A stretch of DNA of 64,000 nucleotides from Edaphobacter sp. 4G125 (GTDB taxonomy: Bacteria; Acidobacteriota; Terriglobia; Terriglobales; Acidobacteriaceae). Both the position numbers and the translations under genes were made by a program. The notes under the pieces were generated by a model that was not told the DNA's origin, ran no database searches, and saw only the letters and a program-made list of their open reading frames with translations. Shown one piece after another: positions 1 to 64,000 of this stretch (positions are counted from its first letter, which is position 1; the number at the start of each line of letters is the position of its first letter). The stretch is from the NCBI RefSeq assembly GCF_014274685.1, contig NZ_CP060393.1, positions 1,361,501 through 1,425,500 on the forward strand, given 5' to 3'.

Positions 1-1761
1 TGTTGCATCCACTTTGCGGATACGGCTGTTTCCGACATCTGCAATATAAAAGTTGCCCGCGCCGTCCACGGAAACTCTGATTGGATTGTTGAGTTGAGCA
101 GCGATCGCTGGGCCATGATCTCCGCTATAGCCTGCAGAACCATTTCCGGCGACGGTGGTGATGATTCCGGTCGTTGCATCGACTTTGCGGATAAGGTTGT
201 TCCCATAATCCGCGATATAGAGGTTGCCGGAACCGTCCGCGGAAACACTGCCTGGAAGGCTGAGTTGGGCGCTAGTCGCTGGATTGTTATCTCCGCTATA
301 GCCTCTTGTGCCATTTCCAGCTATTGTGGTGATCGTGCCCGGAGTAAACCCGACCTGGGGTCCCGTACCGGAACCATAAAGATTCGTCGTTGCGAGGGCG
401 TTTCCGGAGCTGTCCTGGATGATGATCGCTCCCAACCGTTGGCCCGGATATCTGGGGGTAAAGGTGACATCGACCGTACACATCGTTGTGGTGTTGTAGG
501 TCTGCACCTTGCACAGAGTCGTGCTGCTATCGTTGGGGGTCGGGTTGAAATCCAGGCCGGTCGCTCCCTGAGTAACGACCTTGACCGCTCCAATAGTGGT
601 GCCGCTGGTTACCTGATAGTTGACTGTTATCTGCTGGCTGCATGGGGCGGGAGCCGTTGCTCCAGCGAGACAGACATTCGCCGTCCCCATGTTTTGAGCT
701 CCAGACTTCCATGCCCAGGTATCGTTGACAGCGCTGCTACTGGAAAAACCTCCGAAGAGGATGACCTGGCTATGCGCCGCATCGTACGCCATCGAAAGGG
801 CGGTTCGGCCCGAAGGGGCGTTTGTCTGAGATTGCTGTGTCCAATTGGTCCCGTCCCATGCCCAGGTAGCGTTATTGCCGGTGAATCCCCCGAAGAGGAC
901 AGTCTGGTTGTGCGCAGCATCGTACGCCATCGCAATATAGTAAGTGCCGCCTGTTGGTGAATTGGCTGGTGTCTGTTGTGTCCAGTTCGTTCCATCCCAC
1001 GTCCAGGTATCGGAAGGGCGATTGCTGGAAACAGTTCCGCCAAAGAGGACGACCTGGCTATGCGCTACGTCGTACGCCATCGTAGCTGCATATCTTGCAG
1101 AGGGCGAGTTGACCGGTGTTTGTTGCGTCCAGTTGGATCCATTCCAGGTCCATGTGTTGTTCGTTTCAGCATAAGAGGTGTCCCGACCGCCAAACAGAAC
1201 GACCTGGCTGTGCGCCGCATCGTAGGCCATCGAGGCATAGGCCACAGGTGCGGGGGAAGTGGCTGGAGCCTGTTGCGTCCAGTTGGTTCCGTCCCAGGTC
1301 CAGGTGTCCGCCAGAAGGTTGTTGCCGTTATTATTTGCAGAACCGCCAAAGAGAACGACCTGGCTATGCGCTGCGTCATACGCCATCGTTGCCCCCATTC
1401 TTGCAGGTGGCGAGTTCGTTGGAGACTTCTGGGTCCAGTTGGTCCCATCCCACACCCAGGTATCGCCCAGAACGGAGTTGTCCGTTCCTCCAAAAAGGAC
1501 GACCTGGTTGTGCGCTGCATCGTAAGCCACTGCAGCTGAACCTCGTGGTGACGGCGCATTGACTGGATTCAACTGAACCCACATCGGAAGCTGTGTAACC
1601 TGCGCCTGTGCGCTTCTGGTGGTTGTGCCTACCAACAGGAAAAGAGCCAATCCTGTCCAGAGAGAAAGACGAGGTGCCGTCTGAAGTTTGCGTAAAAGAT
1701 TGTTCTTACGAATGCATGCGAAGAAAACCTCAACAGAGAACCACAAAGCAGAAAAACGCAT
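1..1761 (-). CDS. Kelch/NHL-repeat secreted protein (3' end outside window)
   Basis: The reading frame runs from an ATG at 1761 leftward without a stop to the window edge (587 codons), so the C-terminus is missing. The N-terminus has a hydrophobic segment ending in AQAQ, consistent with export. Six Kelch-like units of about 50-60 residues follow, each with AYDAAHSQVVLFGG and then DTWTWDGTNWTQ. An immunoglobulin-like spacer domain comes next, then NHL beta-propeller repeats with ITTIAGNG..GYSGD and LYIADYGNNLIRKVD. Mixed propeller proteins like this are common in Acidobacteria. The function is unknown; surface or extracellular binding is likely. The Kelch units are near-identical at DNA level, so unit number may vary between strains. 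Confidence 0.85.
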   Translation of the reverse strand, partial: MRFSALWFSVEVFFACIRKNNLLRKLQTAPRLSLWTGLALFLLVGTTTRSAQAQVTQLPMWVQLNPVNAPSPRGSAAVAYDAAHNQVVLFGGTDNSVLGDTWVWDGTNWTQKSPTNSPPARMGATMAYDAAHSQVVLFGGSANNNGNNLLADTWTWDGTNWTQQAPATSPAPVAYASMAYDAAHSQVVLFGGRDTSYAETNNTWTWNGSNWTQQTPVNSPSARYAATMAYDVAHSQVVLFGGTVSSNRPSDTWTWDGTNWTQQTPANSPTGGTYYIAMAYDAAHNQTVLFGGFTGNNATWAWDGTNWTQQSQTNAPSGRTALSMAYDAAHSQVILFGGFSSSSAVNDTWAWKSGAQNMGTANVCLAGATAPAPCSQQITVNYQVTSGTTIGAVKVVTQGATGLDFNPTPNDSSTTLCKVQTYNTTTMCTVDVTFTPRYPGQRLGAIIIQDSSGNALATTNLYGSGTGPQVGFTPGTITTIAGNGTRGYSGDNNPATSAQLSLPGSVSADGSGNLYIADYGNNLIRKVDATTGIITTVAGNGSAGYSGDHGPAIAAQLNNPIRVSVDGAGNFYIADVGNSRIRKVDAT

Positions 1762-1909
1762 GAGAAACCTCAATCCATCCTGGAAAGATGAAGCCAGCCA
1801 AATCAGAAGGTGACGATGTAGTAGATCTTTAGCGACGACAGAAGAACCCGCAGAAACCATCCGGAGCGGTTCTTCGGATGGCCAAAGCAACAATCCTGCA
1901 ATCTTTTGC

Positions 1910-1937
1910 AGGTTAAATGATTTCTTTAGCTTGTCAA
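1910..1937 (-). promoter_or_regulatory. Candidate sigma-70 promoter for the Kelch/NHL gene
   Basis: Read leftward, TTGACA (1937-1932) is followed after 16 bases by TAACCT (1915-1910), about 150 bases before the ATG at 1761. A small palindrome, CCTGCAA-TCTT-TTGCAGG (1895-1912), overlaps the -10 region and could be an operator or a 5' hairpin. The call rests on motif match only. Confidence 0.4.
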
Positions 1938-2005
1938 GTAGGAATGGATTTTGCAAATCAGAGGAACGATTAGACTTAGGGCATCCTGCTACAGCGTGGC
2001 GGAGT

Positions 2006-2932
2006 TTAGAGGGTAATCATCACTACTGCCGCAACCGCTACCACCATTCCGAATCCCTGTCGTCGTGTCGGACGTTCATGCAGCATCCAGGCCGCCAGCA
2101 GGATTGTCGATGCAGGATAGAGCGAGGCCAGCACTGCGGCGACATCCAGCCTTCCGGCTCGGGTGGAGGCGATAAAGAGCAGGTTGCCGCAGGTGTCCAG
2201 AAGCGCGGTCGAAAAGGCCCAGAGCACTGCCCGGCGGGGTAACCATCTATCCGCGCTATACCGGTTACCCGTGATCGCCATCAGAATCAGGAAGAGCGAG
2301 CATGTCGTCAGGCTCCCGATCCTGGCTGTTGCCATGGGCCAAATGATTCCAGCGGTTCCGGCAAATTTCAGCAGGGTAAAGTAAACACCGAAACCTGCAC
2401 CTGAGAGGATCGCAAGCCAGGTCGTCTTTACGGGAACCGGTTTGGCCTCGGGATTTTCCCCCGCGGCGATCATCCAGATGGCAACTCCGGCTACCACGAA
2501 GCCGGCGATTCGCCTCCCCCCGGGCCAGCCTTCTTGAGCGCTCGAGATCGCTGCGGGGATGGCTGCTGCCAGCAGGCCGCTGACCGCAGCCGGAACGCCC
2601 ATCGCTCCCTGGGCCAGCGCAATGTAAAAGCCGGTGAGTGAGAGTCCGCCCATGACACCGGCCAGGAGCCCGCAGTAGAGCGGTATGCCATGAGGAAGTG
2701 GATCTCCGCGCAGAGAAGCGAGGGTGATCAGTACGCAGAAGCTGACCGCATGGCTGGTGAGGACGACGCGCAGTGTTCCCGGGACGGAGCCACCGGCGCA
2801 CTTCGTCCCCATGCCTCCAGAGAAGTCACCGCCGCCCCAAAGGACGGCGGCGGATAGTGCCAGAAGTGCGTTTGCTTGAAAGACCACCAGTCTATTTATC
2901 TGGAGTGACGGTATTGACCGGGCGGGAGTCAC
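2006..2932 (-). CDS. EamA/DMT-family membrane transporter
   Basis: A protein of about 300 residues with ten hydrophobic segments, beginning near NALLALSAAVLWGGGDFSGG, fits the ten-helix drug/metabolite transporter superfamily (two EamA repeats). A C-terminal GMVVAVAAVVMITL helix closes the second repeat. The substrate cannot be told from sequence. The ATG at 2932 overlaps the end of the upstream VWFA gene (stop at 2892) by 41 bases. A GTG at 2887 just after that stop is an equally plausible start and would remove 15 residues. Both genes run leftward and are probably co-transcribed. Confidence 0.8.
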   Translation of the reverse strand: MTPARSIPSLQINRLVVFQANALLALSAAVLWGGGDFSGGMGTKCAGGSVPGTLRVVLTSHAVSFCVLITLASLRGDPLPHGIPLYCGLLAGVMGGLSLTGFYIALAQGAMGVPAAVSGLLAAAIPAAISSAQEGWPGGRRIAGFVVAGVAIWMIAAGENPEAKPVPVKTTWLAILSGAGFGVYFTLLKFAGTAGIIWPMATARIGSLTTCSLFLILMAITGNRYSADRWLPRRAVLWAFSTALLDTCGNLLFIASTRAGRLDVAAVLASLYPASTILLAAWMLHERPTRRQGFGMVVAVAAVVMITL

Positions 2933-4190
2933 TCGCCGAGGGATAGTAACCCTTCTTGGCGATGACCGTCAGATCCGGCCGCAGGATGCGTACATCGATC
3001 GTGCGGTACTTGCCATCGATAAACGGCTGATGGGTGTAGTAGCCGATCAAGTACTGTGTCCGAACCTCTTCGAAGATCTTCTGGAAGCTCTGCTCGATGC
3101 CACGCTGACGGAACTCTGCATCCAGATTGCCTCCAGTTTCAGAGGTATAGATGGGTAATACGTTGTCGCGCATGGTGTATGGCAGGTGGATCTTGTCGAG
3201 GAATCCAAGGACGGGGAGCGAGGAATCGCCAACGAGGGTGCCGAATACGGAGATCTGGTGTCTCAGAAGATAGCTAACGACCTCCTTCGTCTTGACCTTC
3301 GATCCATACTCCTTACCGTCGCTGATCACGTAGATCACGCGCCGACGGCCTCTCTCGCGCGTGGTCAGCGACTTGGCCGCCTCGAAGATGGCGTCGTTCA
3401 GGGTATGGACTTCCTTCGGAACCTTCAACTCGATGGCCTGGCTGTTGCGGATAGGCGCGGTATTTGGGTCAAATTGACGTCCATTGATTACCGTGGTCTG
3501 TGCCAGCGGTCCGCCCATGTTCATGTAGACTTCGCGACCCGTGCTCTTGGAGTTGTTGAGTGCATACTCCAGACGGGCGCTGTTTGCGGCGGTAAAGTCT
3601 GTCCTCTTCTGAGGTCCGTTGTTGTAAGTGTAGACCGCGACCTCGTCGTAGGGGGCGAAAGCTCCCTGGAGTGCTGCCAGAGAGTTATTGACCTTGGCCA
3701 TGTTGTCCGGTGTCAGGCTCTGATCGATCACGATAGCGACCGAGAGTGGTGCAGGATCCACGGAGAAGTTGGTAATCCGCTGCGGTTGGCCGTTCTCATA
3801 GACCCGGACTTCGCGCCAGGTAATGCCCGCAACCTCTTGTTGTTTCTTATCTTTGACGGTGAAGGGAACTTCGACAAAGTTCGTCCGCACAACCAGTTTA
3901 AAGGCGTTAGCTCCCATATCTGGCGGTGGACCTTCGTCCGGCTGTTGCTGCTGAACGGCAGGAGCCGCGGGTTGGGCGGGTGCTTGCTGATCGGCTGGAG
4001 GATGATCGCCGTTAGAGGTTGGGGTCGTTCCCATGCCCGGCCTGACGGTATCAAGAGTGGGCAGGCCAACCTGCGGTCGTGGCGCATCCGGAATCTGTTG
4101 CGCTGCCGAGGCCTCCTCGGTCGCTTTTTGTGTCTGCTGTCCCAGCGCCATAAATGCCAGAACTCCCGCCAGTACGCTTTGTCTTACCAA
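2892..4190 (-). CDS. Secreted VWFA-related protein, acidobacterial type
   Basis: The 432-residue protein starts at a TTG behind a G-rich stretch and has a short hydrophobic N-terminus (VLAGVLAFMALG). A Gln/Pro-rich linker (about 20-95) leads to the NFVEVPFTVKDKKQQEV strand that opens the VWFA-related domain named from Acidobacteria. The metal site is DQSLT at residue 156 instead of the usual DxSxS, so it is only partly conserved. VIYVISDGKEYG supplies the later aspartate, and the protein ends with the family motif QYLIGYYT..DGKYRTIDVR and a KGYYP tail. It probably acts as an extracellular adhesion or assembly domain. It is divergent from the paralogue at 4414. Confidence 0.85.
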   Translation of the reverse strand: MVRQSVLAGVLAFMALGQQTQKATEEASAAQQIPDAPRPQVGLPTLDTVRPGMGTTPTSNGDHPPADQQAPAQPAAPAVQQQQPDEGPPPDMGANAFKLVVRTNFVEVPFTVKDKKQQEVAGITWREVRVYENGQPQRITNFSVDPAPLSVAIVIDQSLTPDNMAKVNNSLAALQGAFAPYDEVAVYTYNNGPQKRTDFTAANSARLEYALNNSKSTGREVYMNMGGPLAQTTVINGRQFDPNTAPIRNSQAIELKVPKEVHTLNDAIFEAAKSLTTRERGRRRVIYVISDGKEYGSKVKTKEVVSYLLRHQISVFGTLVGDSSLPVLGFLDKIHLPYTMRDNVLPIYTSETGGNLDAEFRQRGIEQSFQKIFEEVRTQYLIGYYTHQPFIDGKYRTIDVRILRPDLTVIAKKGYYPSASDSRPVNTVTPDK

Positions 4191-4413
4191 TCAACCCCCC
4201 TGCAAGCTTCCACCGGCAATCTGCTCCGAATGTTAGCAACTACCAGAGTACCAGCGCCGGGGTGCTGAAGCTATCCCGGCGTTACCCTATCTTTAGACTT
4301 CTCCCACCTATTGGATGTTGTGCTTTGTTATATCGTTACACCGCCAACGCCAAGAGGGTCCTCTGGATGATTTTTTCGCTGACTTAGAGGCCGTTTCGCT
4401 CGTCTATCCCCAT
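4191..4413. promoter_or_regulatory. Divergent intergenic region between two VWFA genes
   Basis: This 223-base gap must hold the promoters of both outward-facing VWFA genes. I saw no convincing -35/-10 pair or palindrome, and no further gene. Confidence 0.3.
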
Positions 4414-5439
4414 ATGCGCCCTTTTCGGAGTGTCCTGGCTGTCTTGTGTCTCTTATCTTTTGGCCCTATTGTTCTGTCCGCCCAGGAAGCTCCGTCGCCC
4501 GGAGGACCTCCACCTGCCAGCAATGCTGCTCCAGAGCAGCCGGTGGACATTGGCGATACCCAGACACTGAAGGTAAACGTCAACCTGGTGAACGTCTACT
4601 TTTCGGTCCGGGATAAGAACGGCTACATCACAAACCTGCACAAGGACGACTGCCAGATCTTCGAAGACAAGGCCCTGCAGAAGACCAAGAACTTTACCCA
4701 GGAGAAAAACCTGCCGTTGACGATTGGAATTCTGCTGGACACCAGCGGCAGCCAGCAGAACGTTCTGCCTCTGGAGCAAGATGCGGGAGCAGAGTTTCTG
4801 AAGGACGTGTTGACTCCCAAGGATGAGGCATTTCTGATTTCGTTCGACATTAATGTGGATCTGCTGGCCGACTATACGAACTCACCGAGTGAACTGCGAC
4901 GAGCGATGCAGAAAGCCTCGATCAACACAGGCGCGGGGACAGGCTCGGTCACGGGCAACAGCACGCCTCGGGGAACACTGCTTTACGATGCCGTCTACCT
5001 GGCGGCGCACGATAAGCTGCGCCAGGAGGCAGGACGAAAGATCCTCGTCATCCTGACCGATGGGCAGGACCAGGGATCGCAGGAGAACATCAGAACCGCC
5101 GTAGAAGCTGCACAGAAGTCCAACGCGATTGTTTACGTCATCCTGATTGCGGATCGTGGCTTCTATGGCGGATTTGGCTACTATGGCGCGGGTGATATGG
5201 ACAAGCTGGCGAAGGAGACCGGCGGCCGCGTGATCAATGTAGGGAACAACGGCAAGAAGCTACAGGACGCCTTCAACCAGATTCAGGACGAGCTGCGAAC
5301 GCAATATCTTGCCAGCTATACGCCGACAAACCTGAAGGCTGATGGCACCTTCCGCGCCCTGAATATCGATTGCGGCAAGGATACGAAGGTGCAGGCGAGG
5401 AAGGGATACTACGCTATCGCGGACTCAAACAGCGAGTAA
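4414..5439 (+). CDS. Secreted VWFA-related protein, acidobacterial type
   Basis: I chose the ATG at 4414 because it gives a clean signal peptide (MRPFRSVLAVLCLLSFGPIVLSAQ). An in-frame ATG at 4315 would add 33 polar residues without one. The 341-residue product has the strand VNLVNVYFSVRDKNGY, then a canonical metal site DTSGS at residue 109, ILVILTDGQDQGS, and the closing family motif RTQYLASYTPTNLKADGTFR..KGYYA. Unlike its divergent neighbour, all three metal-binding elements look intact. It is probably a secreted or surface-attached VWA protein; the ligand is unknown. Confidence 0.88.
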   Translation: MRPFRSVLAVLCLLSFGPIVLSAQEAPSPGGPPPASNAAPEQPVDIGDTQTLKVNVNLVNVYFSVRDKNGYITNLHKDDCQIFEDKALQKTKNFTQEKNLPLTIGILLDTSGSQQNVLPLEQDAGAEFLKDVLTPKDEAFLISFDINVDLLADYTNSPSELRRAMQKASINTGAGTGSVTGNSTPRGTLLYDAVYLAAHDKLRQEAGRKILVILTDGQDQGSQENIRTAVEAAQKSNAIVYVILIADRGFYGGFGYYGAGDMDKLAKETGGRVINVGNNGKKLQDAFNQIQDELRTQYLASYTPTNLKADGTFRALNIDCGKDTKVQARKGYYAIADSNSE

Positions 5440-5524
5440 GAAAGTTGCAGGTTGTCGCGGGTATCGATAAAGGGTGCCTGTTTGTTTTCGGCAGATACAG
5501 GGATTCTTTGCCGCCGTTTTGCCT

Positions 5525-5562
5525 GGCTCAGAATGACGATGACAATCCGCAGATCCTTCGGC
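5525..5562. repeat. Dispersed intergenic repeat (CTCAGAATGAC / CCGCAGATCCTTCG)
   Basis: The two short words CTCAGAATGAC and CCGCAGATCCTTCG occur here. Related words recur at 11495-11543 and, in the opposite sense, at 60426-60528. All copies are intergenic. The rest of the 5440-5718 gap shows no gene. Confidence 0.55.
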
Positions 5563-5718
5563 TTCATTTGGGCGCGCGAAAGCATACCCGAATGAAGCTC
5601 AAGACGACATCTTTAAGAGGTAAGCGAGATTTCCCCATACCGCCTAGTTATAGGTTGTCAGTTGAACTACTTCTTTTCCACACAAATGACAAACTGCAAC
5701 CCTGTAACTGACCACTTC

Positions 5719-6420
5719 CTAGGCATCCATCGCTCCGCTATAGACGGCCATTCCTGCGACGGCATCGACGCCCATCTGGTCGAGCGCATCGACTTCGGCG
5801 CGTTCCTTGATGCCGCCCGCGACGATGAGTTGTTTGGCTGTGGTGGCGCGCAGGATTGCGGCAACATCGATAGGGAATCCAGTCATGGTGCCTTCGGTAT
5901 CGACGTGCGTGTAGAGGAAGGCTGCACAGTAGTCCTCAAGCCAGGTGACGGCCTCTTCGGGCGTGAGTGCGACGTTTTCTTTCCAGCCGCGCACGGCGAC
6001 CTGACCGCCTTTGGTGTCAACGGAGAAGACAAGCTGCTCTTCACCGAGGGCATCGCGCAGTTTTTGAGCGAAGTCGAGATTGATGAGCGGATGACGCTTG
6101 CGGTCGGCCTCGTTGTCGCCGCCAAAGAGTGAAGAGCCATAGATGAGGCGCCTGGCGCCAAGATCGAGCACGCGCCTGCCGTCTTCAGCAGTGCGCAGAC
6201 CGCCGCCAACCTGGCAAGGCAACTTCGAGGTGAAACGCGAGATCAGATCTGCGTTTGAACCTTGGCGCATGGCAGCGTCGAGATCGATGAGCTGCACGAG
6301 CGGGTATTTCGAGAAGCGTTCGATCCAATAGTCGAAGTCGTCGAAGGCGAGCTTGAGTTTTTCGCCCTGGACGAGCTGGACGATGCGACCTCCCATAAGG
6401 TCGATGGATGGAATTAACAA
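5719..6420 (-). CDS. hisA: Phosphoribosylformimino-AICAR-P isomerase HisA
   Basis: HisA catalyses the Amadori rearrangement of ProFAR to PRFAR, the fourth step of histidine synthesis, in the cytoplasm. The 233-residue (beta/alpha)8 protein begins LIPSIDLMGGRIVQL, where the Asp is the catalytic base. It has VQLIDLDAA, the phosphate loop QVGGGLRT, the second acid in VFSVDTKGG, and the C-terminal phosphate motif IVAGGIKE. The start is TTG at 6420, backed by GGAGAAGGA. It is the last gene of the his operon, separated from hisF by a palindromic repeat. The usual bacterial length is about 240, so it is complete. Confidence 0.95.
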   Translation of the reverse strand: MLIPSIDLMGGRIVQLVQGEKLKLAFDDFDYWIERFSKYPLVQLIDLDAAMRQGSNADLISRFTSKLPCQVGGGLRTAEDGRRVLDLGARRLIYGSSLFGGDNEADRKRHPLINLDFAQKLRDALGEEQLVFSVDTKGGQVAVRGWKENVALTPEEAVTWLEDYCAAFLYTHVDTEGTMTGFPIDVAAILRATTAKQLIVAGGIKERAEVDALDQMGVDAVAGMAVYSGAMDA

Positions 6421-6466
6421 GGGTCCTTCTCCTGTGTATACGTGATCGGTCGGGAAACAATGACTT

Positions 6467-6528
6467 CAGGGGCTGAAGCCCCTTTTGCTGCGTTTTTGTT
6501 CGGCACGGCTAAAGCCGTGCCCTTAACA
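6467..6528. repeat. Double-palindrome REP-like element, copy A
   Basis: An imperfect palindrome (CAGGGGCTGAAGCCCCT, 6467-6483) is followed by a perfect 20-base palindrome GGCACGGCTAAAGCCGTGCC (6502-6521) and CTTAACA. The same arrangement recurs at 8949-9011. The element lies between hisF and hisA and contains the hisF stop codon. Confidence 0.8.
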
Positions 6529-7302
6529 GGGCAGACGCACAGAGACTCCTGTGCGCTGAAGTTCTGCTTTAAGTTCACGTGAATCTGTTATGCCGAAGTG
6601 AAAGATGCTGGCGGCGAGTGCAGCGTCTGCTTTGCCGCGGCTAAAGACGTCCGCGAAGTGTGCTGCGGAACCCGCACCGCCAGAGGCGATGACGGGGATT
6701 TGCACGGATTGGGAGACAAGCGCGGTCAGCTCGCAGTCGAAGCCCGACCGCATGCCGTCGGTGTTCATGCTGGTCAAAAGGATCTCGCCTGCGCCGCGCT
6801 GTTCGGCCTCGCGTGCCCATTCGATCACCTTGCGGCCCGTGGGCTTGCGGCCACCGGCGACGAAGACCTCGGCATCGCCTACGGGGTCGGCAGAATTTTC
6901 GGCGCGTCGTGCGTCGATGGCGACGATGACGGCCTGCGCGCCGAAGCTGGCGCCGATCTCGCTGATCAGCTCGGGCCGCGCGATGGCGGAGGAGTTGATG
7001 CTGACCTTGTCGGCTCCTGCGTCGAAGACGGCTGCGGCATCTTCGGCAGAGCGGATGCCTCCGCCGACGGTGAAGGGAACGAAGAGCGTTGCGGCAGTGC
7101 GCTTCACGGTGTCGAGCAACGTGCCGCGGCCCTCATGTGTTGCGGTGATATCAAGCAGCACGATCTCGTCGGCTCCTGCAGCAGCGTGGCGGTGCGCGAG
7201 TTCGGCGGGGTCGCCCGCGTCGATGATGTCAACGAACTGGATGCCCTTGACGACGCGTCCGTCACGGACGTCTAAACACGCGATAATTCTCTTCGTTAGC
7301 AA
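6523..7302 (-). CDS. hisF: Imidazole glycerol phosphate synthase cyclase subunit HisF
   Basis: HisF joins ammonia from HisH to PRFAR, giving imidazole glycerol phosphate and AICAR. The catalytic aspartates are visible in IACLDVRDG and VIVAIDARR, and the phosphate loops in [12 protein letters not shown] and [10 protein letters not shown] set the start at the TTG at 7302, preceded by GGAAGGA, because it gives the family N-terminus (M)[10 protein letters not shown] and 259 residues. A GTG at 7320 would add six. The first 11 codons are unusually AT-rich (CTA, AGA, TTA). The same 11 residues are encoded a second time just upstream, at 7358-7326. The stop lies inside repeat copy A. Confidence 0.93.
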
Positions 7303-7358
7303 GGGATGTTCCTTCCGCACTTTGCGTCAAGGCAGGCGATGATGCGTTTGGTCAGCAT
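7296..7358 (-). CDS. 20-codon ORF repeating the HisF N-terminus
   Basis: An ATG at 7358, preceded by AAGGA, overlaps the TGA of the upstream lipoyl-like gene (ATGCTGA). It encodes [11 protein letters not shown], then nine unrelated residues, and stops with a TAA that overlaps the TTG start of hisF (TTGCTAA). The first 11 residues match HisF, while about one third of the 33 bases differ, all silently or in the start codon. It is out of frame with hisF. Its position is that of a normal coupled hisF start, so it may be the old start left behind by recombination, or a coupling mini-cistron. Whether the peptide matters is unknown. Confidence 0.6.
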
Positions 7359-7645
7359 GGTTGAATCCTTACGGGTGTGGAGGCGCTTACGACGCGCTCG
7401 GCTCCTTCGGCGACGATACGTGCGATGGGCTCATCGGGCGAGAGGGTATCACCGGTCGATGCGAACCACTCGGCGACGAGGCCTTGCAGTGGCGCGCGCA
7501 GATGAAACTCGTTTTTGCCGTCCATCAGTACGGCGATATTCTGGCCGGTTCCGACGAGCGTTCCTTGAGGTATAAGTTGCTGCGTGAGTTTGTACGCAGG
7601 CTGAGGCGACTCTTCGGCGAGTTCGAGTTCGTAAACAAAGGGCAT
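7352..7645 (-). CDS. Small biotinyl/lipoyl-like domain protein in the his operon
   Basis: This 97-residue protein is almost entirely one biotinyl/lipoyl-type barrel: a charged strand, TLVGTGQNIAVLMDGKNEF, then RAPLQGLVAEWFASTGDTLSPDEPIARI, which matches the second half of BCCP-like domains. The EAMKM or DKA hairpin carrying the modified lysine is absent. The only nearby lysine is in MDGKNEF, about two residues out of register, so modification is doubtful. The gene starts three bases after hisH stops and ends over the ATG of the HisF-like mini-ORF, so it is translated within the his operon. Its role is not known. Confidence 0.65.
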   Translation of the reverse strand: MPFVYELELAEESPQPAYKLTQQLIPQGTLVGTGQNIAVLMDGKNEFHLRAPLQGLVAEWFASTGDTLSPDEPIARIVAEGAERVVSASTPVRIQPC

Positions 7646-7648
7646 TCG

Positions 7649-8257
7649 CTAAAGCTCCACGAAGTTCTTGAGTATCTGGAGACCAACGGCGCTGGACTTC
7701 TCGGGGTGAAACTGCACGCCCATCACGTTGTCGCGCTCGACGACAGCGGTAAAGTTGCCGCCGTAGCTGGTGGTAGCGGCGGTATCGGCGCTCACTGGCG
7801 CGCGCCAAGAGTGCGTGTAGTAGACGAAGCCGCCATTCTGGACTCCACGCAGCAGGCGTGAGTCCTCGCGGATGTTCTCGAGCGAATTCCAGCCTACGTG
7901 AGGAGATTTGAGTTCTGCTCCATTGAAAGCGGCGGGGAAACGCTCGCATTTTGCGGCAAAGTGCCCGAGGCCTGCGGTGTCAGGTGCTTCGGTTGAACCT
8001 TCGTACAGCCACTGCAAGCCCACGCAGATGCCGAGGAAGGGAGTGCCCTTCGCTACTACCTCGCGTACTGCGCCGGTAAGCGAAAGGTCCTCAAGCAACT
8101 GCGTCGCCTGAAAGTGTCCCACGCCGGGAAGGACGATCTTCGTCGCGTTACGCACGTCGTCCGGCGACTGCGTGACGTGCGTCTCCGCGCCGAGGTAATT
8201 CAGCGCTTTGAGTACGCTGGTGAGATTGCCCGCTTTGTAGTCGATGACTTGAATCAT
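7649..8257 (-). CDS. hisH: Imidazole glycerol phosphate synthase glutaminase subunit HisH
   Basis: HisH hydrolyses glutamine and channels ammonia to HisF. The 202-residue class I amidotransferase has the nucleophile in GICVGLQ (Cys78) and the His-Glu pair in FHPEKS (His184, Glu186). The oxyanion region is LPGVGHF. The ATG at 8257 gives the family start MIQVIDYKAGNL; an upstream in-frame ATG at 8389 would add 44 unrelated residues and reach back into the hisB end. It is followed after three bases by the lipoyl-like gene and then hisF, so the two subunits of the enzyme are separated by one small gene. Confidence 0.94.
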   Translation of the reverse strand: MIQVIDYKAGNLTSVLKALNYLGAETHVTQSPDDVRNATKIVLPGVGHFQATQLLEDLSLTGAVREVVAKGTPFLGICVGLQWLYEGSTEAPDTAGLGHFAAKCERFPAAFNGAELKSPHVGWNSLENIREDSRLLRGVQNGGFVYYTHSWRAPVSADTAATTSYGGNFTAVVERDNVMGVQFHPEKSSAVGLQILKNFVEL

Positions 8258-8342
8258 AGGCACTCCGCGCCAGGGAGCAGAGGACGGGGAATAGGGAACA
8301 GTCGTCCTATCCCCGCGTCCATCTGTTTGCGGTTCTCCGGCA

Positions 8343-8939
8343 TTACAGTAGCCCCTTCGTACTCGGTAGAATCTCTGCCATCCTCTCATCGCGCGAGCAG
8401 GCTCCGCGCAGGGCGCGGGCGAAGGCTTTGAAGATTGCTTCGATCTTATGGTGGTTGGAGCGGCCGTACATCGTCTTGACGTGGACGTTGGCCTTGGCTC
8501 CGCGGGCGAAGCCGTCGAAGAAGTCGGCGAGCAGCTCGGACTGGAAGTCCCCCACCAGGCGCACCTTCACTTTGTCGTCGACGACGTAGGCGACGCGGCC
8601 CGAGAGATCGACGGCGGCGACGGCGAGCGTTTCGTCCATTGCCATGACGAAGTAGCCCGCGCGCAGGATGCCCTTCTTGTCGCCGAGTGCTTTGTTGAAC
8701 GCCTCGCCCAGCGCGATGCCCACGTCTTCGACGGTGTGGTGCTGGTCGACGTCGAGGTCGCCGTTGCAGGTGAGCGTGAGGCCGAAGCCGCCGTGGCGGG
8801 TGAAGAGCTCGAGCATGTGGTCGAAGAAGCGGATGCCTGTCGTGACCTTGTAGACGCCGGTTCCGTCGATGTTGAGCTTCAGGGCAATCTTGGTCTCGGT
8901 GGTGTCGCGCTTAATTATTGCGGTGCGTGCTTTTGGCAT
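8343..8939 (-). CDS. hisB: Imidazoleglycerol-phosphate dehydratase HisB
   Basis: This manganese enzyme dehydrates imidazole glycerol phosphate to imidazole acetol phosphate. At 198 residues it is the monofunctional form, without the N-terminal phosphatase of enteric HisB. Metal-binding motifs [31 protein letters not shown] and [14 protein letters not shown] are all present, as is MDETLA. The ATG at 8939 gives the usual RxTxET N-terminus (RDTTETKI). Because HisB lacks a phosphatase domain, histidinol-phosphate phosphatase must be encoded elsewhere. Confidence 0.95.
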
Positions 8940-8948
8940 TCTTTCCCT

Positions 8949-9011
8949 CAGGGGCTAAAGTCCCTTTCATTTCAGCTTTCTGATGGCACGGCTAAAGCCG
9001 TGCCCTTAACA
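8949..9011. repeat. Double-palindrome REP-like element, copy B
   Basis: CAGGGGCTAAAGTCCCT (8949-8965) is followed by the perfect palindrome GGCACGGCTAAAGCCGTGCC (8985-9004) and CTTAACA, with the same order and spacing as copy A. It lies between hisC and hisB, inside the operon, so it is transcribed and can form two hairpins in the mRNA. Confidence 0.8.
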
Positions 9012-9071
9012 AAACCAGATGATCTAAAACAAACTTCGCCAAACGGTGTCTTTCTCTAGCTTAGTTCCATC

Positions 9072-10169
9072 CTAAAACTCGGACTTCCAGCCGATCTCAT
9101 CAAGCGATGCCTTGAGCGCTTCGAGGCCGCGCGTGACGTGCTCGCCGATTCCAATCGTGATGCGAACGTAACCATCGCAGCCGGGGTCGGTAGAGCGGTC
9201 GCGCAGCAGTATGCCGCGTTTGCGCATTGCAGCGACGAGCTCTCTGTGGAGCGGGCCGATTTTCATCAGCACGAAGTTGGCGGCGCTGGGGAAGTAATGC
9301 ACGCCCAGCTCGTCGAGGCCACCCATCATGCGTTCGCGCCCGATGCGAATCTGTTCGGCGTACCAGGTGATGTAGGCATCGTCTTCGATGGCAGCCGTGA
9401 GACAGTCAAGCGCTACGCCGTTGACGTTGTATGGCGACGAGACCTTGTGCAAGTAGCCAATGAGTTCGGGGCTTCCAGCGAGCATTCCGATGCGAAGGTT
9501 TGCAAGACCGTATGCCTTGGAGAAGGTACGGGCGACGATGAGGTTCGGCGTGGTGGCAAGGTCGTTGAGCACAGTTTCGCCGTGGAAGTGAAAGTAAGCC
9601 TCATCCACCAGGACAACAGCGTGGGGAGCGGCATTGGCGATGGCCAGAATCTCAGAGCGGCCGACGGTGGCTCCCGTGGGATTGTTGGGAGAGACTATAA
9701 CGATTAGCTTGGTGCGTTCATTGATGGCGGCGAGAAATCGCTCGAAAGGGAACTGCAGCGTCTCGTCAGCCTGCACTTTGACCAAGTGACGAGTCATCAT
9801 GGAGATGGAAACGTCGTACATGAAAAACGACGGGGGAGCGATGATTGCTTCATCTTCGGGTTCGAGAAATGCGCAACAAACCAGATGAATCGCTTCATCG
9901 ACTCCATTGGTCAAAAGAAGCTGATTTGACGGGAGGCCGAGGTGCGCGGCGACCTGGCGCTCAACCGGTTCACGCTCAGGATAGACCGTCAGTCGTTCGG
10001 CAGGGATCTGCTTGAGGCGGTCCATCACGACCGGCGATGGCGCAAGCGTGTTCTCGTTGAAGTCGAGGCGGAGTGCGTTGTCACGCCCGGCAAGCGGAGG
10101 GTGATACTCGGGCATCTCGAGGATGAGGCGGCGCGGCTTGACGGTGACCTTGCTCGTAGGTGTGCTCAT
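9072..10169 (-). CDS. hisC: Histidinol-phosphate aminotransferase HisC
   Basis: HisC is a class I/II PLP aminotransferase that converts imidazole acetol phosphate and glutamate to histidinol phosphate. Visible elements are RLDFNENTLAPSP at the N-terminus, LTNGVDEAIHLV, the substrate region SPNNPTGATV, VLVDEAYFHF (Asp contacting the PLP ring), and ARTFSKAYGLANLRIGM carrying the Schiff-base lysine. RITIGIGEH near the C-terminus has the carboxylate-binding Arg. Length 365 is normal. Its ATG overlaps the hisD stop by four bases (ATGA type), indicating translational coupling. Confidence 0.94.
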   Translation of the reverse strand: MSTPTSKVTVKPRRLILEMPEYHPPLAGRDNALRLDFNENTLAPSPVVMDRLKQIPAERLTVYPEREPVERQVAAHLGLPSNQLLLTNGVDEAIHLVCCAFLEPEDEAIIAPPSFFMYDVSISMMTRHLVKVQADETLQFPFERFLAAINERTKLIVIVSPNNPTGATVGRSEILAIANAAPHAVVLVDEAYFHFHGETVLNDLATTPNLIVARTFSKAYGLANLRIGMLAGSPELIGYLHKVSSPYNVNGVALDCLTAAIEDDAYITWYAEQIRIGRERMMGGLDELGVHYFPSAANFVLMKIGPLHRELVAAMRKRGILLRDRSTDPGCDGYVRITIGIGEHVTRGLEALKASLDEIGWKSEF

Positions 10170-11437
10170 CGGGTGGACCTCATTCTGACGCTGACGCTTC
10201 GGGCGTGGCCTGTGAGGCCTTCGGCGGTGGCCAGTGCGATGGCATGCGGGCCTAGTTTCCCGAGGCCCTTGCGAGTGTACTCCTGCACGGTGATGACCTT
10301 AACGAAGTCCATTACACTGAGGCCCCCACGGACGCGACCGACGCGGCCGGTAGGAAGAACATGGTTCGGGCCGGAGATGTAGTCGCCCATCGACTGCGGA
10401 GCGTAATCGCCTACGAAGACGGAGCCAGCGTTCTGGACCCATTTGAGATCGGCGGCAGAATCGACGGTGAGGTGCTCCGGAGCAAGACGGTTGGTCAGAT
10501 CACGGGCCTCGGCAATCGTTTTGGTGATAAAGATGGCGCCTTGTGCGGTCAAAGACTGTTTTGCGAGCTTATTGTCCTTGGCCTGAAGTTTGACCTCGGT
10601 CGCAACTTCTTTCGCGAGGACTTCGTTGCTGGTAATTAGAACGGCGAGTGTCTCGGGGTCGTGCTCGGCCTGGGCGACGAGGTCGGCAGCGATGCCAGGA
10701 GCGTAACCTTGATCACTCGTCACGACGATCTCCGTGGGGCCGGCGGGCATGTCGATACCGCACTCGGTGGAGACGAGTTGCTTGGCCGCAGTGACAAAGA
10801 GATTGCCGGGGCCAACGATCTTATTAACTGGCTGCATCAAGGCGGTGCCGTAAGCAAGCGCGGCGATGGCCTGGGCTCCGCCGATGCGATAGAACTCGTT
10901 GACTCCGGCGAGGTAGGCGGCGGCGAGTGTCTCTCGTGCTGGTTTGGGAGAGCAGACGACGATCCGTTCCACTCCGGCGACCTGAGCGGGAGTGACAGTC
11001 ATCAGCAACGTGGAGGGAAGGGGATAACGTCCGCCGGGGACGTAGCAACCTACCGAGCCGAGCGGACGAATGATCTGGCCGGTCTTGACTCCGTCGGCGG
11101 TGGAGATGCTCCACTCTTTCGGCAGCTGGGCTTCGGCGAAGGCGAGGATGTTGCCACGCGCGACCATCATGGCTGCCTGTAGCTCAGGAGCTGTAGCTTC
11201 CCACGCCGCCTGCATCTCTTCGCGGGTAACGAGAAGGGGTTGATTCTTCTTCAGGCTGTCGAACTTCGCGGCATATTTCTTGACTGCTGTGTCACCGCTC
11301 TTGCGAACATCTGCGAGGATGCGGCGAACGACAGGCTCAACCCGCGCAGTGCTGACTGCGCCACGCTGCTCAATAGAGGCGATCAGCGCAGCAGCGATCT
11401 TTGCGGTTCGGCCATAGGTTTTGACCAGCTTCATCAT
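10166..11437 (-). CDS. hisD: Histidinol dehydrogenase HisD
   Basis: HisD is a zinc-dependent NAD enzyme that oxidises histidinol twice to histidine, the last two steps of the pathway. The 423-residue product has GSVGCYVPGGRYPLPST, the nucleotide-binding IGGAQAIAALAYGT, GPGNLFVTAAKQLV, IDMPAGPTEIVV, and AQAEHDPE whose Gln and His bind zinc. APEHLTV and SGPNHVLPTG complete the active site. The start could be either of two adjacent ATGs (11437 or 11434). It overlaps hisC by four bases. A 141-base gap holding a dispersed repeat separates it from hisG. Confidence 0.95.
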   Translation of the reverse strand: MMKLVKTYGRTAKIAAALIASIEQRGAVSTARVEPVVRRILADVRKSGDTAVKKYAAKFDSLKKNQPLLVTREEMQAAWEATAPELQAAMMVARGNILAFAEAQLPKEWSISTADGVKTGQIIRPLGSVGCYVPGGRYPLPSTLLMTVTPAQVAGVERIVVCSPKPARETLAAAYLAGVNEFYRIGGAQAIAALAYGTALMQPVNKIVGPGNLFVTAAKQLVSTECGIDMPAGPTEIVVTSDQGYAPGIAADLVAQAEHDPETLAVLITSNEVLAKEVATEVKLQAKDNKLAKQSLTAQGAIFITKTIAEARDLTNRLAPEHLTVDSAADLKWVQNAGSVFVGDYAPQSMGDYISGPNHVLPTGRVGRVRGGLSVMDFVKVITVQEYTRKGLGKLGPHAIALATAEGLTGHARSVSVRMRSTR

Positions 11438-11494
11438 GGCTCCAGTATTGCTGCTCGTGTTGAATCGAAGCTTACATTGTGCTGACCAAGGGAA

Positions 11495-11543
11495 CCGCAG
11501 ATCCTTCGATTGCGCTCCCGTTGGTCGCTCCGCTCAGGATGAC
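11495..11543. repeat. Dispersed intergenic repeat inside the his operon
   Basis: CCGCAGATCCTTCG (11495-11508) and CGCTCAGGATGAC (11531-11543) bracket a short GC-rich core. It is the same family as at 5525-5562 and 60426-60528 and lies in the hisG-hisD gap. Confidence 0.55.
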
Positions 11544-11578
11544 ACGATACAAAGATGCCGTATTCGGCATAACAAGCG

Positions 11579-12460
11579 TTATAAAACGACTTTGCTCAAC
11601 GGATATTCGACGATGCCGGTGGCTCCGACGGATTTCAGCTTCGGAATCACGTCGCGGACTTCGGCCTCATCGAGAATAGTATTGAGGGCAACCCACTGTT
11701 CATCGCTGAGCTGAGAGATCGTTGGCGAGTTGAGAGCAGGAAGCACCGCGAGCACGAGGTGCAGGTCCGCCCTCTTGGCATTGAGCATCAGACCGACTCG
11801 ACCCTGAGCGGCGATGGCAGCGTTGAGCATGAGCGAGATGTTGTTGATCTTCGCCTTCTTCCAGTCATCTTGCCAGGCGGCCTTATTGGCGATGAGCTGT
11901 GTCTCGCTCTCCATCAGGGTCTCGATGATGCGCAGGCGGTTGGCGCGTAACGAGCTTCCCGTCTCGGTGACTTCGACAATGGCGTCGGCAAGCGTTGGAG
12001 GCTTCACCTCGGTGGCGCCCCAGCTGAACTCGACCTTGACGGGGATGTTTTTGGACGCAAAGTAGCGCTTGGTGAACTCCACCAGTTCGGTGGCGATGAT
12101 CTTGCCGGCGAGGTCTTCAGGCTTCTGGAAAGGAGAGTCCTCCGGAACAGCGAGCACCCACTTTACCTTCTGGCGACTCTGCTTCGAGTAGGTGAGGCTG
12201 GTGACGTATTCCACGTCGGTCTCGTTCTCAAGCACCCAGTCATTTCCGGTAAGGCCGGCGTCCAATGCACCATGCTCGACGTAGCGCGCCATCTCCTGGG
12301 CTCGAACGAGCATGCACTCAATCTCGGGATCGTCGATGGTTGGAAAATAGCTGCGGCCATTGGCGAAGATCTGCCATCCTGCACGCTGGAAGAGCGCGAT
12401 GGTGGCGTCCTGCAGACTGCCTTTGGGGATACCGAGCTTCAGTTTCTTGATCGTGCTCAT
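11579..12460 (-). CDS. hisG: ATP phosphoribosyltransferase HisG, long form
   Basis: HisG condenses ATP with PRPP, the committed and feedback-inhibited first step of histidine synthesis. At 293 residues it is the long, hexameric form: catalytic lobes ([53 protein letters not shown] with the PRPP loop) followed by a C-terminal ACT-like regulatory domain (about 215-293; [20 protein letters not shown]). The long form does not need HisZ. The ATG shares one base with the hisI stop (TAATG). The final residues after [14 protein letters not shown] are typical. Confidence 0.95.
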
Positions 12461-12801
12461 TAGTTCTTCTCCGTTTCGATCTTCTTGGTGAAGCAGCTTA
12501 CGGTGCCTTCGTGGCAGACCAGGCCATCGCCTTCGACCTCAACGCGAAAGAGCAGGGCGTCGTTGTCGCAGTCGGTCGAGGCTTCGATGATGCGCAGACG
12601 GTTTCCGCTGGTCTCGCCCTTCATCCACAGCTTGCTGCGGGTGCGACTCCAGAAAGTGACGAATCCTGTTTCCAGCGTCTTCTGGTAGCTGGTCTCGTTG
12701 AGAAAGCCCAGCATGAGCATCTCTCCGGTCTTGTAGTCCTGGACGATGCCTGGAACCAGGCCATCCATCTTGGCAAAGTCAATCTTTACTGCTTCTGACA
12801 T
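12460..12801 (-). CDS. hisI: Phosphoribosyl-AMP cyclohydrolase HisI
   Basis: HisI opens the adenine ring of PR-AMP, the third step of the pathway. The metal-binding and substrate elements are [17 protein letters not shown] and [14 protein letters not shown] with [16 protein letters not shown] chose the ATG at 12801 ([11 protein letters not shown], 113 residues, GGGAG upstream). An ATG 33 bases earlier lies too close to the attenuator terminator. It is monofunctional: the HisE pyrophosphohydrolase domain found fused in many bacteria is missing, and no hisE is seen in the window. It is the first structural gene after the leader. Confidence 0.94.
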
Positions 12802-12835
12802 TCCGACATCTCCCGTTTCTTTTGTTTTGAACAAG

Positions 12836-12875
12836 AAAAAGCCCGCTCGCGGAGTGCGCGTTAGCGGGCTTTTTC
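12836..12875 (-). terminator. his attenuator terminator
   Basis: Read leftward, AGCCCGCT (12870-12863 side) and AGCGGGCT (12847-12840 side) pair in a GC-rich stem with an inner CGCG pairing, followed by TTTTTCTTG. It sits between the hisL stop (12898) and hisI (12801), the position expected for the attenuator of a leader-peptide-controlled his operon. Confidence 0.9.
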
Positions 12876-12897
12876 AGAATCCTGTGATCTGCGTTCG

Positions 12898-12984
12898 TTA
12901 CTTCGCAACACCGGACATAGCCGCCAACACGCTTTGCGCATGGTGATGGTGATGATACCCGTGATGGAGGTTCAGCGAACGCAT
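12898..12984 (-). CDS. hisL: his operon leader peptide HisL
   Basis: A 28-codon ORF starts at an ATG at 12984 and stops with TAA at 12900-12898. It opens MRSLNL and contains HHGYHHHHH, seven histidines in nine codons, then ends SGVAK. The stop is 23 bases before the terminator hairpin in front of hisI. This is the classical arrangement for ribosome-mediated attenuation: starved ribosomes stall at the His codons and the terminator fails to form. No clear ribosome-binding site precedes the ATG, and the predicted transcription start is only a few bases upstream, so the leader is probably translated as a leaderless mRNA. Confidence 0.9.
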   Translation of the reverse strand: MRSLNLHHGYHHHHHAQSVLAAMSGVAK

Positions 12985-12993
12985 CGCAGTTTC

Positions 12994-13022
12994 AGAGTAG
13001 CGTTGGTGCCGTCGGAAGTCAA
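12994..13022 (-). promoter_or_regulatory. his operon promoter
   Basis: Read leftward, TTGACT (13022-13017), a 17-base spacer and TACTCT (12999-12994) form a good sigma-70 promoter. Transcription would start near 12987, at most a few bases before the hisL ATG at 12984. Confidence 0.8.
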
Positions 13023-13119
13023 CTATGGCGGGAGATTTCCTGATTGACGCCGTTCTTCGACTCTCGTAGTCTTCCGGTGGAACTGCTGTCCACCCCTAGT
13101 GCAAGGAGCTGAATCCACT

Positions 13120-13446
13120 ATGCGCATCTTTCGAAAGACCCTTCTGGCGGCATCGCTTTTGTTAACACTTCCTCTCACCCTGACCGCGCAGAAGGCTGCT
13201 ACGACCAAGGCTTCGACGGCAAAATCTGCCCCGGCGGCGGCTACCCCGGACAATAAGCTCGATATCAACACCGCCACGGCGGACCAGCTGAAGGCCTTTT
13301 CTGGAATCGGCGAAGCCTACTCAAAGCGGATTATCGATGGGCGCCCGTATACGGCAAAGAATCAGCTGGTCTCTCGCGGCGTTCTGCCGGAGAACGTCTA
13401 TAACAAGATCAAGGACTCTATCATCGCCAGCAAACCGAAGAAGTAG
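13120..13446 (+). CDS. ComEA-like secreted helix-hairpin-helix protein
   Basis: The 108-residue product has a signal peptide (MRIFRKTLLAASLLLTLPLTLTAQ) and an Ala/Thr/Lys-rich linker. A single ComEA-type double helix-hairpin-helix domain follows (about 50-100): KLDINTATADQLKAFSGIGEAYSKRII, then NQLVSRGVLPENVYNKI. Such proteins bind DNA non-specifically in the periplasm and take part in DNA uptake in competent bacteria; no other competence gene is near, so this role is inferred. The ATG at 13120 has AAGGAGCT upstream. The gene is divergent from the his operon, with 97 bases between its start and the his -35. Confidence 0.82.
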   Translation: MRIFRKTLLAASLLLTLPLTLTAQKAATTKASTAKSAPAAATPDNKLDINTATADQLKAFSGIGEAYSKRIIDGRPYTAKNQLVSRGVLPENVYNKIKDSIIASKPKK

Positions 13447-13474
13447 GCAAGAATAGATCTTTCTGATTAACCAG

Positions 13475-13506
13475 GGCTGGCTGCTACTATGCAGCCAGCC
13501 TTTTTC
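13475..13506 (+). terminator. Intrinsic terminator after the comEA-like gene
   Basis: GGCTGGCTGC-TACTAT-GCAGCCAGCC forms a perfect 10-bp stem followed by TTTTTCTC. It ends only about five bases before the next ATG (13511). Confidence 0.9.
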
Positions 13507-13510
13507 TCTT

Positions 13511-16150
13511 ATGTGGCAACGATCTGCACGTCTGCAATACATATTTCTGGCGCTGGTGGCAGCGTTGGCGCTAACGCACGTCTATCTCGGCATTCAGAAC
13601 ACTTACCAAAATCTTGCGAACGGACAACTTCGCTCCAGGCTTCCTTTTTATGACAGCTATTATGGGCCGTTTGTTGCTCATGTAAATCCGGAGGGAAGGG
13701 CAGCAGGGCTTGAGAATGGAGACCCTGTTCTTGCAGTCAATCAGCGTCCATACAGCGGAGGCATCGTCCTTTTGCAGGCGGTCCGCAGCAGCCAACCTGG
13801 TCAGCCTCTGGAGATTACCTACCGCAGGGGAGAATCTTCTGCCGTGCTTGCATCGGTTGTTTTGCGCGCAGAACGCGATGCTCCTTCTTCGATGGTCGCA
13901 TGGGTGCTTCACTTCGCTTTTCTGCTAATCGCTCTGCTCTGTCTGCTGGTCGGCATCTATGTTGTCTTTGCCCGGCCTCACAGCTTGAATGCGTGGCTGA
14001 TCCTTGGCATTCTCGCTTATTTCGATCCGCTGTTTATCGATGCATCTCAACTTAGCGGATCGCTGAGACTGGTCGCCCAGGTGTGGAGCGATCTTGCGCA
14101 GACCGCGATGCCTCTCTGCCTGATGTCGTTTGGGATTTATTTTCCGGAGCGATCGTCGATCGACGTCCGTTTTCCCTGGATTAAATGGGTGATCGCGATC
14201 CCGATTCTGATCCTGTTTCCGACGGACCTTCTCTACATCTATGGGCATGGATACAATTTTGCGGCTTCTGCATGGCTGGATCCCTGGTTCTACCGGATTG
14301 CGATCGTGGAGGATGTCTTTGCCGCGCTCGCCATCTCCTGTTTCTTCCTTTTTCTGGCGCCTAAGCTGGTGCAGAGCAGGGGAGACGCGCGTCGTCGTCT
14401 CCGCATTCTTTATTTTGGGTCCTTCATTGGACTGACGCCTGCATTTGTCCTATTCCTTGTTTCCCTGATTCGGAAATCGGATTTTGGCCAGGACATCAGC
14501 AACTGGATCATGGTTCCAGTGCTGGCTGTCCTGCTGCTTTTTCCGATTTCACTGGCCTATGTTGTTGTGGTTCAGCGGGCGATGGATCTTCGCCTGCTGA
14601 TTCGCCAGGGAACGAAGTATTTCTTTGCACGTAGCACGATCTTTGTGGCATCCATCCTCCTGGCCGGATGGATGTCCTATGCACTCAGCCTCTTTTTATC
14701 GAGTGCGAGTCATCGCCACCCGATGGACTTCGTTCGTATCTTTGCGATCATCGGCTTATTTTTTTTCTTTCGCTTTGTTCTCTCCAGACGCCTGCAGCAG
14801 CGTATTGATCAGAAGTTCTTTCGTGAAGCCTACTCCTCTGAGCAAGTGCTTTCCGAGCTTTCTGAAGAGGCCCGTAATTTCACTGAGGTCGAACCTCTGC
14901 TGCACACCATTACACAGCGGATTAGCGATACATTGCACATTGATCGGATTGCGGTCTTTCTTCATGCGGGAGATCACTATCGTCTGCAACTCGCTACTGG
15001 CATTCCTGTCACAAGTTCCATGATGCCTCCCATTCTGGGGTCGCTTTCTCTGGCCGAAACTTCGGCGACGATTACGAACCTTACTCGCGGGCGCGCCCCT
15101 GCGACGATCTACCGCGATGATCCATCGAGCTGGCTGCTTGAGGCCACCGAAACGGAACGGACAGCACTGAACGATCTCTCCGCGGAACTGCTGGTTCCAC
15201 TGCCGGGGCGCAAAAAGCTGGCTGGAGTGATGGCTCTTGGGCCGAAACGCTCGGAAGAACCTTATACGAGGATGGATAAACAACTACTGCAATCCGTGGC
15301 TACCCAGGCAGGTCTGGCGCTTGAGAATGCGGAGCTTTTGGAGAGCCTGAGCAGCGAGATTGCGCATCGCGAAAGAGTTTCGCGTGAGATTGAGATCGCC
15401 CGCGAGGTTCAGGAACGCCTCTTCCCGCAGGGATCTCCCCGGATCGAAGGAGTCGACTTGGCGGGGTTTTGCCGTCCAGCGCAGGTTGTAGGAGGGGATT
15501 ACTTTGACTTCTTCCTTTTGTCCGGGAGTCCGGTTACTTCAAGTGAGCCTAGTAACGAGAGAGCGCGACTGGCGCTGGCATTAGGCGACATCTCGGGCAA
15601 GGGAATCTCTGCGGCTCTGTTGATGGCAAGTCTTCGGGCTAGTCTCCGCAGTGCGGCACAACTGCAACCCGGTGATCTGGCAACGCTCATGAATCACGTC
15701 AACCGGTTGGTCTATGAGTCCTCCACGGCGAACCGCTACGCGACCTTCTTTTATGCAGAGTATGATCCGCATCTCCGCCGGTTGACGTATGTGAATGCCG
15801 GGCATAATCCGCCGGCCATTCTTCGTGGAGAGACGGTTTTGCGGCTTGAAGCGACTGGTACTGTAATCGGGCTTCTTCCCGATACCGATTACACTTGCGG
15901 GAATATCTATCTTCAGCCAGGCGATGTATTTCTTGCCTTTACCGATGGAATCTCGGAGGCGATGAATGCGGCAGATGAGGAGTGGGGCGAAGACTGCATG
16001 ATCGATGCTGCGCGAGCATTGCTGCGCCATCCGGACTGCATTATCACGGCAGACCAGTTGCTGCAATGCATCTTTCAAGAGGCGGATCGTTTTACCGCAG
16101 GTGCACCGCAGCACGATGACATGACCTTGCTGGTTTGTATGATTCGCTGA
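13511..16150 (+). CDS. Membrane PDZ-GAF-SpoIIE PP2C-type phosphatase
   Basis: The 879-residue protein has an N-terminal membrane anchor and a PDZ-like domain (about 50-120, PFVAHVNPEGRAAGLENGDPVLAVN). Seven or eight membrane helices follow (about 125-430), then a GAF domain (about 460-600) and a C-terminal SpoIIE/RsbU phosphatase (about 630-879). EIEIAREVQERLFP, VGGDYFDF, GDISGKGISAALLMA, FTDGISEAMN and HDDMTLL show the metal-binding residues are intact. It probably dephosphorylates an anti-sigma-factor antagonist in response to an envelope signal, but no such partner is nearby. The ATG has no ribosome-binding site because a terminator lies directly upstream. Confidence 0.88.
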   Translation: MWQRSARLQYIFLALVAALALTHVYLGIQNTYQNLANGQLRSRLPFYDSYYGPFVAHVNPEGRAAGLENGDPVLAVNQRPYSGGIVLLQAVRSSQPGQPLEITYRRGESSAVLASVVLRAERDAPSSMVAWVLHFAFLLIALLCLLVGIYVVFARPHSLNAWLILGILAYFDPLFIDASQLSGSLRLVAQVWSDLAQTAMPLCLMSFGIYFPERSSIDVRFPWIKWVIAIPILILFPTDLLYIYGHGYNFAASAWLDPWFYRIAIVEDVFAALAISCFFLFLAPKLVQSRGDARRRLRILYFGSFIGLTPAFVLFLVSLIRKSDFGQDISNWIMVPVLAVLLLFPISLAYVVVVQRAMDLRLLIRQGTKYFFARSTIFVASILLAGWMSYALSLFLSSASHRHPMDFVRIFAIIGLFFFFRFVLSRRLQQRIDQKFFREAYSSEQVLSELSEEARNFTEVEPLLHTITQRISDTLHIDRIAVFLHAGDHYRLQLATGIPVTSSMMPPILGSLSLAETSATITNLTRGRAPATIYRDDPSSWLLEATETERTALNDLSAELLVPLPGRKKLAGVMALGPKRSEEPYTRMDKQLLQSVATQAGLALENAELLESLSSEIAHRERVSREIEIAREVQERLFPQGSPRIEGVDLAGFCRPAQVVGGDYFDFFLLSGSPVTSSEPSNERARLALALGDISGKGISAALLMASLRASLRSAAQLQPGDLATLMNHVNRLVYESSTANRYATFFYAEYDPHLRRLTYVNAGHNPPAILRGETVLRLEATGTVIGLLPDTDYTCGNIYLQPGDVFLAFTDGISEAMNAADEEWGEDCMIDAARALLRHPDCIITADQLLQCIFQEADRFTAGAPQHDDMTLLVCMIR

Positions 16151-17446
16151 TTACTTCAGTTCCATGACGACGATGCGGCCGTCGGATTGGAAGCTCCCAC
16201 CGGTCGCTGTCTTTGCGTCGAGCAGCGGATTGGTTGGAGTAACGTAGGCAGCACTGGAGAAGACTCCGGCGGCATCGAAACTCTGCAGCAGGTAATCGCG
16301 CTCCTTATCGATCTCGGGATCGATCTTGTGGGTCACGCCACCGTTGCGCTGATCTTTTTCAAAGCCGATATCGTGTGTGGCAGAGCCTACCCAGAGCGGC
16401 CGACCTGCGATTGTCTGGTCCGTTTGCCAGACACGGAGGTGATGACGTTCAGCAGCGACCAAAAGGGGATCAGCGCGAGCGAAGGACATATCTTGCGGAC
16501 GACCGAAAAGATAGAGGGTACTCATCGGCATCGCGGTGTAAGCTTCTTTGCTTAGGGTTTTCAGCAGGCCATTGAGGATGGCATCCTGGACGGACTTATC
16601 GACGGCAACCCAGCCTGCTGCCTTGAAGGCATCCTGGACCTGCTCTTTGGTTCCGACCATTGCGAAGTTCACCATGTCCCCGGGATTTCCTTCCCCTGAG
16701 GCAACATCGGAGACGCGACGCGGAACATCGTCGAAGGCAGCGGGCGTAATCACTGTATTGATGGGGGCAGTTGGAGTAGAGACCGCTTTGGGCTGGACCT
16801 TCGGTGCAGCAGCGAATTTGATCTTTACGGTGTAGTCTCCCGTGAAGGTGAGATCGCTGCTGGCGTTTACACGAAGATAGAGTTCGCCGGTTGTCGGCAT
16901 CGGAACCTGGCCAGAGGCTCCGATGGAGAAGGGAACAGAGGCTCCCATATCGCTGACTCGGCCGATCACTGCACCGACTTTTGCCTGGTTGAGAGGGAAC
17001 TGACGGATCAGGTCCTTCCACCCGCGGTCTACGCCATCCGGTGTGGTCTTGCGTCCATCGGCCAGGCTGATCTGTCCGGTCGTGGTGAAGGTGGCTACTT
17101 CGCCTGCGGCGACGACTGCTCCGGTGTCGAGCCACTCGGAGTCTTTGAGCTTGAACTCATAATTCTGTTTGTGAGCAGCCACAGCAGCGGCAGTTTTAAC
17201 CTGCTTGTCGCGCATACTCACAATGGCCTGTACTCGAGGTCCGATCGCCGGAGCGGCTGTTGCCGGTACAGGGGAAGGTGGTGTTGAAGTTGTAACCGGT
17301 GGCTGTGGCGGAATCGGGTTCTGTGATGTAGGAGTATTTTCCTGCGCTTGGACTGAGACGGTACAAATACCAGCTCCCAGCAGGAGTGCAAACATGAGCG
17401 AAGAGGGCGATCGCCGATAGTGGGGAAAGCGGTTGCAGGAATTCAT
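16151..17446 (-). CDS. Secreted protein with LecA-like and LssY C-terminal domains
   Basis: The ATG at 17446 gives a signal peptide with LMFALLLGAGICTVSVQAQ (431 residues). After a Pro/Thr linker, residues about 95-225 resemble PA-I (LecA) galactose-binding lectins: EWLDTGAVVAAGEVATF, RQFPLNQAKVGAVIGRV and GELYLRVNAS. The second half matches the LssY C-terminal domain: VRVWQ-type RHHLRVWQ, PLWVGSATHDIGFE, HKIDPEIDKERDYLLQ. LssY_C domains are usually attached to phosphatase or DedA proteins, so a secreted lectin-like fusion is uncommon. The function is unknown; envelope or extracellular glycan binding is an inference. It is convergent with the phosphatase gene. Confidence 0.72.
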   Translation of the reverse strand: MNSCNRFPHYRRSPSSLMFALLLGAGICTVSVQAQENTPTSQNPIPPQPPVTTSTPPSPVPATAAPAIGPRVQAIVSMRDKQVKTAAAVAAHKQNYEFKLKDSEWLDTGAVVAAGEVATFTTTGQISLADGRKTTPDGVDRGWKDLIRQFPLNQAKVGAVIGRVSDMGASVPFSIGASGQVPMPTTGELYLRVNASSDLTFTGDYTVKIKFAAAPKVQPKAVSTPTAPINTVITPAAFDDVPRRVSDVASGEGNPGDMVNFAMVGTKEQVQDAFKAAGWVAVDKSVQDAILNGLLKTLSKEAYTAMPMSTLYLFGRPQDMSFARADPLLVAAERHHLRVWQTDQTIAGRPLWVGSATHDIGFEKDQRNGGVTHKIDPEIDKERDYLLQSFDAAGVFSSAAYVTPTNPLLDAKTATGGSFQSDGRIVVMELK

Positions 17447-17530
17447 AGCGATTCTCAATCTATGATGCTGAACCCGGCCCAGGGGCTCTTGTCGCTCTAT
17501 TGTTTCACCAAAAGATCTCCAGAGATTCAA

Positions 17531-17562
17531 AGGGAAAGCCGCCGGGTGATCCGGCGGCTGGA
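17531..17562 (-). terminator. Terminator after ahcY
   Basis: AGCCGCCGG (17537-17545) pairs with CCGGCGGCT (17551-17559). Read leftward the stem is followed by TTTCCCTTT. It lies 20 bases beyond the ahcY stop. Confidence 0.75.
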
Positions 17563-17581
17563 TACTTTGGTTGAGCAGATT

Positions 17582-19018
17582 TTAGTAACGATACTGCTCG
17601 GACTTATAGGGACCATCCACAGAAACTCCGAGATAATCGGCCTGCTTCTTCGAGAGAGTGGTCAGCTTCACGCCGATTTTCTCAAGGTGAAGACGTGCGA
17701 CCTCTTCGTCGAGCTTCTTGGGAAGAATGTAGACCCCGGGCTTGTAGATGTCCTTGTTCTTCCAGAGATCGAGAGCGGCCAGCGTCTGGTTGGAGAAGCT
17801 GTTCGACATCACGAAGCTCGGATGGCCGGTGGCGCAGCCCAGGTTTACGAGACGGCCTTCGGCGAGGACGAAGATCGCGTTGCCACCGGGCAGGGTGTAT
17901 TTGTCGACCTGCGGCTTGATGTTGAGCCGGGTGACGCCCTTGGCTTCGTTGAGCGCATCCATCTGGATCTCGTTGTCGAAGTGTCCGATGTTGCAGACGA
18001 TCGCCTGATCCTTCATCTGTTGCATGTGCTCATATGTGATTACATCTACGTTACCGGTTGTAGTCACGTAAATGTCGCCTGTCCCGAGCGTCTCTTCGAT
18101 CGTCGTGACCTCGTAACCTTCCATCGCGGCCTGTAGCGCGTTGATGGGATCGATCTCGGTGACGATGACACGAGCGCCTAAGCCGCGTAGTGAACGGGCG
18201 GAGCCCTTACCTACGTCACCGTAGCCGCAGACCACAGCGACCTTCCCGGCGACCATCACGTCCGTGGCGCGCTTGATGCCGTCGACCAGCGATTCACGGC
18301 AGCCGTAGAGGTTATCGAACTTCGACTTGGTGACTGAGTCGTTGACGTTAATGGCAGGGACGAGCAGCTTGCCCTGCTCCATCATCTTGTAGAGACGATG
18401 AACGCCGGTCGTGGTTTCTTCAGCGACGCCCTTCCACTCCTTGGCGATCTTCTGGAAGTGAGTGGGGTCTTCGGCGTGAATCTTCTTCAGCAGGTTCTTG
18501 ATGACCTGCTCTTCCTGGTTGCCTGAGGGCGTATTGACCCAGCCGTCGCCCTTCTCGAGTTCGACGCCTTTATGGATCAGCAGGGTGACGTCGCCGCCAT
18601 CGTCGATAACGATCTGTGGGCCGAGGCCACCCTTGTGGCGAAGTGCCTGATCGGTGCACCACCAGTACTCTTCGAGCGTCTCACCCTTCCAGGCGAAGAC
18701 GGGCACGCCAGCGGCGGCGATGGCGGCGGCGGCGTGGTCCTGCGTAGAGAAGATGTTGCAGCTTGCCCAGCGAACGTCGGCTCCCAAGGCGACCATGGTC
18801 TCGATCAGCACGGCCGTCTGAATCGTCATGTGCAGCGATCCGGTAACGCGTACACCTGCCAGCGGCTTCGACGGAGCGTACTTGTTGCGGATAGACATCA
18901 GGCCGGGCATCTCCTGCTCGGCAATGTCGATCTCTTTACGTCCGAAGTCTGCGAGCGACAGATCGGCAACCTTGTACTCGGTCGCTACTGCAGTTTTATC
19001 GATCGTGGCTGACGCCAT
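17582..19018 (-). CDS. ahcY: Adenosylhomocysteinase (SAH hydrolase)
   Basis: AhcY splits S-adenosylhomocysteine to adenosine and homocysteine, relieving product inhibition of methyltransferases. The 478-residue protein has [40 protein letters not shown] at the N-terminus. [14 protein letters not shown] and [13 protein letters not shown] form the NAD site, with [18 protein letters not shown] and [13 protein letters not shown] further on. The last residues, KSEQYRY, include the conserved Lys and Tyr that close over NAD of the neighbouring subunit. Length is at the long end of the bacterial range. The ATG has AGAGGTG upstream. I looked for a SAH riboswitch upstream and did not see one. Confidence 0.95.
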
Positions 19019-19154
19019 GGAAACACCTCTTTTGGGGATAGATTACTACTGAAAATATGACGACGTTCTTCTCTTCAAGGATACCATTCATAGTTCTGGT
19101 TCAAGGTCAGGAAAGAGAGTTGGGTGCTTCCTGAAAAGAAAGGGCGCGGCGGCT

Positions 19155-20483
19155 TCAGGATTGAGTTTGCTGTTGTTTGAGTCCGCGAGTTGCAATGCTT
19201 ACTAGAGCCGCGATCAGAGCAAGAACACTCACTGCATAAAGCCCATTGGAGAAGCTGTGTGTTGCTTCTCGAAGTCGTCCAGTAATGTAAGGTCCCAGAA
19301 AGCCCCCAAAACCTCCAAGGGTGGTGATCAGAGCGACTCCCGCAGCGGCTGCTGTTCCGGCGACGGTGCGCGTCATCAAAGCCCAGAAGGGCCCCATAGT
19401 GCTCCATAGACCCATCGCCGCCAGACAAAATGCGCATAAAGCGATGGAGACGCTACCTGCCATTGCGGCCCAGGCAAAGCCAGCTGCGGCTAACGCCATG
19501 CATCCAGCCAAGTGCCCACTTCGTTCGTTGGAGCGATCTGAACTCCAGCCGATGAAGACGGTGAAGGCCGCCGCAAGAAGATATGGCAATGTGGAATAGC
19601 GTGCAATCATGCTCGCGTCATGTCCGGCATTGCTCGAAAGACTATCGAGCATGAGCGGCATCCAGAGATTAACGATGTAGACGCCAATCTGGATCGAGAC
19701 ATAGACAAAGGCAAGCATCCATACCGCAGGAAGCCGAAAAGCATCGGTAAAGGCGTGATGTTTCGTTGCACCATAACGAGCGCGATCCAGCTCAAGCTCG
19801 TTGGTCAGCCAATGTCGTTCTTCCGCAGTCAGCCAATCGGCCTGTTCCGGACCATCCTTGAGGATAAAGAGCACGGAGACGCCTAGCAGTATGGTGGGAA
19901 TCCCCTCAGCAATAAAGAGCCACTGCCATCCATGCAAACCCCAGAGTCCATCCAGCTTTAGCAGAGCGCTGGAGAGTGGACCACCGACGACTCCGGCCAG
20001 CGAAGTTGCCGTCATAAACCAAGCTACGGCACGTGCACGCTCGTGGGAAGGAAACCAGTATGTGAGATAGAGCAACATGCCAGGGACAAATCCCGCCTCG
20101 CCGACGCCGAGGAGAAATCGGAGCGCGTAGAACGAGCCGGCTGAATGGATGAATGACATGCAGGAGGCAATCAGACCCCAGGTAATCATGATGCGTGCAA
20201 TCCAGAGGCGTGTGCCGACGCGCTGTAGCACCAGATTGCTCGGCATGTCGAAGAGGGCATAGCCGAGGAAGAAGATTCCGGCGCCGGTTCCATAAACGGT
20301 GTCACTGAAGCCGAGCTGCCGCTTCATATCCATGGCGGCGAAGCCTACATTGACGCGATCGACGTAGGCCACGATGTAAAGCAGAAACAGGTAGGGAATG
20401 AGCCGCCACGTGATCTTGCGGTAGAGAGCGCGCGCATGAGTGGAGTCAATATCGGGTGTATTGGTTATTTCGCTCGGCGTCAC
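19155..20483 (-). CDS. MFS transporter, anion:cation symporter-like
   Basis: The 442-residue protein has twelve hydrophobic segments. It carries the signature of the ACS family (phthalate, tartrate and hexuronate permeases): YIVAYVDRVNVGFA in helix 1 and GAGIFFLGYALFDMPSNLVLQRVGTRLWIARIM. FLLGVGEAGFVPGMLLYLTYWFP follows, then WLTAEERHWL in the central loop. It probably imports an organic acid with protons. Its substrate cannot be assigned. The apparent start is a GTG at 20483 with a GGGAG too close to be ideal. It lies 18 bases after ada and may be read through from it. Confidence 0.85.
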   Translation of the reverse strand: MTPSEITNTPDIDSTHARALYRKITWRLIPYLFLLYIVAYVDRVNVGFAAMDMKRQLGFSDTVYGTGAGIFFLGYALFDMPSNLVLQRVGTRLWIARIMITWGLIASCMSFIHSAGSFYALRFLLGVGEAGFVPGMLLYLTYWFPSHERARAVAWFMTATSLAGVVGGPLSSALLKLDGLWGLHGWQWLFIAEGIPTILLGVSVLFILKDGPEQADWLTAEERHWLTNELELDRARYGATKHHAFTDAFRLPAVWMLAFVYVSIQIGVYIVNLWMPLMLDSLSSNAGHDASMIARYSTLPYLLAAAFTVFIGWSSDRSNERSGHLAGCMALAAAGFAWAAMAGSVSIALCAFCLAAMGLWSTMGPFWALMTRTVAGTAAAAGVALITTLGGFGGFLGPYITGRLREATHSFSNGLYAVSVLALIAALVSIATRGLKQQQTQS

Positions 20484-20501
20484 GCTCCCTACTGTACCGG
20501 A

Positions 20502-21602
20502 TCAGGAGGAGAGTGCGAACTTCTTCTCTACCTCCAGTAGCTTGCGTTTGCGTTCAGTTCCCCATCGATATCCCGTCAGTGAGCCATTCTTTCCGACGAT
20601 ACGGTGGCAAGGAACGACGACCGCGACCGGATTCGCGGCGCACGCTCCGGCGACGGCTCGGGTTGCCGTCGGCGAACCAAGTTCGGCTGCAAGCTGGGAG
20701 TAACTACGCGTCTCACCGCGGGGAATGGCTTGTAGCGCATTCCATACACGCTGTTGAAATGCCGTCGCACGCACGTCGAGCGGGAAGGTGGCTGCGGTGG
20801 GATGTTCGCCTATCTGGTTGATGATGTACTCGACCGCTTCAGCAAGCCAGCCTGACTTCGGCGTCTCGACTATTAGAACGGCATTCTGAAAACGCTGCCG
20901 AAGGATTTCAATGACTTCACCATCGTCTTCTCCGAAGGCGATGGTGCAGATCCCCTTGTCGGTTGCGGCTACGAGCATTCTGCCGAGAGGGCTGTCAGTC
21001 GTTGTATAGCGGACCCTGATTCCCTGGGCGCCGTTCCTCATCTCGCGCGGAGTCATCCCCAACTTGGCTGCACTGTTTTCATAGAGCCTGCTGCTGGATC
21101 CAAAGCCAGCAGCGTAGATTGCATCGGTTACTCGCATGGTGGACTCCCTGATGGATTGATTGAAAGTTTTGAGGCGCTGCTGTCTCGCATACTGCACGGG
21201 GGTGACCCCGAAGATGCGCAAGAAGGCGCGATGTAGAACCAATCGGTTGGTTCCTGCGGCCCTGGCTAAACCGCTGGTGGTGATCCGTTCGCCGACATGC
21301 TTTTCGAGGTAGCGTGCGGCGCGAGCAACGGCCCTGGCCTGCGGATCGGGAGCCGGTATCGTTCGTTCCGGATGACACCGTCGGCAAGGGCGAAATCCAA
21401 CTTCAATTGCCTCGTCGAGAGTCACAAAGAACTGAACGTTAGCCTGCGTCGGTCTTCGGCTGGGACAGGTTGGGCGACAGACGATCCGGGTGGAGCGGAC
21501 AGCATAGAAGAACTTCCCATCGGCACCAGGATCTCGCTCTAATACCTGCTGCCAGCGCTTGGCGGAGAGTATGTCGGTGATGTTGCCTGTGGTCATGCTC
21601 AT
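20502..21602 (-). CDS. ada: Ada-type methylated-DNA--cysteine methyltransferase/regulator
   Basis: The 366-residue protein has all three Ada parts. The N-terminal zinc domain (about 10-85) has four cysteines in VCRPTCPS and FRPCRRCHPE that accept methyl groups from phosphotriesters. An AraC-type helix-turn-helix follows (about 90-190, ITTSGLARAAGTNRLVLHRAF), and then an O6-methylguanine methyltransferase domain with the active site VVPCHRIVG and the Asn hinge. It repairs alkylated DNA and, once methylated, would activate its own transcription. An Ada box was not identified. No alkB or alkA is adjacent. ATGs at 21602 or 21596 are both possible. Confidence 0.93.
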   Translation of the reverse strand: MSMTTGNITDILSAKRWQQVLERDPGADGKFFYAVRSTRIVCRPTCPSRRPTQANVQFFVTLDEAIEVGFRPCRRCHPERTIPAPDPQARAVARAARYLEKHVGERITTSGLARAAGTNRLVLHRAFLRIFGVTPVQYARQQRLKTFNQSIRESTMRVTDAIYAAGFGSSSRLYENSAAKLGMTPREMRNGAQGIRVRYTTTDSPLGRMLVAATDKGICTIAFGEDDGEVIEILRQRFQNAVLIVETPKSGWLAEAVEYIINQIGEHPTAATFPLDVRATAFQQRVWNALQAIPRGETRSYSQLAAELGSPTATRAVAGACAANPVAVVVPCHRIVGKNGSLTGYRWGTERKRKLLEVEKKFALSS

Positions 21603-21660
21603 ATCTAGTATCTTCCCGCGAATGGCGAGTCGCTACACTCCGAATTGTTCGTTCAATGTA

Positions 21661-21692
21661 GGAAGGGCGAGCCCGGAAGGACTCGCCCTTTT
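21661..21692 (-). terminator. Hairpin downstream of metK
   Basis: AAGGGCGAG and CTCGCCCTT form a 9-bp stem about 20 bases beyond the metK stop. The T-rich tail is better on the plus strand (CCCTTTTACTT) than leftward (CCTTCCTAC), so termination of metK is moderately supported. Confidence 0.6.
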
Positions 21693-21713
21693 ACTTACTT
21701 TACTATGTGCGAT

Positions 21714-22883
21714 TTACTTCGCGACAGCGAGTGCTCCTGCCTGTTCCTTGAGAGCAGCGGCCTTGTCGGTAGCCTCCCAGGTGAAGGCGTCGCCAGTGCG
21801 GCCAAAGTGACCATAGGCCGCTGTCTGCTTGAAGATAGGACGGCGCAGCTGAAGGCTCTCGATGATGCCCTTGGGGGTCAGCGAGAAGTTCTTGCGAACC
21901 AGTTCGACGAGCTTGACCTCATCGACCTTGCCGGTGCCGAAAGTGTCGACCAGCACGCTGACGGGCTCGGCGACGCCGATGGCATAGGCGAGCTGTACTT
22001 CGCAGCGGTCAGCAAGACCGGCAGCGACGATGTTCTTGGCAACGTAACGCGCCATGTAAGCAGCCGAGCGATCGACCTTGGTGGAATCCTTGCCGCTGAA
22101 GGCTCCGCCGCCGTGACGGCCCATGCCACCGTAGGTGTCGACGATGATCTTGCGTCCAGTCAGGCCAGTGTCGCCCATCGGTCCACCGACGACGAAGCGA
22201 CCGGTCGGGTTGATGTGGTACTTGGTGTTCTCGTCGAGCAAGTTGGCAGGAATGACGGCCTGGATGACGTTCTTAAGAATGTCGGCGCGAAGCTCGTCGT
22301 TGCCGACGGTCTCTGCATGCTGTGTCGAGATAACTACGGCATCAACGCGTACCGGCTTGTGGTTGGAATCGTATTCCACCGTGACCTGGCTCTTGCCATC
22401 GGGACGAAGGTATGACATCAGTCCGTTTTTGCGGACCTCGCTGAGCTTGAGTGCGAGACGGTGCGCGAGAGAGATGGGAGTCGGCATCAGCTCGGGGGTC
22501 TCGTTGGTCGCATAGCCGAACATCATGCCCTGGTCGCCGGCGCCGCCGGTGTCCACGCCCATCGCGATATCGCCAGATTGCTTGTTGATGGTCGAGATCA
22601 CTGCGCAGGTGTTTGAATCGAATCCATAGAGAGCGTTGTCGTAGCCGATCGACGCGACGGTTCCGCGAACGAGGGCCTGAAAATCGACGTAGGCCTTGGT
22701 GGTGATCTCACCGGCGATGACGACGAGGCCAGTGCAGGTCAGGGTTTCACAGGCCACGCGGCTGTAGGGGTCCTGCGCCAGGCAGGCGTCGAGAATGGCA
22801 TCAGAAATCTGATCGGCGATCTTATCGGGATGGCCTTCGGTAACGGACTCGCTGGTAAACAGAAAACGCTCGTGTGTAGACAA
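21714..22883 (-). CDS. metK: S-adenosylmethionine synthase
   Basis: MetK makes SAM from ATP and methionine. The 389-residue product shows [23 protein letters not shown], the ATP motif [41 protein letters not shown], and the phosphate loop [22 protein letters not shown], all intact. The start is a TTG at 22883 seven bases after GAAGGAG. Together with ahcY on the same strand it covers both ends of the methyl cycle, with ada and an MFS gene between them. I looked for the SAM riboswitch in the 200 bases upstream and saw no recognisable aptamer. Confidence 0.95.
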
Positions 22884-23231
22884 TACAAACTCCTTCGGGG
22901 CGGGCTGCAGAGGACGTATTCCCCATGCTTTGATAGAACCCTCTTATTTTACCTTTGGCGAAAGCGGCCTATCAAAGGTGTACAGTGACCCGTCGCGTTT
23001 GGGTTCTCAATGGCAAGATTCCGCATTGAATGGATGTGGTGAAAGAGAAAGAAAAGGTGTCACCGAAGCAGACGCCGAAGAGATAAGAAACCAATAACTT
23101 AGAAGATGAATTTTGCTCCAAGTTGAAGGGTTTGCTTATCGCGATACTCTGTGATGTTAGAGGAGATCTGCGGCGCGCTAGTCGGTCTGCATTGACATCA
23201 GTTTCGGCAACGCAGCGCTTTGTTCAGAATT
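22884..23231. other. Intergenic region, nothing recognised
   Basis: This 348-base gap between metK and the RodZ-like gene holds the metK promoter region. I saw no further gene, RNA or repeat. Confidence 0.5.
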
Positions 23232-23654
23232 TTACGAAAGAAACAGTCGACCGTGAAGAACATACTTCCAGACGCCCCACCCAAGAACAACGAGAGCGCC
23301 AATCATAACAACAATGCCGATCCAGCGAGGATCGATGCGGGATCCGATGAGGCCGCCACGATTTTTGCGAATATTTTCGGCAAATTCGGCCCACTCTTCT
23401 TCTGTCTCCACTGTACCGCTCGACCTTAAGTCGGCCTCGAACCGTTTCAGCCAGTCACCTTCTTCAAGACCTGCAGCACGGAGATAGCTTCGTACGATCC
23501 CCTTGCGAAAGACCCCTCCAGGGAGCTCGTTGTATCTTCCAGACTCGAGCGCTTCGAGATGACGCACGGAGACCTTTGTGATCTCGCAGATGGTTTCCAA
23601 CGTAACCTGCCTGCGTTCGCGCTCTCTTCGTAACTCTTCGCCGAATCGTTCCAT
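23232..23654 (-). CDS. Short RodZ-like helix-turn-helix membrane protein
   Basis: Residues 1-70 are an Xre/RodZ-type helix-turn-helix (FGEELRRERERRQVTLETICEITKVSVRHLEALESG) with RKGIVRSYLRAAGL, the phrase seen in RodZ N-terminal domains. An acidic linker leads to one membrane helix (about 112-132, WIGIVVMIGALVVLGWGVW). The periplasmic RodZ domain is missing and the protein ends at 140 residues, eight after the helix. RodZ links MreB to the membrane in rod-shaped cells; a short form could still bind MreB. The gene stands alone and its role is inferred. Confidence 0.75.
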   Translation of the reverse strand: MERFGEELRRERERRQVTLETICEITKVSVRHLEALESGRYNELPGGVFRKGIVRSYLRAAGLEEGDWLKRFEADLRSSGTVETEEEWAEFAENIRKNRGGLIGSRIDPRWIGIVVMIGALVVLGWGVWKYVLHGRLFLS

Positions 23655-23978
23655 TTCCTTGGGCCCGTTTTTAACGTTTCAGACTGCCGTGGTTCAACCT
23701 CATGGATAGGTGGTTTTGGGGCAGGATAGTCTTCTTTCCGAATCAAGTCAAAGGTTGAATACCCCTTAGTCCCTTGGAATCAAAGTGGTTAGCTCATATA
23801 AGTATGAAATGGTCCTCGATTCAGAAACAGAAGTTTTGACGGCCCTTTGGTAGCCCTTCTATGATTAAGGTGCCCCAGAACTGACTTTCCTGGTCGTCTT
23901 CAGGCCGGATAGTTCCTTGTCTGTCCTTTATCTTCAACGGCGGTTCCCCGGAAGACGCGGAGGTCGAAAAGAGAACGC
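23655..23978. other. Intergenic region upstream of divergent genes
   Basis: This 324-base gap separates the RodZ-like gene from the rightward envelope cluster. It must hold promoters for both directions. I saw no gene or clear motif. Confidence 0.4.
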
Positions 23979-25484
23979 GTGCGCATCCCTTTCCCCGTTC
24001 ACATCCCTTTATCGCGCGTAACTGCTTTTGCTGCAATGCTTTTGATGGTCCAGCTTCATCAAGGGACTTCTCCTGAATTTGCCATCTACAGTTTTCTCTT
24101 CATTGTTGTAGCGGGGGTTACATTCAATGTCGCCGGAGGGTTCTCTCGTACTTCGGGCGCGTATGTTTTCTGCTACGCAGTTCTGGCTGTGATTTTGGGA
24201 CTTTGCTGGAAGGCGGTCTTGGGAGAACCCGCGGATAGCAATCTTAAAAATCCAGCTCTCACTATGCAAGCGTATGTGGGGTCCATTGTGGCGATGCTAA
24301 TTGCAGTCATCATTAGCAAGAGGCTGACCCCGCGACGTCCTTTGTTAGGGGAGTTATTAAAAGGGACAACGATTCAAAATGCGACGGTAGGGTGCCTGGT
24401 GACGGGAATAGCGGTCACGTTCCTCTTGTACGTGATACCGACCAAAGAGGGGAGTATTCTCAGCGCATTAGCCCAGGTGAATCGTTTTCTTCCTATTGCC
24501 CTCATTCTGGGGGTCATGCATACGGTCCGATCGAGTGGCGGACGGAAAAGCATGAATACTGCCGCCCTGATTGCGGGCGGAGTATCCCTTGCTTCGGGAT
24601 TGGTTTCCTTTTCCAAAGAAGGCATTTTTACGCCTTTCGCTTGCTGGTTTATCGCCGCAGCTTCGCAAGGGTACCGCCCGTCGAAGGCGCGGATTGCAGG
24701 ATTGATTTTTATGTTTTACCTGATGGTGCACTATCTAGTGCCCTACTCGCAGTATGGAAGGAATTTTAGAGAAGATGCCACGTTGTCTGAGAAGGCTGCT
24801 CTAGCAGTGGGCTTTCTGGGGGACCTGGGGCGAATTCGCACCGACTACGAACAGTTGAATCAGGAATACGAAAACACTCCGATCCAGGCATATTTCAATG
24901 CTCCGCAAGGCTTTATGGATCGTTTGCAGATGATTTCCATGGACGATGGCTTGATTTACGTTACGGAACAGCGCGGACCTCTTGGACCCTACCCTCTTCT
25001 AATGGGATTTGCGAACCTTGTTCCGCGCTTTCTATGGCCCAATAAGCCGTCAATCAACTTCGGAAACTTCTATGCGCACGAGATGGGAATGCTCTCGCCC
25101 GACGATGTTACGACCGGAATCTCCTTTTCCCCAACCGGAGAGGCATACCACGTAGCCAAATGGTTAGGGGTCTTTTTCTGGGCCCCCCTGCTTTGGATAT
25201 TGCTCTTTGTTATTTTTGATACTTTATGCGGAGATACGAGGAGTTCTCCCTGGGGTCTTGTAGTGTGCGCATATTTCGCCCACCTTGCACCAGAAGGGGC
25301 ATTAGGTCAGGTTATTTATTCGTATGTATATGTGACGGTGGGCATCATCTTTGCTGCACTTTCCGCAGCGTATTTCATGCCCATCCTGGGAACCTTGATT
25401 AAGGGGCCGGAGAAGGCACGCATGCATCGTGTGGCGGCTGTTCGCAGCATTCCCCGACGTCCCGACCCATTGCCGCCTCAATAA
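23979..25484 (+). CDS. Polytopic membrane protein, O-antigen polymerase-like
   Basis: The 501-residue protein has about eleven hydrophobic segments and a large polar loop (about 265-345) containing RIRTDYEQLNQEYENTP, then PRFLWPNKPSINFGNFYAHEMG. GISFSPTGEAYHVAKWLGVFF precedes the last helices. This layout, with a long loop and a P-F-W-P-x-K-P motif, resembles Wzy-type oligosaccharide repeat polymerases. That is a family-style resemblance, not a firm assignment. The start is GTG at 23979; a later ATG (24036) lies within the first helix. Neighbouring FtsX-type and GT39 genes support an envelope polysaccharide context. Confidence 0.6.
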   Translation: MRIPFPVHIPLSRVTAFAAMLLMVQLHQGTSPEFAIYSFLFIVVAGVTFNVAGGFSRTSGAYVFCYAVLAVILGLCWKAVLGEPADSNLKNPALTMQAYVGSIVAMLIAVIISKRLTPRRPLLGELLKGTTIQNATVGCLVTGIAVTFLLYVIPTKEGSILSALAQVNRFLPIALILGVMHTVRSSGGRKSMNTAALIAGGVSLASGLVSFSKEGIFTPFACWFIAAASQGYRPSKARIAGLIFMFYLMVHYLVPYSQYGRNFREDATLSEKAALAVGFLGDLGRIRTDYEQLNQEYENTPIQAYFNAPQGFMDRLQMISMDDGLIYVTEQRGPLGPYPLLMGFANLVPRFLWPNKPSINFGNFYAHEMGMLSPDDVTTGISFSPTGEAYHVAKWLGVFFWAPLLWILLFVIFDTLCGDTRSSPWGLVVCAYFAHLAPEGALGQVIYSYVYVTVGIIFAALSAAYFMPILGTLIKGPEKARMHRVAAVRSIPRRPDPLPPQ

Positions 25485-25524
25485 ACCAGGATTCCGGGTT
25501 CAACTGCCATACACTAATACATGC

Positions 25525-26616
25525 ATGAATAAACTTGTTGTCGGCAATCTTGTCCATCGTCCCCTTCGTTCTTTGATCAGCGCGCTGGCGATCGCGATCG
25601 AGGTCATTATGATTCTCTCGATTACGGCGATCCTGCTGGGCAAGATCAGCGGATTCAAGGCCCGTCAGAACGGGATTGGAATGGATATGATTGTGCGGCC
25701 CGCAACCACGAATAATTTTCTTGGAATGAGCTCGGCGGCTGCCTCCATCAAGATTGCCGATCTGCTGGCCAAGGTTCCCCATGTGGCCGTAGCAGCCCCC
25801 GTAAATATTAATCTGACCGGCTCGCTCGATAGTATTTATGGAATTGACTACAAGAGCTTCAATGGTCTGGAACCATTCACTTATATCGCTGGCGGTCCTT
25901 TTCAGGGGCCCGATGACGTCATCGTGGACGATTACACCGCGACCGGAAAGAAGATCGGCGATACGATCTCGATTCTGAATCACAGCTTCCGAATCTGCGG
26001 AATCGTAGAACACGGCAAAGGGGGACGAAAGTTCATTCCCATTGAAACGATGGGGAATCTGACAGGAACCGAAGGGAAGGCTTCGCTCTTCTATCTCAGG
26101 ACAGATGATCCTCCCCGCTACCAAGAGGACGTTCGCAAGGCCATTCTTGCCATTCCGGGGATGAGCCAATACAACGTCAGCACGGCGGAAGAGTATCTTT
26201 CCATGATCTCTCCAACCCGGCTGCCGTATATGGCTACAGCGATTCGTGTCGTTGTAGGCATTGCGCTGGTGATCGGATTCCTCGTGATCTTCCAGTCCAT
26301 GTATACGGCAGTGATGGAGCGGACACGAGAGATTGGCATCCTGAAATCCCTAGGAGCTTCTCGGCTCTATATCGTTTCTCTGGTTCTGCGTGAGACTGCT
26401 TTTATCGCCGTCGCAGGCATCGTACTCGGGATCGTTGCCAGCTATCTGCTAAGTTCGGCGTTGAGCGCGCGCTTTCCTACGTTGGACTTTGTCATCGATC
26501 TGCCTTGGGTATGGAAATCGGCGATTATTGCTTTTGTTGGCTCAGTCCTGGGAGCGCTTTACCCGGCCTATAAGGCAGCGGGGAAAGACCCAATTGATGC
26601 ACTGGCTTATGAATAG
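25525..26616 (+). CDS. MacB/FtsX-type ABC transporter permease
   Basis: The 363-residue protein has an N-terminal helix (SLISALAIAIEVIMILSITAIL), a periplasmic MacB-like core domain (about 55-235) and three C-terminal FtsX helices. VMERTREIGILKSLGASRLYI is the cytoplasmic coupling helix, and the end is YPAYKAAGKDPIDALAYE. This is the four-helix topology of MacB/LolC/DevC permeases. No ATPase is adjacent; the nearest candidate is the LolD-type ATPase at 49708. I chose the ATG at 25525 because the longer frame overlaps the preceding gene and lacks a matching N-terminus. Confidence 0.85.
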   Translation: MNKLVVGNLVHRPLRSLISALAIAIEVIMILSITAILLGKISGFKARQNGIGMDMIVRPATTNNFLGMSSAAASIKIADLLAKVPHVAVAAPVNINLTGSLDSIYGIDYKSFNGLEPFTYIAGGPFQGPDDVIVDDYTATGKKIGDTISILNHSFRICGIVEHGKGGRKFIPIETMGNLTGTEGKASLFYLRTDDPPRYQEDVRKAILAIPGMSQYNVSTAEEYLSMISPTRLPYMATAIRVVVGIALVIGFLVIFQSMYTAVMERTREIGILKSLGASRLYIVSLVLRETAFIAVAGIVLGIVASYLLSSALSARFPTLDFVIDLPWVWKSAIIAFVGSVLGALYPAYKAAGKDPIDALAYE

Positions 26617-26661
26617 GCTTTGGTCGCCGCCGCATCTCAGAAATCGGAGCGATCTCTGCGA

Positions 26662-28344
26662 ATGATGGCGCGGATCTTTCAGGTCAGAAACATGGGCTCT
26701 TATAGGCAAACATCACATCGTAGTTTGAAGCGGATCACGCTCCGCCGTTCGGCAGAGTTATTTCTGCTTGCCATTGCAGCAGCCTTTCTGCTGTTGCACC
26801 TGGTTCATCTCCGCGCTGATTTTCCTAACCACTCCCCATGGATGGACTGGGCGAAGTACACCGATGAGGGATGGTACGGCGATGCAGCCATTCGGCACTT
26901 CCAGCGTGGAGGCTGGTATGTCCCTGGAGATTTTAATCCGGCTGCCGCGCTTCCTGTCTGGCCTCTGATTGAAGGCGCAGTCTTTCGCGTTACCGGAGTC
27001 AATGTGGTCGCAGCCCGCGCGTTAACGGTGGCCATCTTTGGACTTATCCTGGCGAGTGTTTATCTTCTTGTGCGGCGATGGCAGGGGCGATCTTCACTGG
27101 CCCCTGCCGTGGCTGTTCTGTTGCTGGCGGTTAGTCCGTACTGCTATGCGTTCAGCCGTATGGCCATCCTCGAGCCGATGCTGATCCTGCTGACCCTGCT
27201 GGCGCTCCTGGCGGCATCTTCTTTGCCTGACGCCGATGCGGTGAGAACCTCATGGTTCGACTGGAGGCGAAGGGCGCTCCCTTCCCTGGCTCTGGGACTT
27301 TTGCTGCCACTCATGATTCTGACCAAGACGACCGCAATCTTCCTGTTTCCTGCCATCGGATGGATGGTCTTCGCTCGGTCAGGGCACAAAGCAAAGAACG
27401 CTCTGAAGGTCGGTGCTCCCATTGTGGCATTGGGGATCCTGGTTTGGACCGCTTATTACGGACTTGTCGTTCGTCCGCATTTCCTCAGCGATTACCGATA
27501 TCTCTTCAGTGCCAATGCCTATACCGGCATTACCGCACAGAATGCCCTGGAGGTCTTACGGGATACCTTCCAGGATGGAATGTGGGTCGGAGATCTGCTT
27601 TATCCTCTCGGACTCCTTGCCATGACCGCGACGTTCTTTTTTCGCCCGCAGCTGTTGAAGAATCCTCTGCTCACCGCGTTGCTGTTGTGGATTCTTGGCT
27701 ATCTAACATTTATTGCCTATCACAATAATCTGCAGCCCCGGTACTACCTTGTGCTCGCGGTTCCGTTTACGGTTGTTCCTGTCATCGTATTTGCCAGCTT
27801 CTGGAGTCAATGGCAGGGGCGCCCAACGGTCTCCTCCGTTGCAGGAGCCATTGGAGCAGTAGCATTGTTGATTGTGGCTGTAACGGATGCGGGCCAGACG
27901 ATCAGCTATGTGACTCACCCGGAGTACACCTTCGCCAGTGCGGCGGATCGTATCCGTCAGATCGTCGAGTCAGACCGTACGCATAATCCGTTGGTGCTTT
28001 CGATCAGCGGCTCGGACCTGTCTTTGATGACCGGGCTTCCTTCCATCTGCGATGACTTTGGCACGATGGAATTAGAAGATAGAGTGAAGGTATATCGCCC
28101 CGGTTGGTACGTCACCTGGAACCAGGTGGATGATGACAAGATGGATGCCTTGACGCCGATCTATCACTTGAAACGGGTAGCGTCCTTTCCTGCGATGGAT
28201 GATCCTGAGCGGAACCTGATGATTCTCTACCGGCTCGATCCACCTGAGGCCACGCCGCGACGTCGTTCCCGTCCGCGGCCGATTCCGCAGTTTTTGCGCA
28301 CTGGCTTTGGGCAACAGGCAGATCCTCTTCAGCTTCAGCATTGA
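26662..28344 (+). CDS. GT39/ArnT-like membrane glycosyltransferase
   Basis: A polytopic GT-C fold protein of about 560 residues. After the first helix it has DWAKYTDEGWYGDAAIRHFQRG, the periplasmic loop with the acidic DE pair typical of the PMT/ArnT family that use polyprenyl-phosphate sugars. About ten further helices follow, with LEPMLILLTLLALLA after an RMAILEP motif. The C-terminus is soluble and Arg/Pro-rich. It would transfer a sugar to a lipid or protein at the periplasmic face; donor and acceptor are unknown. The start is uncertain: ATG at 26662 is given, TTG at 26620 or ATG at 26692 are possible. Confidence 0.8.
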   Translation: MMARIFQVRNMGSYRQTSHRSLKRITLRRSAELFLLAIAAAFLLLHLVHLRADFPNHSPWMDWAKYTDEGWYGDAAIRHFQRGGWYVPGDFNPAAALPVWPLIEGAVFRVTGVNVVAARALTVAIFGLILASVYLLVRRWQGRSSLAPAVAVLLLAVSPYCYAFSRMAILEPMLILLTLLALLAASSLPDADAVRTSWFDWRRRALPSLALGLLLPLMILTKTTAIFLFPAIGWMVFARSGHKAKNALKVGAPIVALGILVWTAYYGLVVRPHFLSDYRYLFSANAYTGITAQNALEVLRDTFQDGMWVGDLLYPLGLLAMTATFFFRPQLLKNPLLTALLLWILGYLTFIAYHNNLQPRYYLVLAVPFTVVPVIVFASFWSQWQGRPTVSSVAGAIGAVALLIVAVTDAGQTISYVTHPEYTFASAADRIRQIVESDRTHNPLVLSISGSDLSLMTGLPSICDDFGTMELEDRVKVYRPGWYVTWNQVDDDKMDALTPIYHLKRVASFPAMDDPERNLMILYRLDPPEATPRRRSRPRPIPQFLRTGFGQQADPLQLQH

Positions 28345-28505
28345 ATTTTCTGCCCCTAAATCAAACCTGCTGCATCCGAGACTTTCTACTCCGCATCCAT
28401 CTCTTGGCGAGGTAATGTATTCTCTGAATTGTCAGGAACCTGGAAGCCGAGCCTGAACTAAGTCGCTGTTGTTTGCGAAGTTAGAATCTGATTTCAAGGA
28501 GAGCT

Positions 28506-29591
28506 ATGCCGAATCAGCAGGAGGTGCGGTGGTCACAGTTGAAAGTGGGCCTCATCGTCCTGATGGCTTCGGTCATTCTGGTCACCTTGCTTTTTTTGAT
28601 GACCAGCTCGGCGGGTCTCGGAATCTTCTCGCATAAGCTGACCATTACTACCTACTTTGAGAACTCCGCAGGCTTGAAGCAGGGAGCTGCGGTCAATCTG
28701 CAAGGCGTCACCATCGGGACCGTCAAGACCGTTACGGTGGTAGCCACACCCGAAAGAAAGCTGACCCCCGTCAGGGTGGTGATGAAGCTCAATGAGAAGT
28801 ACGCAGAAGAGCTTCACAAGGATTCGAAGGCATCCTTAACTACGATCGGTGTTCTGGGCGATACCGTCATCGATATCAACAGTCAGTTTGCTGTCGGTCC
28901 GCCACTACAGGATGGCGACGAGCTCAAGACGCTCGAAACCCCGAGCCTGACCGATGTTGTTAAGGCGAGCCAGGGAACGATTGAAAGCCTCAATGTGATC
29001 CTGGCCAAGATGAATACGATCGTCGATAACCTTCAGTCAGGAAAAGGGTCGATCGGGCAGCTGATCAATAATCCTGATCTTTACAACAAGCTCAACAGTA
29101 CAGTGGACGAACTGCACAAGCTGACGGTGAACCTGAATCAGGGTAAAGGAACGGTTGGTAAGCTCGTCAATGACGATACCCTTTACAATCGTCTGAACGA
29201 GACGACGGCGAAGCTGCAAAATATCGCGACCGAGTTGGACACCGGCAAGGGAACTGCGGGCAAGCTGTTGAAGGATCCCGAGCTGTATGACAATCTCAAC
29301 TCCACCCTAAAACATGCCAATTCGTTGATGGCTGATGCGGATGCCGGCAAAGGCGGACTGGGACTGATGTTGAAGGACCCCAAGTTCCGCAAGCAGCTCG
29401 ACGATACCTTTACACAGGTAAATCAGCTGGTCACGGGAATTAATCAAGGAAGAGGCACACTCGGTAAGCTGGCGACGGAAGATACGCTTCACACGAACAT
29501 GAACAATCTTCTGACTAACAGCAACGATTTGGTGACGGCAATTCGTCAGAATCCCAAGAAATACCTCACCATCCATCTAAAGATTTTCTAG
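28506..29591 (+). CDS. MCE-domain (MlaD-like) lipid transport protein with C-terminal repeats
   Basis: The 361-residue protein has one N-terminal membrane helix (LKVGLIVLMASVILVTLLFLM) and an MCE domain (about 45-125: YFENSAGLKQGAAVNLQGVTIGTVKTV, LTTIGVLGDTVIDI). A helical C-terminal part follows, built of five units of about 30 residues, each with GKGTxGKLxxDxxLYxxLNxT. MCE proteins form hexameric rings that carry phospholipids across the periplasm; the C-terminal helices often form a needle or barrel. The MlaE/MlaF partner genes are not next to it. The ATG has AAGGAG close upstream. Confidence 0.9.
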   Translation: MPNQQEVRWSQLKVGLIVLMASVILVTLLFLMTSSAGLGIFSHKLTITTYFENSAGLKQGAAVNLQGVTIGTVKTVTVVATPERKLTPVRVVMKLNEKYAEELHKDSKASLTTIGVLGDTVIDINSQFAVGPPLQDGDELKTLETPSLTDVVKASQGTIESLNVILAKMNTIVDNLQSGKGSIGQLINNPDLYNKLNSTVDELHKLTVNLNQGKGTVGKLVNDDTLYNRLNETTAKLQNIATELDTGKGTAGKLLKDPELYDNLNSTLKHANSLMADADAGKGGLGLMLKDPKFRKQLDDTFTQVNQLVTGINQGRGTLGKLATEDTLHTNMNNLLTNSNDLVTAIRQNPKKYLTIHLKIF

Positions 29592-29696
29592 CTTTTTTAC
29601 GGGGCAAAACGCTCATCCTCGCCTTTCCTTTGCCGAATCGCGGGAGTAGTGTGAATACATTCAAGGTTTGATTGTTGATCTGCTTCAAGGAGAACC

Positions 29697-31757
29697 ATGA
29701 GAAGAATCGCGTCCAGGTTTTTGCTTCCAACCCTTTTGTTATCCGTTGGCTTATTGTCTGCGATGGCAGAGGACGCATCGGGCCCCAAGTCTGCCCCTAA
29801 AAAGCCCGTAATCTTCGATCAGTCAGCGATCGATACCTCGGTCGATCCGTGTGTGGATTTCTATCAATACGCTTGCGGAAACTGGCGCAGGAATAATCCC
29901 ATCCCGCCAGATCAGACGCGCTGGGGGCGTTTCAACGAGTTGGCGGAGTACAACAATTACCTGCTCTATTCGGATCTCAAGGCCGCAGCGGATGCTCCCA
30001 AGACGCCTCTGCAGAAGAAATATGGTGACTATTTTGCGGCCTGCATGAACTCGGATCTGGCCAACCGGCTGGGTGCGAAGCCGATCGAGCCCATCCTCAA
30101 GACTATTGATGGCTGGAGCGACCGCAAGCAGTTCGCAACCCTGATGGGGGCGATCGAGAACAAGTATGCGCTCAGTTACTTTTTCACCTTTGCCTCCGAT
30201 CAGGACCAGAAGGACTCCAGCAAGCAGATTGGCGAGGTTGATCAGAGCGGTCTGGGGCTGCCTGATCGTGACTACTACCTGAATCAGGACGATCGCTCGA
30301 AGAAGCTCCGCGCTGAGTATGTGGAGCATGTCACAAAGATGTTCACGCTGACAGGTGACAACCCTGAGCAGGCTGCAAAAGAGGCCCAGAGTGTCCTTGC
30401 CATCGAGACGGTACTGGCCGAGGGGTCCATGTCGCGCGTCGATCGCCGTACTCCGGCAAATGTCTATCACGTGATGACAATTGCAGAGTTGCGGGCATTG
30501 ACCCCGGAGTTCGATTGGAAGGTCTACTTTGCAGCCAAGAAGCAGAGTGCACTCAAGACGGTCAATGTAGCTTCGCCTGGATTCTTCAAGGCGCTGAGCC
30601 AGGAGCTGTCCTCAGCCGATATGGATGCCCTGAAGAGTTATTTGCGCTGGCATACGATTCATCGCTACGCTGCCAGCCTGAGCGATGCTTTTGTGCAGGA
30701 AAATTTTCATTTCTATGCTGCGACGCTGGCTGGGCAGAAGGAGCTTGCGCCTCGCTGGAAGCGCTGCACGCAGTCGACGGATCGTGCTTTAGGTGAGGCT
30801 GTGGGCCAGGACTGGGTCGCGAAGAACTTCCCTCCTGCAGCAAAAGACAATATGGAGAAGCTCGTCAAGGCTCTCGAAGCTGCGCTCGCAGAGGACATTA
30901 AGCATCTGGATTGGATGAGCGATGCAACCAAGGTTGAGGCCCAGAAGAAGCTCGCTGCTTTCCGCAACAAGATCGGCTACCCGGAGAAGTGGCGCGACTA
31001 TTCTTCCGTGAAGATCGATCGCAACAACCCTATAGGAAACGTGCAGCAGATTTCCGCCTTCAATGATCGTCGCGATCTGGCCAAGATCGGCAAGCCGGTC
31101 GATGAGAAGGAATGGGACATGACTCCGCCGACGGTCAATGCCTACTACAATCCTGCGATGAACGACATCAACTTTCCCGCAGGCATCCTGCAGCCGCCGT
31201 TCTATGACTTCAAGATCGATCCTGCGGTCAATTTCGGCGGTATCGGAGTCGTGATCGGGCATGAGATGACGCACGGCTTTGATGACCAGGGAAGCCAGTA
31301 TGACCCACAGGGAAATGTGCGGAGCTGGTGGACCTCGGAGGACAAAAAGAAGTTTGATGAGCGCACCGACTGCGAGGTTAAACAGTACAGCAGCTTTGAG
31401 GTGGCACCTGGCCAGAACCTGAACGGCAAGCTGACGTTGGGCGAAAATACCGCCGACAACGGAGGGCTCCGCATCGCCTATCAGGCTCTCATGAGTACCC
31501 TCGCTGAAGAACATGCGTCCCAAACGGCAAAGGTCGATGGCTACACGCCGGCGCAACGCTTCTTCCTTGGCTTCGGACAAGTGTGGTGCGAAAACGTAAC
31601 GGAACAGGCGGCCCGGCTGCGTGCGAAGACCGATCCTCACTCCTCGGGTCGTTGGCGCGCGAACGGCACGGTGCAGAACTTCGACGAGTTTGGCAAGGCC
31701 TTTGGCTGTAAAGTAGGGCAGCCGATGATGCCGGTCAATGCCTGCCGCGTCTGGTAA
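29697..31757 (+). CDS. Secreted M13 (neprilysin/PepO-like) metallopeptidase
   Basis: The 686-residue protein has a signal peptide (LLPTLLLSVGLLSAMAEDA) and the M13 N-terminal domain, starting DPCVDFYQYACGNWRRNNPIP. The catalytic domain has VNAYYNPAMNDINFPAGIL for substrate binding and zinc ligands in IGHEMTHGFDDQG, with the third ligand Glu in GENTADNGGLRIAY. The C-terminus CRVW is the family end. It cleaves peptides on the amino side of hydrophobic residues in the periplasm or outside. The ATG has AAGGAG upstream. It is followed by a G/C hairpin. Confidence 0.94.
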   Translation: MRRIASRFLLPTLLLSVGLLSAMAEDASGPKSAPKKPVIFDQSAIDTSVDPCVDFYQYACGNWRRNNPIPPDQTRWGRFNELAEYNNYLLYSDLKAAADAPKTPLQKKYGDYFAACMNSDLANRLGAKPIEPILKTIDGWSDRKQFATLMGAIENKYALSYFFTFASDQDQKDSSKQIGEVDQSGLGLPDRDYYLNQDDRSKKLRAEYVEHVTKMFTLTGDNPEQAAKEAQSVLAIETVLAEGSMSRVDRRTPANVYHVMTIAELRALTPEFDWKVYFAAKKQSALKTVNVASPGFFKALSQELSSADMDALKSYLRWHTIHRYAASLSDAFVQENFHFYAATLAGQKELAPRWKRCTQSTDRALGEAVGQDWVAKNFPPAAKDNMEKLVKALEAALAEDIKHLDWMSDATKVEAQKKLAAFRNKIGYPEKWRDYSSVKIDRNNPIGNVQQISAFNDRRDLAKIGKPVDEKEWDMTPPTVNAYYNPAMNDINFPAGILQPPFYDFKIDPAVNFGGIGVVIGHEMTHGFDDQGSQYDPQGNVRSWWTSEDKKKFDERTDCEVKQYSSFEVAPGQNLNGKLTLGENTADNGGLRIAYQALMSTLAEEHASQTAKVDGYTPAQRFFLGFGQVWCENVTEQAARLRAKTDPHSSGRWRANGTVQNFDEFGKAFGCKVGQPMMPVNACRVW

Positions 31758-31764
31758 GACCTGT

Positions 31765-31793
31765 GGGGGAGGGAGGGAGTCCCTTCCTTCCCC
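31765..31793 (+). terminator. Probable terminator after the M13 peptidase gene
   Basis: A G-rich arm (31765-31779) pairs with a C-rich arm (31780-31793) allowing G-T pairs, eight bases after the stop. The T run comes later, in GGGGTTTTTCG. Confidence 0.5.
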
Positions 31794-31965
31794 ATACCTT
31801 CGGGGTTTTTCGTAAAGTCAGTGCTCGTCAATATTCGTGGAACGAAGGTGGCACAAACTCGTCTCACCTTCTACAATGTCCAAAGGAATTTATCCCTAGA
31901 GATTGGCTCGCGGGCAGTAAGCGGCTTCAGGAAATGCCTGGCGTCGGCGAGGATTAAGGAAACGC

Positions 31966-33243
31966 ATGAGGTTGAGCAGGGTTGGCCGTTTTTCGTTGGC
32001 CTTAGTAGTATCCGTTGCGATAGGTCTGGGCATAACAGCATGCGGGGGCGGTACGGTCGCCTATATCTGGGTGCTTGGTACGCAGTACAACCAGGTCGGT
32101 GCATTCAAGGTCGACAACTATTCAGGCAACCTGACCCAGGTGGTGGGATCGCCTTTCAGTTCTAATGGCACCAATCCGATCGCGCTTGCGATCAAGCCTG
32201 GCGGCCGTTACGTTTACGTGGTGAATAAGGGAGTCCCCGCTGCAGGAACGACTGCCGCCACCCCTGGCAATATCGCGCTTTTCAGCGTGGGCGGAGACGG
32301 TACGCTAACCTTCCAGCAGACCTATACCAGCCGCGGCAGCACTCCGGTCTGGGCTACAGTCAGCAGCGATGGTAATTACCTCTACGTGCTCGATACGCTG
32401 TATCCGGACACTCCGGAGTATCCCAATCCCAATGGACTGGGCGATATTACGGTCTTCGCCATTGACAACAACACTGGCCGCCTGCAGCTTGTGCCCAACC
32501 AGCAGTTTAAGGACAGCAACCAGACCCAGCTGACCTTTTTCCCAGTGGGCAAGGTGCCGACCATGATGCGCGTTTCTAACAGCTGTCTCTTTACCATCAA
32601 TACTGGCGATCAGACGGTTACACCCCTCGCTGTGGGAACGAGCGGACAGTTAACCATAACGGCAAATTCGACCATCACGACCGGTGCCGGCAAGCTCACT
32701 TCGATCAGCACCAACGGCAACTACGTATACCTGACTGATGCAGCCGCGACTGCTGACAGCCCCGGTGGACGTATTCTGCCTTATACAGTCGGCGCGGGTT
32801 CCTCGGCCTGCTCCCTCAACACCCTAACCGGCGGTCCGGTGAACAATCTACCGCTGACTTCGAATCCGGTTTATTCCATGACGGACAACAAGGGCAAGAC
32901 ACTTTATGTTCTGAACCGTTCCTCACTCGATCCAAACAACCCAACCAGCTCAATCTCGGCGTTTACGATTGATCCCACGACAGGAAAGCTGTTCGTTCTG
33001 GGAACTGGAGCAGGCGGTGGCACTCCCCTGCCTGGCAATCCGTACGCAACGGGTTCCGGCCCGGTCTGTATGGTGGAAGATCCTACGAATCAGTGGGTCT
33101 ACACCTCGAATAATATCGACAATACGCTCACCGGAAAGAGAATTAACTCGGTCTCTGGTGAACTAGGACCGTTACCACGCAACTCGACCTTCCCGACCGT
33201 GGGTCAGCCTACCTGCATGGCGTTGAGCGGAAGCGTCAACTAG
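31966..33243 (+). CDS. Beta-propeller (lactonase-type) lipoprotein 1
   Basis: A lipoprotein signal peptide ends in GITAC, and lipidation at that cysteine would anchor the protein. The remaining 400 residues are seven-bladed beta-propeller repeats of the YncE/lactonase type: NPIALAIKPGGRYVYVVNKG, TPVWATVSSDGNYLYVLDT, YTSNNIDNTLTG. No catalytic residues of 6-phosphogluconolactonase are evident, so enzymatic activity is doubtful. It is the first and most divergent of three adjacent paralogues. The ATG follows GGAAACGC; spacing is acceptable. Confidence 0.82.
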   Translation: MRLSRVGRFSLALVVSVAIGLGITACGGGTVAYIWVLGTQYNQVGAFKVDNYSGNLTQVVGSPFSSNGTNPIALAIKPGGRYVYVVNKGVPAAGTTAATPGNIALFSVGGDGTLTFQQTYTSRGSTPVWATVSSDGNYLYVLDTLYPDTPEYPNPNGLGDITVFAIDNNTGRLQLVPNQQFKDSNQTQLTFFPVGKVPTMMRVSNSCLFTINTGDQTVTPLAVGTSGQLTITANSTITTGAGKLTSISTNGNYVYLTDAAATADSPGGRILPYTVGAGSSACSLNTLTGGPVNNLPLTSNPVYSMTDNKGKTLYVLNRSSLDPNNPTSSISAFTIDPTTGKLFVLGTGAGGGTPLPGNPYATGSGPVCMVEDPTNQWVYTSNNIDNTLTGKRINSVSGELGPLPRNSTFPTVGQPTCMALSGSVN

Positions 33244-33262
33244 CCGTTGTGAGTTAATTAAA

Positions 33263-33300
33263 TCCGCCGCATTCTCTTTCAAGACAGGAGATGCGGCGGA
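33263..33300 (+). other. Intercistronic hairpin between lipoprotein genes 1 and 2
   Basis: TCCGCCGCAT (33263-33272) pairs perfectly with ATGCGGCGGA (33291-33300). No T run follows, so it is more likely an mRNA-stability hairpin than a full terminator. Confidence 0.55.
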
Positions 33301-33357
33301 AAGAACCGCTTCCTGGATTGACAGTAAATGGAAGCGGTACTGGAGTAAGAGATACAC

Positions 33358-34593
33358 ATGAGCTTGAAGACGATGGGCCGTGGAGCATTAGCCTCAGTAG
33401 TGTCCGTGATGATGGGGCTTGGCCTGACGGCATGTGGCCGCGACTATACCGTCGGCTACGTCTACAGCGTTTCGTCGCAGGCGACGGCTGGCCTGGTCAA
33501 CGGTTACAAGGTCGATTACCAGCAGGGATACCTGGTTCAGCTTGCGAACTCTCCCTTGCCCTCTGGAGGGAAGAACCCCGTCGCTGTGGTCGCTTCTCCC
33601 GATCACAAGAGCATCTATGTCATCCACCGCGATGACTCCAATCTGGTTCACTTCCTGATCGGAGTCGACGGTAAGCTCTATCCGCAAAAAACCTATAACA
33701 TCAGCGGTAGCTTTGCGACGGACGCATCGATCGATGCCTCCGGCAAGTTCCTCTATGTGACGTACACGTATCAGAACTCTCTTACTTTCAATCCGGATGG
33801 AACGGTCGCAACGCAGGGACAGCTCTATACTCCTGCCAACCCTGGCCCTGGCGGCGTGTCGGTCTTCCCCATCAACTCGGATGGGACGTTGAATGCTCCG
33901 CGAAATGTCAATGTGGGGCGCAATCCGGTCAAGATCTCTGCGACGAATCCGAACCATTTTGTATATGTCGTGGATCAGGATGCCGAGACCAATTCAAATC
34001 TCTTTGGCTTTTCGCAAAATTCGGACGGTACTTTGAACCCCTTGCCTGGGGTCACGATCAATCCCGGCAATGTAGTTTCGACAGGCTTTCCGTCTGGAAT
34101 TACTCCTGCGGGCATTATTGTGGACAGCACGGGTTCCCATCTTTACGTCACAGACCAGACCGCAAATACGGTCATGGGATACTCGATTGCTTCCAATGGA
34201 GTTCCTTCCATGTTGGGAAGCGCCACCACTGACTCCGTTCCCGCTGGTATGGCAATCGATCAGACCGGAAAATATCTTTATGTCGCAAGCAATGGTGCTG
34301 GAGCCATCAATGGATACACCTTTGCTTCCAATGGTCAACCGGTCCGTTCCAGCACAGTCGGAAGCTATCAGGTCGGTACCGGGCCAACATGCCTCTCCTT
34401 TATTGGAGCTCCGAGCAGTGGTGAGCCGACTCACGCCGTTTATCTTTACACTTCCAACTACCTGGCCAACAACATCTCGGGAATTCAGATGAGCCCGTCG
34501 GACGGGAGTCTCCGGCAGATTCAAAAGACGCCGTTTACCACGAACGCATTACCCTCCTGCCTTGTGACTGTGCCCGCTATCTCCGGGAGTTGA
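33358..34593 (+). CDS. Beta-propeller (lactonase-type) lipoprotein 2
   Basis: The 411-residue protein has a signal peptide ending GLTAC, then GRDYTVGYVYS. Propeller repeats follow, with NPVAVVASPDHKSIYVIH, ASIDASGKFLYVTYTYQN, GIIVDSTGSHLYVTDQTANTVMGY and AIDQTGKYLYVASNGAG. It shares with lipoprotein 3 the CxRDYTV start, the YTYQ/FTYQ insert, the NPGPGGV loop and the LYTSNxLxNxxSG ending, so the two are close paralogues from a local duplication. It is probably an outer-membrane-anchored binding or scaffold protein. Confidence 0.84.
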   Translation: MSLKTMGRGALASVVSVMMGLGLTACGRDYTVGYVYSVSSQATAGLVNGYKVDYQQGYLVQLANSPLPSGGKNPVAVVASPDHKSIYVIHRDDSNLVHFLIGVDGKLYPQKTYNISGSFATDASIDASGKFLYVTYTYQNSLTFNPDGTVATQGQLYTPANPGPGGVSVFPINSDGTLNAPRNVNVGRNPVKISATNPNHFVYVVDQDAETNSNLFGFSQNSDGTLNPLPGVTINPGNVVSTGFPSGITPAGIIVDSTGSHLYVTDQTANTVMGYSIASNGVPSMLGSATTDSVPAGMAIDQTGKYLYVASNGAGAINGYTFASNGQPVRSSTVGSYQVGTGPTCLSFIGAPSSGEPTHAVYLYTSNYLANNISGIQMSPSDGSLRQIQKTPFTTNALPSCLVTVPAISGS

Positions 34594-34660
34594 TCCACTA
34601 AGGTTCAGGTGTGCAAGATTAGAATGAGCATGGCGGTTACCCGCCGGATGAAGGAAAAGG

Positions 34661-35929
34661 ATGAGTTTAATAGGGAAGATCTTCGAATCGACGTCGACGG
34701 ATGTAGCCGTTATGCCGGTGATCAGGAAGACCTCGGCGGTTTCACGAATCGTTTCGGTCCTGCTGTTGACCGGTGCCTTCGGGCTGACGGCCTGCACTCG
34801 CGACTATACAGTTGCCTATCTTTACGCAACTGCTGCTGGTGCTGGAATCAATGAGTACGCCGTCGATTACCAATCCGGCGCCCTGGTTCCCATCTCTGGT
34901 TCTCCGGTCGCCGCGGGAAATAACCCTACCAAGCTCATCGCGTCTCCTAACGGACTCTTTATTTATGTTCTGAACCAGGGGGATTCCACGGTTCAGGAGT
35001 TCGCTATTGACGAGGGGTCCGGCAAGTTGACCTCGAAGAATACTTATCCCACAGGATCGCGCCCCACTTCGTTGGCCATGGATGCCGCAGGTAAGTTTCT
35101 CTATGTGACCTTCACCTATCAGCAGGGATACTCCGATGCCAACCCAGGTCCGGGCGGCGTAAATATATTCCCGGTGAATGCCGACAATTCGTTGGGCAAT
35201 CCTACCGTTCAGGTTGTTGGAAATAACCCCGTTGGAGTTGCCACAACGAATCTCAGCAACTTCGTCTATGTTATCGATGCAGAGCCGGCCATCGGCTCCG
35301 GATCGCCAGTAGGCTACATCCTGGCATTCTCCCAGAACACCAGCAATGGGGCCCTGACTCCGATCGGTAAGACCAACATCTCTACTGATACGAGCGGAAA
35401 AACGGTTGCGATTGGTTATGGCGCAGGAACTGTACCCAGCGCGATTGCTATCGATCCGACGGCCCGTTTTGTCTATGTTACTGATCGCGCCACCAATCAG
35501 CTCTATGGAAACGTCGTAATCTCGGGTGGGCTCCTGCAGCCAATGCAGAACTCTCCTTTTGCTACGGGACTGCTGCCTATGGCTGTTACGGTCGAGCCGC
35601 GCGGAAAGTATATGTTTGTGGCTAACTATAACGACAATACGGTCAGTGCCTATGTGATCAATGGGGCCACTGGCGCTCCTACAGGGGCAGTCGGCTCCAG
35701 CGCGACCAAGGTTGGTACCGGACCGCTTTGCCTTTCCATCGAGCCTGCTCTTGGCATCTACCTCTATAGCTCTAACAGCCTGGACAATACGACCAGCGGC
35801 TTGAAGATGGATGCTCACAACGGAACGCTGCAGAATGCGCAGAACACTCCGTACCCCGCGTCGGGAACACCGAGCTGCGTCGTCGCTGTCGCTAATGGCT
35901 CGCACGCAACCCAGGTGGTCAACCCCTAA
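34661..35929 (+). CDS. Beta-propeller (lactonase-type) lipoprotein 3
   Basis: The 422-residue protein begins at an ATG behind AAGGAAAAGG. About 25 extra residues precede the hydrophobic region; an ATG at 34712 would give a standard-length signal peptide. The lipobox is GLTAC, followed by TRDYTVAYLYA. Propeller units include NPTKLIASPNGLFIYVLNQG, SLAMDAAGKFLYVTFTYQQG, AIAIDPTARFVYVTDRATNQLYG and AVTVEPRGKYMFVANYNDNTVSAY. It ends the tandem array and is followed by a strong terminator. Confidence 0.84.
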   Translation: MSLIGKIFESTSTDVAVMPVIRKTSAVSRIVSVLLLTGAFGLTACTRDYTVAYLYATAAGAGINEYAVDYQSGALVPISGSPVAAGNNPTKLIASPNGLFIYVLNQGDSTVQEFAIDEGSGKLTSKNTYPTGSRPTSLAMDAAGKFLYVTFTYQQGYSDANPGPGGVNIFPVNADNSLGNPTVQVVGNNPVGVATTNLSNFVYVIDAEPAIGSGSPVGYILAFSQNTSNGALTPIGKTNISTDTSGKTVAIGYGAGTVPSAIAIDPTARFVYVTDRATNQLYGNVVISGGLLQPMQNSPFATGLLPMAVTVEPRGKYMFVANYNDNTVSAYVINGATGAPTGAVGSSATKVGTGPLCLSIEPALGIYLYSSNSLDNTTSGLKMDAHNGTLQNAQNTPYPASGTPSCVVAVANGSHATQVVNP

Positions 35930-35961
35930 TCAGGGGCGCGAAAGATCCCAAGATGCAAACC

Positions 35962-36000
35962 AAAAAGATAGGACTCGCTTTTAGCGAGTCCTATCTTTTT
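35962..36000. terminator. Bidirectional intrinsic terminator
   Basis: An 18-bp perfect stem, arms 35962-35979 and 35983-36000 with loop TTT, has A5 at one end and T5 at the other. It serves the lipoprotein array and the convergent acyltransferase gene. Confidence 0.95.
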
Positions 36001-36054
36001 GGAGAAGGCGGTCTGAGATCTCCAAAATGAATCCTCTCTTCGGAGAGGCTTTAT

Positions 36055-37191
36055 TTATGCAGTCCTGCGTGAAGTTGGTGGAAAGCGGTTGAGAATGGCT
36101 CTGCGAACCGGGTTTTCGAAGAACTTGTAGATCAGGATCGACAGGACCAGCAGTACGGCATAGGAGATCCAGGGATCCAGGTTCGCTACATGTAGCCTTT
36201 CCGGCAAGTGGTATTGGTGAATCATGACAAAGAGATTGAAGTGGAGCAGGTAGAGGCAATAGCTGCTCTCTCCGACCAGTAGCAAGGGACCCCAGGAGAA
36301 GACCTTCGCGATCGCATGCTTTCCGCTTAGACCGAAGACCAGCAGCGTAAAGAGTGGCAGCAGGAGCCCGCCATGCAACACGAGATAAGGCACATGTCCT
36401 GCTGCCAGATAAAAGAACAGCCCAAGTCCAGCAAGCGCTATAGCAGCAAGGGTCATGCGTCGTCGCTCCGAGACCGTGACCAGGGTTTGCAGTCGTGAGA
36501 GAGCAATCCCGGAAAGAAACGTCGGCGCATAGGGCAGAGGCGTGTACTTCAGAAAACGAATCAGTGTGGTCGAGGTGTAACGGTCGACCGGTGAGGTCAG
36601 ATGCTCTGGGTTGAGCCACAGATAGAGCATCGCTGGGATCAGATCAACTACCCAGAGCACAAAGATCGCCAGGACCAGCCGGGAGGGTTTACGTGGCCAG
36701 GGAAGACGAATCAGCCAGGGGAAGGCGGCATAAAACGCCATCTCGCAGGAGAGCGTCCATGCCACCGTGTTCCAGAAGGTGGCGAGGGAAGGGCTCCATC
36801 CCTGGAGGAGCAGGGGGGTCATCACCAGTCCCTGCCAAAACTCCGAGGCCGAGCGGGCATGCCACTCCAGCTCGAGCATAGGAAACGAGATCAGGAGAAC
36901 GAGCAGGTAGACCGGGTAGAGACGCGAGAACCGAGCCATCCAGAAGTCGCGCTTCACGAGGTTGGCGCCGCGGTCAAAGTAGTTGTAGGAAAGGATGAAG
37001 CCCGAGATCAGGAAGAAGACATTGACGAAGACAAATCCATGCTCGACGAACGGACGAATTGGGCCAAGGTACGGGGGAGTGAAATGAAACAGAACGATAT
37101 TGAAGGCCAACAGGGTCCGGATGCCCGTCAGTGCCGGCAGGGGAGGCTTTCGGGCTGGTTTCACCAGGGGCGTCGTTGCAGTAGAAGCCAA
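36055..37191 (-). CDS. Acyltransferase 3 family membrane protein (OafA-like)
   Basis: The 378-residue protein has about ten hydrophobic segments and the acyltransferase-3 hallmarks: LTGIRTLLAFNIVLFHF near the N-terminus with the catalytic His, then FFLISGFILSYNY, RFSRLYPVYLLVLL, and SYCLYLLHFNLFVMI. These enzymes O-acylate surface polysaccharides or lipids. There is no C-terminal SGNH domain. The start is TTG at 37191. It runs leftward downstream of pyrH, with 72 bases between, and is closed by the bidirectional terminator. Confidence 0.88.
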   Translation of the reverse strand: MASTATTPLVKPARKPPLPALTGIRTLLAFNIVLFHFTPPYLGPIRPFVEHGFVFVNVFFLISGFILSYNYFDRGANLVKRDFWMARFSRLYPVYLLVLLISFPMLELEWHARSASEFWQGLVMTPLLLQGWSPSLATFWNTVAWTLSCEMAFYAAFPWLIRLPWPRKPSRLVLAIFVLWVVDLIPAMLYLWLNPEHLTSPVDRYTSTTLIRFLKYTPLPYAPTFLSGIALSRLQTLVTVSERRRMTLAAIALAGLGLFFYLAAGHVPYLVLHGGLLLPLFTLLVFGLSGKHAIAKVFSWGPLLLVGESSYCLYLLHFNLFVMIHQYHLPERLHVANLDPWISYAVLLVLSILIYKFFENPVRRAILNRFPPTSRRTA

Positions 37192-37263
37192 ATTCCAGTG
37201 TCCTGTATAGATTGAACGCGCTCCTCGGCTATTTGATGCGCGGAAATGGAAGCACGAGATGAT

Positions 37264-37968
37264 TCAGGCGGTGACTAGGGAGCCGATCTTCTCGCCCGAA
37301 ACCACGCGGACGATGTTGCCCGGTTCTCGCATACTGAAGACCATCATGGGCATATTGTTGTCTCTGCATAACGAAACCGCTGCTGTATCCATGACACCCA
37401 GATTCAGGCGGACAATATCGTTATAGGTAATCTGATCGAACCGCGTTGCTGTGGGGTCCTTCTTCGGGTCGGCGCTATAGATGCCATCGACCGAGGTTGC
37501 CTTGAGCAGAATGTCTGCCTTGACTTCCATGGCGCGCAATGCTGCGGCTGTATCGGTCGAAAAGAACGGATTTCCCGTCCCGGCGGCAAACACTACGATG
37601 CGGCCTTTCTCAAAATGACGAATGGCGCGGCGTCGGATATATGGTTCCGTCACCTGATGCATCTCAATGGCGCTCATCACGCGGCAGAAGATGCCTCGCT
37701 TCTCAATCGCGTCCTGCAGAGCAATAGCATTAATGACGGTCGAGAGCATCCCCATGTGGTCCGCCGCAACCCGGTCCATATCGATAGCCTGCTGGGCGAC
37801 ACCGCGGAAGAAGTTTCCTCCTCCGACCACGATACCCACCTGGCAGCCCAGGGCGTGAACAGCAGCGATCTCTTCGGCTACTTTGTGGATGAAAACTGCA
37901 TCGATACCGAAGCCTCTGCCTGCGGCCAGGGCTTCTCCGGAGAGCTTGAGGAGGACTCTTTTGTACAT
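37264..37968 (-). CDS. pyrH: Uridylate kinase (UMP kinase)
   Basis: PyrH phosphorylates UMP to UDP with ATP. It belongs to the amino-acid-kinase fold. The 234-residue protein has [13 protein letters not shown], the phosphate-binding [44 protein letters not shown] and the ATP region [17 protein letters not shown]. In most bacteria it follows tsf. Here the order rpsB, tsf, pyrH is kept, but an rtcB fragment and a 600-base non-coding stretch intervene. The ATG is at 37968. Confidence 0.95.
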
Positions 37969-38550
37969 GTCAGGTTCTAGTATCGCATGGCGGAACAGCC
38001 GCTTCAGGCAGGGAAACCGCCCTTGCCTGGATCAGGGAGTTCTTGCGAGGAGCAACTTCACAGTTTCCTGTGCAAACTCCGCACATGTCTCACAGCTTGC
38101 AGGTGCCACACGGCATCCGCATCGCTCGATGATGGAAGGTCAGGGCGGTCAAAGTTGCTGTAAAGGCTCCTCCCAGTAATGACGGTCGGAAGGGAATACA
38201 AGATTTGCAGCAGGCATGGAGAAACGACCAGTGACTGCGGCAACAGAGCCGTTTGCACACTGAGCACTCTCGATGTCCTACGCGGGTTTTTTTACGGGAG
38301 GCGAAGTTAAATATGATGGAAGAGATCGAAGGAGCCAGCATGCTTTCAAAAGCGGTTGGCTTGACAACACTTGCTGCGCGGATCATCGTTCGTCCCGCTT
38401 TCCTGCCCAAGGCATAAGAGATAAAAACTTTCAAAAACTTCAAAACTGGGAACGTTTATACCCAACAGAATTGATTCCTGTCGAGATGTCATGTTTTGCA
38501 TAGTGGCATGAATCGTCAACATTGCCAGAGACAACCTTCAAAGCTGGCTT
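37969..38550. other. Intergenic stretch with no convincing gene
   Basis: A 117-codon leftward frame (38443-38090) begins at TTG without a ribosome-binding site. It is cysteine-rich in the middle (ECSVCKRLCC..HACCKSC). Neither composition nor context makes it a clear gene. The region probably contains decayed sequence and the pyrH promoter. Confidence 0.4.
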
Positions 38551-38581
38551 AGAGAAGAAAGAGCCTGGGAAGTCCCAGGCT
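38551..38581 (-). terminator. Terminator after the rtcB fragment
   Basis: AGCCTGGGA and TCCCAGGCT form a 9-bp stem with a two-base loop. Read leftward it is followed by CTTTCTTCTC, five bases beyond the rtcB-like stop. Confidence 0.7.
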
Positions 38582-38586
38582 TTGGA

Positions 38587-38850
38587 TCAATCCTTATACG
38601 GATCGAATTCATTCGCCCCTGCCATGGCTACCCCCAGAGGGGTGAGCGTGTGGAGGACACGAATGGTCTTGTCGTGCGCGGTTAGCACCTCAGGCAACCA
38701 CGCAAAGTTGTGATGGTTATGCACCTCTTCGACAATAGTGGTTCCCAGCAGACGCGCGACACGAGCGTAAACCCAGTCGCGACCCGCGTAAGCGTAAACA
38801 CCACCGAGCTGTATCGCAGCGACGTACTGCGCACCGAGGTCAGCGCTCAT
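38587..38850 (-). pseudogene. rtcB: RtcB (RNA ligase) fragment
   Basis: From an ATG at 38850 the 87-residue frame reads QYVAAIQLGGVYAYAGRDWV, then a linker and VEEVHNHHNFAW, an active-site stretch of RtcB RNA ligases. It then jumps to TLTPLGVAMAGANEFDPYKD, the RtcB C-terminus. The N-terminal two thirds and the KGATPA/GSMG segment with the guanylylated His are missing, so it cannot be an active ligase. It lies between the tsf terminator and its own terminator. Full-length RtcB is about 400-480 residues. The two pieces are joined in frame, so a short protein may still be made. Confidence 0.72.
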
Positions 38851-38860
38851 CGCGTTCAGA

Positions 38861-38895
38861 GCAAAAAGAAGAGCCCAGGCTGTCGCCCGGGCTCG
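38861..38895 (-). terminator. Terminator after tsf
   Basis: GAGCCCAGGC (38871-38880) pairs with GCCCGGGCTC (38885-38894) with one mismatch. Read leftward the stem is followed by TTCTTTTTGC. It lies 26 bases beyond the tsf stop. Confidence 0.85.
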
Positions 38896-38920
38896 TTGGT
38901 CCTGCGAGTCTGAGGTCAGC

Positions 38921-39583
38921 TTATGCTGAAGCCTCCTCCGAGGAGGTCTGGGCGGTGGTGGCAACAGTCCAATTGGGGTCGCCTACCTTGAAGCGGGCGA
39001 AGCGGCGCACGCTGATGTTTTCGCCGAGCTTGCCGACGCGGGCAGCGATGATCTGCGAGATCGTCTGGCCCTGGTCTTTGATGAACGGCTGGTCCAGCAG
39101 GCAAACCTCTTCGTAGAACTTGCTCATCTTGCCTTCGAGCATCTTCTCGATGATGTTGGCCGGCTTTCCACTCGAAGCAGCCTGGGCGCGATAGATGTCC
39201 TTCTCACGCTCGATGTCTTCGGTGGTGACATCCTCGCGGCGAACATAGCGCGGGTCGGCGGCGGCGATGTGCATGGCGATATCGCGCAGCAGCTCCTGGA
39301 AGTCAGGCGTGCGGGCCACGAAGTCGGACTCGCAGTTCAGCTCAACCAGGACACCGATCTTTCCTCCGGCGTGGATGTAGGTTCCAACGGAGCCTTCGTT
39401 GGTCGTGCGCGAAGCCTTCTTGGCGGCCGAGGCCATGCCACGCTTACGGAGGACGACGAACGCCTCCTCCATGTCGCCCTTGGCTTCCTGCAGGGCCTTC
39501 AGGCAGTCGCCCATCGGGGCGCCAGACTTCTCGCGAAGCTCTTTGACCAGTTTCGCATCGATCTTTACGGCAGTTTCAGACAT
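38921..39583 (-). CDS. tsf: Translation elongation factor Ts
   Basis: EF-Ts exchanges GDP for GTP on EF-Tu. The 220-residue protein has the N-terminal UBA-like domain ([36 protein letters not shown]), then [30 protein letters not shown] and [38 protein letters not shown] precedes the end. It is the short bacterial form with one core subdomain, compared with about 280 in E. coli. It follows rpsB after a terminator hairpin, so expression of the two is only partly coupled. Confidence 0.95.
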
Positions 39584-39620
39584 TGGTAGATCCCTTCTTC
39601 AAGTAGAACGAAATTCAGAC

Positions 39621-39650
39621 AAAAGGGGCGCGGGATTTACCCGCGCCCCC
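39621..39650 (-). terminator. Terminator between rpsB and tsf
   Basis: GGGGCGCGGG (39625-39634) pairs perfectly with CCCGCGCCCC (39640-39649). Read leftward it is followed by TTTTGTC. It probably makes rpsB-tsf expression partly separable. Confidence 0.85.
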
Positions 39651-39698
39651 ATGATTCCAGATGACGGTTACAGCACTGCGAATGCGGTGCCTGGGGGC

Positions 39699-40616
<918 letters not shown>

Positions 40617-40824
40617 ATCGATCTCCTTGGTTGAGGCCCAAACGGAGTGTGTTCATCCTGGACCTGTATTGATCCCCCGTAGGGGAGATTGGACTCCTTG
40701 CCGCAGAAAATATTTCTTCTGCGGGTGTTGCGAACAGGAACCGAACCCCTAGGATCCGATTCCTGTCAAAGCTGAAATTCTCGAAAGCAAAAGCAGCAGC
40801 CAAAAACTTTGCTGAGGAGCTTTT
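40617..40824 (-). promoter_or_regulatory. rpsB leader with three hairpins
   Basis: Read leftward the gap contains ACAGGAA...TTCCTGT, CCGCAGAAG..TTCTGCGG (about 40701-40724) and TCCCCTACGGGGGA, in that order before the ribosome-binding site. Ribosomal protein operons are often autoregulated through such leaders. No known S2 leader consensus was matched. Confidence 0.45.
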
Positions 40825-41220
40825 CTATCGCTTCGAGAACTGGAACCGTGCGCGAGCGCCCTTCTGCCCGTACTTCTTGCGCTCCTTAGCGCGCGAGTCG
40901 CGGGTGACGAGGCCTTCGCTCTTGAGCGCCTTGCGGAGCTCAGGGTTGAACTGCATCAGAGCGCGTGCGATGCCGAGCTTGACCGCATCCGCCTGACCCA
41001 TCACGCCGCCGCCACGAACCGTGGTGATGACGTCAAAGGTCTCGCCGATATTTTCGATGCCGAGCGAGCGCTTAGCGGCAGCACGCTGCTGCGCCGTTAC
41101 GAAGTAAACGTCAACGTCCTTCTTGTTGACGGAGAATTTGCCGCTGCCCGGGCGCAGAAAAACGCGCGCAATCGAACTCTTGCGTCGGCCGGTGCCATAA
41201 TACTGGACGAGATCTGCCAT
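40825..41220 (-). CDS. rpsI: 30S ribosomal protein S9
   Basis: S9 binds 16S rRNA in the head of the 30S subunit, and its C-terminal tail reaches the P-site tRNA. The 131-residue protein has YYGTGRRKSSIARVFLRPGSG, then TTVRGGGVMGQADAVKLGIARAL. It ends in the basic tail ERKKYGQKGARARFQFSKR, with the invariant SKR. I chose the ATG at 41220 (MADLVQYYGTG, GAGGATC upstream) over one eight codons earlier. It pairs with rplM, as in almost all bacteria. Confidence 0.96.
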   Translation of the reverse strand: MADLVQYYGTGRRKSSIARVFLRPGSGKFSVNKKDVDVYFVTAQQRAAAKRSLGIENIGETFDVITTVRGGGVMGQADAVKLGIARALMQFNPELRKALKSEGLVTRDSRAKERKKYGQKGARARFQFSKR

Positions 41221-41285
41221 GTTGATCCTCAAAATCCTTTTCAAACGGGGCCGAAGCCCACAAACTTAGTTGCAAACCGCCAAAC

Positions 41286-41720
41286 TTAGACAGTCGCTTC
41301 GAGAGCCTCAGGCTTCTGCGCCTGATGCGGATGCTTGTCGCCCTTGTAGACCTTCAGCTTGGTCGCCATCTGACGGCCCAGCTTGGACTTGGGGAGCATG
41401 CCTTTGACGGCCTGCTCAATCACGGCTTCAGGACGACGCTTCAGCAGGTCCACGAAGGACTCTTCGCGAAGACCGCCGGGGAATCCGGTATAGCGGCGAT
41501 AGAGCTTCTGGTCCGCCTTGAGGCCCGTCAGAACGATCTTTTCGGCATTGACAATCACAACATGATCGCCGGTATCAATATAAGGCGTGTAAAGCGGATT
41601 GAGCTTGCCCGACAGCACATTGGCTGCCTGCGTAGCGAGCCGGCCAAGGGTCTTGCCGCTCGCGTCGAGGACAAACCACTTGCGTTGAATATCTTTGGGG
41701 CTCGGGATTCTGGTAGACAT
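41286..41720 (-). CDS. rplM: 50S ribosomal protein L13
   Basis: L13 is an early 50S assembly protein. The 144-residue product has [47 protein letters not shown], and [23 protein letters not shown]. Length is standard. I chose the ATG at 41720 behind AAGGAG; an ATG at 41834 would add 38 unrelated residues. It is the first gene of the rplM-rpsI-rpsB-tsf run, about 280 bases downstream of a strong promoter. Confidence 0.96.
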
Positions 41721-42175
41721 CGTTGTATTACTCCTTGCTTCTGCCGTCTTCCTTGGTCGGCGCACTACGGAAGAATCCTGGAACAGATGGGTGCTGCAAA
41801 AAACTGAAGATGAACCAACAAACGCCCTAGCCATCTCCCTGCAAAAAGAATATTTCGCAGAAACGAACTGCCGGATTGCGCACAGAACCTGGTTCGTGGC
41901 CTGAGAATGTGGGTGCTTTAGGGCTTAGAAATCCAATCGCCCGGGTGGATCCACTCAATGTCTCGCAGGTACACAGAAGCGTACACGCAAGACTGCGCGA
42001 GGTTTAATCATATCGGAGGGGATACAGAGAGTCAATGATCGAAGGGGGGCACCCCCCAGATTTCACCCAAAAGGGGTGCGAAGCCCTAGACCGCACGCTT
42101 CACACGCTTTATCGCTAAGCCATAAAACTGATAAACAACACAATCTAATATAGATAGTTAGTCTATCTCTGCTCC
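41721..42175. promoter_or_regulatory. Long rplM leader and upstream region
   Basis: This 455-base gap holds the rplM promoter and a leader of about 280 bases in which an L13-type autoregulatory structure could lie. GCACCCCCC and GGGGTGC at 42049-42078 form a hairpin near the end of the neighbouring GT-C gene. No other gene was seen. Confidence 0.45.
42007..42035 (-). promoter_or_regulatory. Promoter of the rplM-rpsI ribosomal gene run
   Basis: Read leftward, TTGACT (42035-42030), a 17-base spacer and TATGAT (42012-42007) are close to the sigma-70 consensus. Transcription would begin near 42000. Confidence 0.8.
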
Positions 42176-43462
42176 TTACGGATGGGAGGAGAGGGATGGA
42201 TCAAACTCCTTCGCGGAACAAATCTTCCGAAGAGCAAGTGACAGGAGCCATCCATAGCCCCCGATCAGGGCCAGTTCCAGTGCCAAAAATACGAAATATA
42301 CAGTACGGCCCGACAGGAGACCGAGGTGAAGTTCCTGGGCCGTCAATTGATTGAGAATCGTTGCCCAGTAGCTATGCTCGACGACTGCAATCACACTGAA
42401 TCCTGCGAGTCCCGCAAGGTGAAGCCAGCGCCGTGCATCGATCGAGAGGCAGATTGGAAACAGCGTCAGCATCAGGTACGGAGGCCAGGACTTCTTCGAG
42501 AAAAACAGCAGAGCCAGCGAAAGAGCGGCGACTGCAAAGACGATTCCTCGCAGACGCACCTCCGGGGTAGCTCCTCGAAGGGTTCGAGCAAGTAAGAGGA
42601 AGATTGCAGCGAGGACTGCGACCAGCAGAAGGTCCCAGATTCTGGAAGGAACCGTAACTCCCAGAAGCGATTCCACTACGTACGGAAAGCTACCCGCTCC
42701 TTTTTTGTCTCCTTCGATCTGCAGAGGGACAAGGATCGGAAGATGCATGGCAACAAAGGCGCCATAGATGAAAAGGATTGGAATGGCCATTCCAACCACC
42801 CAGCGCCATCGTCGCGGAAGAGCGAGAAAGAAGGCCGGTACATAGAGCAGCGGAAGGAATTTGATCGCTGCGACCGCCGTTCCGATCGTAGCGCCGGAAA
42901 GCAACTCCTTTCTTCGCGAAAGGAGAAAGAGAGAGAGCGTCACGAAGACGCCTACGATCACCGTATCCTGGCCATCAACGGCGACGAACTGAAGGCCGAT
43001 TGCGCTGCAAAGATATAGAAGAGCTCCTGTACGAATCTCCGTCTCCGACAGAATCCTTCGTCCAAAACGAAACCACAGCGGAAGCAGGGCAATCTCGGCA
43101 AGGATGGAGAGCAGGATGATCGCAAGCGGACTGTGCCAGATGCGGATTACCAATGCATCGAGGTAAGGGTGGAGTGGAGCATAACTGCTGGGGAAATCCC
43201 GGTAGGGAAGCAGGCCGTGGAGAATCGATTGGGCCTCAGGCCAGTAATAGGCCGGTACATCCCCTCGCGGAGGAATCCGGAGCAGGAGAAAGATCAATCC
43301 AAAGAGTCCCAGCCGGCTGACTGCGAAGGCAAGACTTATACCGCGATCAAAGTCTATTTTTGAAAGCCGTCTTGGAAAGGAACTGGAGCAGGTCGCCACA
43401 GAGGCGATTCCGGCGAAGACTCCAAGAGCTCCACGGGCAATAAGGGTCTGTTGGCCGGTCAA
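42176..43462 (-). CDS. GT-C fold membrane protein (DUF2029/GT87-like)
   Basis: The 428-residue protein has about ten hydrophobic segments. RGDVPAYYWPEAQSILHGLLPYRDFPSSYAPLHPYLDAL lies in the first periplasmic loop and matches the mannosyltransferase-like DUF2029/GT87 group, where the Asp after the first helix is catalytic. YLCSAIGLQFVAVDGQDTVIVGVFVTL and KFLPLLYVPAFF follow. It likely uses a polyprenyl-phosphate sugar. The start is a TTG at 43462 with AAGGAGG about 12 bases upstream, which is a long spacing. The acceptor is unknown. Confidence 0.75.
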   Translation of the reverse strand: MTGQQTLIARGALGVFAGIASVATCSSSFPRRLSKIDFDRGISLAFAVSRLGLFGLIFLLLRIPPRGDVPAYYWPEAQSILHGLLPYRDFPSSYAPLHPYLDALVIRIWHSPLAIILLSILAEIALLPLWFRFGRRILSETEIRTGALLYLCSAIGLQFVAVDGQDTVIVGVFVTLSLFLLSRRKELLSGATIGTAVAAIKFLPLLYVPAFFLALPRRWRWVVGMAIPILFIYGAFVAMHLPILVPLQIEGDKKGAGSFPYVVESLLGVTVPSRIWDLLLVAVLAAIFLLLARTLRGATPEVRLRGIVFAVAALSLALLFFSKKSWPPYLMLTLFPICLSIDARRWLHLAGLAGFSVIAVVEHSYWATILNQLTAQELHLGLLSGRTVYFVFLALELALIGGYGWLLSLALRKICSAKEFDPSLSSHP

Positions 43463-43540
43463 GGTTGGGGAGGTCCTCCTTCAAGGGATTATGGCATCTC
43501 TATGTCAAGGATGATGAAACATTTTGCAGACTCCAGATTT

Positions 43541-43924
43541 TTAGGCGGTTTCAGCAATGACAACAGCCAGGGCGAGGTCTCGACTGTGGGTCAGACTGAG
43601 AGAAAGTCGGGCAATTCCTAGCTCCTGCGCCCTCTCCTGCGCGCGTCCGGTCAAGTGCAGGGTGGGGCGCCCGCTTGGTTCGCGCTGCACCTCAATCTCC
43701 TTCCAGGTGATTCCACGACTGATGCCGGTACCGAGCGCCTTCGCCCCAGCCTCTTTCGCTGCGAAGCGCGCAGCAAAGCTCTCGGCCGCATGTTTCTTCT
43801 TTCTCTGGCAGTAGGCGATCTCGCCGGGAGTGAAGACCCGATGCAGAAAGCGTTCTCCGAACTGATCGATGCTCAGCTGAATCCGGCTGATCTCGATCAT
43901 GTCGGTTCCTACGCCGAGGATCAT
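43541..43924 (-). CDS. acpS: Holo-[acyl-carrier-protein] synthase
   Basis: AcpS transfers phosphopantetheine from CoA to a serine of ACP. The 127-residue protein has MILGVGTDMIEISRI with the metal-binding Asp, FTPGEIAYCQRKKKHAAESFAARFAAKEAGAKALGTG with the second acidic ligand (Glu), and SLSLTHSRDLALAVVIAE. I chose the ATG at 43924, which gives the family N-terminus and normal length. The longer frame from 43981 adds 19 unrelated residues. It stands alone downstream of a divergent small gene. Confidence 0.94.
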   Translation of the reverse strand: MILGVGTDMIEISRIQLSIDQFGERFLHRVFTPGEIAYCQRKKKHAAESFAARFAAKEAGAKALGTGISRGITWKEIEVQREPSGRPTLHLTGRAQERAQELGIARLSLSLTHSRDLALAVVIAETA

Positions 43925-44045
43925 CGAGTTACTCCCGTGTGTCCGTTCGTCATATGACCACCGTACTGCGAACTGTATCAAGCTACAACCTGTTAGTTCC
44001 GATAAAGGAGGAGACGGCCATCGGTTTGTATCCCCAAAGGGCCCA

Positions 44046-44420
44046 ATGATATTGATGACATCGCTTGAGATTCAGAGTTTCAGCTACGACGAACGTTCCG
44101 GAGTTCTACCGGGTTTGATCGCCTCGCTCGCCGACTGTGGCGGCTGGGTCCTGGACCGGCGAACGCTCTCTACCAGCATGACTGAACTCAAGATTGAGGT
44201 TCAGCTTCGGTCGATCCTCGATCTCTATAGCTCTATTGTTGCCATCGGCCTCGAGCTTACAAGGTCGTCGCATATCGCGCTTACCGACTTGTGTACCTGT
44301 CGGAGAAACCTGACGTCCCTGACCGATCTTGGGCAGGTCATCACGATAAGGATGGAAATCAGCTTTCTTGAGGAAGTAACCTTACACTCGCTCCTGAACT
44401 CAGGCAGTCCTCCAGCCTAG
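44046..44420 (+). CDS. Hypothetical small protein
   Basis: The 124-residue frame begins MILMTSLEIQSFSYDERSG and contains LADCGGWVLDRRTLS, MTELKIEVQLRSILDLYSSIVAIGLELTRSSHIALTDLCTCRRN and VITIRMEISFLEE. The alternating hydrophobic strands and helices suggest a small alpha/beta fold, somewhat ACT-like. I do not recognise the family. It is convergent with the fapF-like gene, 15 bases away, and divergent from acpS. Coding potential is moderate: no clear ribosome-binding site precedes the ATG. Confidence 0.5.
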   Translation: MILMTSLEIQSFSYDERSGVLPGLIASLADCGGWVLDRRTLSTSMTELKIEVQLRSILDLYSSIVAIGLELTRSSHIALTDLCTCRRNLTSLTDLGQVITIRMEISFLEEVTLHSLLNSGSPPA

Positions 44421-44435
44421 CCATGAGGAAATCTC

Positions 44436-45827
44436 TCACTCGTGAACGCTGTTTTTGAAGATGCGAACGCCACTCTTGGGAGTCCACAGAGAACGACGAA
44501 TTGGCAATCCGACAGAGAATTGCAGATTCGGTGTGTCCGGCGTCAGTCCGACCCCAAAGCTCAGGTCGAGGGTCCTTCCAGGCGCGTAGAGATACGACAT
44601 GCCGAGTCGCAGGGAACCTTCAACGAGATATGAAGCAGGCACAACCTGCCCATTCACAGTCGTGGATTGAGTGAAGCGTTGATCCCAGCCGATCGTCATC
44701 GAAGTTTCGGGATTCAGAGAGAGGATGGAGCCAAGCTGGAAGCCGATAGCATTACCCGGGTTGAAGTGACCCGGAATCGAAATCGGCTGGCCGTTTGAAT
44801 CGGTCGACTGAATCGTATGGGTTCCTTTCAGGTTCGCGGTGTACGAGAGATTCCCGAAGAAGACAACGGGGTCATTCGACTTGGCTGCCGTTAGATTTCC
44901 CTGGACCGCATAAAAACCGGTACCGAGCGCAGTCTGGCTGCTATTGAGGTTGAAACTGTCGATTCCAGTGGTGGTCTTGAAGCGCACGTTGGCCAGCAGG
45001 TCAGGGACGCGATCATGCTCCATGGTCAACTGGCGCGAAAGGCCGAAGGCGATATCGCCGAGCCCGAAAGTACTCTGCGAGGTCTGGTTGTTCTCGGCAT
45101 CGACCGTACGATTCAGTTGGTAACCATAGGGAACATAGGTATCGAACTGTAGCTTGTGGGGAAGTCCGAGGCGAGCGGTGAAGGTCGGGAGCAGGAGATC
45201 CTGGCGGACGCGTTCCGAAGTAATGTCTCCTACGACAAGCACTGGCAGCAGGGCAAAGCCGTCGATGGTGAGGTGATCGGAGGACGAGCTGAAATATGAG
45301 GTTGTATTGTCAAGCTCAAGAGTTCCTGAGGGAAGCAGAAGGCCGCCACGAACGATAAGTGCCTGATCGAGTGCCTGGCTGGCCTGCCGCTCTTCTGCGT
45401 CGTATCCGGAGTTGCGCACCACGGCTGTCGCCGCTGCCAGCGTGTTCGCATGGGGAGTCGCAGCCGCCGGTGCGCTTACGCTGGAAGAGGCCGGCTGAGC
45501 CGAGATGAGGTCGCGAGGAGACGACGTAGTAAAGTTGCCTCCATTTACGCGCCACTCCAACTCCTGTACGCGTTGCAGAAGATTGCGAATGATTGCATCG
45601 CGCTCGCGTAGCGCATCGTTCATACGTTGATTGACTTGCATCAACAGTTCCTGTTGTGAAAGAGGCTGCTGGGGGGATTGCGGTTGCGCATGTGTTGGCT
45701 GCGGATTGGCCGATTGATTCTGAGCCAGAGATGTATGTACCCCACAAAACAGGAGAGCCCAAAACATCAGCCTTGCGGAAGAGAGTTGCCGAAGAGAGTG
45801 CATCGATCTGGCCTTTGTTTGCTGCAT
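44436..45827 (-). CDS. FapF-like outer-membrane beta-barrel with coiled coil
   Basis: The 463-residue protein has a signal peptide (LMFWALLFCGVHTSLAQ), a Gln/Pro linker and an N-terminal coiled coil (about 57-95, SQQELLMQVNQRMNDALRER..LLQRVQELEWRV). The C-terminal half is a beta-barrel of amphipathic strands with KLQFDTYVPYGYQLN, FGLGDIAFGLSRQL, and a last strand ending NLQFSVGLPIRRS. A trimer-forming coiled coil before a barrel of the Phenol_MetA_deg type is the layout of FapF, the amyloid secretion channel of Pseudomonas. It starts 11 bases after the C39 peptidase gene. The FapF assignment is by architecture and neighbours. Confidence 0.7.
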   Translation of the reverse strand: MQQTKARSMHSLRQLSSARLMFWALLFCGVHTSLAQNQSANPQPTHAQPQSPQQPLSQQELLMQVNQRMNDALRERDAIIRNLLQRVQELEWRVNGGNFTTSSPRDLISAQPASSSVSAPAAATPHANTLAAATAVVRNSGYDAEERQASQALDQALIVRGGLLLPSGTLELDNTTSYFSSSSDHLTIDGFALLPVLVVGDITSERVRQDLLLPTFTARLGLPHKLQFDTYVPYGYQLNRTVDAENNQTSQSTFGLGDIAFGLSRQLTMEHDRVPDLLANVRFKTTTGIDSFNLNSSQTALGTGFYAVQGNLTAAKSNDPVVFFGNLSYTANLKGTHTIQSTDSNGQPISIPGHFNPGNAIGFQLGSILSLNPETSMTIGWDQRFTQSTTVNGQVVPASYLVEGSLRLGMSYLYAPGRTLDLSFGVGLTPDTPNLQFSVGLPIRRSLWTPKSGVRIFKNSVHE

Positions 45828-45838
45828 CGTTTGTTGGA

Positions 45839-46525
45839 TCAGTAGAGATAGTTCGGCGGAATCGCGACTCCAATCTCGCGTTGAATGATGCTGGGATCGG
45901 GAATTGTGCGGGATGCGATCGAAGGTCTCTTTTCGGTCAACATCAGGTCTGTCGGCGGATGAACGATGAAGACGATGCCTTCTTTCCATAGCGATTGAAA
46001 GCGATCGACCCGCATGGTGATGTTTCCGAATCCGGGATCGGCGATGATAACGTGCCCCTCCACGATCTTGTGTACGACGATGAAATGATCAAAGCCCTTC
46101 ATACGGATTGGCACGATGACAGAGGTTTTCTGTTCGGCAAGTTCTTCGATGGACATCCCCGTGAAACCCTCTGCGTGATAGCCGCGTGCCTGGGCGAAGC
46201 GTTTTAGATCCAGCAGCGAGAATCCGCCGCGGGCACGCACTCGAACCGGATCAACTCGATGCAGGATCCAAACGACGACTGCAGTTTCCGGGGTATTGTC
46301 TTTGAATTCATAGGTCAGCAGCGTGCTGAGAGCAGCAGCACCACAACTCATGTCCCACTTCTGCCGTATTACACCTTCTTCGCGAATCTCTTTGAGGCTG
46401 CGGATCGGTTTGCTGTATTCGTCTTGAGCTTGAGAGAAGACCACACTGGGAAAGATCAGAGCGCCCGCCATGACCAGCGCAAGCGCTCTGTACCAGGACC
46501 TGAAACGAACTGCGAAGAGCGTCAT
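45839..46525 (-). CDS. FapD-like C39 family cysteine peptidase
   Basis: The 228-residue protein has a signal peptide (ALALVMAGALIFPSVVFSQAQ), so it acts in the periplasm. A single C39 peptidase domain follows: Gln55 (oxyanion) and Cys61 in RQKWDMSCGAAALSTLL, His147 in GFDHFIVVH and Asp163 in IADPGFGNI complete the catalytic set. Bacteriocin C39 domains are fused to ABC exporters. Free secreted ones occur as FapD in functional amyloid operons. Its ATG shares one base with the stop of the upstream small secreted protein (TGATG), so the two are translationally coupled. Substrates are probably the neighbouring secreted subunits. Confidence 0.82.
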   Translation of the reverse strand: MTLFAVRFRSWYRALALVMAGALIFPSVVFSQAQDEYSKPIRSLKEIREEGVIRQKWDMSCGAAALSTLLTYEFKDNTPETAVVVWILHRVDPVRVRARGGFSLLDLKRFAQARGYHAEGFTGMSIEELAEQKTSVIVPIRMKGFDHFIVVHKIVEGHVIIADPGFGNITMRVDRFQSLWKEGIVFIVHPPTDLMLTEKRPSIASRTIPDPSIIQREIGVAIPPNYLY

Positions 46526-46956
46526 CAGTGTTTCCCGTTAAGGTTCGACTGCGTCAGAGTTCCGACAGTCGAGTTGATATTGACGTTGAGATTCAGCAGG
46601 ACATTGATCTTCGAGTTCACTGCGTTAATATTCACCAGTGAACTAAGATTTTGTTCTGCATTGCCATTCATGCTGAGTGTGCCCATTGTGGTGCCCCCAA
46701 TAGGGCCGCTCTGCAGGGCAAGTGAGCCATCACTCGAGACCAGGCCGTTTGGAGTCTGAGCTTGGCCTTGGAATTTAACAACTCCATTGGAAACCTCGGC
46801 AGAGATTGTGCCGGCGGTCACTTTGTCGAGCGCGGCATCGTTCATGGGTTGTGCTTTGGCGCGCGCCTTGGATTGGACCTTGGTTTGGGCCCAGCCTGTC
46901 GGCGTCACAGCAAAGCTGAACAGCATCAGGATCGCTATCACGAAAGTTCGTCGCAT
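46525..46956 (-). CDS. Small secreted amyloid-like subunit (FapB/FapE-like position)
   Basis: The 143-residue protein has a signal peptide (MRRTFVIAILMLFSFAVTPTGWAQ). The motif ALDKVTAG (42-49) follows, then a Gly/Ser/Asn-rich region ending in an Asn/Val/Ile stretch (LVNINAVNSKINVLLNLNVN) and TLTQSNLNGKH. The alternating Asn-hydrophobic pattern is typical of amyloid-forming secreted subunits. It shares DKVTA and a TLTQ-S/T-N end with the large protein upstream. By analogy it could be a minor or nucleating subunit. AAGGAGC lies six bases before the ATG and next to an 8-bp hairpin. It has no clear known family. Confidence 0.65.
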   Translation of the reverse strand: MRRTFVIAILMLFSFAVTPTGWAQTKVQSKARAKAQPMNDAALDKVTAGTISAEVSNGVVKFQGQAQTPNGLVSSDGSLALQSGPIGGTTMGTLSMNGNAEQNLSSLVNINAVNSKINVLLNLNVNINSTVGTLTQSNLNGKH

Positions 46957-46965
46957 AACCTGCTC

Positions 46966-47022
46966 CTTGCATTCGGTAATGCAAGGCGTGTGTAAGAAAC
47001 TCGATGCTTCTTACACACGCCT
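46966..47022 (-). promoter_or_regulatory. Intercistronic hairpins between the two subunit genes
   Basis: AGGCGTGTGTAAGAA (46984-46998) pairs perfectly with TTCTTACACACGCCT (47008-47022) directly after the large subunit stop. A second stem, CTTGCATT-CGGT-AATGCAAG (46966-46985), abuts the ribosome-binding site of the small subunit gene. No T run follows either, so they probably stabilise mRNA or tune the subunit ratio. Confidence 0.75.
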
Positions 47023-47027
47023 GCCTG

Positions 47028-48596
47028 TTAGCGATGCTGCGAGATGCTGTTGGTCTGGGTCAGCGTCGGAGTCGAGTTCATATTCGAGGTCCGCGCTACG
47101 TTGATTCCATTGGCAACCATGCCGCCGGCTGCATTGACGATGTTCATCGCCGTCGCATTGGCCAGTGCAGAGCCTGCCAGGGCAACGGTGTAGTTGTTGG
47201 TGGTTGTTACGGTCGAGCCGTCCACAGCAACATTCTGTGCGCTTGCATTATCGAAACTCACTGCTCCCTGAACGTTGTAGACCTTGCTCGAGGACGTTAC
47301 TGTGTGATCCGAATCAGAATTGGAGTCGGTTGTGGCCAGGCTCGCAGATGTCGACTTAGCGGAGCTGGTAGAGTGCGTCGTCGTGCTGGAATTGGAATCA
47401 TTCTTCGCCGACTGAGATGCATTGGAACTCGCACTGTTCGAGCTGGAAGCGCTCTGCTGTGCCTTGTTCTTATTGGAAGAGTCCGCATTCTGCGATGCAT
47501 TGTTGGAAGCAGAATTTGAGGACGAATTTGCGCTTTTCGCAGCATTCGAAGCCGAGCTCTGGTTGGAAGCAGAGTTGTCAGTGGATGCCGACTGATTCGC
47601 GCTGCTGGAACCATTGCTTGAAGTCGCGGAGTTGCTGGCGGTGTTATTGCTGGAGGATCCGCCCTTCGATGCGGACAGATTATCTGCTCCATTGCCTGTC
47701 GTCGTAGAGGTTGCGCCGTTGCTGGACGATCCATTGTTGAAGGCCGAGTTTCCTACGGAAGTAGCGCTGCCGTCAGGAGCATTGGCGGAAGCGGTGGCTC
47801 CGCTGGCGCTGGCCGACGAAGTCGCGTTGCTGGTCGCGCTCTTGCTGGCGGACGAGTTATCGGTCGACGAAGCCGATTTCACGTTGCTGGCATTTTGCGC
47901 GTTATTCGAGGCAGAAGCATCCGTTGCTGAGGCCGACTTGCTGGCTGTATTGGATGCGGACGAGGTGGTCGCTGAAGAAGAGCTCTTGCTGGCGCTCTGC
48001 TGCTGAGCAGCATTCTTGCTGGCGCTGGAGCTGTTCGACGAGCTACTGTTTGCCGACTTGGTGTTCGACCAATTGTCGGTGTGGTTGGAGGTGTGATTGA
48101 ACGAGGCGTTCAGGCTTGATGACGAGGTGCTGGTCGTCGTCACATCTGATGCGCTCGAGGTATTGAGCTGTGAGTTTGCCCCACGTTTGTAACCGGTCAG
48201 CGAAGCGCCTGCCGGATCGGTTTGGGTGATGGCATTTCCCTGGCCGACGTCCGCGCTGGCAGTATTGCCTTGCGTTGTCAGGCTGCCGTTATAAACATTG
48301 ACGCCATTGGCAACTGCAGCATCGGAGGAGCTGACGATATTGATACCCTTCGCAGCATTCAGCGCGCTTCCTGAGAGCGAAACGCTGCCCGTATTGTTTT
48401 CTGTTACGGTCGAATTGTTTGCTGCCAGTGCGGAGCTTTCCTCGCCAGCTGCAGTGACTTTATCCATCTGGTTGTCGCGCAACGCGTGGGTCTTGCTCTG
48501 CTTTTGCGGATGCGAGTTCGATTTGCTCTGACCGTAAACCTGTCCAGAGACGACTAAGGCGGTTACGAGAGTGGCGGTAGTAACAAGATTTTTCAC
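47028..48596 (-). CDS. Large Ser/Asn/Ala-rich amyloid-like subunit (FapC-like)
   Basis: I chose the GTG at 48596, five bases after GGAGG, because it gives the signal peptide MKNLVTTATLVTALVVSGQVYG; the product is 522 residues. MDKVTAAG (44-51) follows. Residues 62-105 and 461-504 are two copies of one 44-residue unit, aligned without gaps at about 50 percent identity (GSALxxAxxxNIV, VANGxNV). Between them lie about 300 residues almost wholly of Ser, Asn, Ala, Thr and Lys. Repeats separated by a long disordered linker are the plan of FapC, the main fibre subunit of Pseudomonas functional amyloid. The C-terminus is TLTQTNSISQHR. Confidence 0.72.
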   Translation of the reverse strand: MKNLVTTATLVTALVVSGQVYGQSKSNSHPQKQSKTHALRDNQMDKVTAAGEESSALAANNSTVTENNTGSVSLSGSALNAAKGINIVSSSDAAVANGVNVYNGSLTTQGNTASADVGQGNAITQTDPAGASLTGYKRGANSQLNTSSASDVTTTSTSSSSLNASFNHTSNHTDNWSNTKSANSSSSNSSSASKNAAQQQSASKSSSSATTSSASNTASKSASATDASASNNAQNASNVKSASSTDNSSASKSATSNATSSASASGATASANAPDGSATSVGNSAFNNGSSSNGATSTTTGNGADNLSASKGGSSSNNTASNSATSSNGSSSANQSASTDNSASNQSSASNAAKSANSSSNSASNNASQNADSSNKNKAQQSASSSNSASSNASQSAKNDSNSSTTTHSTSSAKSTSASLATTDSNSDSDHTVTSSSKVYNVQGAVSFDNASAQNVAVDGSTVTTTNNYTVALAGSALANATAMNIVNAAGGMVANGINVARTSNMNSTPTLTQTNSISQHR

Positions 48597-49055
48597 TTCT
48601 GCCTCCACGGCTTGGATTTTGGCAATACTTCACCGTCTATGCAGCGCAGACTGCATAACGGCCAAAATGATGCCGTTCAGGCTTTCCCACAAGCAGCCAG
48701 CACAGCATCGCGGATTCAGTCCCAGGGAGCTTCTATTCAGAAGCGCAAAAACATTTCGATTTCCACTCGCCTTCACTGCTCTCAGAAAAACGTGCAGCGA
48801 TCATGGAAGGAAAAGAGCCCGATTCACAAAGCTGTTGTAAGAATCAGCTTCACATCGCTTGTAGCTCGACGCGTGTGAAATGGTGGCCCAGATGACGGTT
48901 TCGCTCTAGTGCAATCTCTGTGCCAATCCTATGTCTTTCAGATCCTGCGTAATTGAGCAGCCGAAAAAGAGAAATTCGCAAAGCTTTGCAGGCAAAATGT
49001 GAAAATTCAGTTTTCCAGCAATTCTTTGCGTATAGATATACAGAGATAGTCTGGA
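48597..49055. promoter_or_regulatory. Upstream region of the amyloid-like operon
   Basis: This 459-base gap holds a sigma-54-type promoter (48908-48925) and a long leader. Further upstream are the palindromes GCAAAGCTTTGC (48977-48988) and GTATAGATATAC (49031-49042), which could be activator sites. No gene was seen. Confidence 0.5.
48908..48925 (-). promoter_or_regulatory. Sigma-54-type promoter of the amyloid-like operon
   Basis: Read leftward, TTGGCACAGAGATTGCAC matches the -24/-12 consensus TGGCACG-N4-TTGCW at every conserved position (GG and GC with correct spacing). Transcription would begin near 48898, about 300 bases before the first gene. Confidence 0.65.
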
Positions 49056-49670
49056 TCAGTGCTGAACCTCAAGCCGGATGTAAACCGGAGAGTGCAACAA
49101 GCTGTCGCGATCGCCCAGCAGAAGAAGGTAGGGGAGCCTGTGTCCGTGCGTTAGGACGAGTCGAAGATCCGTTGCATCCTTTGCGATCTTGAAGACGGGC
49201 TGGCTCATAACTGAATCGCCCGGCAGAACCGTTGTCGACAGGCGAACGCCTTCCAGTCCGGACCCCTGGTTCCAGACCCGGCCCTGCGAATCGACGAGAT
49301 AGGCTTGCAGAGTTTTGTCGCCTTTCCTCTGCTCATGGGAATGATTGGTGATTCGGATGGAGACTCGTAGGACCTGTTCTCCCTCGTTGGCAAAAGAGCT
49401 GGGGATACTCTCGATTCGTACCACGGTAAAACAAAGGCTGCCAAAACATTGCTCCTGCCCCTGTGCAAGGATGCGTGGTTTGGTTGAGAGTGAAATCGTC
49501 AGCAGTATGGCAATGTAAAGCAGCCAGATGCCCCCAATCCAGACAAGATGCCGACGCGCCTTGGAGCGCTCTTGCCGCAGGAATGAGATCGTTACGCCAG
49601 CAAGACCGATCAAGGTCCAGCCGATCAGCCCCCATAGCGCCAGTTCGGTCCAATTTATCCCTGATCGCAT
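49056..49670 (-). CDS. Membrane-anchored hypothetical protein
   Basis: The 204-residue protein has two membrane helices (about 8-30 and 43-62) and a periplasmic beta-rich domain. CFGSLCFTVVRIESIP contains two cysteines that could form a disulfide, followed by LRVSIRITNHSHEQRKGDKTLQAYLVDSQGRVW and LSTTVLPGDSVMSQPVFKI. This strand pattern resembles DUF4352-type immunoglobulin-like domains. No function can be given. It lies upstream of the amyloid-like operon on the same strand, separated by 459 bases, so it is probably not part of it. Confidence 0.6.
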   Translation of the reverse strand: MRSGINWTELALWGLIGWTLIGLAGVTISFLRQERSKARRHLVWIGGIWLLYIAILLTISLSTKPRILAQGQEQCFGSLCFTVVRIESIPSSFANEGEQVLRVSIRITNHSHEQRKGDKTLQAYLVDSQGRVWNQGSGLEGVRLSTTVLPGDSVMSQPVFKIAKDATDLRLVLTHGHRLPYLLLLGDRDSLLHSPVYIRLEVQH

Positions 49671-49707
49671 AGAAAGGTCCCGGTCACGATAAACTCAAAG
49701 GTAACTC

Positions 49708-50472
49708 ATGGCGACTACTTCTTCCTCTTCTTCGAGCACGGCAGCCACAGTTCAGCCCATCATCGTAGCCCAGGACCTCGGCAAAACCTATCGATCCGGA
49801 AAACTTGAGGTGCAGGCGCTGCGAGGAGTCAATTTTTCAGCAGATCCAGGCGAGTTTGTGGCCATTGTCGGGCCCTCCGGATCAGGAAAATCGACATTGT
49901 TTTATGTCCTTGGAGGACTCGCGCAGGCCAGTTCCGGGTCGCTATTTATTGATGGCGCTGAATTTTCGCGGCTTTCGGATATCGAACGCACGCGAATGCG
50001 TCGCGCCAAGATCGGTTTCGTCTTTCAACGGTTCAATCTTCTTCCAACACTGACGGCAATGGGGAATATCGAGATCGCACATGATATTGCGAATCTGGGA
50101 GCAACAGAGAAGAAGCCTCTGGATCGTCCGCTACTCGATCACCTTGCCGACCTGATGAATATCAAGGGCAGGCTGGAGCATCGGCCGAACGAACTCTCAG
50201 GAGGCGAACAGCAGCGCGTCGCCATTGCCCGCGCATTGATCTCGCGTCCGGCAATTGTGTTGGCCGATGAGCCGACAGGTAATCTCGATACGAAGAACTC
50301 TGATGCTGTACTTAGCATGTTGCGGCGTTCCAGCCACGAGCTGAACCAGACCGTGCTGATGATTACTCATAACCCTGAAGCTGCGCAGATTGCGGATCGC
50401 ATTCTGCATATGCGCGATGGACAGATTACGAGTATTGAAAAGGGAACCGGGCGCGTTGTTCACGAAGCGTGA
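49708..50472 (+). CDS. LolD/MacB-type ABC transporter ATP-binding protein
   Basis: The 254-residue ATPase has Walker A GPSGSGKST, the Q-loop FVFQRFNLLPTLTAMGNIEI, the signature LSGGEQQRVAIARALI, Walker B IVLADEPTGNLD and the switch His in MITHNPEAA. This is the MacB/LolD/FtsE group, which works with FtsX-like permeases. No permease is adjacent; the FtsX-type permease at 25525 is a possible but distant partner. The N-terminus has a Ser/Thr-rich tail of about 18 residues before the domain. It is divergent from the neighbouring membrane protein gene. Confidence 0.88.
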   Translation: MATTSSSSSSTAATVQPIIVAQDLGKTYRSGKLEVQALRGVNFSADPGEFVAIVGPSGSGKSTLFYVLGGLAQASSGSLFIDGAEFSRLSDIERTRMRRAKIGFVFQRFNLLPTLTAMGNIEIAHDIANLGATEKKPLDRPLLDHLADLMNIKGRLEHRPNELSGGEQQRVAIARALISRPAIVLADEPTGNLDTKNSDAVLSMLRRSSHELNQTVLMITHNPEAAQIADRILHMRDGQITSIEKGTGRVVHEA

Positions 50473-50481
50473 GGAACCTTA

Positions 50482-50937
50482 CTACTTTGAGCATCCCATT
50501 TGGACTTCCAGAGTAATAGTCGTTTCTATCCATGCTGCTGAGCCATTCAGCAAATAGGGTTTATAGACCCAATTGTGAACAGCGTTTGTCACTGGCTCTC
50601 TGAAGGCTTCACGGCCTGAGATATAGTCCAGTCGATTAATTTTTCCCTCAGGATCTATGAGGGCGTGCAGTACGGAGACACCACTGCCTTTCCAGCTCTC
50701 CGGCAGAGGCTCACCGCATCGGGGTGGAGGCGGATATTTAGGTATATCGCGCCGGATTGAATTGCTAAGCATAATTCCCGAGGAGACTCGTACAGGATGC
50801 TTCTCACTTCCTAATGGAGCCTGAAGATCAGTTGTGTAGGAAAGAGGGGCTTTTGAGGAGATGCTGGTCTGGCTATCCATCGGGTACTGTATCGGTGATA
50901 GTCCAAGTGCGATACATAAGAGTAACTGTAATCTCAT
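50482..50937 (-). CDS. Secreted TonB C-terminal-domain protein
   Basis: The 151-residue protein has a signal peptide (LQLLLCIALGLSPIQYPMDSQ). The C-terminal half is a TonB-like domain: PKYPPPPRC, GVSVLHALIDPEGKINRLDYISGREAFREPVTNAVHNWVYKPYLLNG, and the final strand TITLEVQMGC. There is no membrane anchor of the usual TonB kind and no Pro/Lys spacer, so it is unlikely to energise transport. Acidobacteria have many such stand-alone domains. The function is unknown. It is convergent with the ATPase gene, 9 bases away. Confidence 0.72.
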   Translation of the reverse strand: MRLQLLLCIALGLSPIQYPMDSQTSISSKAPLSYTTDLQAPLGSEKHPVRVSSGIMLSNSIRRDIPKYPPPPRCGEPLPESWKGSGVSVLHALIDPEGKINRLDYISGREAFREPVTNAVHNWVYKPYLLNGSAAWIETTITLEVQMGCSK

Positions 50938-50972
50938 GGGACCACCTCAGCCTGACGTCGCTATTATGCAGC

Positions 50973-51005
50973 AAAAAGCCGCCAGCTTTGCACCGGCGGC
51001 TTTTT
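50973..51005. terminator. Bidirectional intrinsic terminator
   Basis: AAAAAGCCGCC (50973-50983) pairs perfectly with GGCGGCTTTTT (50995-51005). It lies just beyond the stop of the leftward M1 peptidase gene. Confidence 0.9.
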
Positions 51006-51007
51006 GT

Positions 51008-52972
51008 TTATTCGGCTGATTTTGTATTGTTGCTGCGATCATCATCTGGCAGCTTGTGATCAGGGTCGATCGTAACCGAAGCAATCGGCTTCTTATCGTC
51101 GGACGACCACACGTATTCGCCCTTGCTGAGCCAGGTCTCCCATGGCAGGCGGAAGCGCTCCGAGGTGCCATCCTTGAACTTCACCTCGACTGTTGCTGGA
51201 AGCACAAGCTGGCCTTTGTTCTGGATGGTCATCGTAGCGCCATCGATCTTCTCGACTGCCATATCGAACTTCCAGTGGTTCTCGTACCAGCCGCGCCAGA
51301 ACCATCCCAGGTCTTCTCCTGCCTCGCTCTGCATGGCGCGGAAGAAGTCCGAGGGCGAAGGATGTTTGAAGGCCCAGTCGCGAATGTATTTGCGGAAGGC
51401 CCAGTCGAAGCGGTCCGGTCCTAGGATCTGCTCACGCAGTAGTACCATCCCATAGGCTCCTTTGAAGTAGCTGACTGGATGGCCGAGTCGTCCGGGATAG
51501 CCGTCAGCAGGGAAGAGAACAGGCGGTGCAGCCGGGTCGTCAATCACCTTCAGGATCATGTCCGGTGGTTCGCCACCAGCGGAGTACTCGGAGTCGCGCT
51601 TGGGGCCATATTTGCCCTCGGCATACTCGTCCGATTCGAAGATATCGATGAAGGTGTTAAAGCCTTCGTCCATGAAGGCATTGCGGCGCTCATTGGAGCC
51701 GACGATCATCGGGAACCAATCATGGCCGATCTCGTGCGCCGTCACCCAGAAGAGGAACGAGCCTTTGTCTGGAATACCATCGAAGACGATTCCTGGGTAC
51801 TCCATGCCGGTGGAGAAGCCTGCGACGTTGATGGCTGCGGGATAGGGATATGGATACCAGCGCTTCGAAAAGTTTTCGACCGAATTCTTTACGTACTCGG
51901 TGGATTTTGTCCAGGCATCCTCGCCCACGCTCTCGGGCGGATAGACGCTCATCGCCAGTGACTTCTTGCCATCGGGAAGATTGATCTTGGCCGCATCCCA
52001 CACGAAGACCGGTGAGGCGCTGAAGGCGACATCGCGAGTGTGATCCATGTGGAAGTGCCAGGTTAGAGCCCCATCCTGTTTCGGACGGCTCTCTGATTTT
52101 CCGATTTCCTCCGGCTTAATAATGTAGACCGTCGAGTCGCTGTTGCGGGCCAGTTCCAGCCGTGCGACCTGCTGCAAGGTCAGAACTTCCTTCGGATTCA
52201 CAAGCTCGCCCGAACCTGCAACGATGAAGTTTGAGGGGACGGTCACGTAGTAATCGAAGTGGCCGTATTCGAGATAGAACTCACTACCGAGATAAGGCAG
52301 CGTATCCCATCCGCGCAGGTCGTCGTAGACACACATCCGCGGATACCACTGCGCCATGTCGTAGATCTCGCCCTGTTGGGACTTGCCCCACGAGGTGCGC
52401 CCACCCCATATGCCCGGGATCTGGTAGTGATACCTGATGTGGATCTTCAACTGGCCGCCCTTCGGCTTCAGTGGCTCGGCAAGACGAATCTGCATGCGTG
52501 TGTCGGAGATTATGTAATCGGCCTTGATGCGCTGTTTTCCAGCTTCGATCTCGACTGAATCGAAGATATAACCTTCCGATGAAGGACGAGGTCCGCTCTC
52601 TTCCGTATTGCGTCTCCCTCGCAATGCAGCGCCATAGGCCAGACGTGAACGCGAATCCTTGCGATAGATGTTCTGTTCTACATGCAGCCACAGGCTGGTA
52701 AGCGTATCGGGACTGTTATTGATATAGGTAATGGTCTCAGTAGCGCTGAGCTGCTTCTTCGCTGGGTCAATCGTGGGGTGGAGCTCGTAATCCGCTTCAT
52801 TCTGCCAGTAGCCTGGTCCGGGCGCTCCATTACTGGAGCGATAGACGTTGATCGGATCCGGCATGATGAAGGGCGCGAAGGTCTTGACCGGATCGTAGGA
52901 ACCCTGCTGCGCCAGGGCGAGAGGTCCGGCTGCGGCGAGTAGAAACACGAAAACGCTGCGGCAGTTTATCAA
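51008..52972 (-). CDS. Secreted M1 family metallopeptidase
   Basis: The 654-residue protein has a signal peptide (SVFVFLLAAAGPLALAQ). The M1 N-terminal domain (YELHPTIDPAKKQLSATETITYINNS) precedes a catalytic domain with zinc ligands in VTAHEIGHDWFPMIVGSNERRNAFMDEGFNTFID (HExxH plus downstream Glu). GMEYPG replaces the GxMEN exopeptidase motif, as in a known subgroup, so typical aminopeptidase activity is less certain. SYFKGAYGMVLLREQILG and WFWRGWYENHWKFD mark the helical C-terminus. It ends at the bidirectional terminator. Confidence 0.92.
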   Translation of the reverse strand: MINCRSVFVFLLAAAGPLALAQQGSYDPVKTFAPFIMPDPINVYRSSNGAPGPGYWQNEADYELHPTIDPAKKQLSATETITYINNSPDTLTSLWLHVEQNIYRKDSRSRLAYGAALRGRRNTEESGPRPSSEGYIFDSVEIEAGKQRIKADYIISDTRMQIRLAEPLKPKGGQLKIHIRYHYQIPGIWGGRTSWGKSQQGEIYDMAQWYPRMCVYDDLRGWDTLPYLGSEFYLEYGHFDYYVTVPSNFIVAGSGELVNPKEVLTLQQVARLELARNSDSTVYIIKPEEIGKSESRPKQDGALTWHFHMDHTRDVAFSASPVFVWDAAKINLPDGKKSLAMSVYPPESVGEDAWTKSTEYVKNSVENFSKRWYPYPYPAAINVAGFSTGMEYPGIVFDGIPDKGSFLFWVTAHEIGHDWFPMIVGSNERRNAFMDEGFNTFIDIFESDEYAEGKYGPKRDSEYSAGGEPPDMILKVIDDPAAPPVLFPADGYPGRLGHPVSYFKGAYGMVLLREQILGPDRFDWAFRKYIRDWAFKHPSPSDFFRAMQSEAGEDLGWFWRGWYENHWKFDMAVEKIDGATMTIQNKGQLVLPATVEVKFKDGTSERFRLPWETWLSKGEYVWSSDDKKPIASVTIDPDHKLPDDDRSNNTKSAE

Positions 52973-53080
52973 TGGAGTGTTCCTCGTGCAGAATTTTGGG
53001 TGAGCTTACCCTGAATATACGCCGCAGCCGGTACGATGGACGCATAGAAAGCGACTGTTTCAACGGGAGATCAGGACCTC

Positions 53081-53965
53081 ATGCCGTGGTATCAGCTCGA
53101 TGATCCTCACGATCCAAAACTTGATGAGCTTGCGCAGAAGTACGGCCTGCACCCTCTACACATCGAAGACGTGCGCAGCGCAGATGAGAGCGTTAAGGTC
53201 GACTCCGGGGCGAACTATACCTTCGCTGTGCTGAAGCCGGTCTATCTCCGGCCTGATCCCGATTCCCCTACTGAACAGATGCCGACCTTCACCACCATCG
53301 ACATCTTCGCGGGCAAAGACTTTTTGATTACCATCGTCGATCCCGTTTGTCCCGCGACGACAGAGGCTCTGGAACGCGCTCGTCGCGATGGAGATGATGA
53401 GCACCCTGCCCGGCTGCTCTATCTGATCCTCGATACGATCGTCGATCGTTACTTTCCTGCGATCGATCACTTCGACGACCGTATTGACGAACTGGAAGAT
53501 GCGGTTTTTGATTCACCCTCTCCCCAGATCCTTAGTCAGGTTTTTGCCATTAAGCGCGAGTTGATAGACCTGCGGCGTGTGCTGGTGAATACGCGGGATG
53601 CCTGCCTGCATCTGCAACGCGATTCCACCACCATCATCGATACTGAGCATCAGCTTTACGTGCGCGATACCTATGACCACGTCGCTCGCCTGCTGGACTC
53701 CGTAGAAACGCAGCGCGACCTGCTCAACAACACGCTGGATATTTATCTCTCTTCCGTCGCCAATCGCACCAACGAGGTGATGAAGGTGCTTACTGTGTTA
53801 GGCACCATCGCACTCCCTGCGCTTGCGATTTCGAGCATCTACGGCATGAACCTCAAAGGGCTGCCCTTTGAGGAATCTCCTCATGGAGCGCTCATCGTCG
53901 GTCTTCTCGCACTTGCCTGCACAGGGCTGCTGCTTTATCTTCTTCGTCGTATGCGCTGGTTCTAG
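53081..53965 (+). CDS. corA: CorA family divalent cation transporter
   Basis: The 294-residue protein has a cytoplasmic alpha/beta domain (WYQLDDPHDPKLDELAQKYGLHPLHIEDV), a long helix (about 120-225), and two C-terminal membrane helices. YGMNLKGLPFEESPHG carries the GMN motif at the pore entrance. Such pentamers carry Mg2+, Co2+ or Ni2+ into the cell. The C-terminus ends with YLLRRMRWF, the usual basic cap. It is convergent with the bestrophin gene, whose stop is immediately adjacent. The gene is single and is preceded by GGGAGAT. Confidence 0.9.
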   Translation: MPWYQLDDPHDPKLDELAQKYGLHPLHIEDVRSADESVKVDSGANYTFAVLKPVYLRPDPDSPTEQMPTFTTIDIFAGKDFLITIVDPVCPATTEALERARRDGDDEHPARLLYLILDTIVDRYFPAIDHFDDRIDELEDAVFDSPSPQILSQVFAIKRELIDLRRVLVNTRDACLHLQRDSTTIIDTEHQLYVRDTYDHVARLLDSVETQRDLLNNTLDIYLSSVANRTNEVMKVLTVLGTIALPALAISSIYGMNLKGLPFEESPHGALIVGLLALACTGLLLYLLRRMRWF

Positions 53966-54886
53966 CTACCAGAGAATATCGTTGACCGGAACTGTAGGAG
54001 AAGAAAGCTGAGTCTCTCCAAGCATCTGCCGCAGATTGATCTCGATGACCCGGCAAATCGAGGTCAAGGGGATATCGTTAATCGTATTGTCGAAGGGAGC
54101 TTCAAGATCGCGGCCGATCTTATCCAGTGCAAGAAAGATGAAGCCGACCAGTGCGGATCCTAGAGGAGTGAACCATCCCATGCTTGCTCCCATGGCGAGC
54201 GGAAGCAGAATACAGAAGATCTGTACGCAAAGCTGGGGGAGATAGTCATATTGGCGGGGCATGGGAGTGTTCTTGATGCGCTCGGCACCTCCCTGTGCAT
54301 CGACCAGATCATTCAGTGTTTCGTCCAGTGCTCGCCACTGCATCGCGTCGATCCATCCGCGATCGAGCAGGTCGTTTAGAGCAGTGCTCTGCCACTGCTG
54401 AATTGCTACAGGAACGTTTTTCTCACCACGCAGCCTGGCAATTTCTTCTGGAGAAAGAAAGTCTTCAATCTCATTCCACGGCTCAAGCTTCCGCAGATGC
54501 TGGCGCAGAGCATGGGTCCAGGCGATCTGGTAATAGACCATCTTCTGTTGTATCGCCTCAATCTCGCCGGGGTGGGCATTCGTCGGTCTTCGAATCGTCG
54601 TGGTGATCTGACGCGCCCAGCTTCGCGAGTTGTTGACGATTGTCCCCCACAGCGTTCGCGCTTCCCACCACCGCGCATAGGATGTCGTATTACGAAACGC
54701 AACAAGAATGCTGATTACCGAACCCAACAGAGAGACCGGAATCATATTCAGGGCAGCCCAATGCAAATATCCTGCCTTGTATGCTGCGACGATTCCAATG
54801 TCGTAAATCAGCAATACCACCAGAGGCCAGCCGATATATCTCACAGTGAGCAGCATGAGCCGCCGGCGACGAAGAGGAGAGATCAT
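53966..54886 (-). CDS. Bestrophin family ion channel
   Basis: The 306-residue protein has four hydrophobic regions and the bestrophin hallmarks: LLGSVISILVAFRNTTSYARWWEARTLWGTIVNNSRSWARQI near the N-terminus, and LPLAMGASMGWFTPLGSALVGFIFLALDKIGRDLEAPFDNTINDIPL. Bacterial bestrophins are pentameric; some conduct cations, and plant and algal ones conduct chloride or bicarbonate. Its ATG overlaps the stop of the carbonic anhydrase gene by four bases, suggesting a shared role in bicarbonate handling. Conductance cannot be judged from sequence. Confidence 0.9.
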   Translation of the reverse strand: MISPLRRRRLMLLTVRYIGWPLVVLLIYDIGIVAAYKAGYLHWAALNMIPVSLLGSVISILVAFRNTTSYARWWEARTLWGTIVNNSRSWARQITTTIRRPTNAHPGEIEAIQQKMVYYQIAWTHALRQHLRKLEPWNEIEDFLSPEEIARLRGEKNVPVAIQQWQSTALNDLLDRGWIDAMQWRALDETLNDLVDAQGGAERIKNTPMPRQYDYLPQLCVQIFCILLPLAMGASMGWFTPLGSALVGFIFLALDKIGRDLEAPFDNTINDIPLTSICRVIEINLRQMLGETQLSSPTVPVNDILW

Positions 54887-55533
54887 CCTTTATGCTTCTC
54901 CTGGCCGATCGAGTGAAATCCCCGTTCGCCATTTTCAGCAATACGAACATCGCCGGCGCCGATGTCATAGACCCATCCTGACAAGGTCAGCTCCTGGCGT
55001 GCCATCGCGCCAGCAACAGAAGGGTGTGTTCTGAGGTGCTGGATCTGCAGAAGAACATTTTCTTCCGTCAGGCGCTTCAGTCGCTCGCTTGGCTTCTCAT
55101 CCTTAGGTGCGAGCGAATCCGCTACGCTCATGGCTGCATCCGCGTTTCGCATCCAGTTCTTCACGCTTGGTAAGGTCTCGAGGCTCGCCGGATCCAATAA
55201 TGCTTTCATCGCGCCGCAGTCACTATGTCCACAAACCGCAATGTGGTTCACCTTAAGCGCAGCGACGGCGTATTCAATCACGGCGCTGACGCCGCCCATC
55301 ATCTCGCCGTAAGCAGGAATAAGGTTGCCAATATTGCGCATGACAAAGAGCTCGCCGGGGCCGGACTGCGTAATCAACTCAGGATCAATCCGTGAATCCG
55401 CACAGGTAATAATCAGCGCTGCCGGCTTTTGCGGCTCGCTTTCCGCCTTGCGATAGGTCTCAGTTTGTTCGGGATAGACCTCGGCCTGAAACTGTCGAAT
55501 CCCTTTCTTCAGCTTCTCAAGAACCTTATCCAT
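54883..55533 (-). CDS. Beta-class carbonic anhydrase
   Basis: The enzyme interconverts CO2 and bicarbonate. The 216-residue protein has zinc ligand Cys44 with the Asp-Arg dyad in IITCADSRIDPELI, then FVMRNIGNLIPAY, and the remaining ligands in AVCGHSDCGAMKALLDP (His and Cys). TEENVLLQIQHLRTHPSVAGAMARQELTLSGWVYDI is the typical C-terminal part. It overlaps the downstream bestrophin gene by four bases, so the two are translationally coupled. There is no signal peptide, so it is cytoplasmic. Confidence 0.94.
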   Translation of the reverse strand: MDKVLEKLKKGIRQFQAEVYPEQTETYRKAESEPQKPAALIITCADSRIDPELITQSGPGELFVMRNIGNLIPAYGEMMGGVSAVIEYAVAALKVNHIAVCGHSDCGAMKALLDPASLETLPSVKNWMRNADAAMSVADSLAPKDEKPSERLKRLTEENVLLQIQHLRTHPSVAGAMARQELTLSGWVYDIGAGDVRIAENGERGFHSIGQEKHKG

Positions 55534-55569
55534 TTGCTGCCTCCGCTAATTTCCAGATCGTTCCCTTGG

Positions 55570-56142
55570 TTATTGCTTCCACTTGATATTGCATCCAACA
55601 GCAAACCTTTGATTCGGATCCGGTCTTTTGTCTGCGATTACGGCATCAATTGCGGCTCTCAGATCCTTACCTGTGACCGGAATATCATTGCCGAAGTCTC
55701 CGCGTCGCGGCCTGCTGTCATCGAGTTGTCCACGATAGACAAGCTTCATCTCACCGTCAAAGAGAAACAGATCTGGCGTACAGGCAGCATCGTACTCGCG
55801 GGCGACCTCCTGGGTCTCGTCATAAAGATATGGGAAGCGAAAGCCCAGCCGTTCCGCCTGCTTCTTCATCTCCTCCGGGGAATCCTCGGGATACGCTGTG
55901 ACATCATTCGATGAGATAGCCACAATCCCAATCTTCCCTTCGTAATCTTTACCGATACGCGCCAGCCCTTCTTCCACATGCTTTACGTAAGGGCAATGGA
56001 CGCAGATAAACATCACAAGCAGTCCCTTGCGCTCTGCGGCAACATCGTCGCGCCCGACGGCCTTACCCGTAACTACATCGGTCAATTCGAATGGCGGAGC
56101 CACCGTGCCCAGCTCGACCATCGTCGATTGCGTTCTCGCCAT
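55570..56142 (-). CDS. Thioredoxin-fold redoxin (AhpC/TSA-like)
   Basis: The 190-residue protein begins MVELGTVAPPFELTDVVTGKAV, then LLVMFICVHCPYVKHVEEGLARIGKDYEGKIGIVAISSNDV with a CVHC pair at the redox position. ACTPDLFLFDGEMKLVYRGQLDD is the cis-Pro loop and following strand. CxxC with Pro after the second Cys is seen in a widespread thioredoxin-like family in Acidobacteria and Bacteroidetes. It lacks a signal peptide. It probably reduces disulfides or peroxides in the cytoplasm. It lies 36 bases upstream of the carbonic anhydrase gene on the same strand. Confidence 0.82.
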   Translation of the reverse strand: MARTQSTMVELGTVAPPFELTDVVTGKAVGRDDVAAERKGLLVMFICVHCPYVKHVEEGLARIGKDYEGKIGIVAISSNDVTAYPEDSPEEMKKQAERLGFRFPYLYDETQEVAREYDAACTPDLFLFDGEMKLVYRGQLDDSRPRRGDFGNDIPVTGKDLRAAIDAVIADKRPDPNQRFAVGCNIKWKQ

Positions 56143-56194
56143 AACTCCTCCAGGTGCTCGAACTATTCTAAGCGGTTCGGATTAAACTCAGCTC

Positions 56195-56482
56195 ATGGTC
56201 ATTCACACCTTCCTCTTTCGCTGGAAGCCCAATGTCACCTCCAGTCAGAAACAACGCGTTCTCGAAGAGATCCAGGCGCTTCAGAGACAGATTCCTGGCC
56301 TGCTCGAGGTCTATGTCGGGCACAATTTCTCTCCTCGTTCGCAGGGGTATGCGTTTGGTGGTGTCATGAAGTTCGCTGATCGTACTACTTTCGATGCCTA
56401 CAACGATCATCCTGCGCACCAGAAGCTCTTAAGCTGGCTGATGCCTCTGATCGAGCCGGTTGAAGTCGACTTCGAAATTTAA
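56195..56482 (+). CDS. Dabb (stress-responsive alpha/beta barrel) protein
   Basis: The 95-residue protein matches the dimeric alpha/beta-barrel (Dabb) fold. MVIHTFLFRWKPNVTSSQKQRVLEEIQAL carries the first strand and helix, IPGLLEVYVGHNFSPRSQGYAFGGVMKFADRTTFDAYNDHPAHQKL follows, and the last strand is EPVEVDFEI. The bacterial members are mostly of unknown function. It is divergent from the redoxin gene and 18 bases before the HNH nuclease gene, so it may be co-transcribed with it. Confidence 0.82.
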   Translation: MVIHTFLFRWKPNVTSSQKQRVLEEIQALQRQIPGLLEVYVGHNFSPRSQGYAFGGVMKFADRTTFDAYNDHPAHQKLLSWLMPLIEPVEVDFEI

Positions 56483-56500
56483 TCCGATACTTCACGCAGC

Positions 56501-57001
56501 ATGATTCCTTCTCGCACACTTCCCGGAGGCCGCACCCGCCGCAGCGATCTTCCTGTTGGCCCCAGCGGTCTTCCACTTTGTCGCTGGTGCGAGCTTGAGA
56601 TCGTTGCGAAACGCCGTCGGACCTTCTGCAGCGACTATTGCGTACACCAGTGGCGCCTGCGTACTGATCCCGGATATCTTCGCGATCAGGTCTTCGCTCG
56701 CGATCGTGGCCATTGCGCCACCTGCGGAATCGACACTATGGCCGCCTACGCTGCACTCAAGCGCGCACGAGGAGTGGCGCGCGAGGCCGGGCTTCGCCTC
56801 TATGGCATGAAGACCATCTCAAGTCGTCGCAGCCTTTGGGACGCCGACCATATCGTTCCGGTCGCAGAAGGAGGAGGCCAGTGCGACCTCGACAACCTTC
56901 GTACGCTCTGCCTGCTATGTCATCGCGAAGCGACGGCACAATTGAGGGTCCGGCTTCAACAGAAGAAGAGCAAGGTAACGAACTCGTCTCCCGCCGATTA
57001 A
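56501..57001 (+). CDS. HNH endonuclease
   Basis: The 166-residue protein has two zinc-knuckle pairs: PLCRWC with FCSDYCVHQWRLRTD, then CATCGI and CLLCHREA around the HNH core LWDADHIVPVAEGGGQCDLDNLRTLCLLCH. The His-Asn-His residues are in DADHIV, the DLDNLRTLC helix and LCHRE, so the active site is intact. Free-standing HNH nucleases of this kind are common, and some act in DNA repair or restriction. No methylase, integrase or phage gene is near, so I do not assign it to a mobile element. Confidence 0.85.
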   Translation: MIPSRTLPGGRTRRSDLPVGPSGLPLCRWCELEIVAKRRRTFCSDYCVHQWRLRTDPGYLRDQVFARDRGHCATCGIDTMAAYAALKRARGVAREAGLRLYGMKTISSRRSLWDADHIVPVAEGGGQCDLDNLRTLCLLCHREATAQLRVRLQQKKSKVTNSSPAD

Positions 57002-57115
57002 AAAGATCGTGACTTGTCTACGGTCCGCTCTGTTATCGTTGCTTCCACCCCTGGGTCTTAAATTCAAAATGCACGTATGCTGCTGTGCGTGTGATCGCAC
57101 ATGGCAGGAGGCTTC

Positions 57116-60100
57116 ATGGCATCATCTCCGGAATCCCCATTTGATCCGGTCTTTCAAGAAGCGGAGTTGCGCGATGGTGCTGCCAAAGCCTACTGTGACC
57201 GGCTCGCGCAACAGATCAAGGTGCATCACACGGCTCTTGCTCCCCATACGGCCAAGAGCGCATTCGCGCAGTCCTGGGCAGAGGCCTTCCCCCATGCCGT
57301 TCCTGAACTGGAATCGGCAGCCCAGGAACATATTGCGACACTCCTCCACACCACGCCACGAGCACAGGCGCGCATGGCGACGCTCATCGAATATCCACCC
57401 GCCAAATGGCTCCTCGAGCAGGAACTTGCGGCGAAAGGTCACTGGCCTCCCGTCGATCCCGCCAAAGACGCTTATGCCGTAGCCGATCAGCTCGGTCTCG
57501 CCGGCATTTGTTTCTCCGGCGGAGGAATCCGCAGCGCAACTTTCAATCTCGGCATCCTGCAGGGTCTTGCTGCCGCTGGCCGTCTCAAATCCTTCGACTA
57601 TCTCTCCACTGTCTCCGGCGGAGGGTACATCCACCAGTTCCTCGCCTCCTGGATCGCCTGCGAGAACATCGAGAAGGTTCAGCAGCAGTTGCAGCCGCTT
57701 CCCGGACCTCCCGCTACGCGTGACTTTTGGCCCGAGCCTCTGCGCTGGCTGCGCCGCTACTCCAACTACCTCACGCCGCGAACCGGCTTGTTTACTGCCG
57801 ATACCTGGGTTGCCTTCGCGATCTGGGCGCGCAATACCTTCCTCAATCAGATCGTCCTGATCTCGTCGATTCTGCTCGTGCTTCTGTTGCCCCACTTCTA
57901 TCTCAGCTCGCGCGGGCGAGTAGCTCACTTTCTCCTCGATCATGGAATCGTAACGGCGGCGATCGTCTTCGGAGGTTTTCTCTTCGCCTCCTGTGTCATC
58001 TTTTTTACCCAGCTCAAACATCCGTCGTCCGATCACTGCCATCCCGTCGAAGAGGCCGGCTTTGGCCAGGGCGGGGTGCTTGGACTGGTCTTCGCTCCCA
58101 TCCTGCTCTCCATACTCGTCTTGTGTCCGTATCTCTACCGCTCCTCCTTCTGGGCGGGGAACCGGCTTCCTGAAACCACGCCTCATTCCACGTCGGAGGT
58201 TCGTCACTGGAACCGTGTGCATCGCGTGATCGGCACAGTTGCCTGGCCAGAGAACACCGGCATCGTCCCCCCCAGCACTCGTGTCTACATCAGCCATCTC
58301 CATCGGCTGGCCCAGAGAGAAGCCAAACCCACTCAAAACCCGGCTGCCACGAAGCCTTCGATCCCACCCCCTGGCGAGCCGGATGCGATGGCGAATATCC
58401 ATGCCTGGCAGTCCGCCTATTCCTTCCACTGGTGGAGACCCTTTACCGGATTCGATGAAGACACCTCTACTTCCTGGGTCTTTACCGCCCTGCTCGCTGG
58501 AATCGCTCTTCTGGTTTTCTCAGCAATGCGCGCCATTCCGAAAAATTGGCGAAGGCTCATCGTCCTTCTCGGTATGGCTGGCGCCGTGGGATGCGGCTAC
58601 GTCCTCATCCATCTCTCCCGGCTGGCCATCTTCATCGTCTCGTTCTTTCTGCCCCTTGAGCATGTCACGCGCACCGCGATTCCGCTGCTGCCATGGCTTG
58701 GCTTGACCATCGTTTTCGTCTCCATCGAGATTGCAGGCGGTCTCGTCGGCAACCTCGTCGATGGTTCAGTCCGGGAGTGGTTCGCCCGTCTGCGCGCCTG
58801 GAGCTTTCTCTTCGGCATCGTCTGGTTCGCCGTCACTGCCAGTTCGCTGTTAGGAGCAGGCCTCGTCTCCTGGCTCTTCCATGTCGCTCACGCCGGAAAA
58901 TCTCTCAGTATTGGCTGGATCGGGACCACGCTGTTCAGCGTCATTGCAGGCAAAAGTTCCTTGATCAGCGGTACATCGAAAGAGGAAAACTCAAAATCCT
59001 CCAGGCTGCTGAACGCTCTGGTCCTGATCGGTCCACCCGTCTTTATCGTAGGTCTCGTTCTTGCGCTCTCCTGGGTCACGGAAAAGGCGCTCGCCACCAT
59101 CCAGTCGCAGATCGGAAACTCTATCCTTCCCCACAGTGACTTTCTGTTCCTGCTCGCTCTTCTTGCGGCGACGGCGCTGCTCTTCGGCTGGCGCATCGAT
59201 ATCAATGAGTTCTCTCTTCATGCTTTCTACCGCGATCGCATCGCCCGCTGCTACGCGGGGGCGAGCAATCCCGACCGGCGGCCCAATCGCTTTACCGGCT
59301 TTGCCGCCAGCGATAAGCGCCTTCGCCTGATCGACCTTCTTCCTTCGCGCTTCAACCATGAAAGCCAGAAGGACCTCTGGGCCAACGACTGCGGACCGGA
59401 TGCGTGCTCAACAGAACCCCAGCCGCCCACCTACCAGGGGCCGTTCCCCATCTTCTGTACCACCCTCAATCTCTCCTTCGGGCAGGACCTCGCCTACCAG
59501 GAGCGCAAGGGCGCTTGCTTTGCTTTTACACCGCTCTACTGTGGGTATGACGTTGGCTGGACCGAGGCTGATACCAATCGCGTGCAGTTCAACGGATATA
59601 CGCCCACACGCAGCTTCGCCTATGACGACGGCGGTCCGCACATGGCCACGGCTGTGGCAACTTCAGGCGCTGCCATGAGCCCCAACTGGGGATTTCATAC
59701 CAGCCCCACGATGGCCTTTCTCCTAACCATCTTCAACGTCCGGCTGGGCCTCTGGATTCGCAACCCCCGACATAAGCGCTTTCGCCTGCGCGGCCGGTAC
59801 AGCAATCCCTCTTCGCCTTGGTTTGGGCTCTTCTATCTGCTGGCCGAGCTCTTCGGAATGGTCAACGACGAGGCCGCCTTCGTCTACCTCACTGACGGAG
59901 GGCACTTCGAGAACATGGGACTCTATGAACTCGTCCGCCGCCATTGCGCCACCATTGTCATCTGCGATGCGGAGCAGGACGGAGATCTCACCTTCCAGGG
60001 AATCGGTATGGCCATCCGCAAGTGCCGTATCGATCATGGCGCCGAAATCTCTCTGGATCTAACGCAACTCGAGCCTGCCGGGACCCCTCCAGCCAGCCCC

Positions 60101-60364
60101 TACTGCTGCATCCCCGGAACGATCCGATACTCCAACGGCACCGTCGGCCAGGTCCTCTACATCAAGTCGGTGTTTACACGCGATCTTCCCGCCGACCTGG
60201 TCAACTTCCGTCGGGAGAATCCAACCTTCCCCAACACCAGCACTGTCGACCAGTGGTTCAGCGAGTCTCAGTTCGAAAGCTACCGCCGCCTCGGACAGCA
60301 GTACGCTAGCTCCGATCGCGTCCATACCTGGCTCGACCGTTACCTCCCGGAACGTCCGGTATAA
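57116..60364 (+). CDS. Large patatin-like membrane protein
   Basis: The ATG at 57116, five bases after AGGAGG, gives 1082 residues. A patatin-like lipase domain begins near residue 130: ICFSGGGIRSATFNLGILQGL (oxyanion loop), then YLSTVSGGGYIHQFLASW, where SGG replaces the usual GxSxG but keeps the serine. The catalytic Asp is in YLTDGGHFENMGLYELVRR near residue 925. Between them lie about 700 residues with eight or more membrane helices. Such giant patatin-membrane proteins occur in Bacteria but are not characterised. It is preceded by the HNH gene and followed by a repeat-rich gap. Confidence 0.8.
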   Translation: MASSPESPFDPVFQEAELRDGAAKAYCDRLAQQIKVHHTALAPHTAKSAFAQSWAEAFPHAVPELESAAQEHIATLLHTTPRAQARMATLIEYPPAKWLLEQELAAKGHWPPVDPAKDAYAVADQLGLAGICFSGGGIRSATFNLGILQGLAAAGRLKSFDYLSTVSGGGYIHQFLASWIACENIEKVQQQLQPLPGPPATRDFWPEPLRWLRRYSNYLTPRTGLFTADTWVAFAIWARNTFLNQIVLISSILLVLLLPHFYLSSRGRVAHFLLDHGIVTAAIVFGGFLFASCVIFFTQLKHPSSDHCHPVEEAGFGQGGVLGLVFAPILLSILVLCPYLYRSSFWAGNRLPETTPHSTSEVRHWNRVHRVIGTVAWPENTGIVPPSTRVYISHLHRLAQREAKPTQNPAATKPSIPPPGEPDAMANIHAWQSAYSFHWWRPFTGFDEDTSTSWVFTALLAGIALLVFSAMRAIPKNWRRLIVLLGMAGAVGCGYVLIHLSRLAIFIVSFFLPLEHVTRTAIPLLPWLGLTIVFVSIEIAGGLVGNLVDGSVREWFARLRAWSFLFGIVWFAVTASSLLGAGLVSWLFHVAHAGKSLSIGWIGTTLFSVIAGKSSLISGTSKEENSKSSRLLNALVLIGPPVFIVGLVLALSWVTEKALATIQSQIGNSILPHSDFLFLLALLAATALLFGWRIDINEFSLHAFYRDRIARCYAGASNPDRRPNRFTGFAASDKRLRLIDLLPSRFNHESQKDLWANDCGPDACSTEPQPPTYQGPFPIFCTTLNLSFGQDLAYQERKGACFAFTPLYCGYDVGWTEADTNRVQFNGYTPTRSFAYDDGGPHMATAVATSGAAMSPNWGFHTSPTMAFLLTIFNVRLGLWIRNPRHKRFRLRGRYSNPSSPWFGLFYLLAELFGMVNDEAAFVYLTDGGHFENMGLYELVRRHCATIVICDAEQDGDLTFQGIGMAIRKCRIDHGAEISLDLTQLEPAGTPPASPYCCIPGTIRYSNGTVGQVLYIKSVFTRDLPADLVNFRRENPTFPNTSTVDQWFSESQFESYRRLGQQYASSDRVHTWLDRYLPERPV

Positions 60365-60425
60365 GAAACTTCCGCGACCTGAATTGACGATAGGTCTGCT
60401 AAACCTTGGACGCCGTTTAGAAAGT

Positions 60426-60528
60426 GTCATCCTGAGCGAAATTTGGCGCGCAGGAGCGCGACCTAAACGGAGTCGAAGAGCCTGCCTTGGAAGGGATCTG
60501 TGTTCGTTCTTATTCGTCATTCTGAGCG
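60426..60528. repeat. Dispersed intergenic repeat, two partial copies
   Basis: GTCATCCTGAGCG (60426-60438) and GTCATTCTGAGCG (60516-60528) are the inverse of the CGCTCAGGATGAC word at 11531-11543, so the family occurs in both orientations. Confidence 0.6.
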
Positions 60529-60742
60529 TGGCGAAGAATCTTTGTACCAAGAAGCTGCTCGGAATCGGCACTAACCTCTATCTGCAACAAAAGTGTTAGA
60601 CTCTCCGGCTGTTTTTGCGCTCGCTCCCCCTTCCTCATCTACGCTTGTTATCGAGCGATTCCACGACTTCCACAGCAGAATCACCGATTTCCACGCCCCT
60701 CGGTGATTTACCCTCTTGTAAAGAGCGGTATTCCCGCAGACA

Positions 60743-60794
60743 ACACAAGATGTTGTGCTTTATACTTGACATACCCTATAGGCGGCGTTACTTT
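60743..60794 (+). promoter_or_regulatory. nrdJ promoter with candidate NrdR box
   Basis: TTGACA (60766-60771), a 17-base spacer and TACTTT (60789-60794) form a strong promoter. Eight bases upstream is ACACAAGATGTTGTGC (60743-60758), an inverted repeat close to the NrdR box ACACWATATATTGTGT. A weaker inverted repeat, CTCTT-GTA-AAGAG (60713-60725), is centred about 31 bases further upstream, the spacing known for paired NrdR boxes. The transcript would have a leader of about 225 bases. Confidence 0.65.
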
Positions 60795-61027
60795 CACGAC
60801 TGCAAGTAAAACGTGAGATCTCGTTGAGGCCACGCCAAATGAGTTCCGCCTGACTTCAGCCCGTTGCTTCTAAGGTTTGCGCCAGTTCGTTGACGCGCCA
60901 TCGTCCCAACGCCCTGAAGCCCCCAAAAGACCCGCCTCGCCTCATTTTATGAGCCCGAGGCCAAGCACAAACCGGAGACGACAGTCGCTCCGGGCATCCA
61001 ATTTAAAAGAAGGAGCCAGCTCCCCCA

Positions 61028-64000
<2,973 letters not shown>

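Follow-up and report, generated by a model that had tools for sequence, protein, structure and literature searches.

Does the leftward gene block of Edaphobacter sp. 4G125 encode a Fap-type functional amyloid system, or does kindred machinery serve a different cargo in this acidobacterium? Reading of the ORFs in the window, the 64,000-nucleotide stretch analysed here, confirmed four leftward genes, all on the minus strand, as are the features located below: A, a secreted cargo and predicted major subunit with a GTG start (47028..48608, 526 aa); B, a small secreted cargo and predicted minor subunit (46525..46956, 143 aa); D, a C39 peptidase (45839..46525, 228 aa); and F, an outer-membrane channel (44436..45827, 463 aa). 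The signal peptides of A, B and D were judged by eye. A and B are 71 nt apart, the stop of B overlaps the start of D, D and F are separated by 11 nt, and there is no additional gene in between, which bears out the architecture, order and coupling of the original prediction. As that prediction required, the four genes also stay together in relatives: all 13 re-read Acidobacteriaceae stretches in which D is strong, the own genome among them, keep this order, as do all six named acidobacterial loci (L012, one of these, lies on the contig that also appears as L047), arguing that the block is not a product of chance. Literature searches pairing Acidobacteria or Edaphobacter with FapC, functional amyloid or amyloid returned nothing on the point, and the available portions of the Fap literature do not mention Acidobacteria. 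In the best explanation, to which we assign a probability of roughly 0.6, the block is a secretion cluster with a channel and a peptidase kin to FapF and FapD, likely exporting two homologous proteins, A and B, from which an extracellular fibre would be assembled.

The relationship of the machinery to Fap was apparent in both proteins. Four residues of D that we take to be catalytic (Q55, C61, H147 and D163) are invariant in 14 of 14 sequences. The peptidase scored best against FilB (NF050078; 117.8 bits), followed by FapD (101.8 bits) and the next family (37.1 bits), so it is closer to FapD/FilB than to other C39 families, as had been proposed. Since these scores top the other families yet miss the curated cut-offs (475 bits for FilB, 330 bits for FapD), D is classed as FapD/FilB type and not as an equivalog. 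The channel scored 101.3 bits against FapF (cut-off 700) and 62.3 bits against FilC (cut-off 630), reaching neither cut-off. The structure model of F predicts all three elements of the FapF channel: a long helix read as a coiled coil (residues 58–94, 45546..45656), a plug-like helix (residues 144–160, 45348..45398) and a beta-barrel (residues about 168–446, 44490..45326). A structural alignment to FapF starts at model residue 149. Both the coiled coil and the barrel foreseen from the sequence are thus predicted, and profiles and structural comparison alike place F closer to FapF than to other porin families. In the D and F trees, the acidobacterial proteins form clades separate from Fap.

The Fap reading therefore stands for the kinship of peptidase and barrel and for the co-occurrence of the genes, so that neither outcome named beforehand as refuting it was observed; it fails for A and B, whose plan had been matched to FapC and FapB. 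A comprises a signal peptide, a C39-type leader, lobe R1 (residues 60–130, 48219..48431), a low-complexity linker (residues 145–430, 47319..48176, defined by composition: 36% Ser, 18% Ala, 15% Asn) and lobe R2 (residues 448–526, 47031..47267), both lobes being drawn from profile comparison. R1 and R2 are homologous (hhalign 98.8%), in agreement with the description of A as a repeat-plus-linker protein, and the spacing between them differs among A homologs, 12 of which were recovered with residues 1–150 as query. A second copy of A was sought in the own genome, and only the present locus matched. A and B are themselves homologous (hhalign 96.6%, E 6e-10), with lobe R2 reaching 57.5% against the acidobacterial B set and 88% against a wider one; B has 685 relatives at E ≤ 0.01. 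Neither A nor B has PDB relatives at E 10, and B was modelled poorly (pLDDT 55.8), no solenoid appearing in its predicted structure.

Could A and B nonetheless be FapC and FapB that have diverged past recognition and form the Greek-key amyloid of a true Fap system? Relatives of FapD and FapF are present, A has repeats around a variable linker, A and B combine low charge with a high Asn content, and FapB/FapC are known to diverge fast (available text of PMC3792158). Against this, whole-protein profile comparison of A/B with FapC/FapB gave just 0.5–1.2%, repeat-level comparison at most 9.1% versus 59–98% for Fap–Fap controls, and at E 10 neither the FapB nor the FapC model matched any of 18 A and 46 B members. 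Furthermore, A has two lobes where about 94% of FapC proteins have three (PMC12392863, part of the text), the D and F clades are separate, and the leader of A and B described below is lacking at that place in FapB/FapC. We regard this explanation as rather improbable. Because A and B show no homology to FapB/FapC, it is their architecture that suggests fibre formation.

Profiles of FapA, FapB, FapC and FapE built for this analysis were run on the 663 frames of the window. FapC had no match, and the best E values for FapB and FapE were 0.87 and 0.79. The best FapA match (E 0.013) lies at 19291–19599, about 25 kb from the block, so the original statement that FapA and a separate FapE are not evident holds. 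FapA is often absent from true fap operons. Profile comparison of B with FapA gave 3.6%, which does not identify B as FapA.

A and B carry a conserved leader register behind the Sec signal, at which cleavage by the neighbouring peptidase is predicted from sequence. The double-glycine leader of C39 peptidases has the register L-12, S-11, L/M-7, V/I-4, G/A-2 and G/A/S-1, and this register is matched by the leader ends of A (residues 43–54, LRDNQMDKVTAA, 48447..48482, predicted cut after A54) and of B (residues 38–49, MNDAALDKVTAG, 46810..46845, located by column counts, predicted cut after G49). In both, position −2 is Ala, where the usual residue is Gly. A low-confidence model places a helix at residues 40–47 of B. 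A loose form of the leader pattern occurs in 12 of 13 A proteins and a strict form in 12 of 18; of the six misses, one stretch lacks the N-terminus and five proteins, judged by eye, deviate at −11 or −10. For B, the pattern is found in 119 of the 120 proteins listed among the 685 matches, to which the column counts also refer. These patterns were written after the sequences had been viewed, and the strict one is matched by 2.5–9% of shuffles. Applied across all signal-like ORFs, a broad pattern matched 66 of 150 sense and also 27 of 117 antisense frames; it was discarded as too loose, and counts by family were used for this reason.

The same register was sought in Fap proteins. Initial strict-pattern alignments used hand-picked rows (8 FapA, 11 FapB, 10 FapC and 15 FapE) that did not include all genes, and a fuller count over 24 loci used profiles made from such rows. 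FapA was found in 12 loci, and 10 of the 12 contain the strict pattern, nine of them behind the signal, the match of L115 not being placed. Inspected by eye, the FapA proteins of L113 and L114 show the register, with position −7 occupied by Tyr, while in L110 the gene in the FapA position has neither a profile match nor a clear leader by eye. FapE relatives occur in all 24 loci, a count that includes L121, for which no clear result was obtained. The strict pattern is present in 20 of the 24, lying behind the signal in 18 and elsewhere in L002 and L109; by eye, the relatives of L109, L111, L113, L114 and L002 have an RGR, RGK or RGG site in register. In-frame matches occurred in one of 14 FapB and three of 14 FapC proteins, and inspection of these by eye revealed no leader at the post-signal place.

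What FapD acts on was described as unclear in 2017 (PMC5557850) and as undetermined in 2018 (PMC6173800), and a 2025 review goes no further than saying that the peptidase is thought to process FapE and FapF (PMC12822426), each judged from part of the text; a search of the literature since 2018 on FapD, FapE or C39 cleavage produced nothing relevant. With a conserved leader on named proteins, missing at that place in FapB/FapC, this question becomes directly testable in a laboratory strain. At even odds, we propose that FapD-family peptidases share one rule, cutting a bacteriocin-type double-glycine leader that has been moved behind a Sec signal. Classic Fap targets would be FapA and FapE, while the acidobacterial leader would sit on the subunits, its cleavage licensing export. 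Fap, Fil, Nap and the present cluster would then represent different branches of a single “Sec plus C39 plus FapF” secretion type with exchangeable cargo. Mass spectrometry in Pseudomonas is reported to have detected FapA–D peptides throughout, which that study (PMC5557850, available portion) took to mean a lack of processing; this argues against FapA cleavage.

Four known systems come closest to the cluster. Pseudomonas fap (fapABCDEF) likewise unites in one operon a FapF-type channel, a periplasmic C39 peptidase and a linker-repeat secreted protein with a small partner; it differs in having FapA and FapE and in subunits not homologous to those found here, where the subunits themselves bear the leader. 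The Fil “putative pilus” system supplies the top family for the peptidase, but FilC (NF050079) scores well under FapF on the barrel, and Pfam DUF6160, which we take to be FilA-like, matches B at E 0.089 only. A third FapD/FapF group (Cupriavidus, Croceicoccus, Polymorphobacter and others), its own group in both trees, also has a leader-bearing small protein beside the peptidase and a FapF-type channel; it differs in carrying an E-like gene, whose leader is mostly of the RGG kind, and in its large cargo. Neisseria nap (NapP, NapF, NapA–C) joins a C39 peptidase and a FapF relative to small GG-motif proteins, its cargo being cationic peptides below 10 kDa tied to autolysis, and no large linker protein is named there (PMC11798529, part of the text). 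B, which after predicted cleavage would be about 94 aa, might accordingly be a bacteriocin-like peptide freed by the peptidase and channel of a Nap-like export island, acting on cells rather than building matrix. This we consider unlikely: no other gene lies within the block, and A with its 286-residue linker is not peptide-like and has the lobe of B. In 13 of the 18 other loci, moreover, the block sits at one and the same place in the chromosome, unlike a mobile island.

Export of fibre subunits, the preferred reading, would begin with Sec taking A, B and D to the periplasm, where D would cleave both proteins after the VTA[A/G] motif that closes a double-glycine-type leader located behind the Sec signal rather than at the N-terminus. 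The trimmed, low-charge, unfolded chains would pass through F, gated by its coiled coil and plug, and outside the cell the Asn/Val/Gly-rich lobes would stack; A would be the major subunit, exposing its long disordered linker, and B a minor or nucleating one. Ser-rich low-complexity linkers are common in adhesins, and B lacks a confidently predicted fold; A and B might instead be a pair of adhesins, secreted or held at the surface, that do not polymerise at all; the linker would then be a stalk and the lobes would bind a partner. In the parts of the literature available, the only cargoes described for FapF-type export with a C39 peptidase are fibres or peptides, and we find an adhesin pair unlikely. 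If A and B do form fibres, surveys by FapB/FapC repeats, such as two of 2025 as far as their available text goes, would overlook this second family of subunits served by Fap-type machinery.

The A–B gap contains a hairpin (46985..47022) with a stem of about 17 bp and no T run, which may maintain an excess of A transcripts. Its z is weak in L009, L014 and L052 (−1.6 to −2.0), the hairpin is absent from L015, and in one of 16 control pieces, too, none of 60 shuffles was as low (z −1.9). An Rfam search gave no hits. A search of both strands yielded no sigma-70-like promoter (shuffles 2.5), and two terminator-like sites, against 4.8 in shuffles, were detected on the plus strand only.

The four-gene block A, B, D, F lies on the leftward (−) strand at positions 44436-48608 of the window and, by ORF reading, encodes a 526-aa and a 143-aa secreted cargo protein (A and B), a 228-aa C39 peptidase (D) and a 463-aa outer-membrane barrel (F). 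A and B are separated by 71 nt, the B stop overlaps the D start, and D and F are separated by 11 nt. The genome, a single 4.25-Mb contig, holds a single matching locus each for D and for A. The cluster machinery, D and F, is of Fap type. In trees containing 13 canonical Fap rows (our own labelling; eight above the FapD cut-off) and nine rows of the acidobacterial set, each set is split from the remaining rows by a supported branch (99/98 in the D tree, 100/100 in the F tree), and the window D lies beside those of Edaphobacter modestus and Acidobacteriaceae TAA 166. The acidobacterial side takes in the MAG L015 and the Azospirillum locus L016 (89/54 in D, 97/91 in F) and, in the D tree, genome G405 of family f29, with L016 and G405 among the sequences flagged by long-branch warnings in both trees. 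A third group comprises Cupriavidus, Croceicoccus and others, including in the D tree G333 of f29, which was left out of the F tree.

The cargo proteins had been expected to correspond to FapC and FapB, a claim that did not survive profile comparison. Whole-protein comparisons of A and B with FapB and FapC gave probabilities of only 0.5-1.2%, and repeat-level comparisons at most 9.1%, versus 59-98% for Fap repeats against each other; FapB versus FapC, the positive control, gave 98.1%, and the FapB and FapC models matched none of 18 A and 46 B proteins. The FapA, FapB, FapC and FapE genes used for comparison came from Pseudomonadota loci located with the FapD model (38 genomes matched, 20 read, 8 of those 20 above cut-off), with FapE-related (E-like) genes taken additionally from loci L003, L005 and L058; identities were confirmed by NCBIfam for locus L102 and assigned elsewhere through gene order and alignment. 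Homology exists instead between A and B themselves (hhalign 96.6%, E 6e-10). A consists of two mutually related lobes (98.8%), of which the second matches B at 57.5% with the acidobacterial set and 88% with a wider set, and the first only weakly (3.7% and 24.1%). By these profile comparisons, the predicted subunits A and B are a family separate from FapB/FapC, and fibre formation by the cluster is a plausible prediction.

In bacteriocins, the double-glycine leader follows the register L-12, S-11, L-7, V/I-4, G/A-2, G/A/S-1. Among the 120 B homologs listed of 685, the signal peptide and the residues that follow it are variable, in sequence as in length, and give way to a near-invariant block: position 38 is L in 77 and M in 43, position 39 S in 81 and N in 34, D40 occurs in 120, L43 in 118, D44 in 119, V/I46 in 120, T47 in 119 and A48 in 118, and position 49 is G in 100, A in 17 and S in 2. 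Relative to the predicted cut, the B block follows the double-glycine register, but with Ala at −2; A has LRDNQMDKVTAA, in the same register. A loose form of the pattern occurs in 119/120 listed B and 12/13 A proteins; shuffled sequences match it in 2.9% of cases for B and 0.25% for protein P0004. It is found within residues 20-90 in 2/145 window ORFs and anywhere in 4/214 frames, A and B included. A stricter pattern, composed after the sequences had been seen, matched 46/46 B and 12/18 A and, in hand-picked sets, 8/8 FapA, 15/15 FapE or E-like, 0/11 FapB and 0/10 FapC, against 2.5-9% of shuffles. With all profile-found genes of 24 loci, the pattern is present in 10/12 FapA (nine behind the signal) and 20/24 FapE relatives (18 behind the signal), and in 1/14 FapB and 3/14 FapC, where by eye all four matches fall elsewhere in the frame. 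The Gly of the leader motif is the sole invariant column of the FapE alignment, and the B model, weak overall (pLDDT 55.8), places a helix at 40-47 that ends directly before the predicted cut. At the sequence level, the predicted leader-cleavage rule is well supported. In fap operons, FapA (L102-L109, L112) and FapE (L102-L108, L110, L112, L115) carry a double-glycine-type leader in the register seen in A and B.

The available text of a 2017 paper (PMC5557850) describes canonical C39 sequences as absent from Fap proteins and GG/GA motifs in FapE, with N-terminal peptides missing for FapE and FapA-D peptides detected throughout. The predicted leader agrees with that FapE result and conflicts with that reading for FapA. 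As far as the accessible portions of these sources go, Fap was confined to three proteobacterial classes (Dueholm 2013, PMC3792158), fapD and fapF homologues were co-localised in five further phyla (Rouse 2018), and a 2025 survey extended the range to Desulfobacterota, Nitrospirota and Bacillota, requiring FapB/C-repeat homologues (PMC12822426). The acidobacterial cluster differs from that criterion in having no such homologues, and ‘acidobacteri’ occurs 0 times in the survey's main text. The nearest precedent we found, in the available part of PMC11798529, is the nap island, where GG cargo is paired with a C39 peptidase and a FapF relative.

A D search of 396 sampled genomes of the phylum gave 40 matches at 1e-10, of which 14 exceeded 100 bits: the genome itself, ten congeners, one member of its family and two of f29. 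The remainder fell below 70 bits, several in frames >700 aa, like ABC exporters. D is present in 11/21 sampled genomes of the genus; query P0002 alone matched 4/150 family genomes. Conservation of the four genes as a set, named as a check in the original prediction, was borne out: all are present, in order, in 13/13 re-read Acidobacteriaceae stretches, this genome counted (A is divided between two frames in L049 and truncated at the stretch end in L060), and in 6/6 named loci (L012 and L047 being one contig). In both loci of f29, D and F are present and A and B absent; one has a small GG-leader protein adjoining D, plus an E-like gene. F was absent from the stretches read around five D-like matches of family f48 (L061-L065), which are lone C39 peptidases there.

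Outside the phylum, the deltaproteobacterial MAG L015 (labelled Myxococcota in the trees) has A, B, D and F, with two A genes; L159, a second genome of its phylum, also has A, B, D and F. In that phylum D matched at 1e-30 in 28/297 genomes; among the 18 of these that were read, A and B occur together in one, B alone in another and neither in 16, and F lies within ~3.6 kb of D in 12. In Azospirillum soli (L016), D and F are accompanied by two small proteins that carry a leader. In L117, the genes for both cargo proteins, large and small, are present in a second, tandem copy at 2688-8070, together with second FapD-like and E-like genes, and a putative NtrC/sigma-54-type regulator (by eye) adjoins f29 and third-group FapD/FapF loci (L058 3436-4761, L121 3-587). 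Three records filed as plasmids (NZ_CP119142.1, NZ_CP119140.1, NZ_CP104448.1; 2.2-4.1 Mb) resemble whole chromosomes.

Folding places an intercistronic hairpin in the A-B gap at 46985-47022 of the window and at 15 other loci, giving strong hairpins (−33 to −52 kcal/mol) in 16/16 acidobacterial gaps folded, although gap sequences differ among lineages; L055 is identical to L056, and the 16 exclude the three near copies L047, L053 and L054. In 12/16 gaps, 0/100 dinucleotide shuffles were as low, and z across the 16 gaps ranges from −1.6 to −7.3; 16 control pieces of the cluster gave z −1.9 to 1.4, one with 0/60 shuffles as low. The 20-nt gap of L015 has no hairpin. No T run follows the hairpin, which therefore is not an intrinsic terminator; it may act as a decay block or partial attenuator favouring A over B.

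The site order acpS-F-D-B-A-DUF4352 gene-ABC ATPase is common to 13/18 other loci compared (L047, L049, L051-L056, L009-L013; L012 and L047 being one contig) and is not shown by L014, L048, L050, L057 and L060. Ten genus members without D were compared at this site. Remnants persist between acpS and the DUF4352 gene in two: G034 (L133) retains a C-terminal F piece (query 263-454) and G130 (L132) F in several frames plus an A piece, while searches for D and B there found neither. In G504, G245, G473 and G254, acpS and DUF4352 lie ~0.6-0.8 kb apart with no F, D or B match between (A lobes searched in G504 only). A DUF4352 gene was not seen near acpS in G339, G480 and G383; in G286 it lies ~4.5 kb from acpS. 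Loss of the genes as a whole set is in keeping with one joint function.
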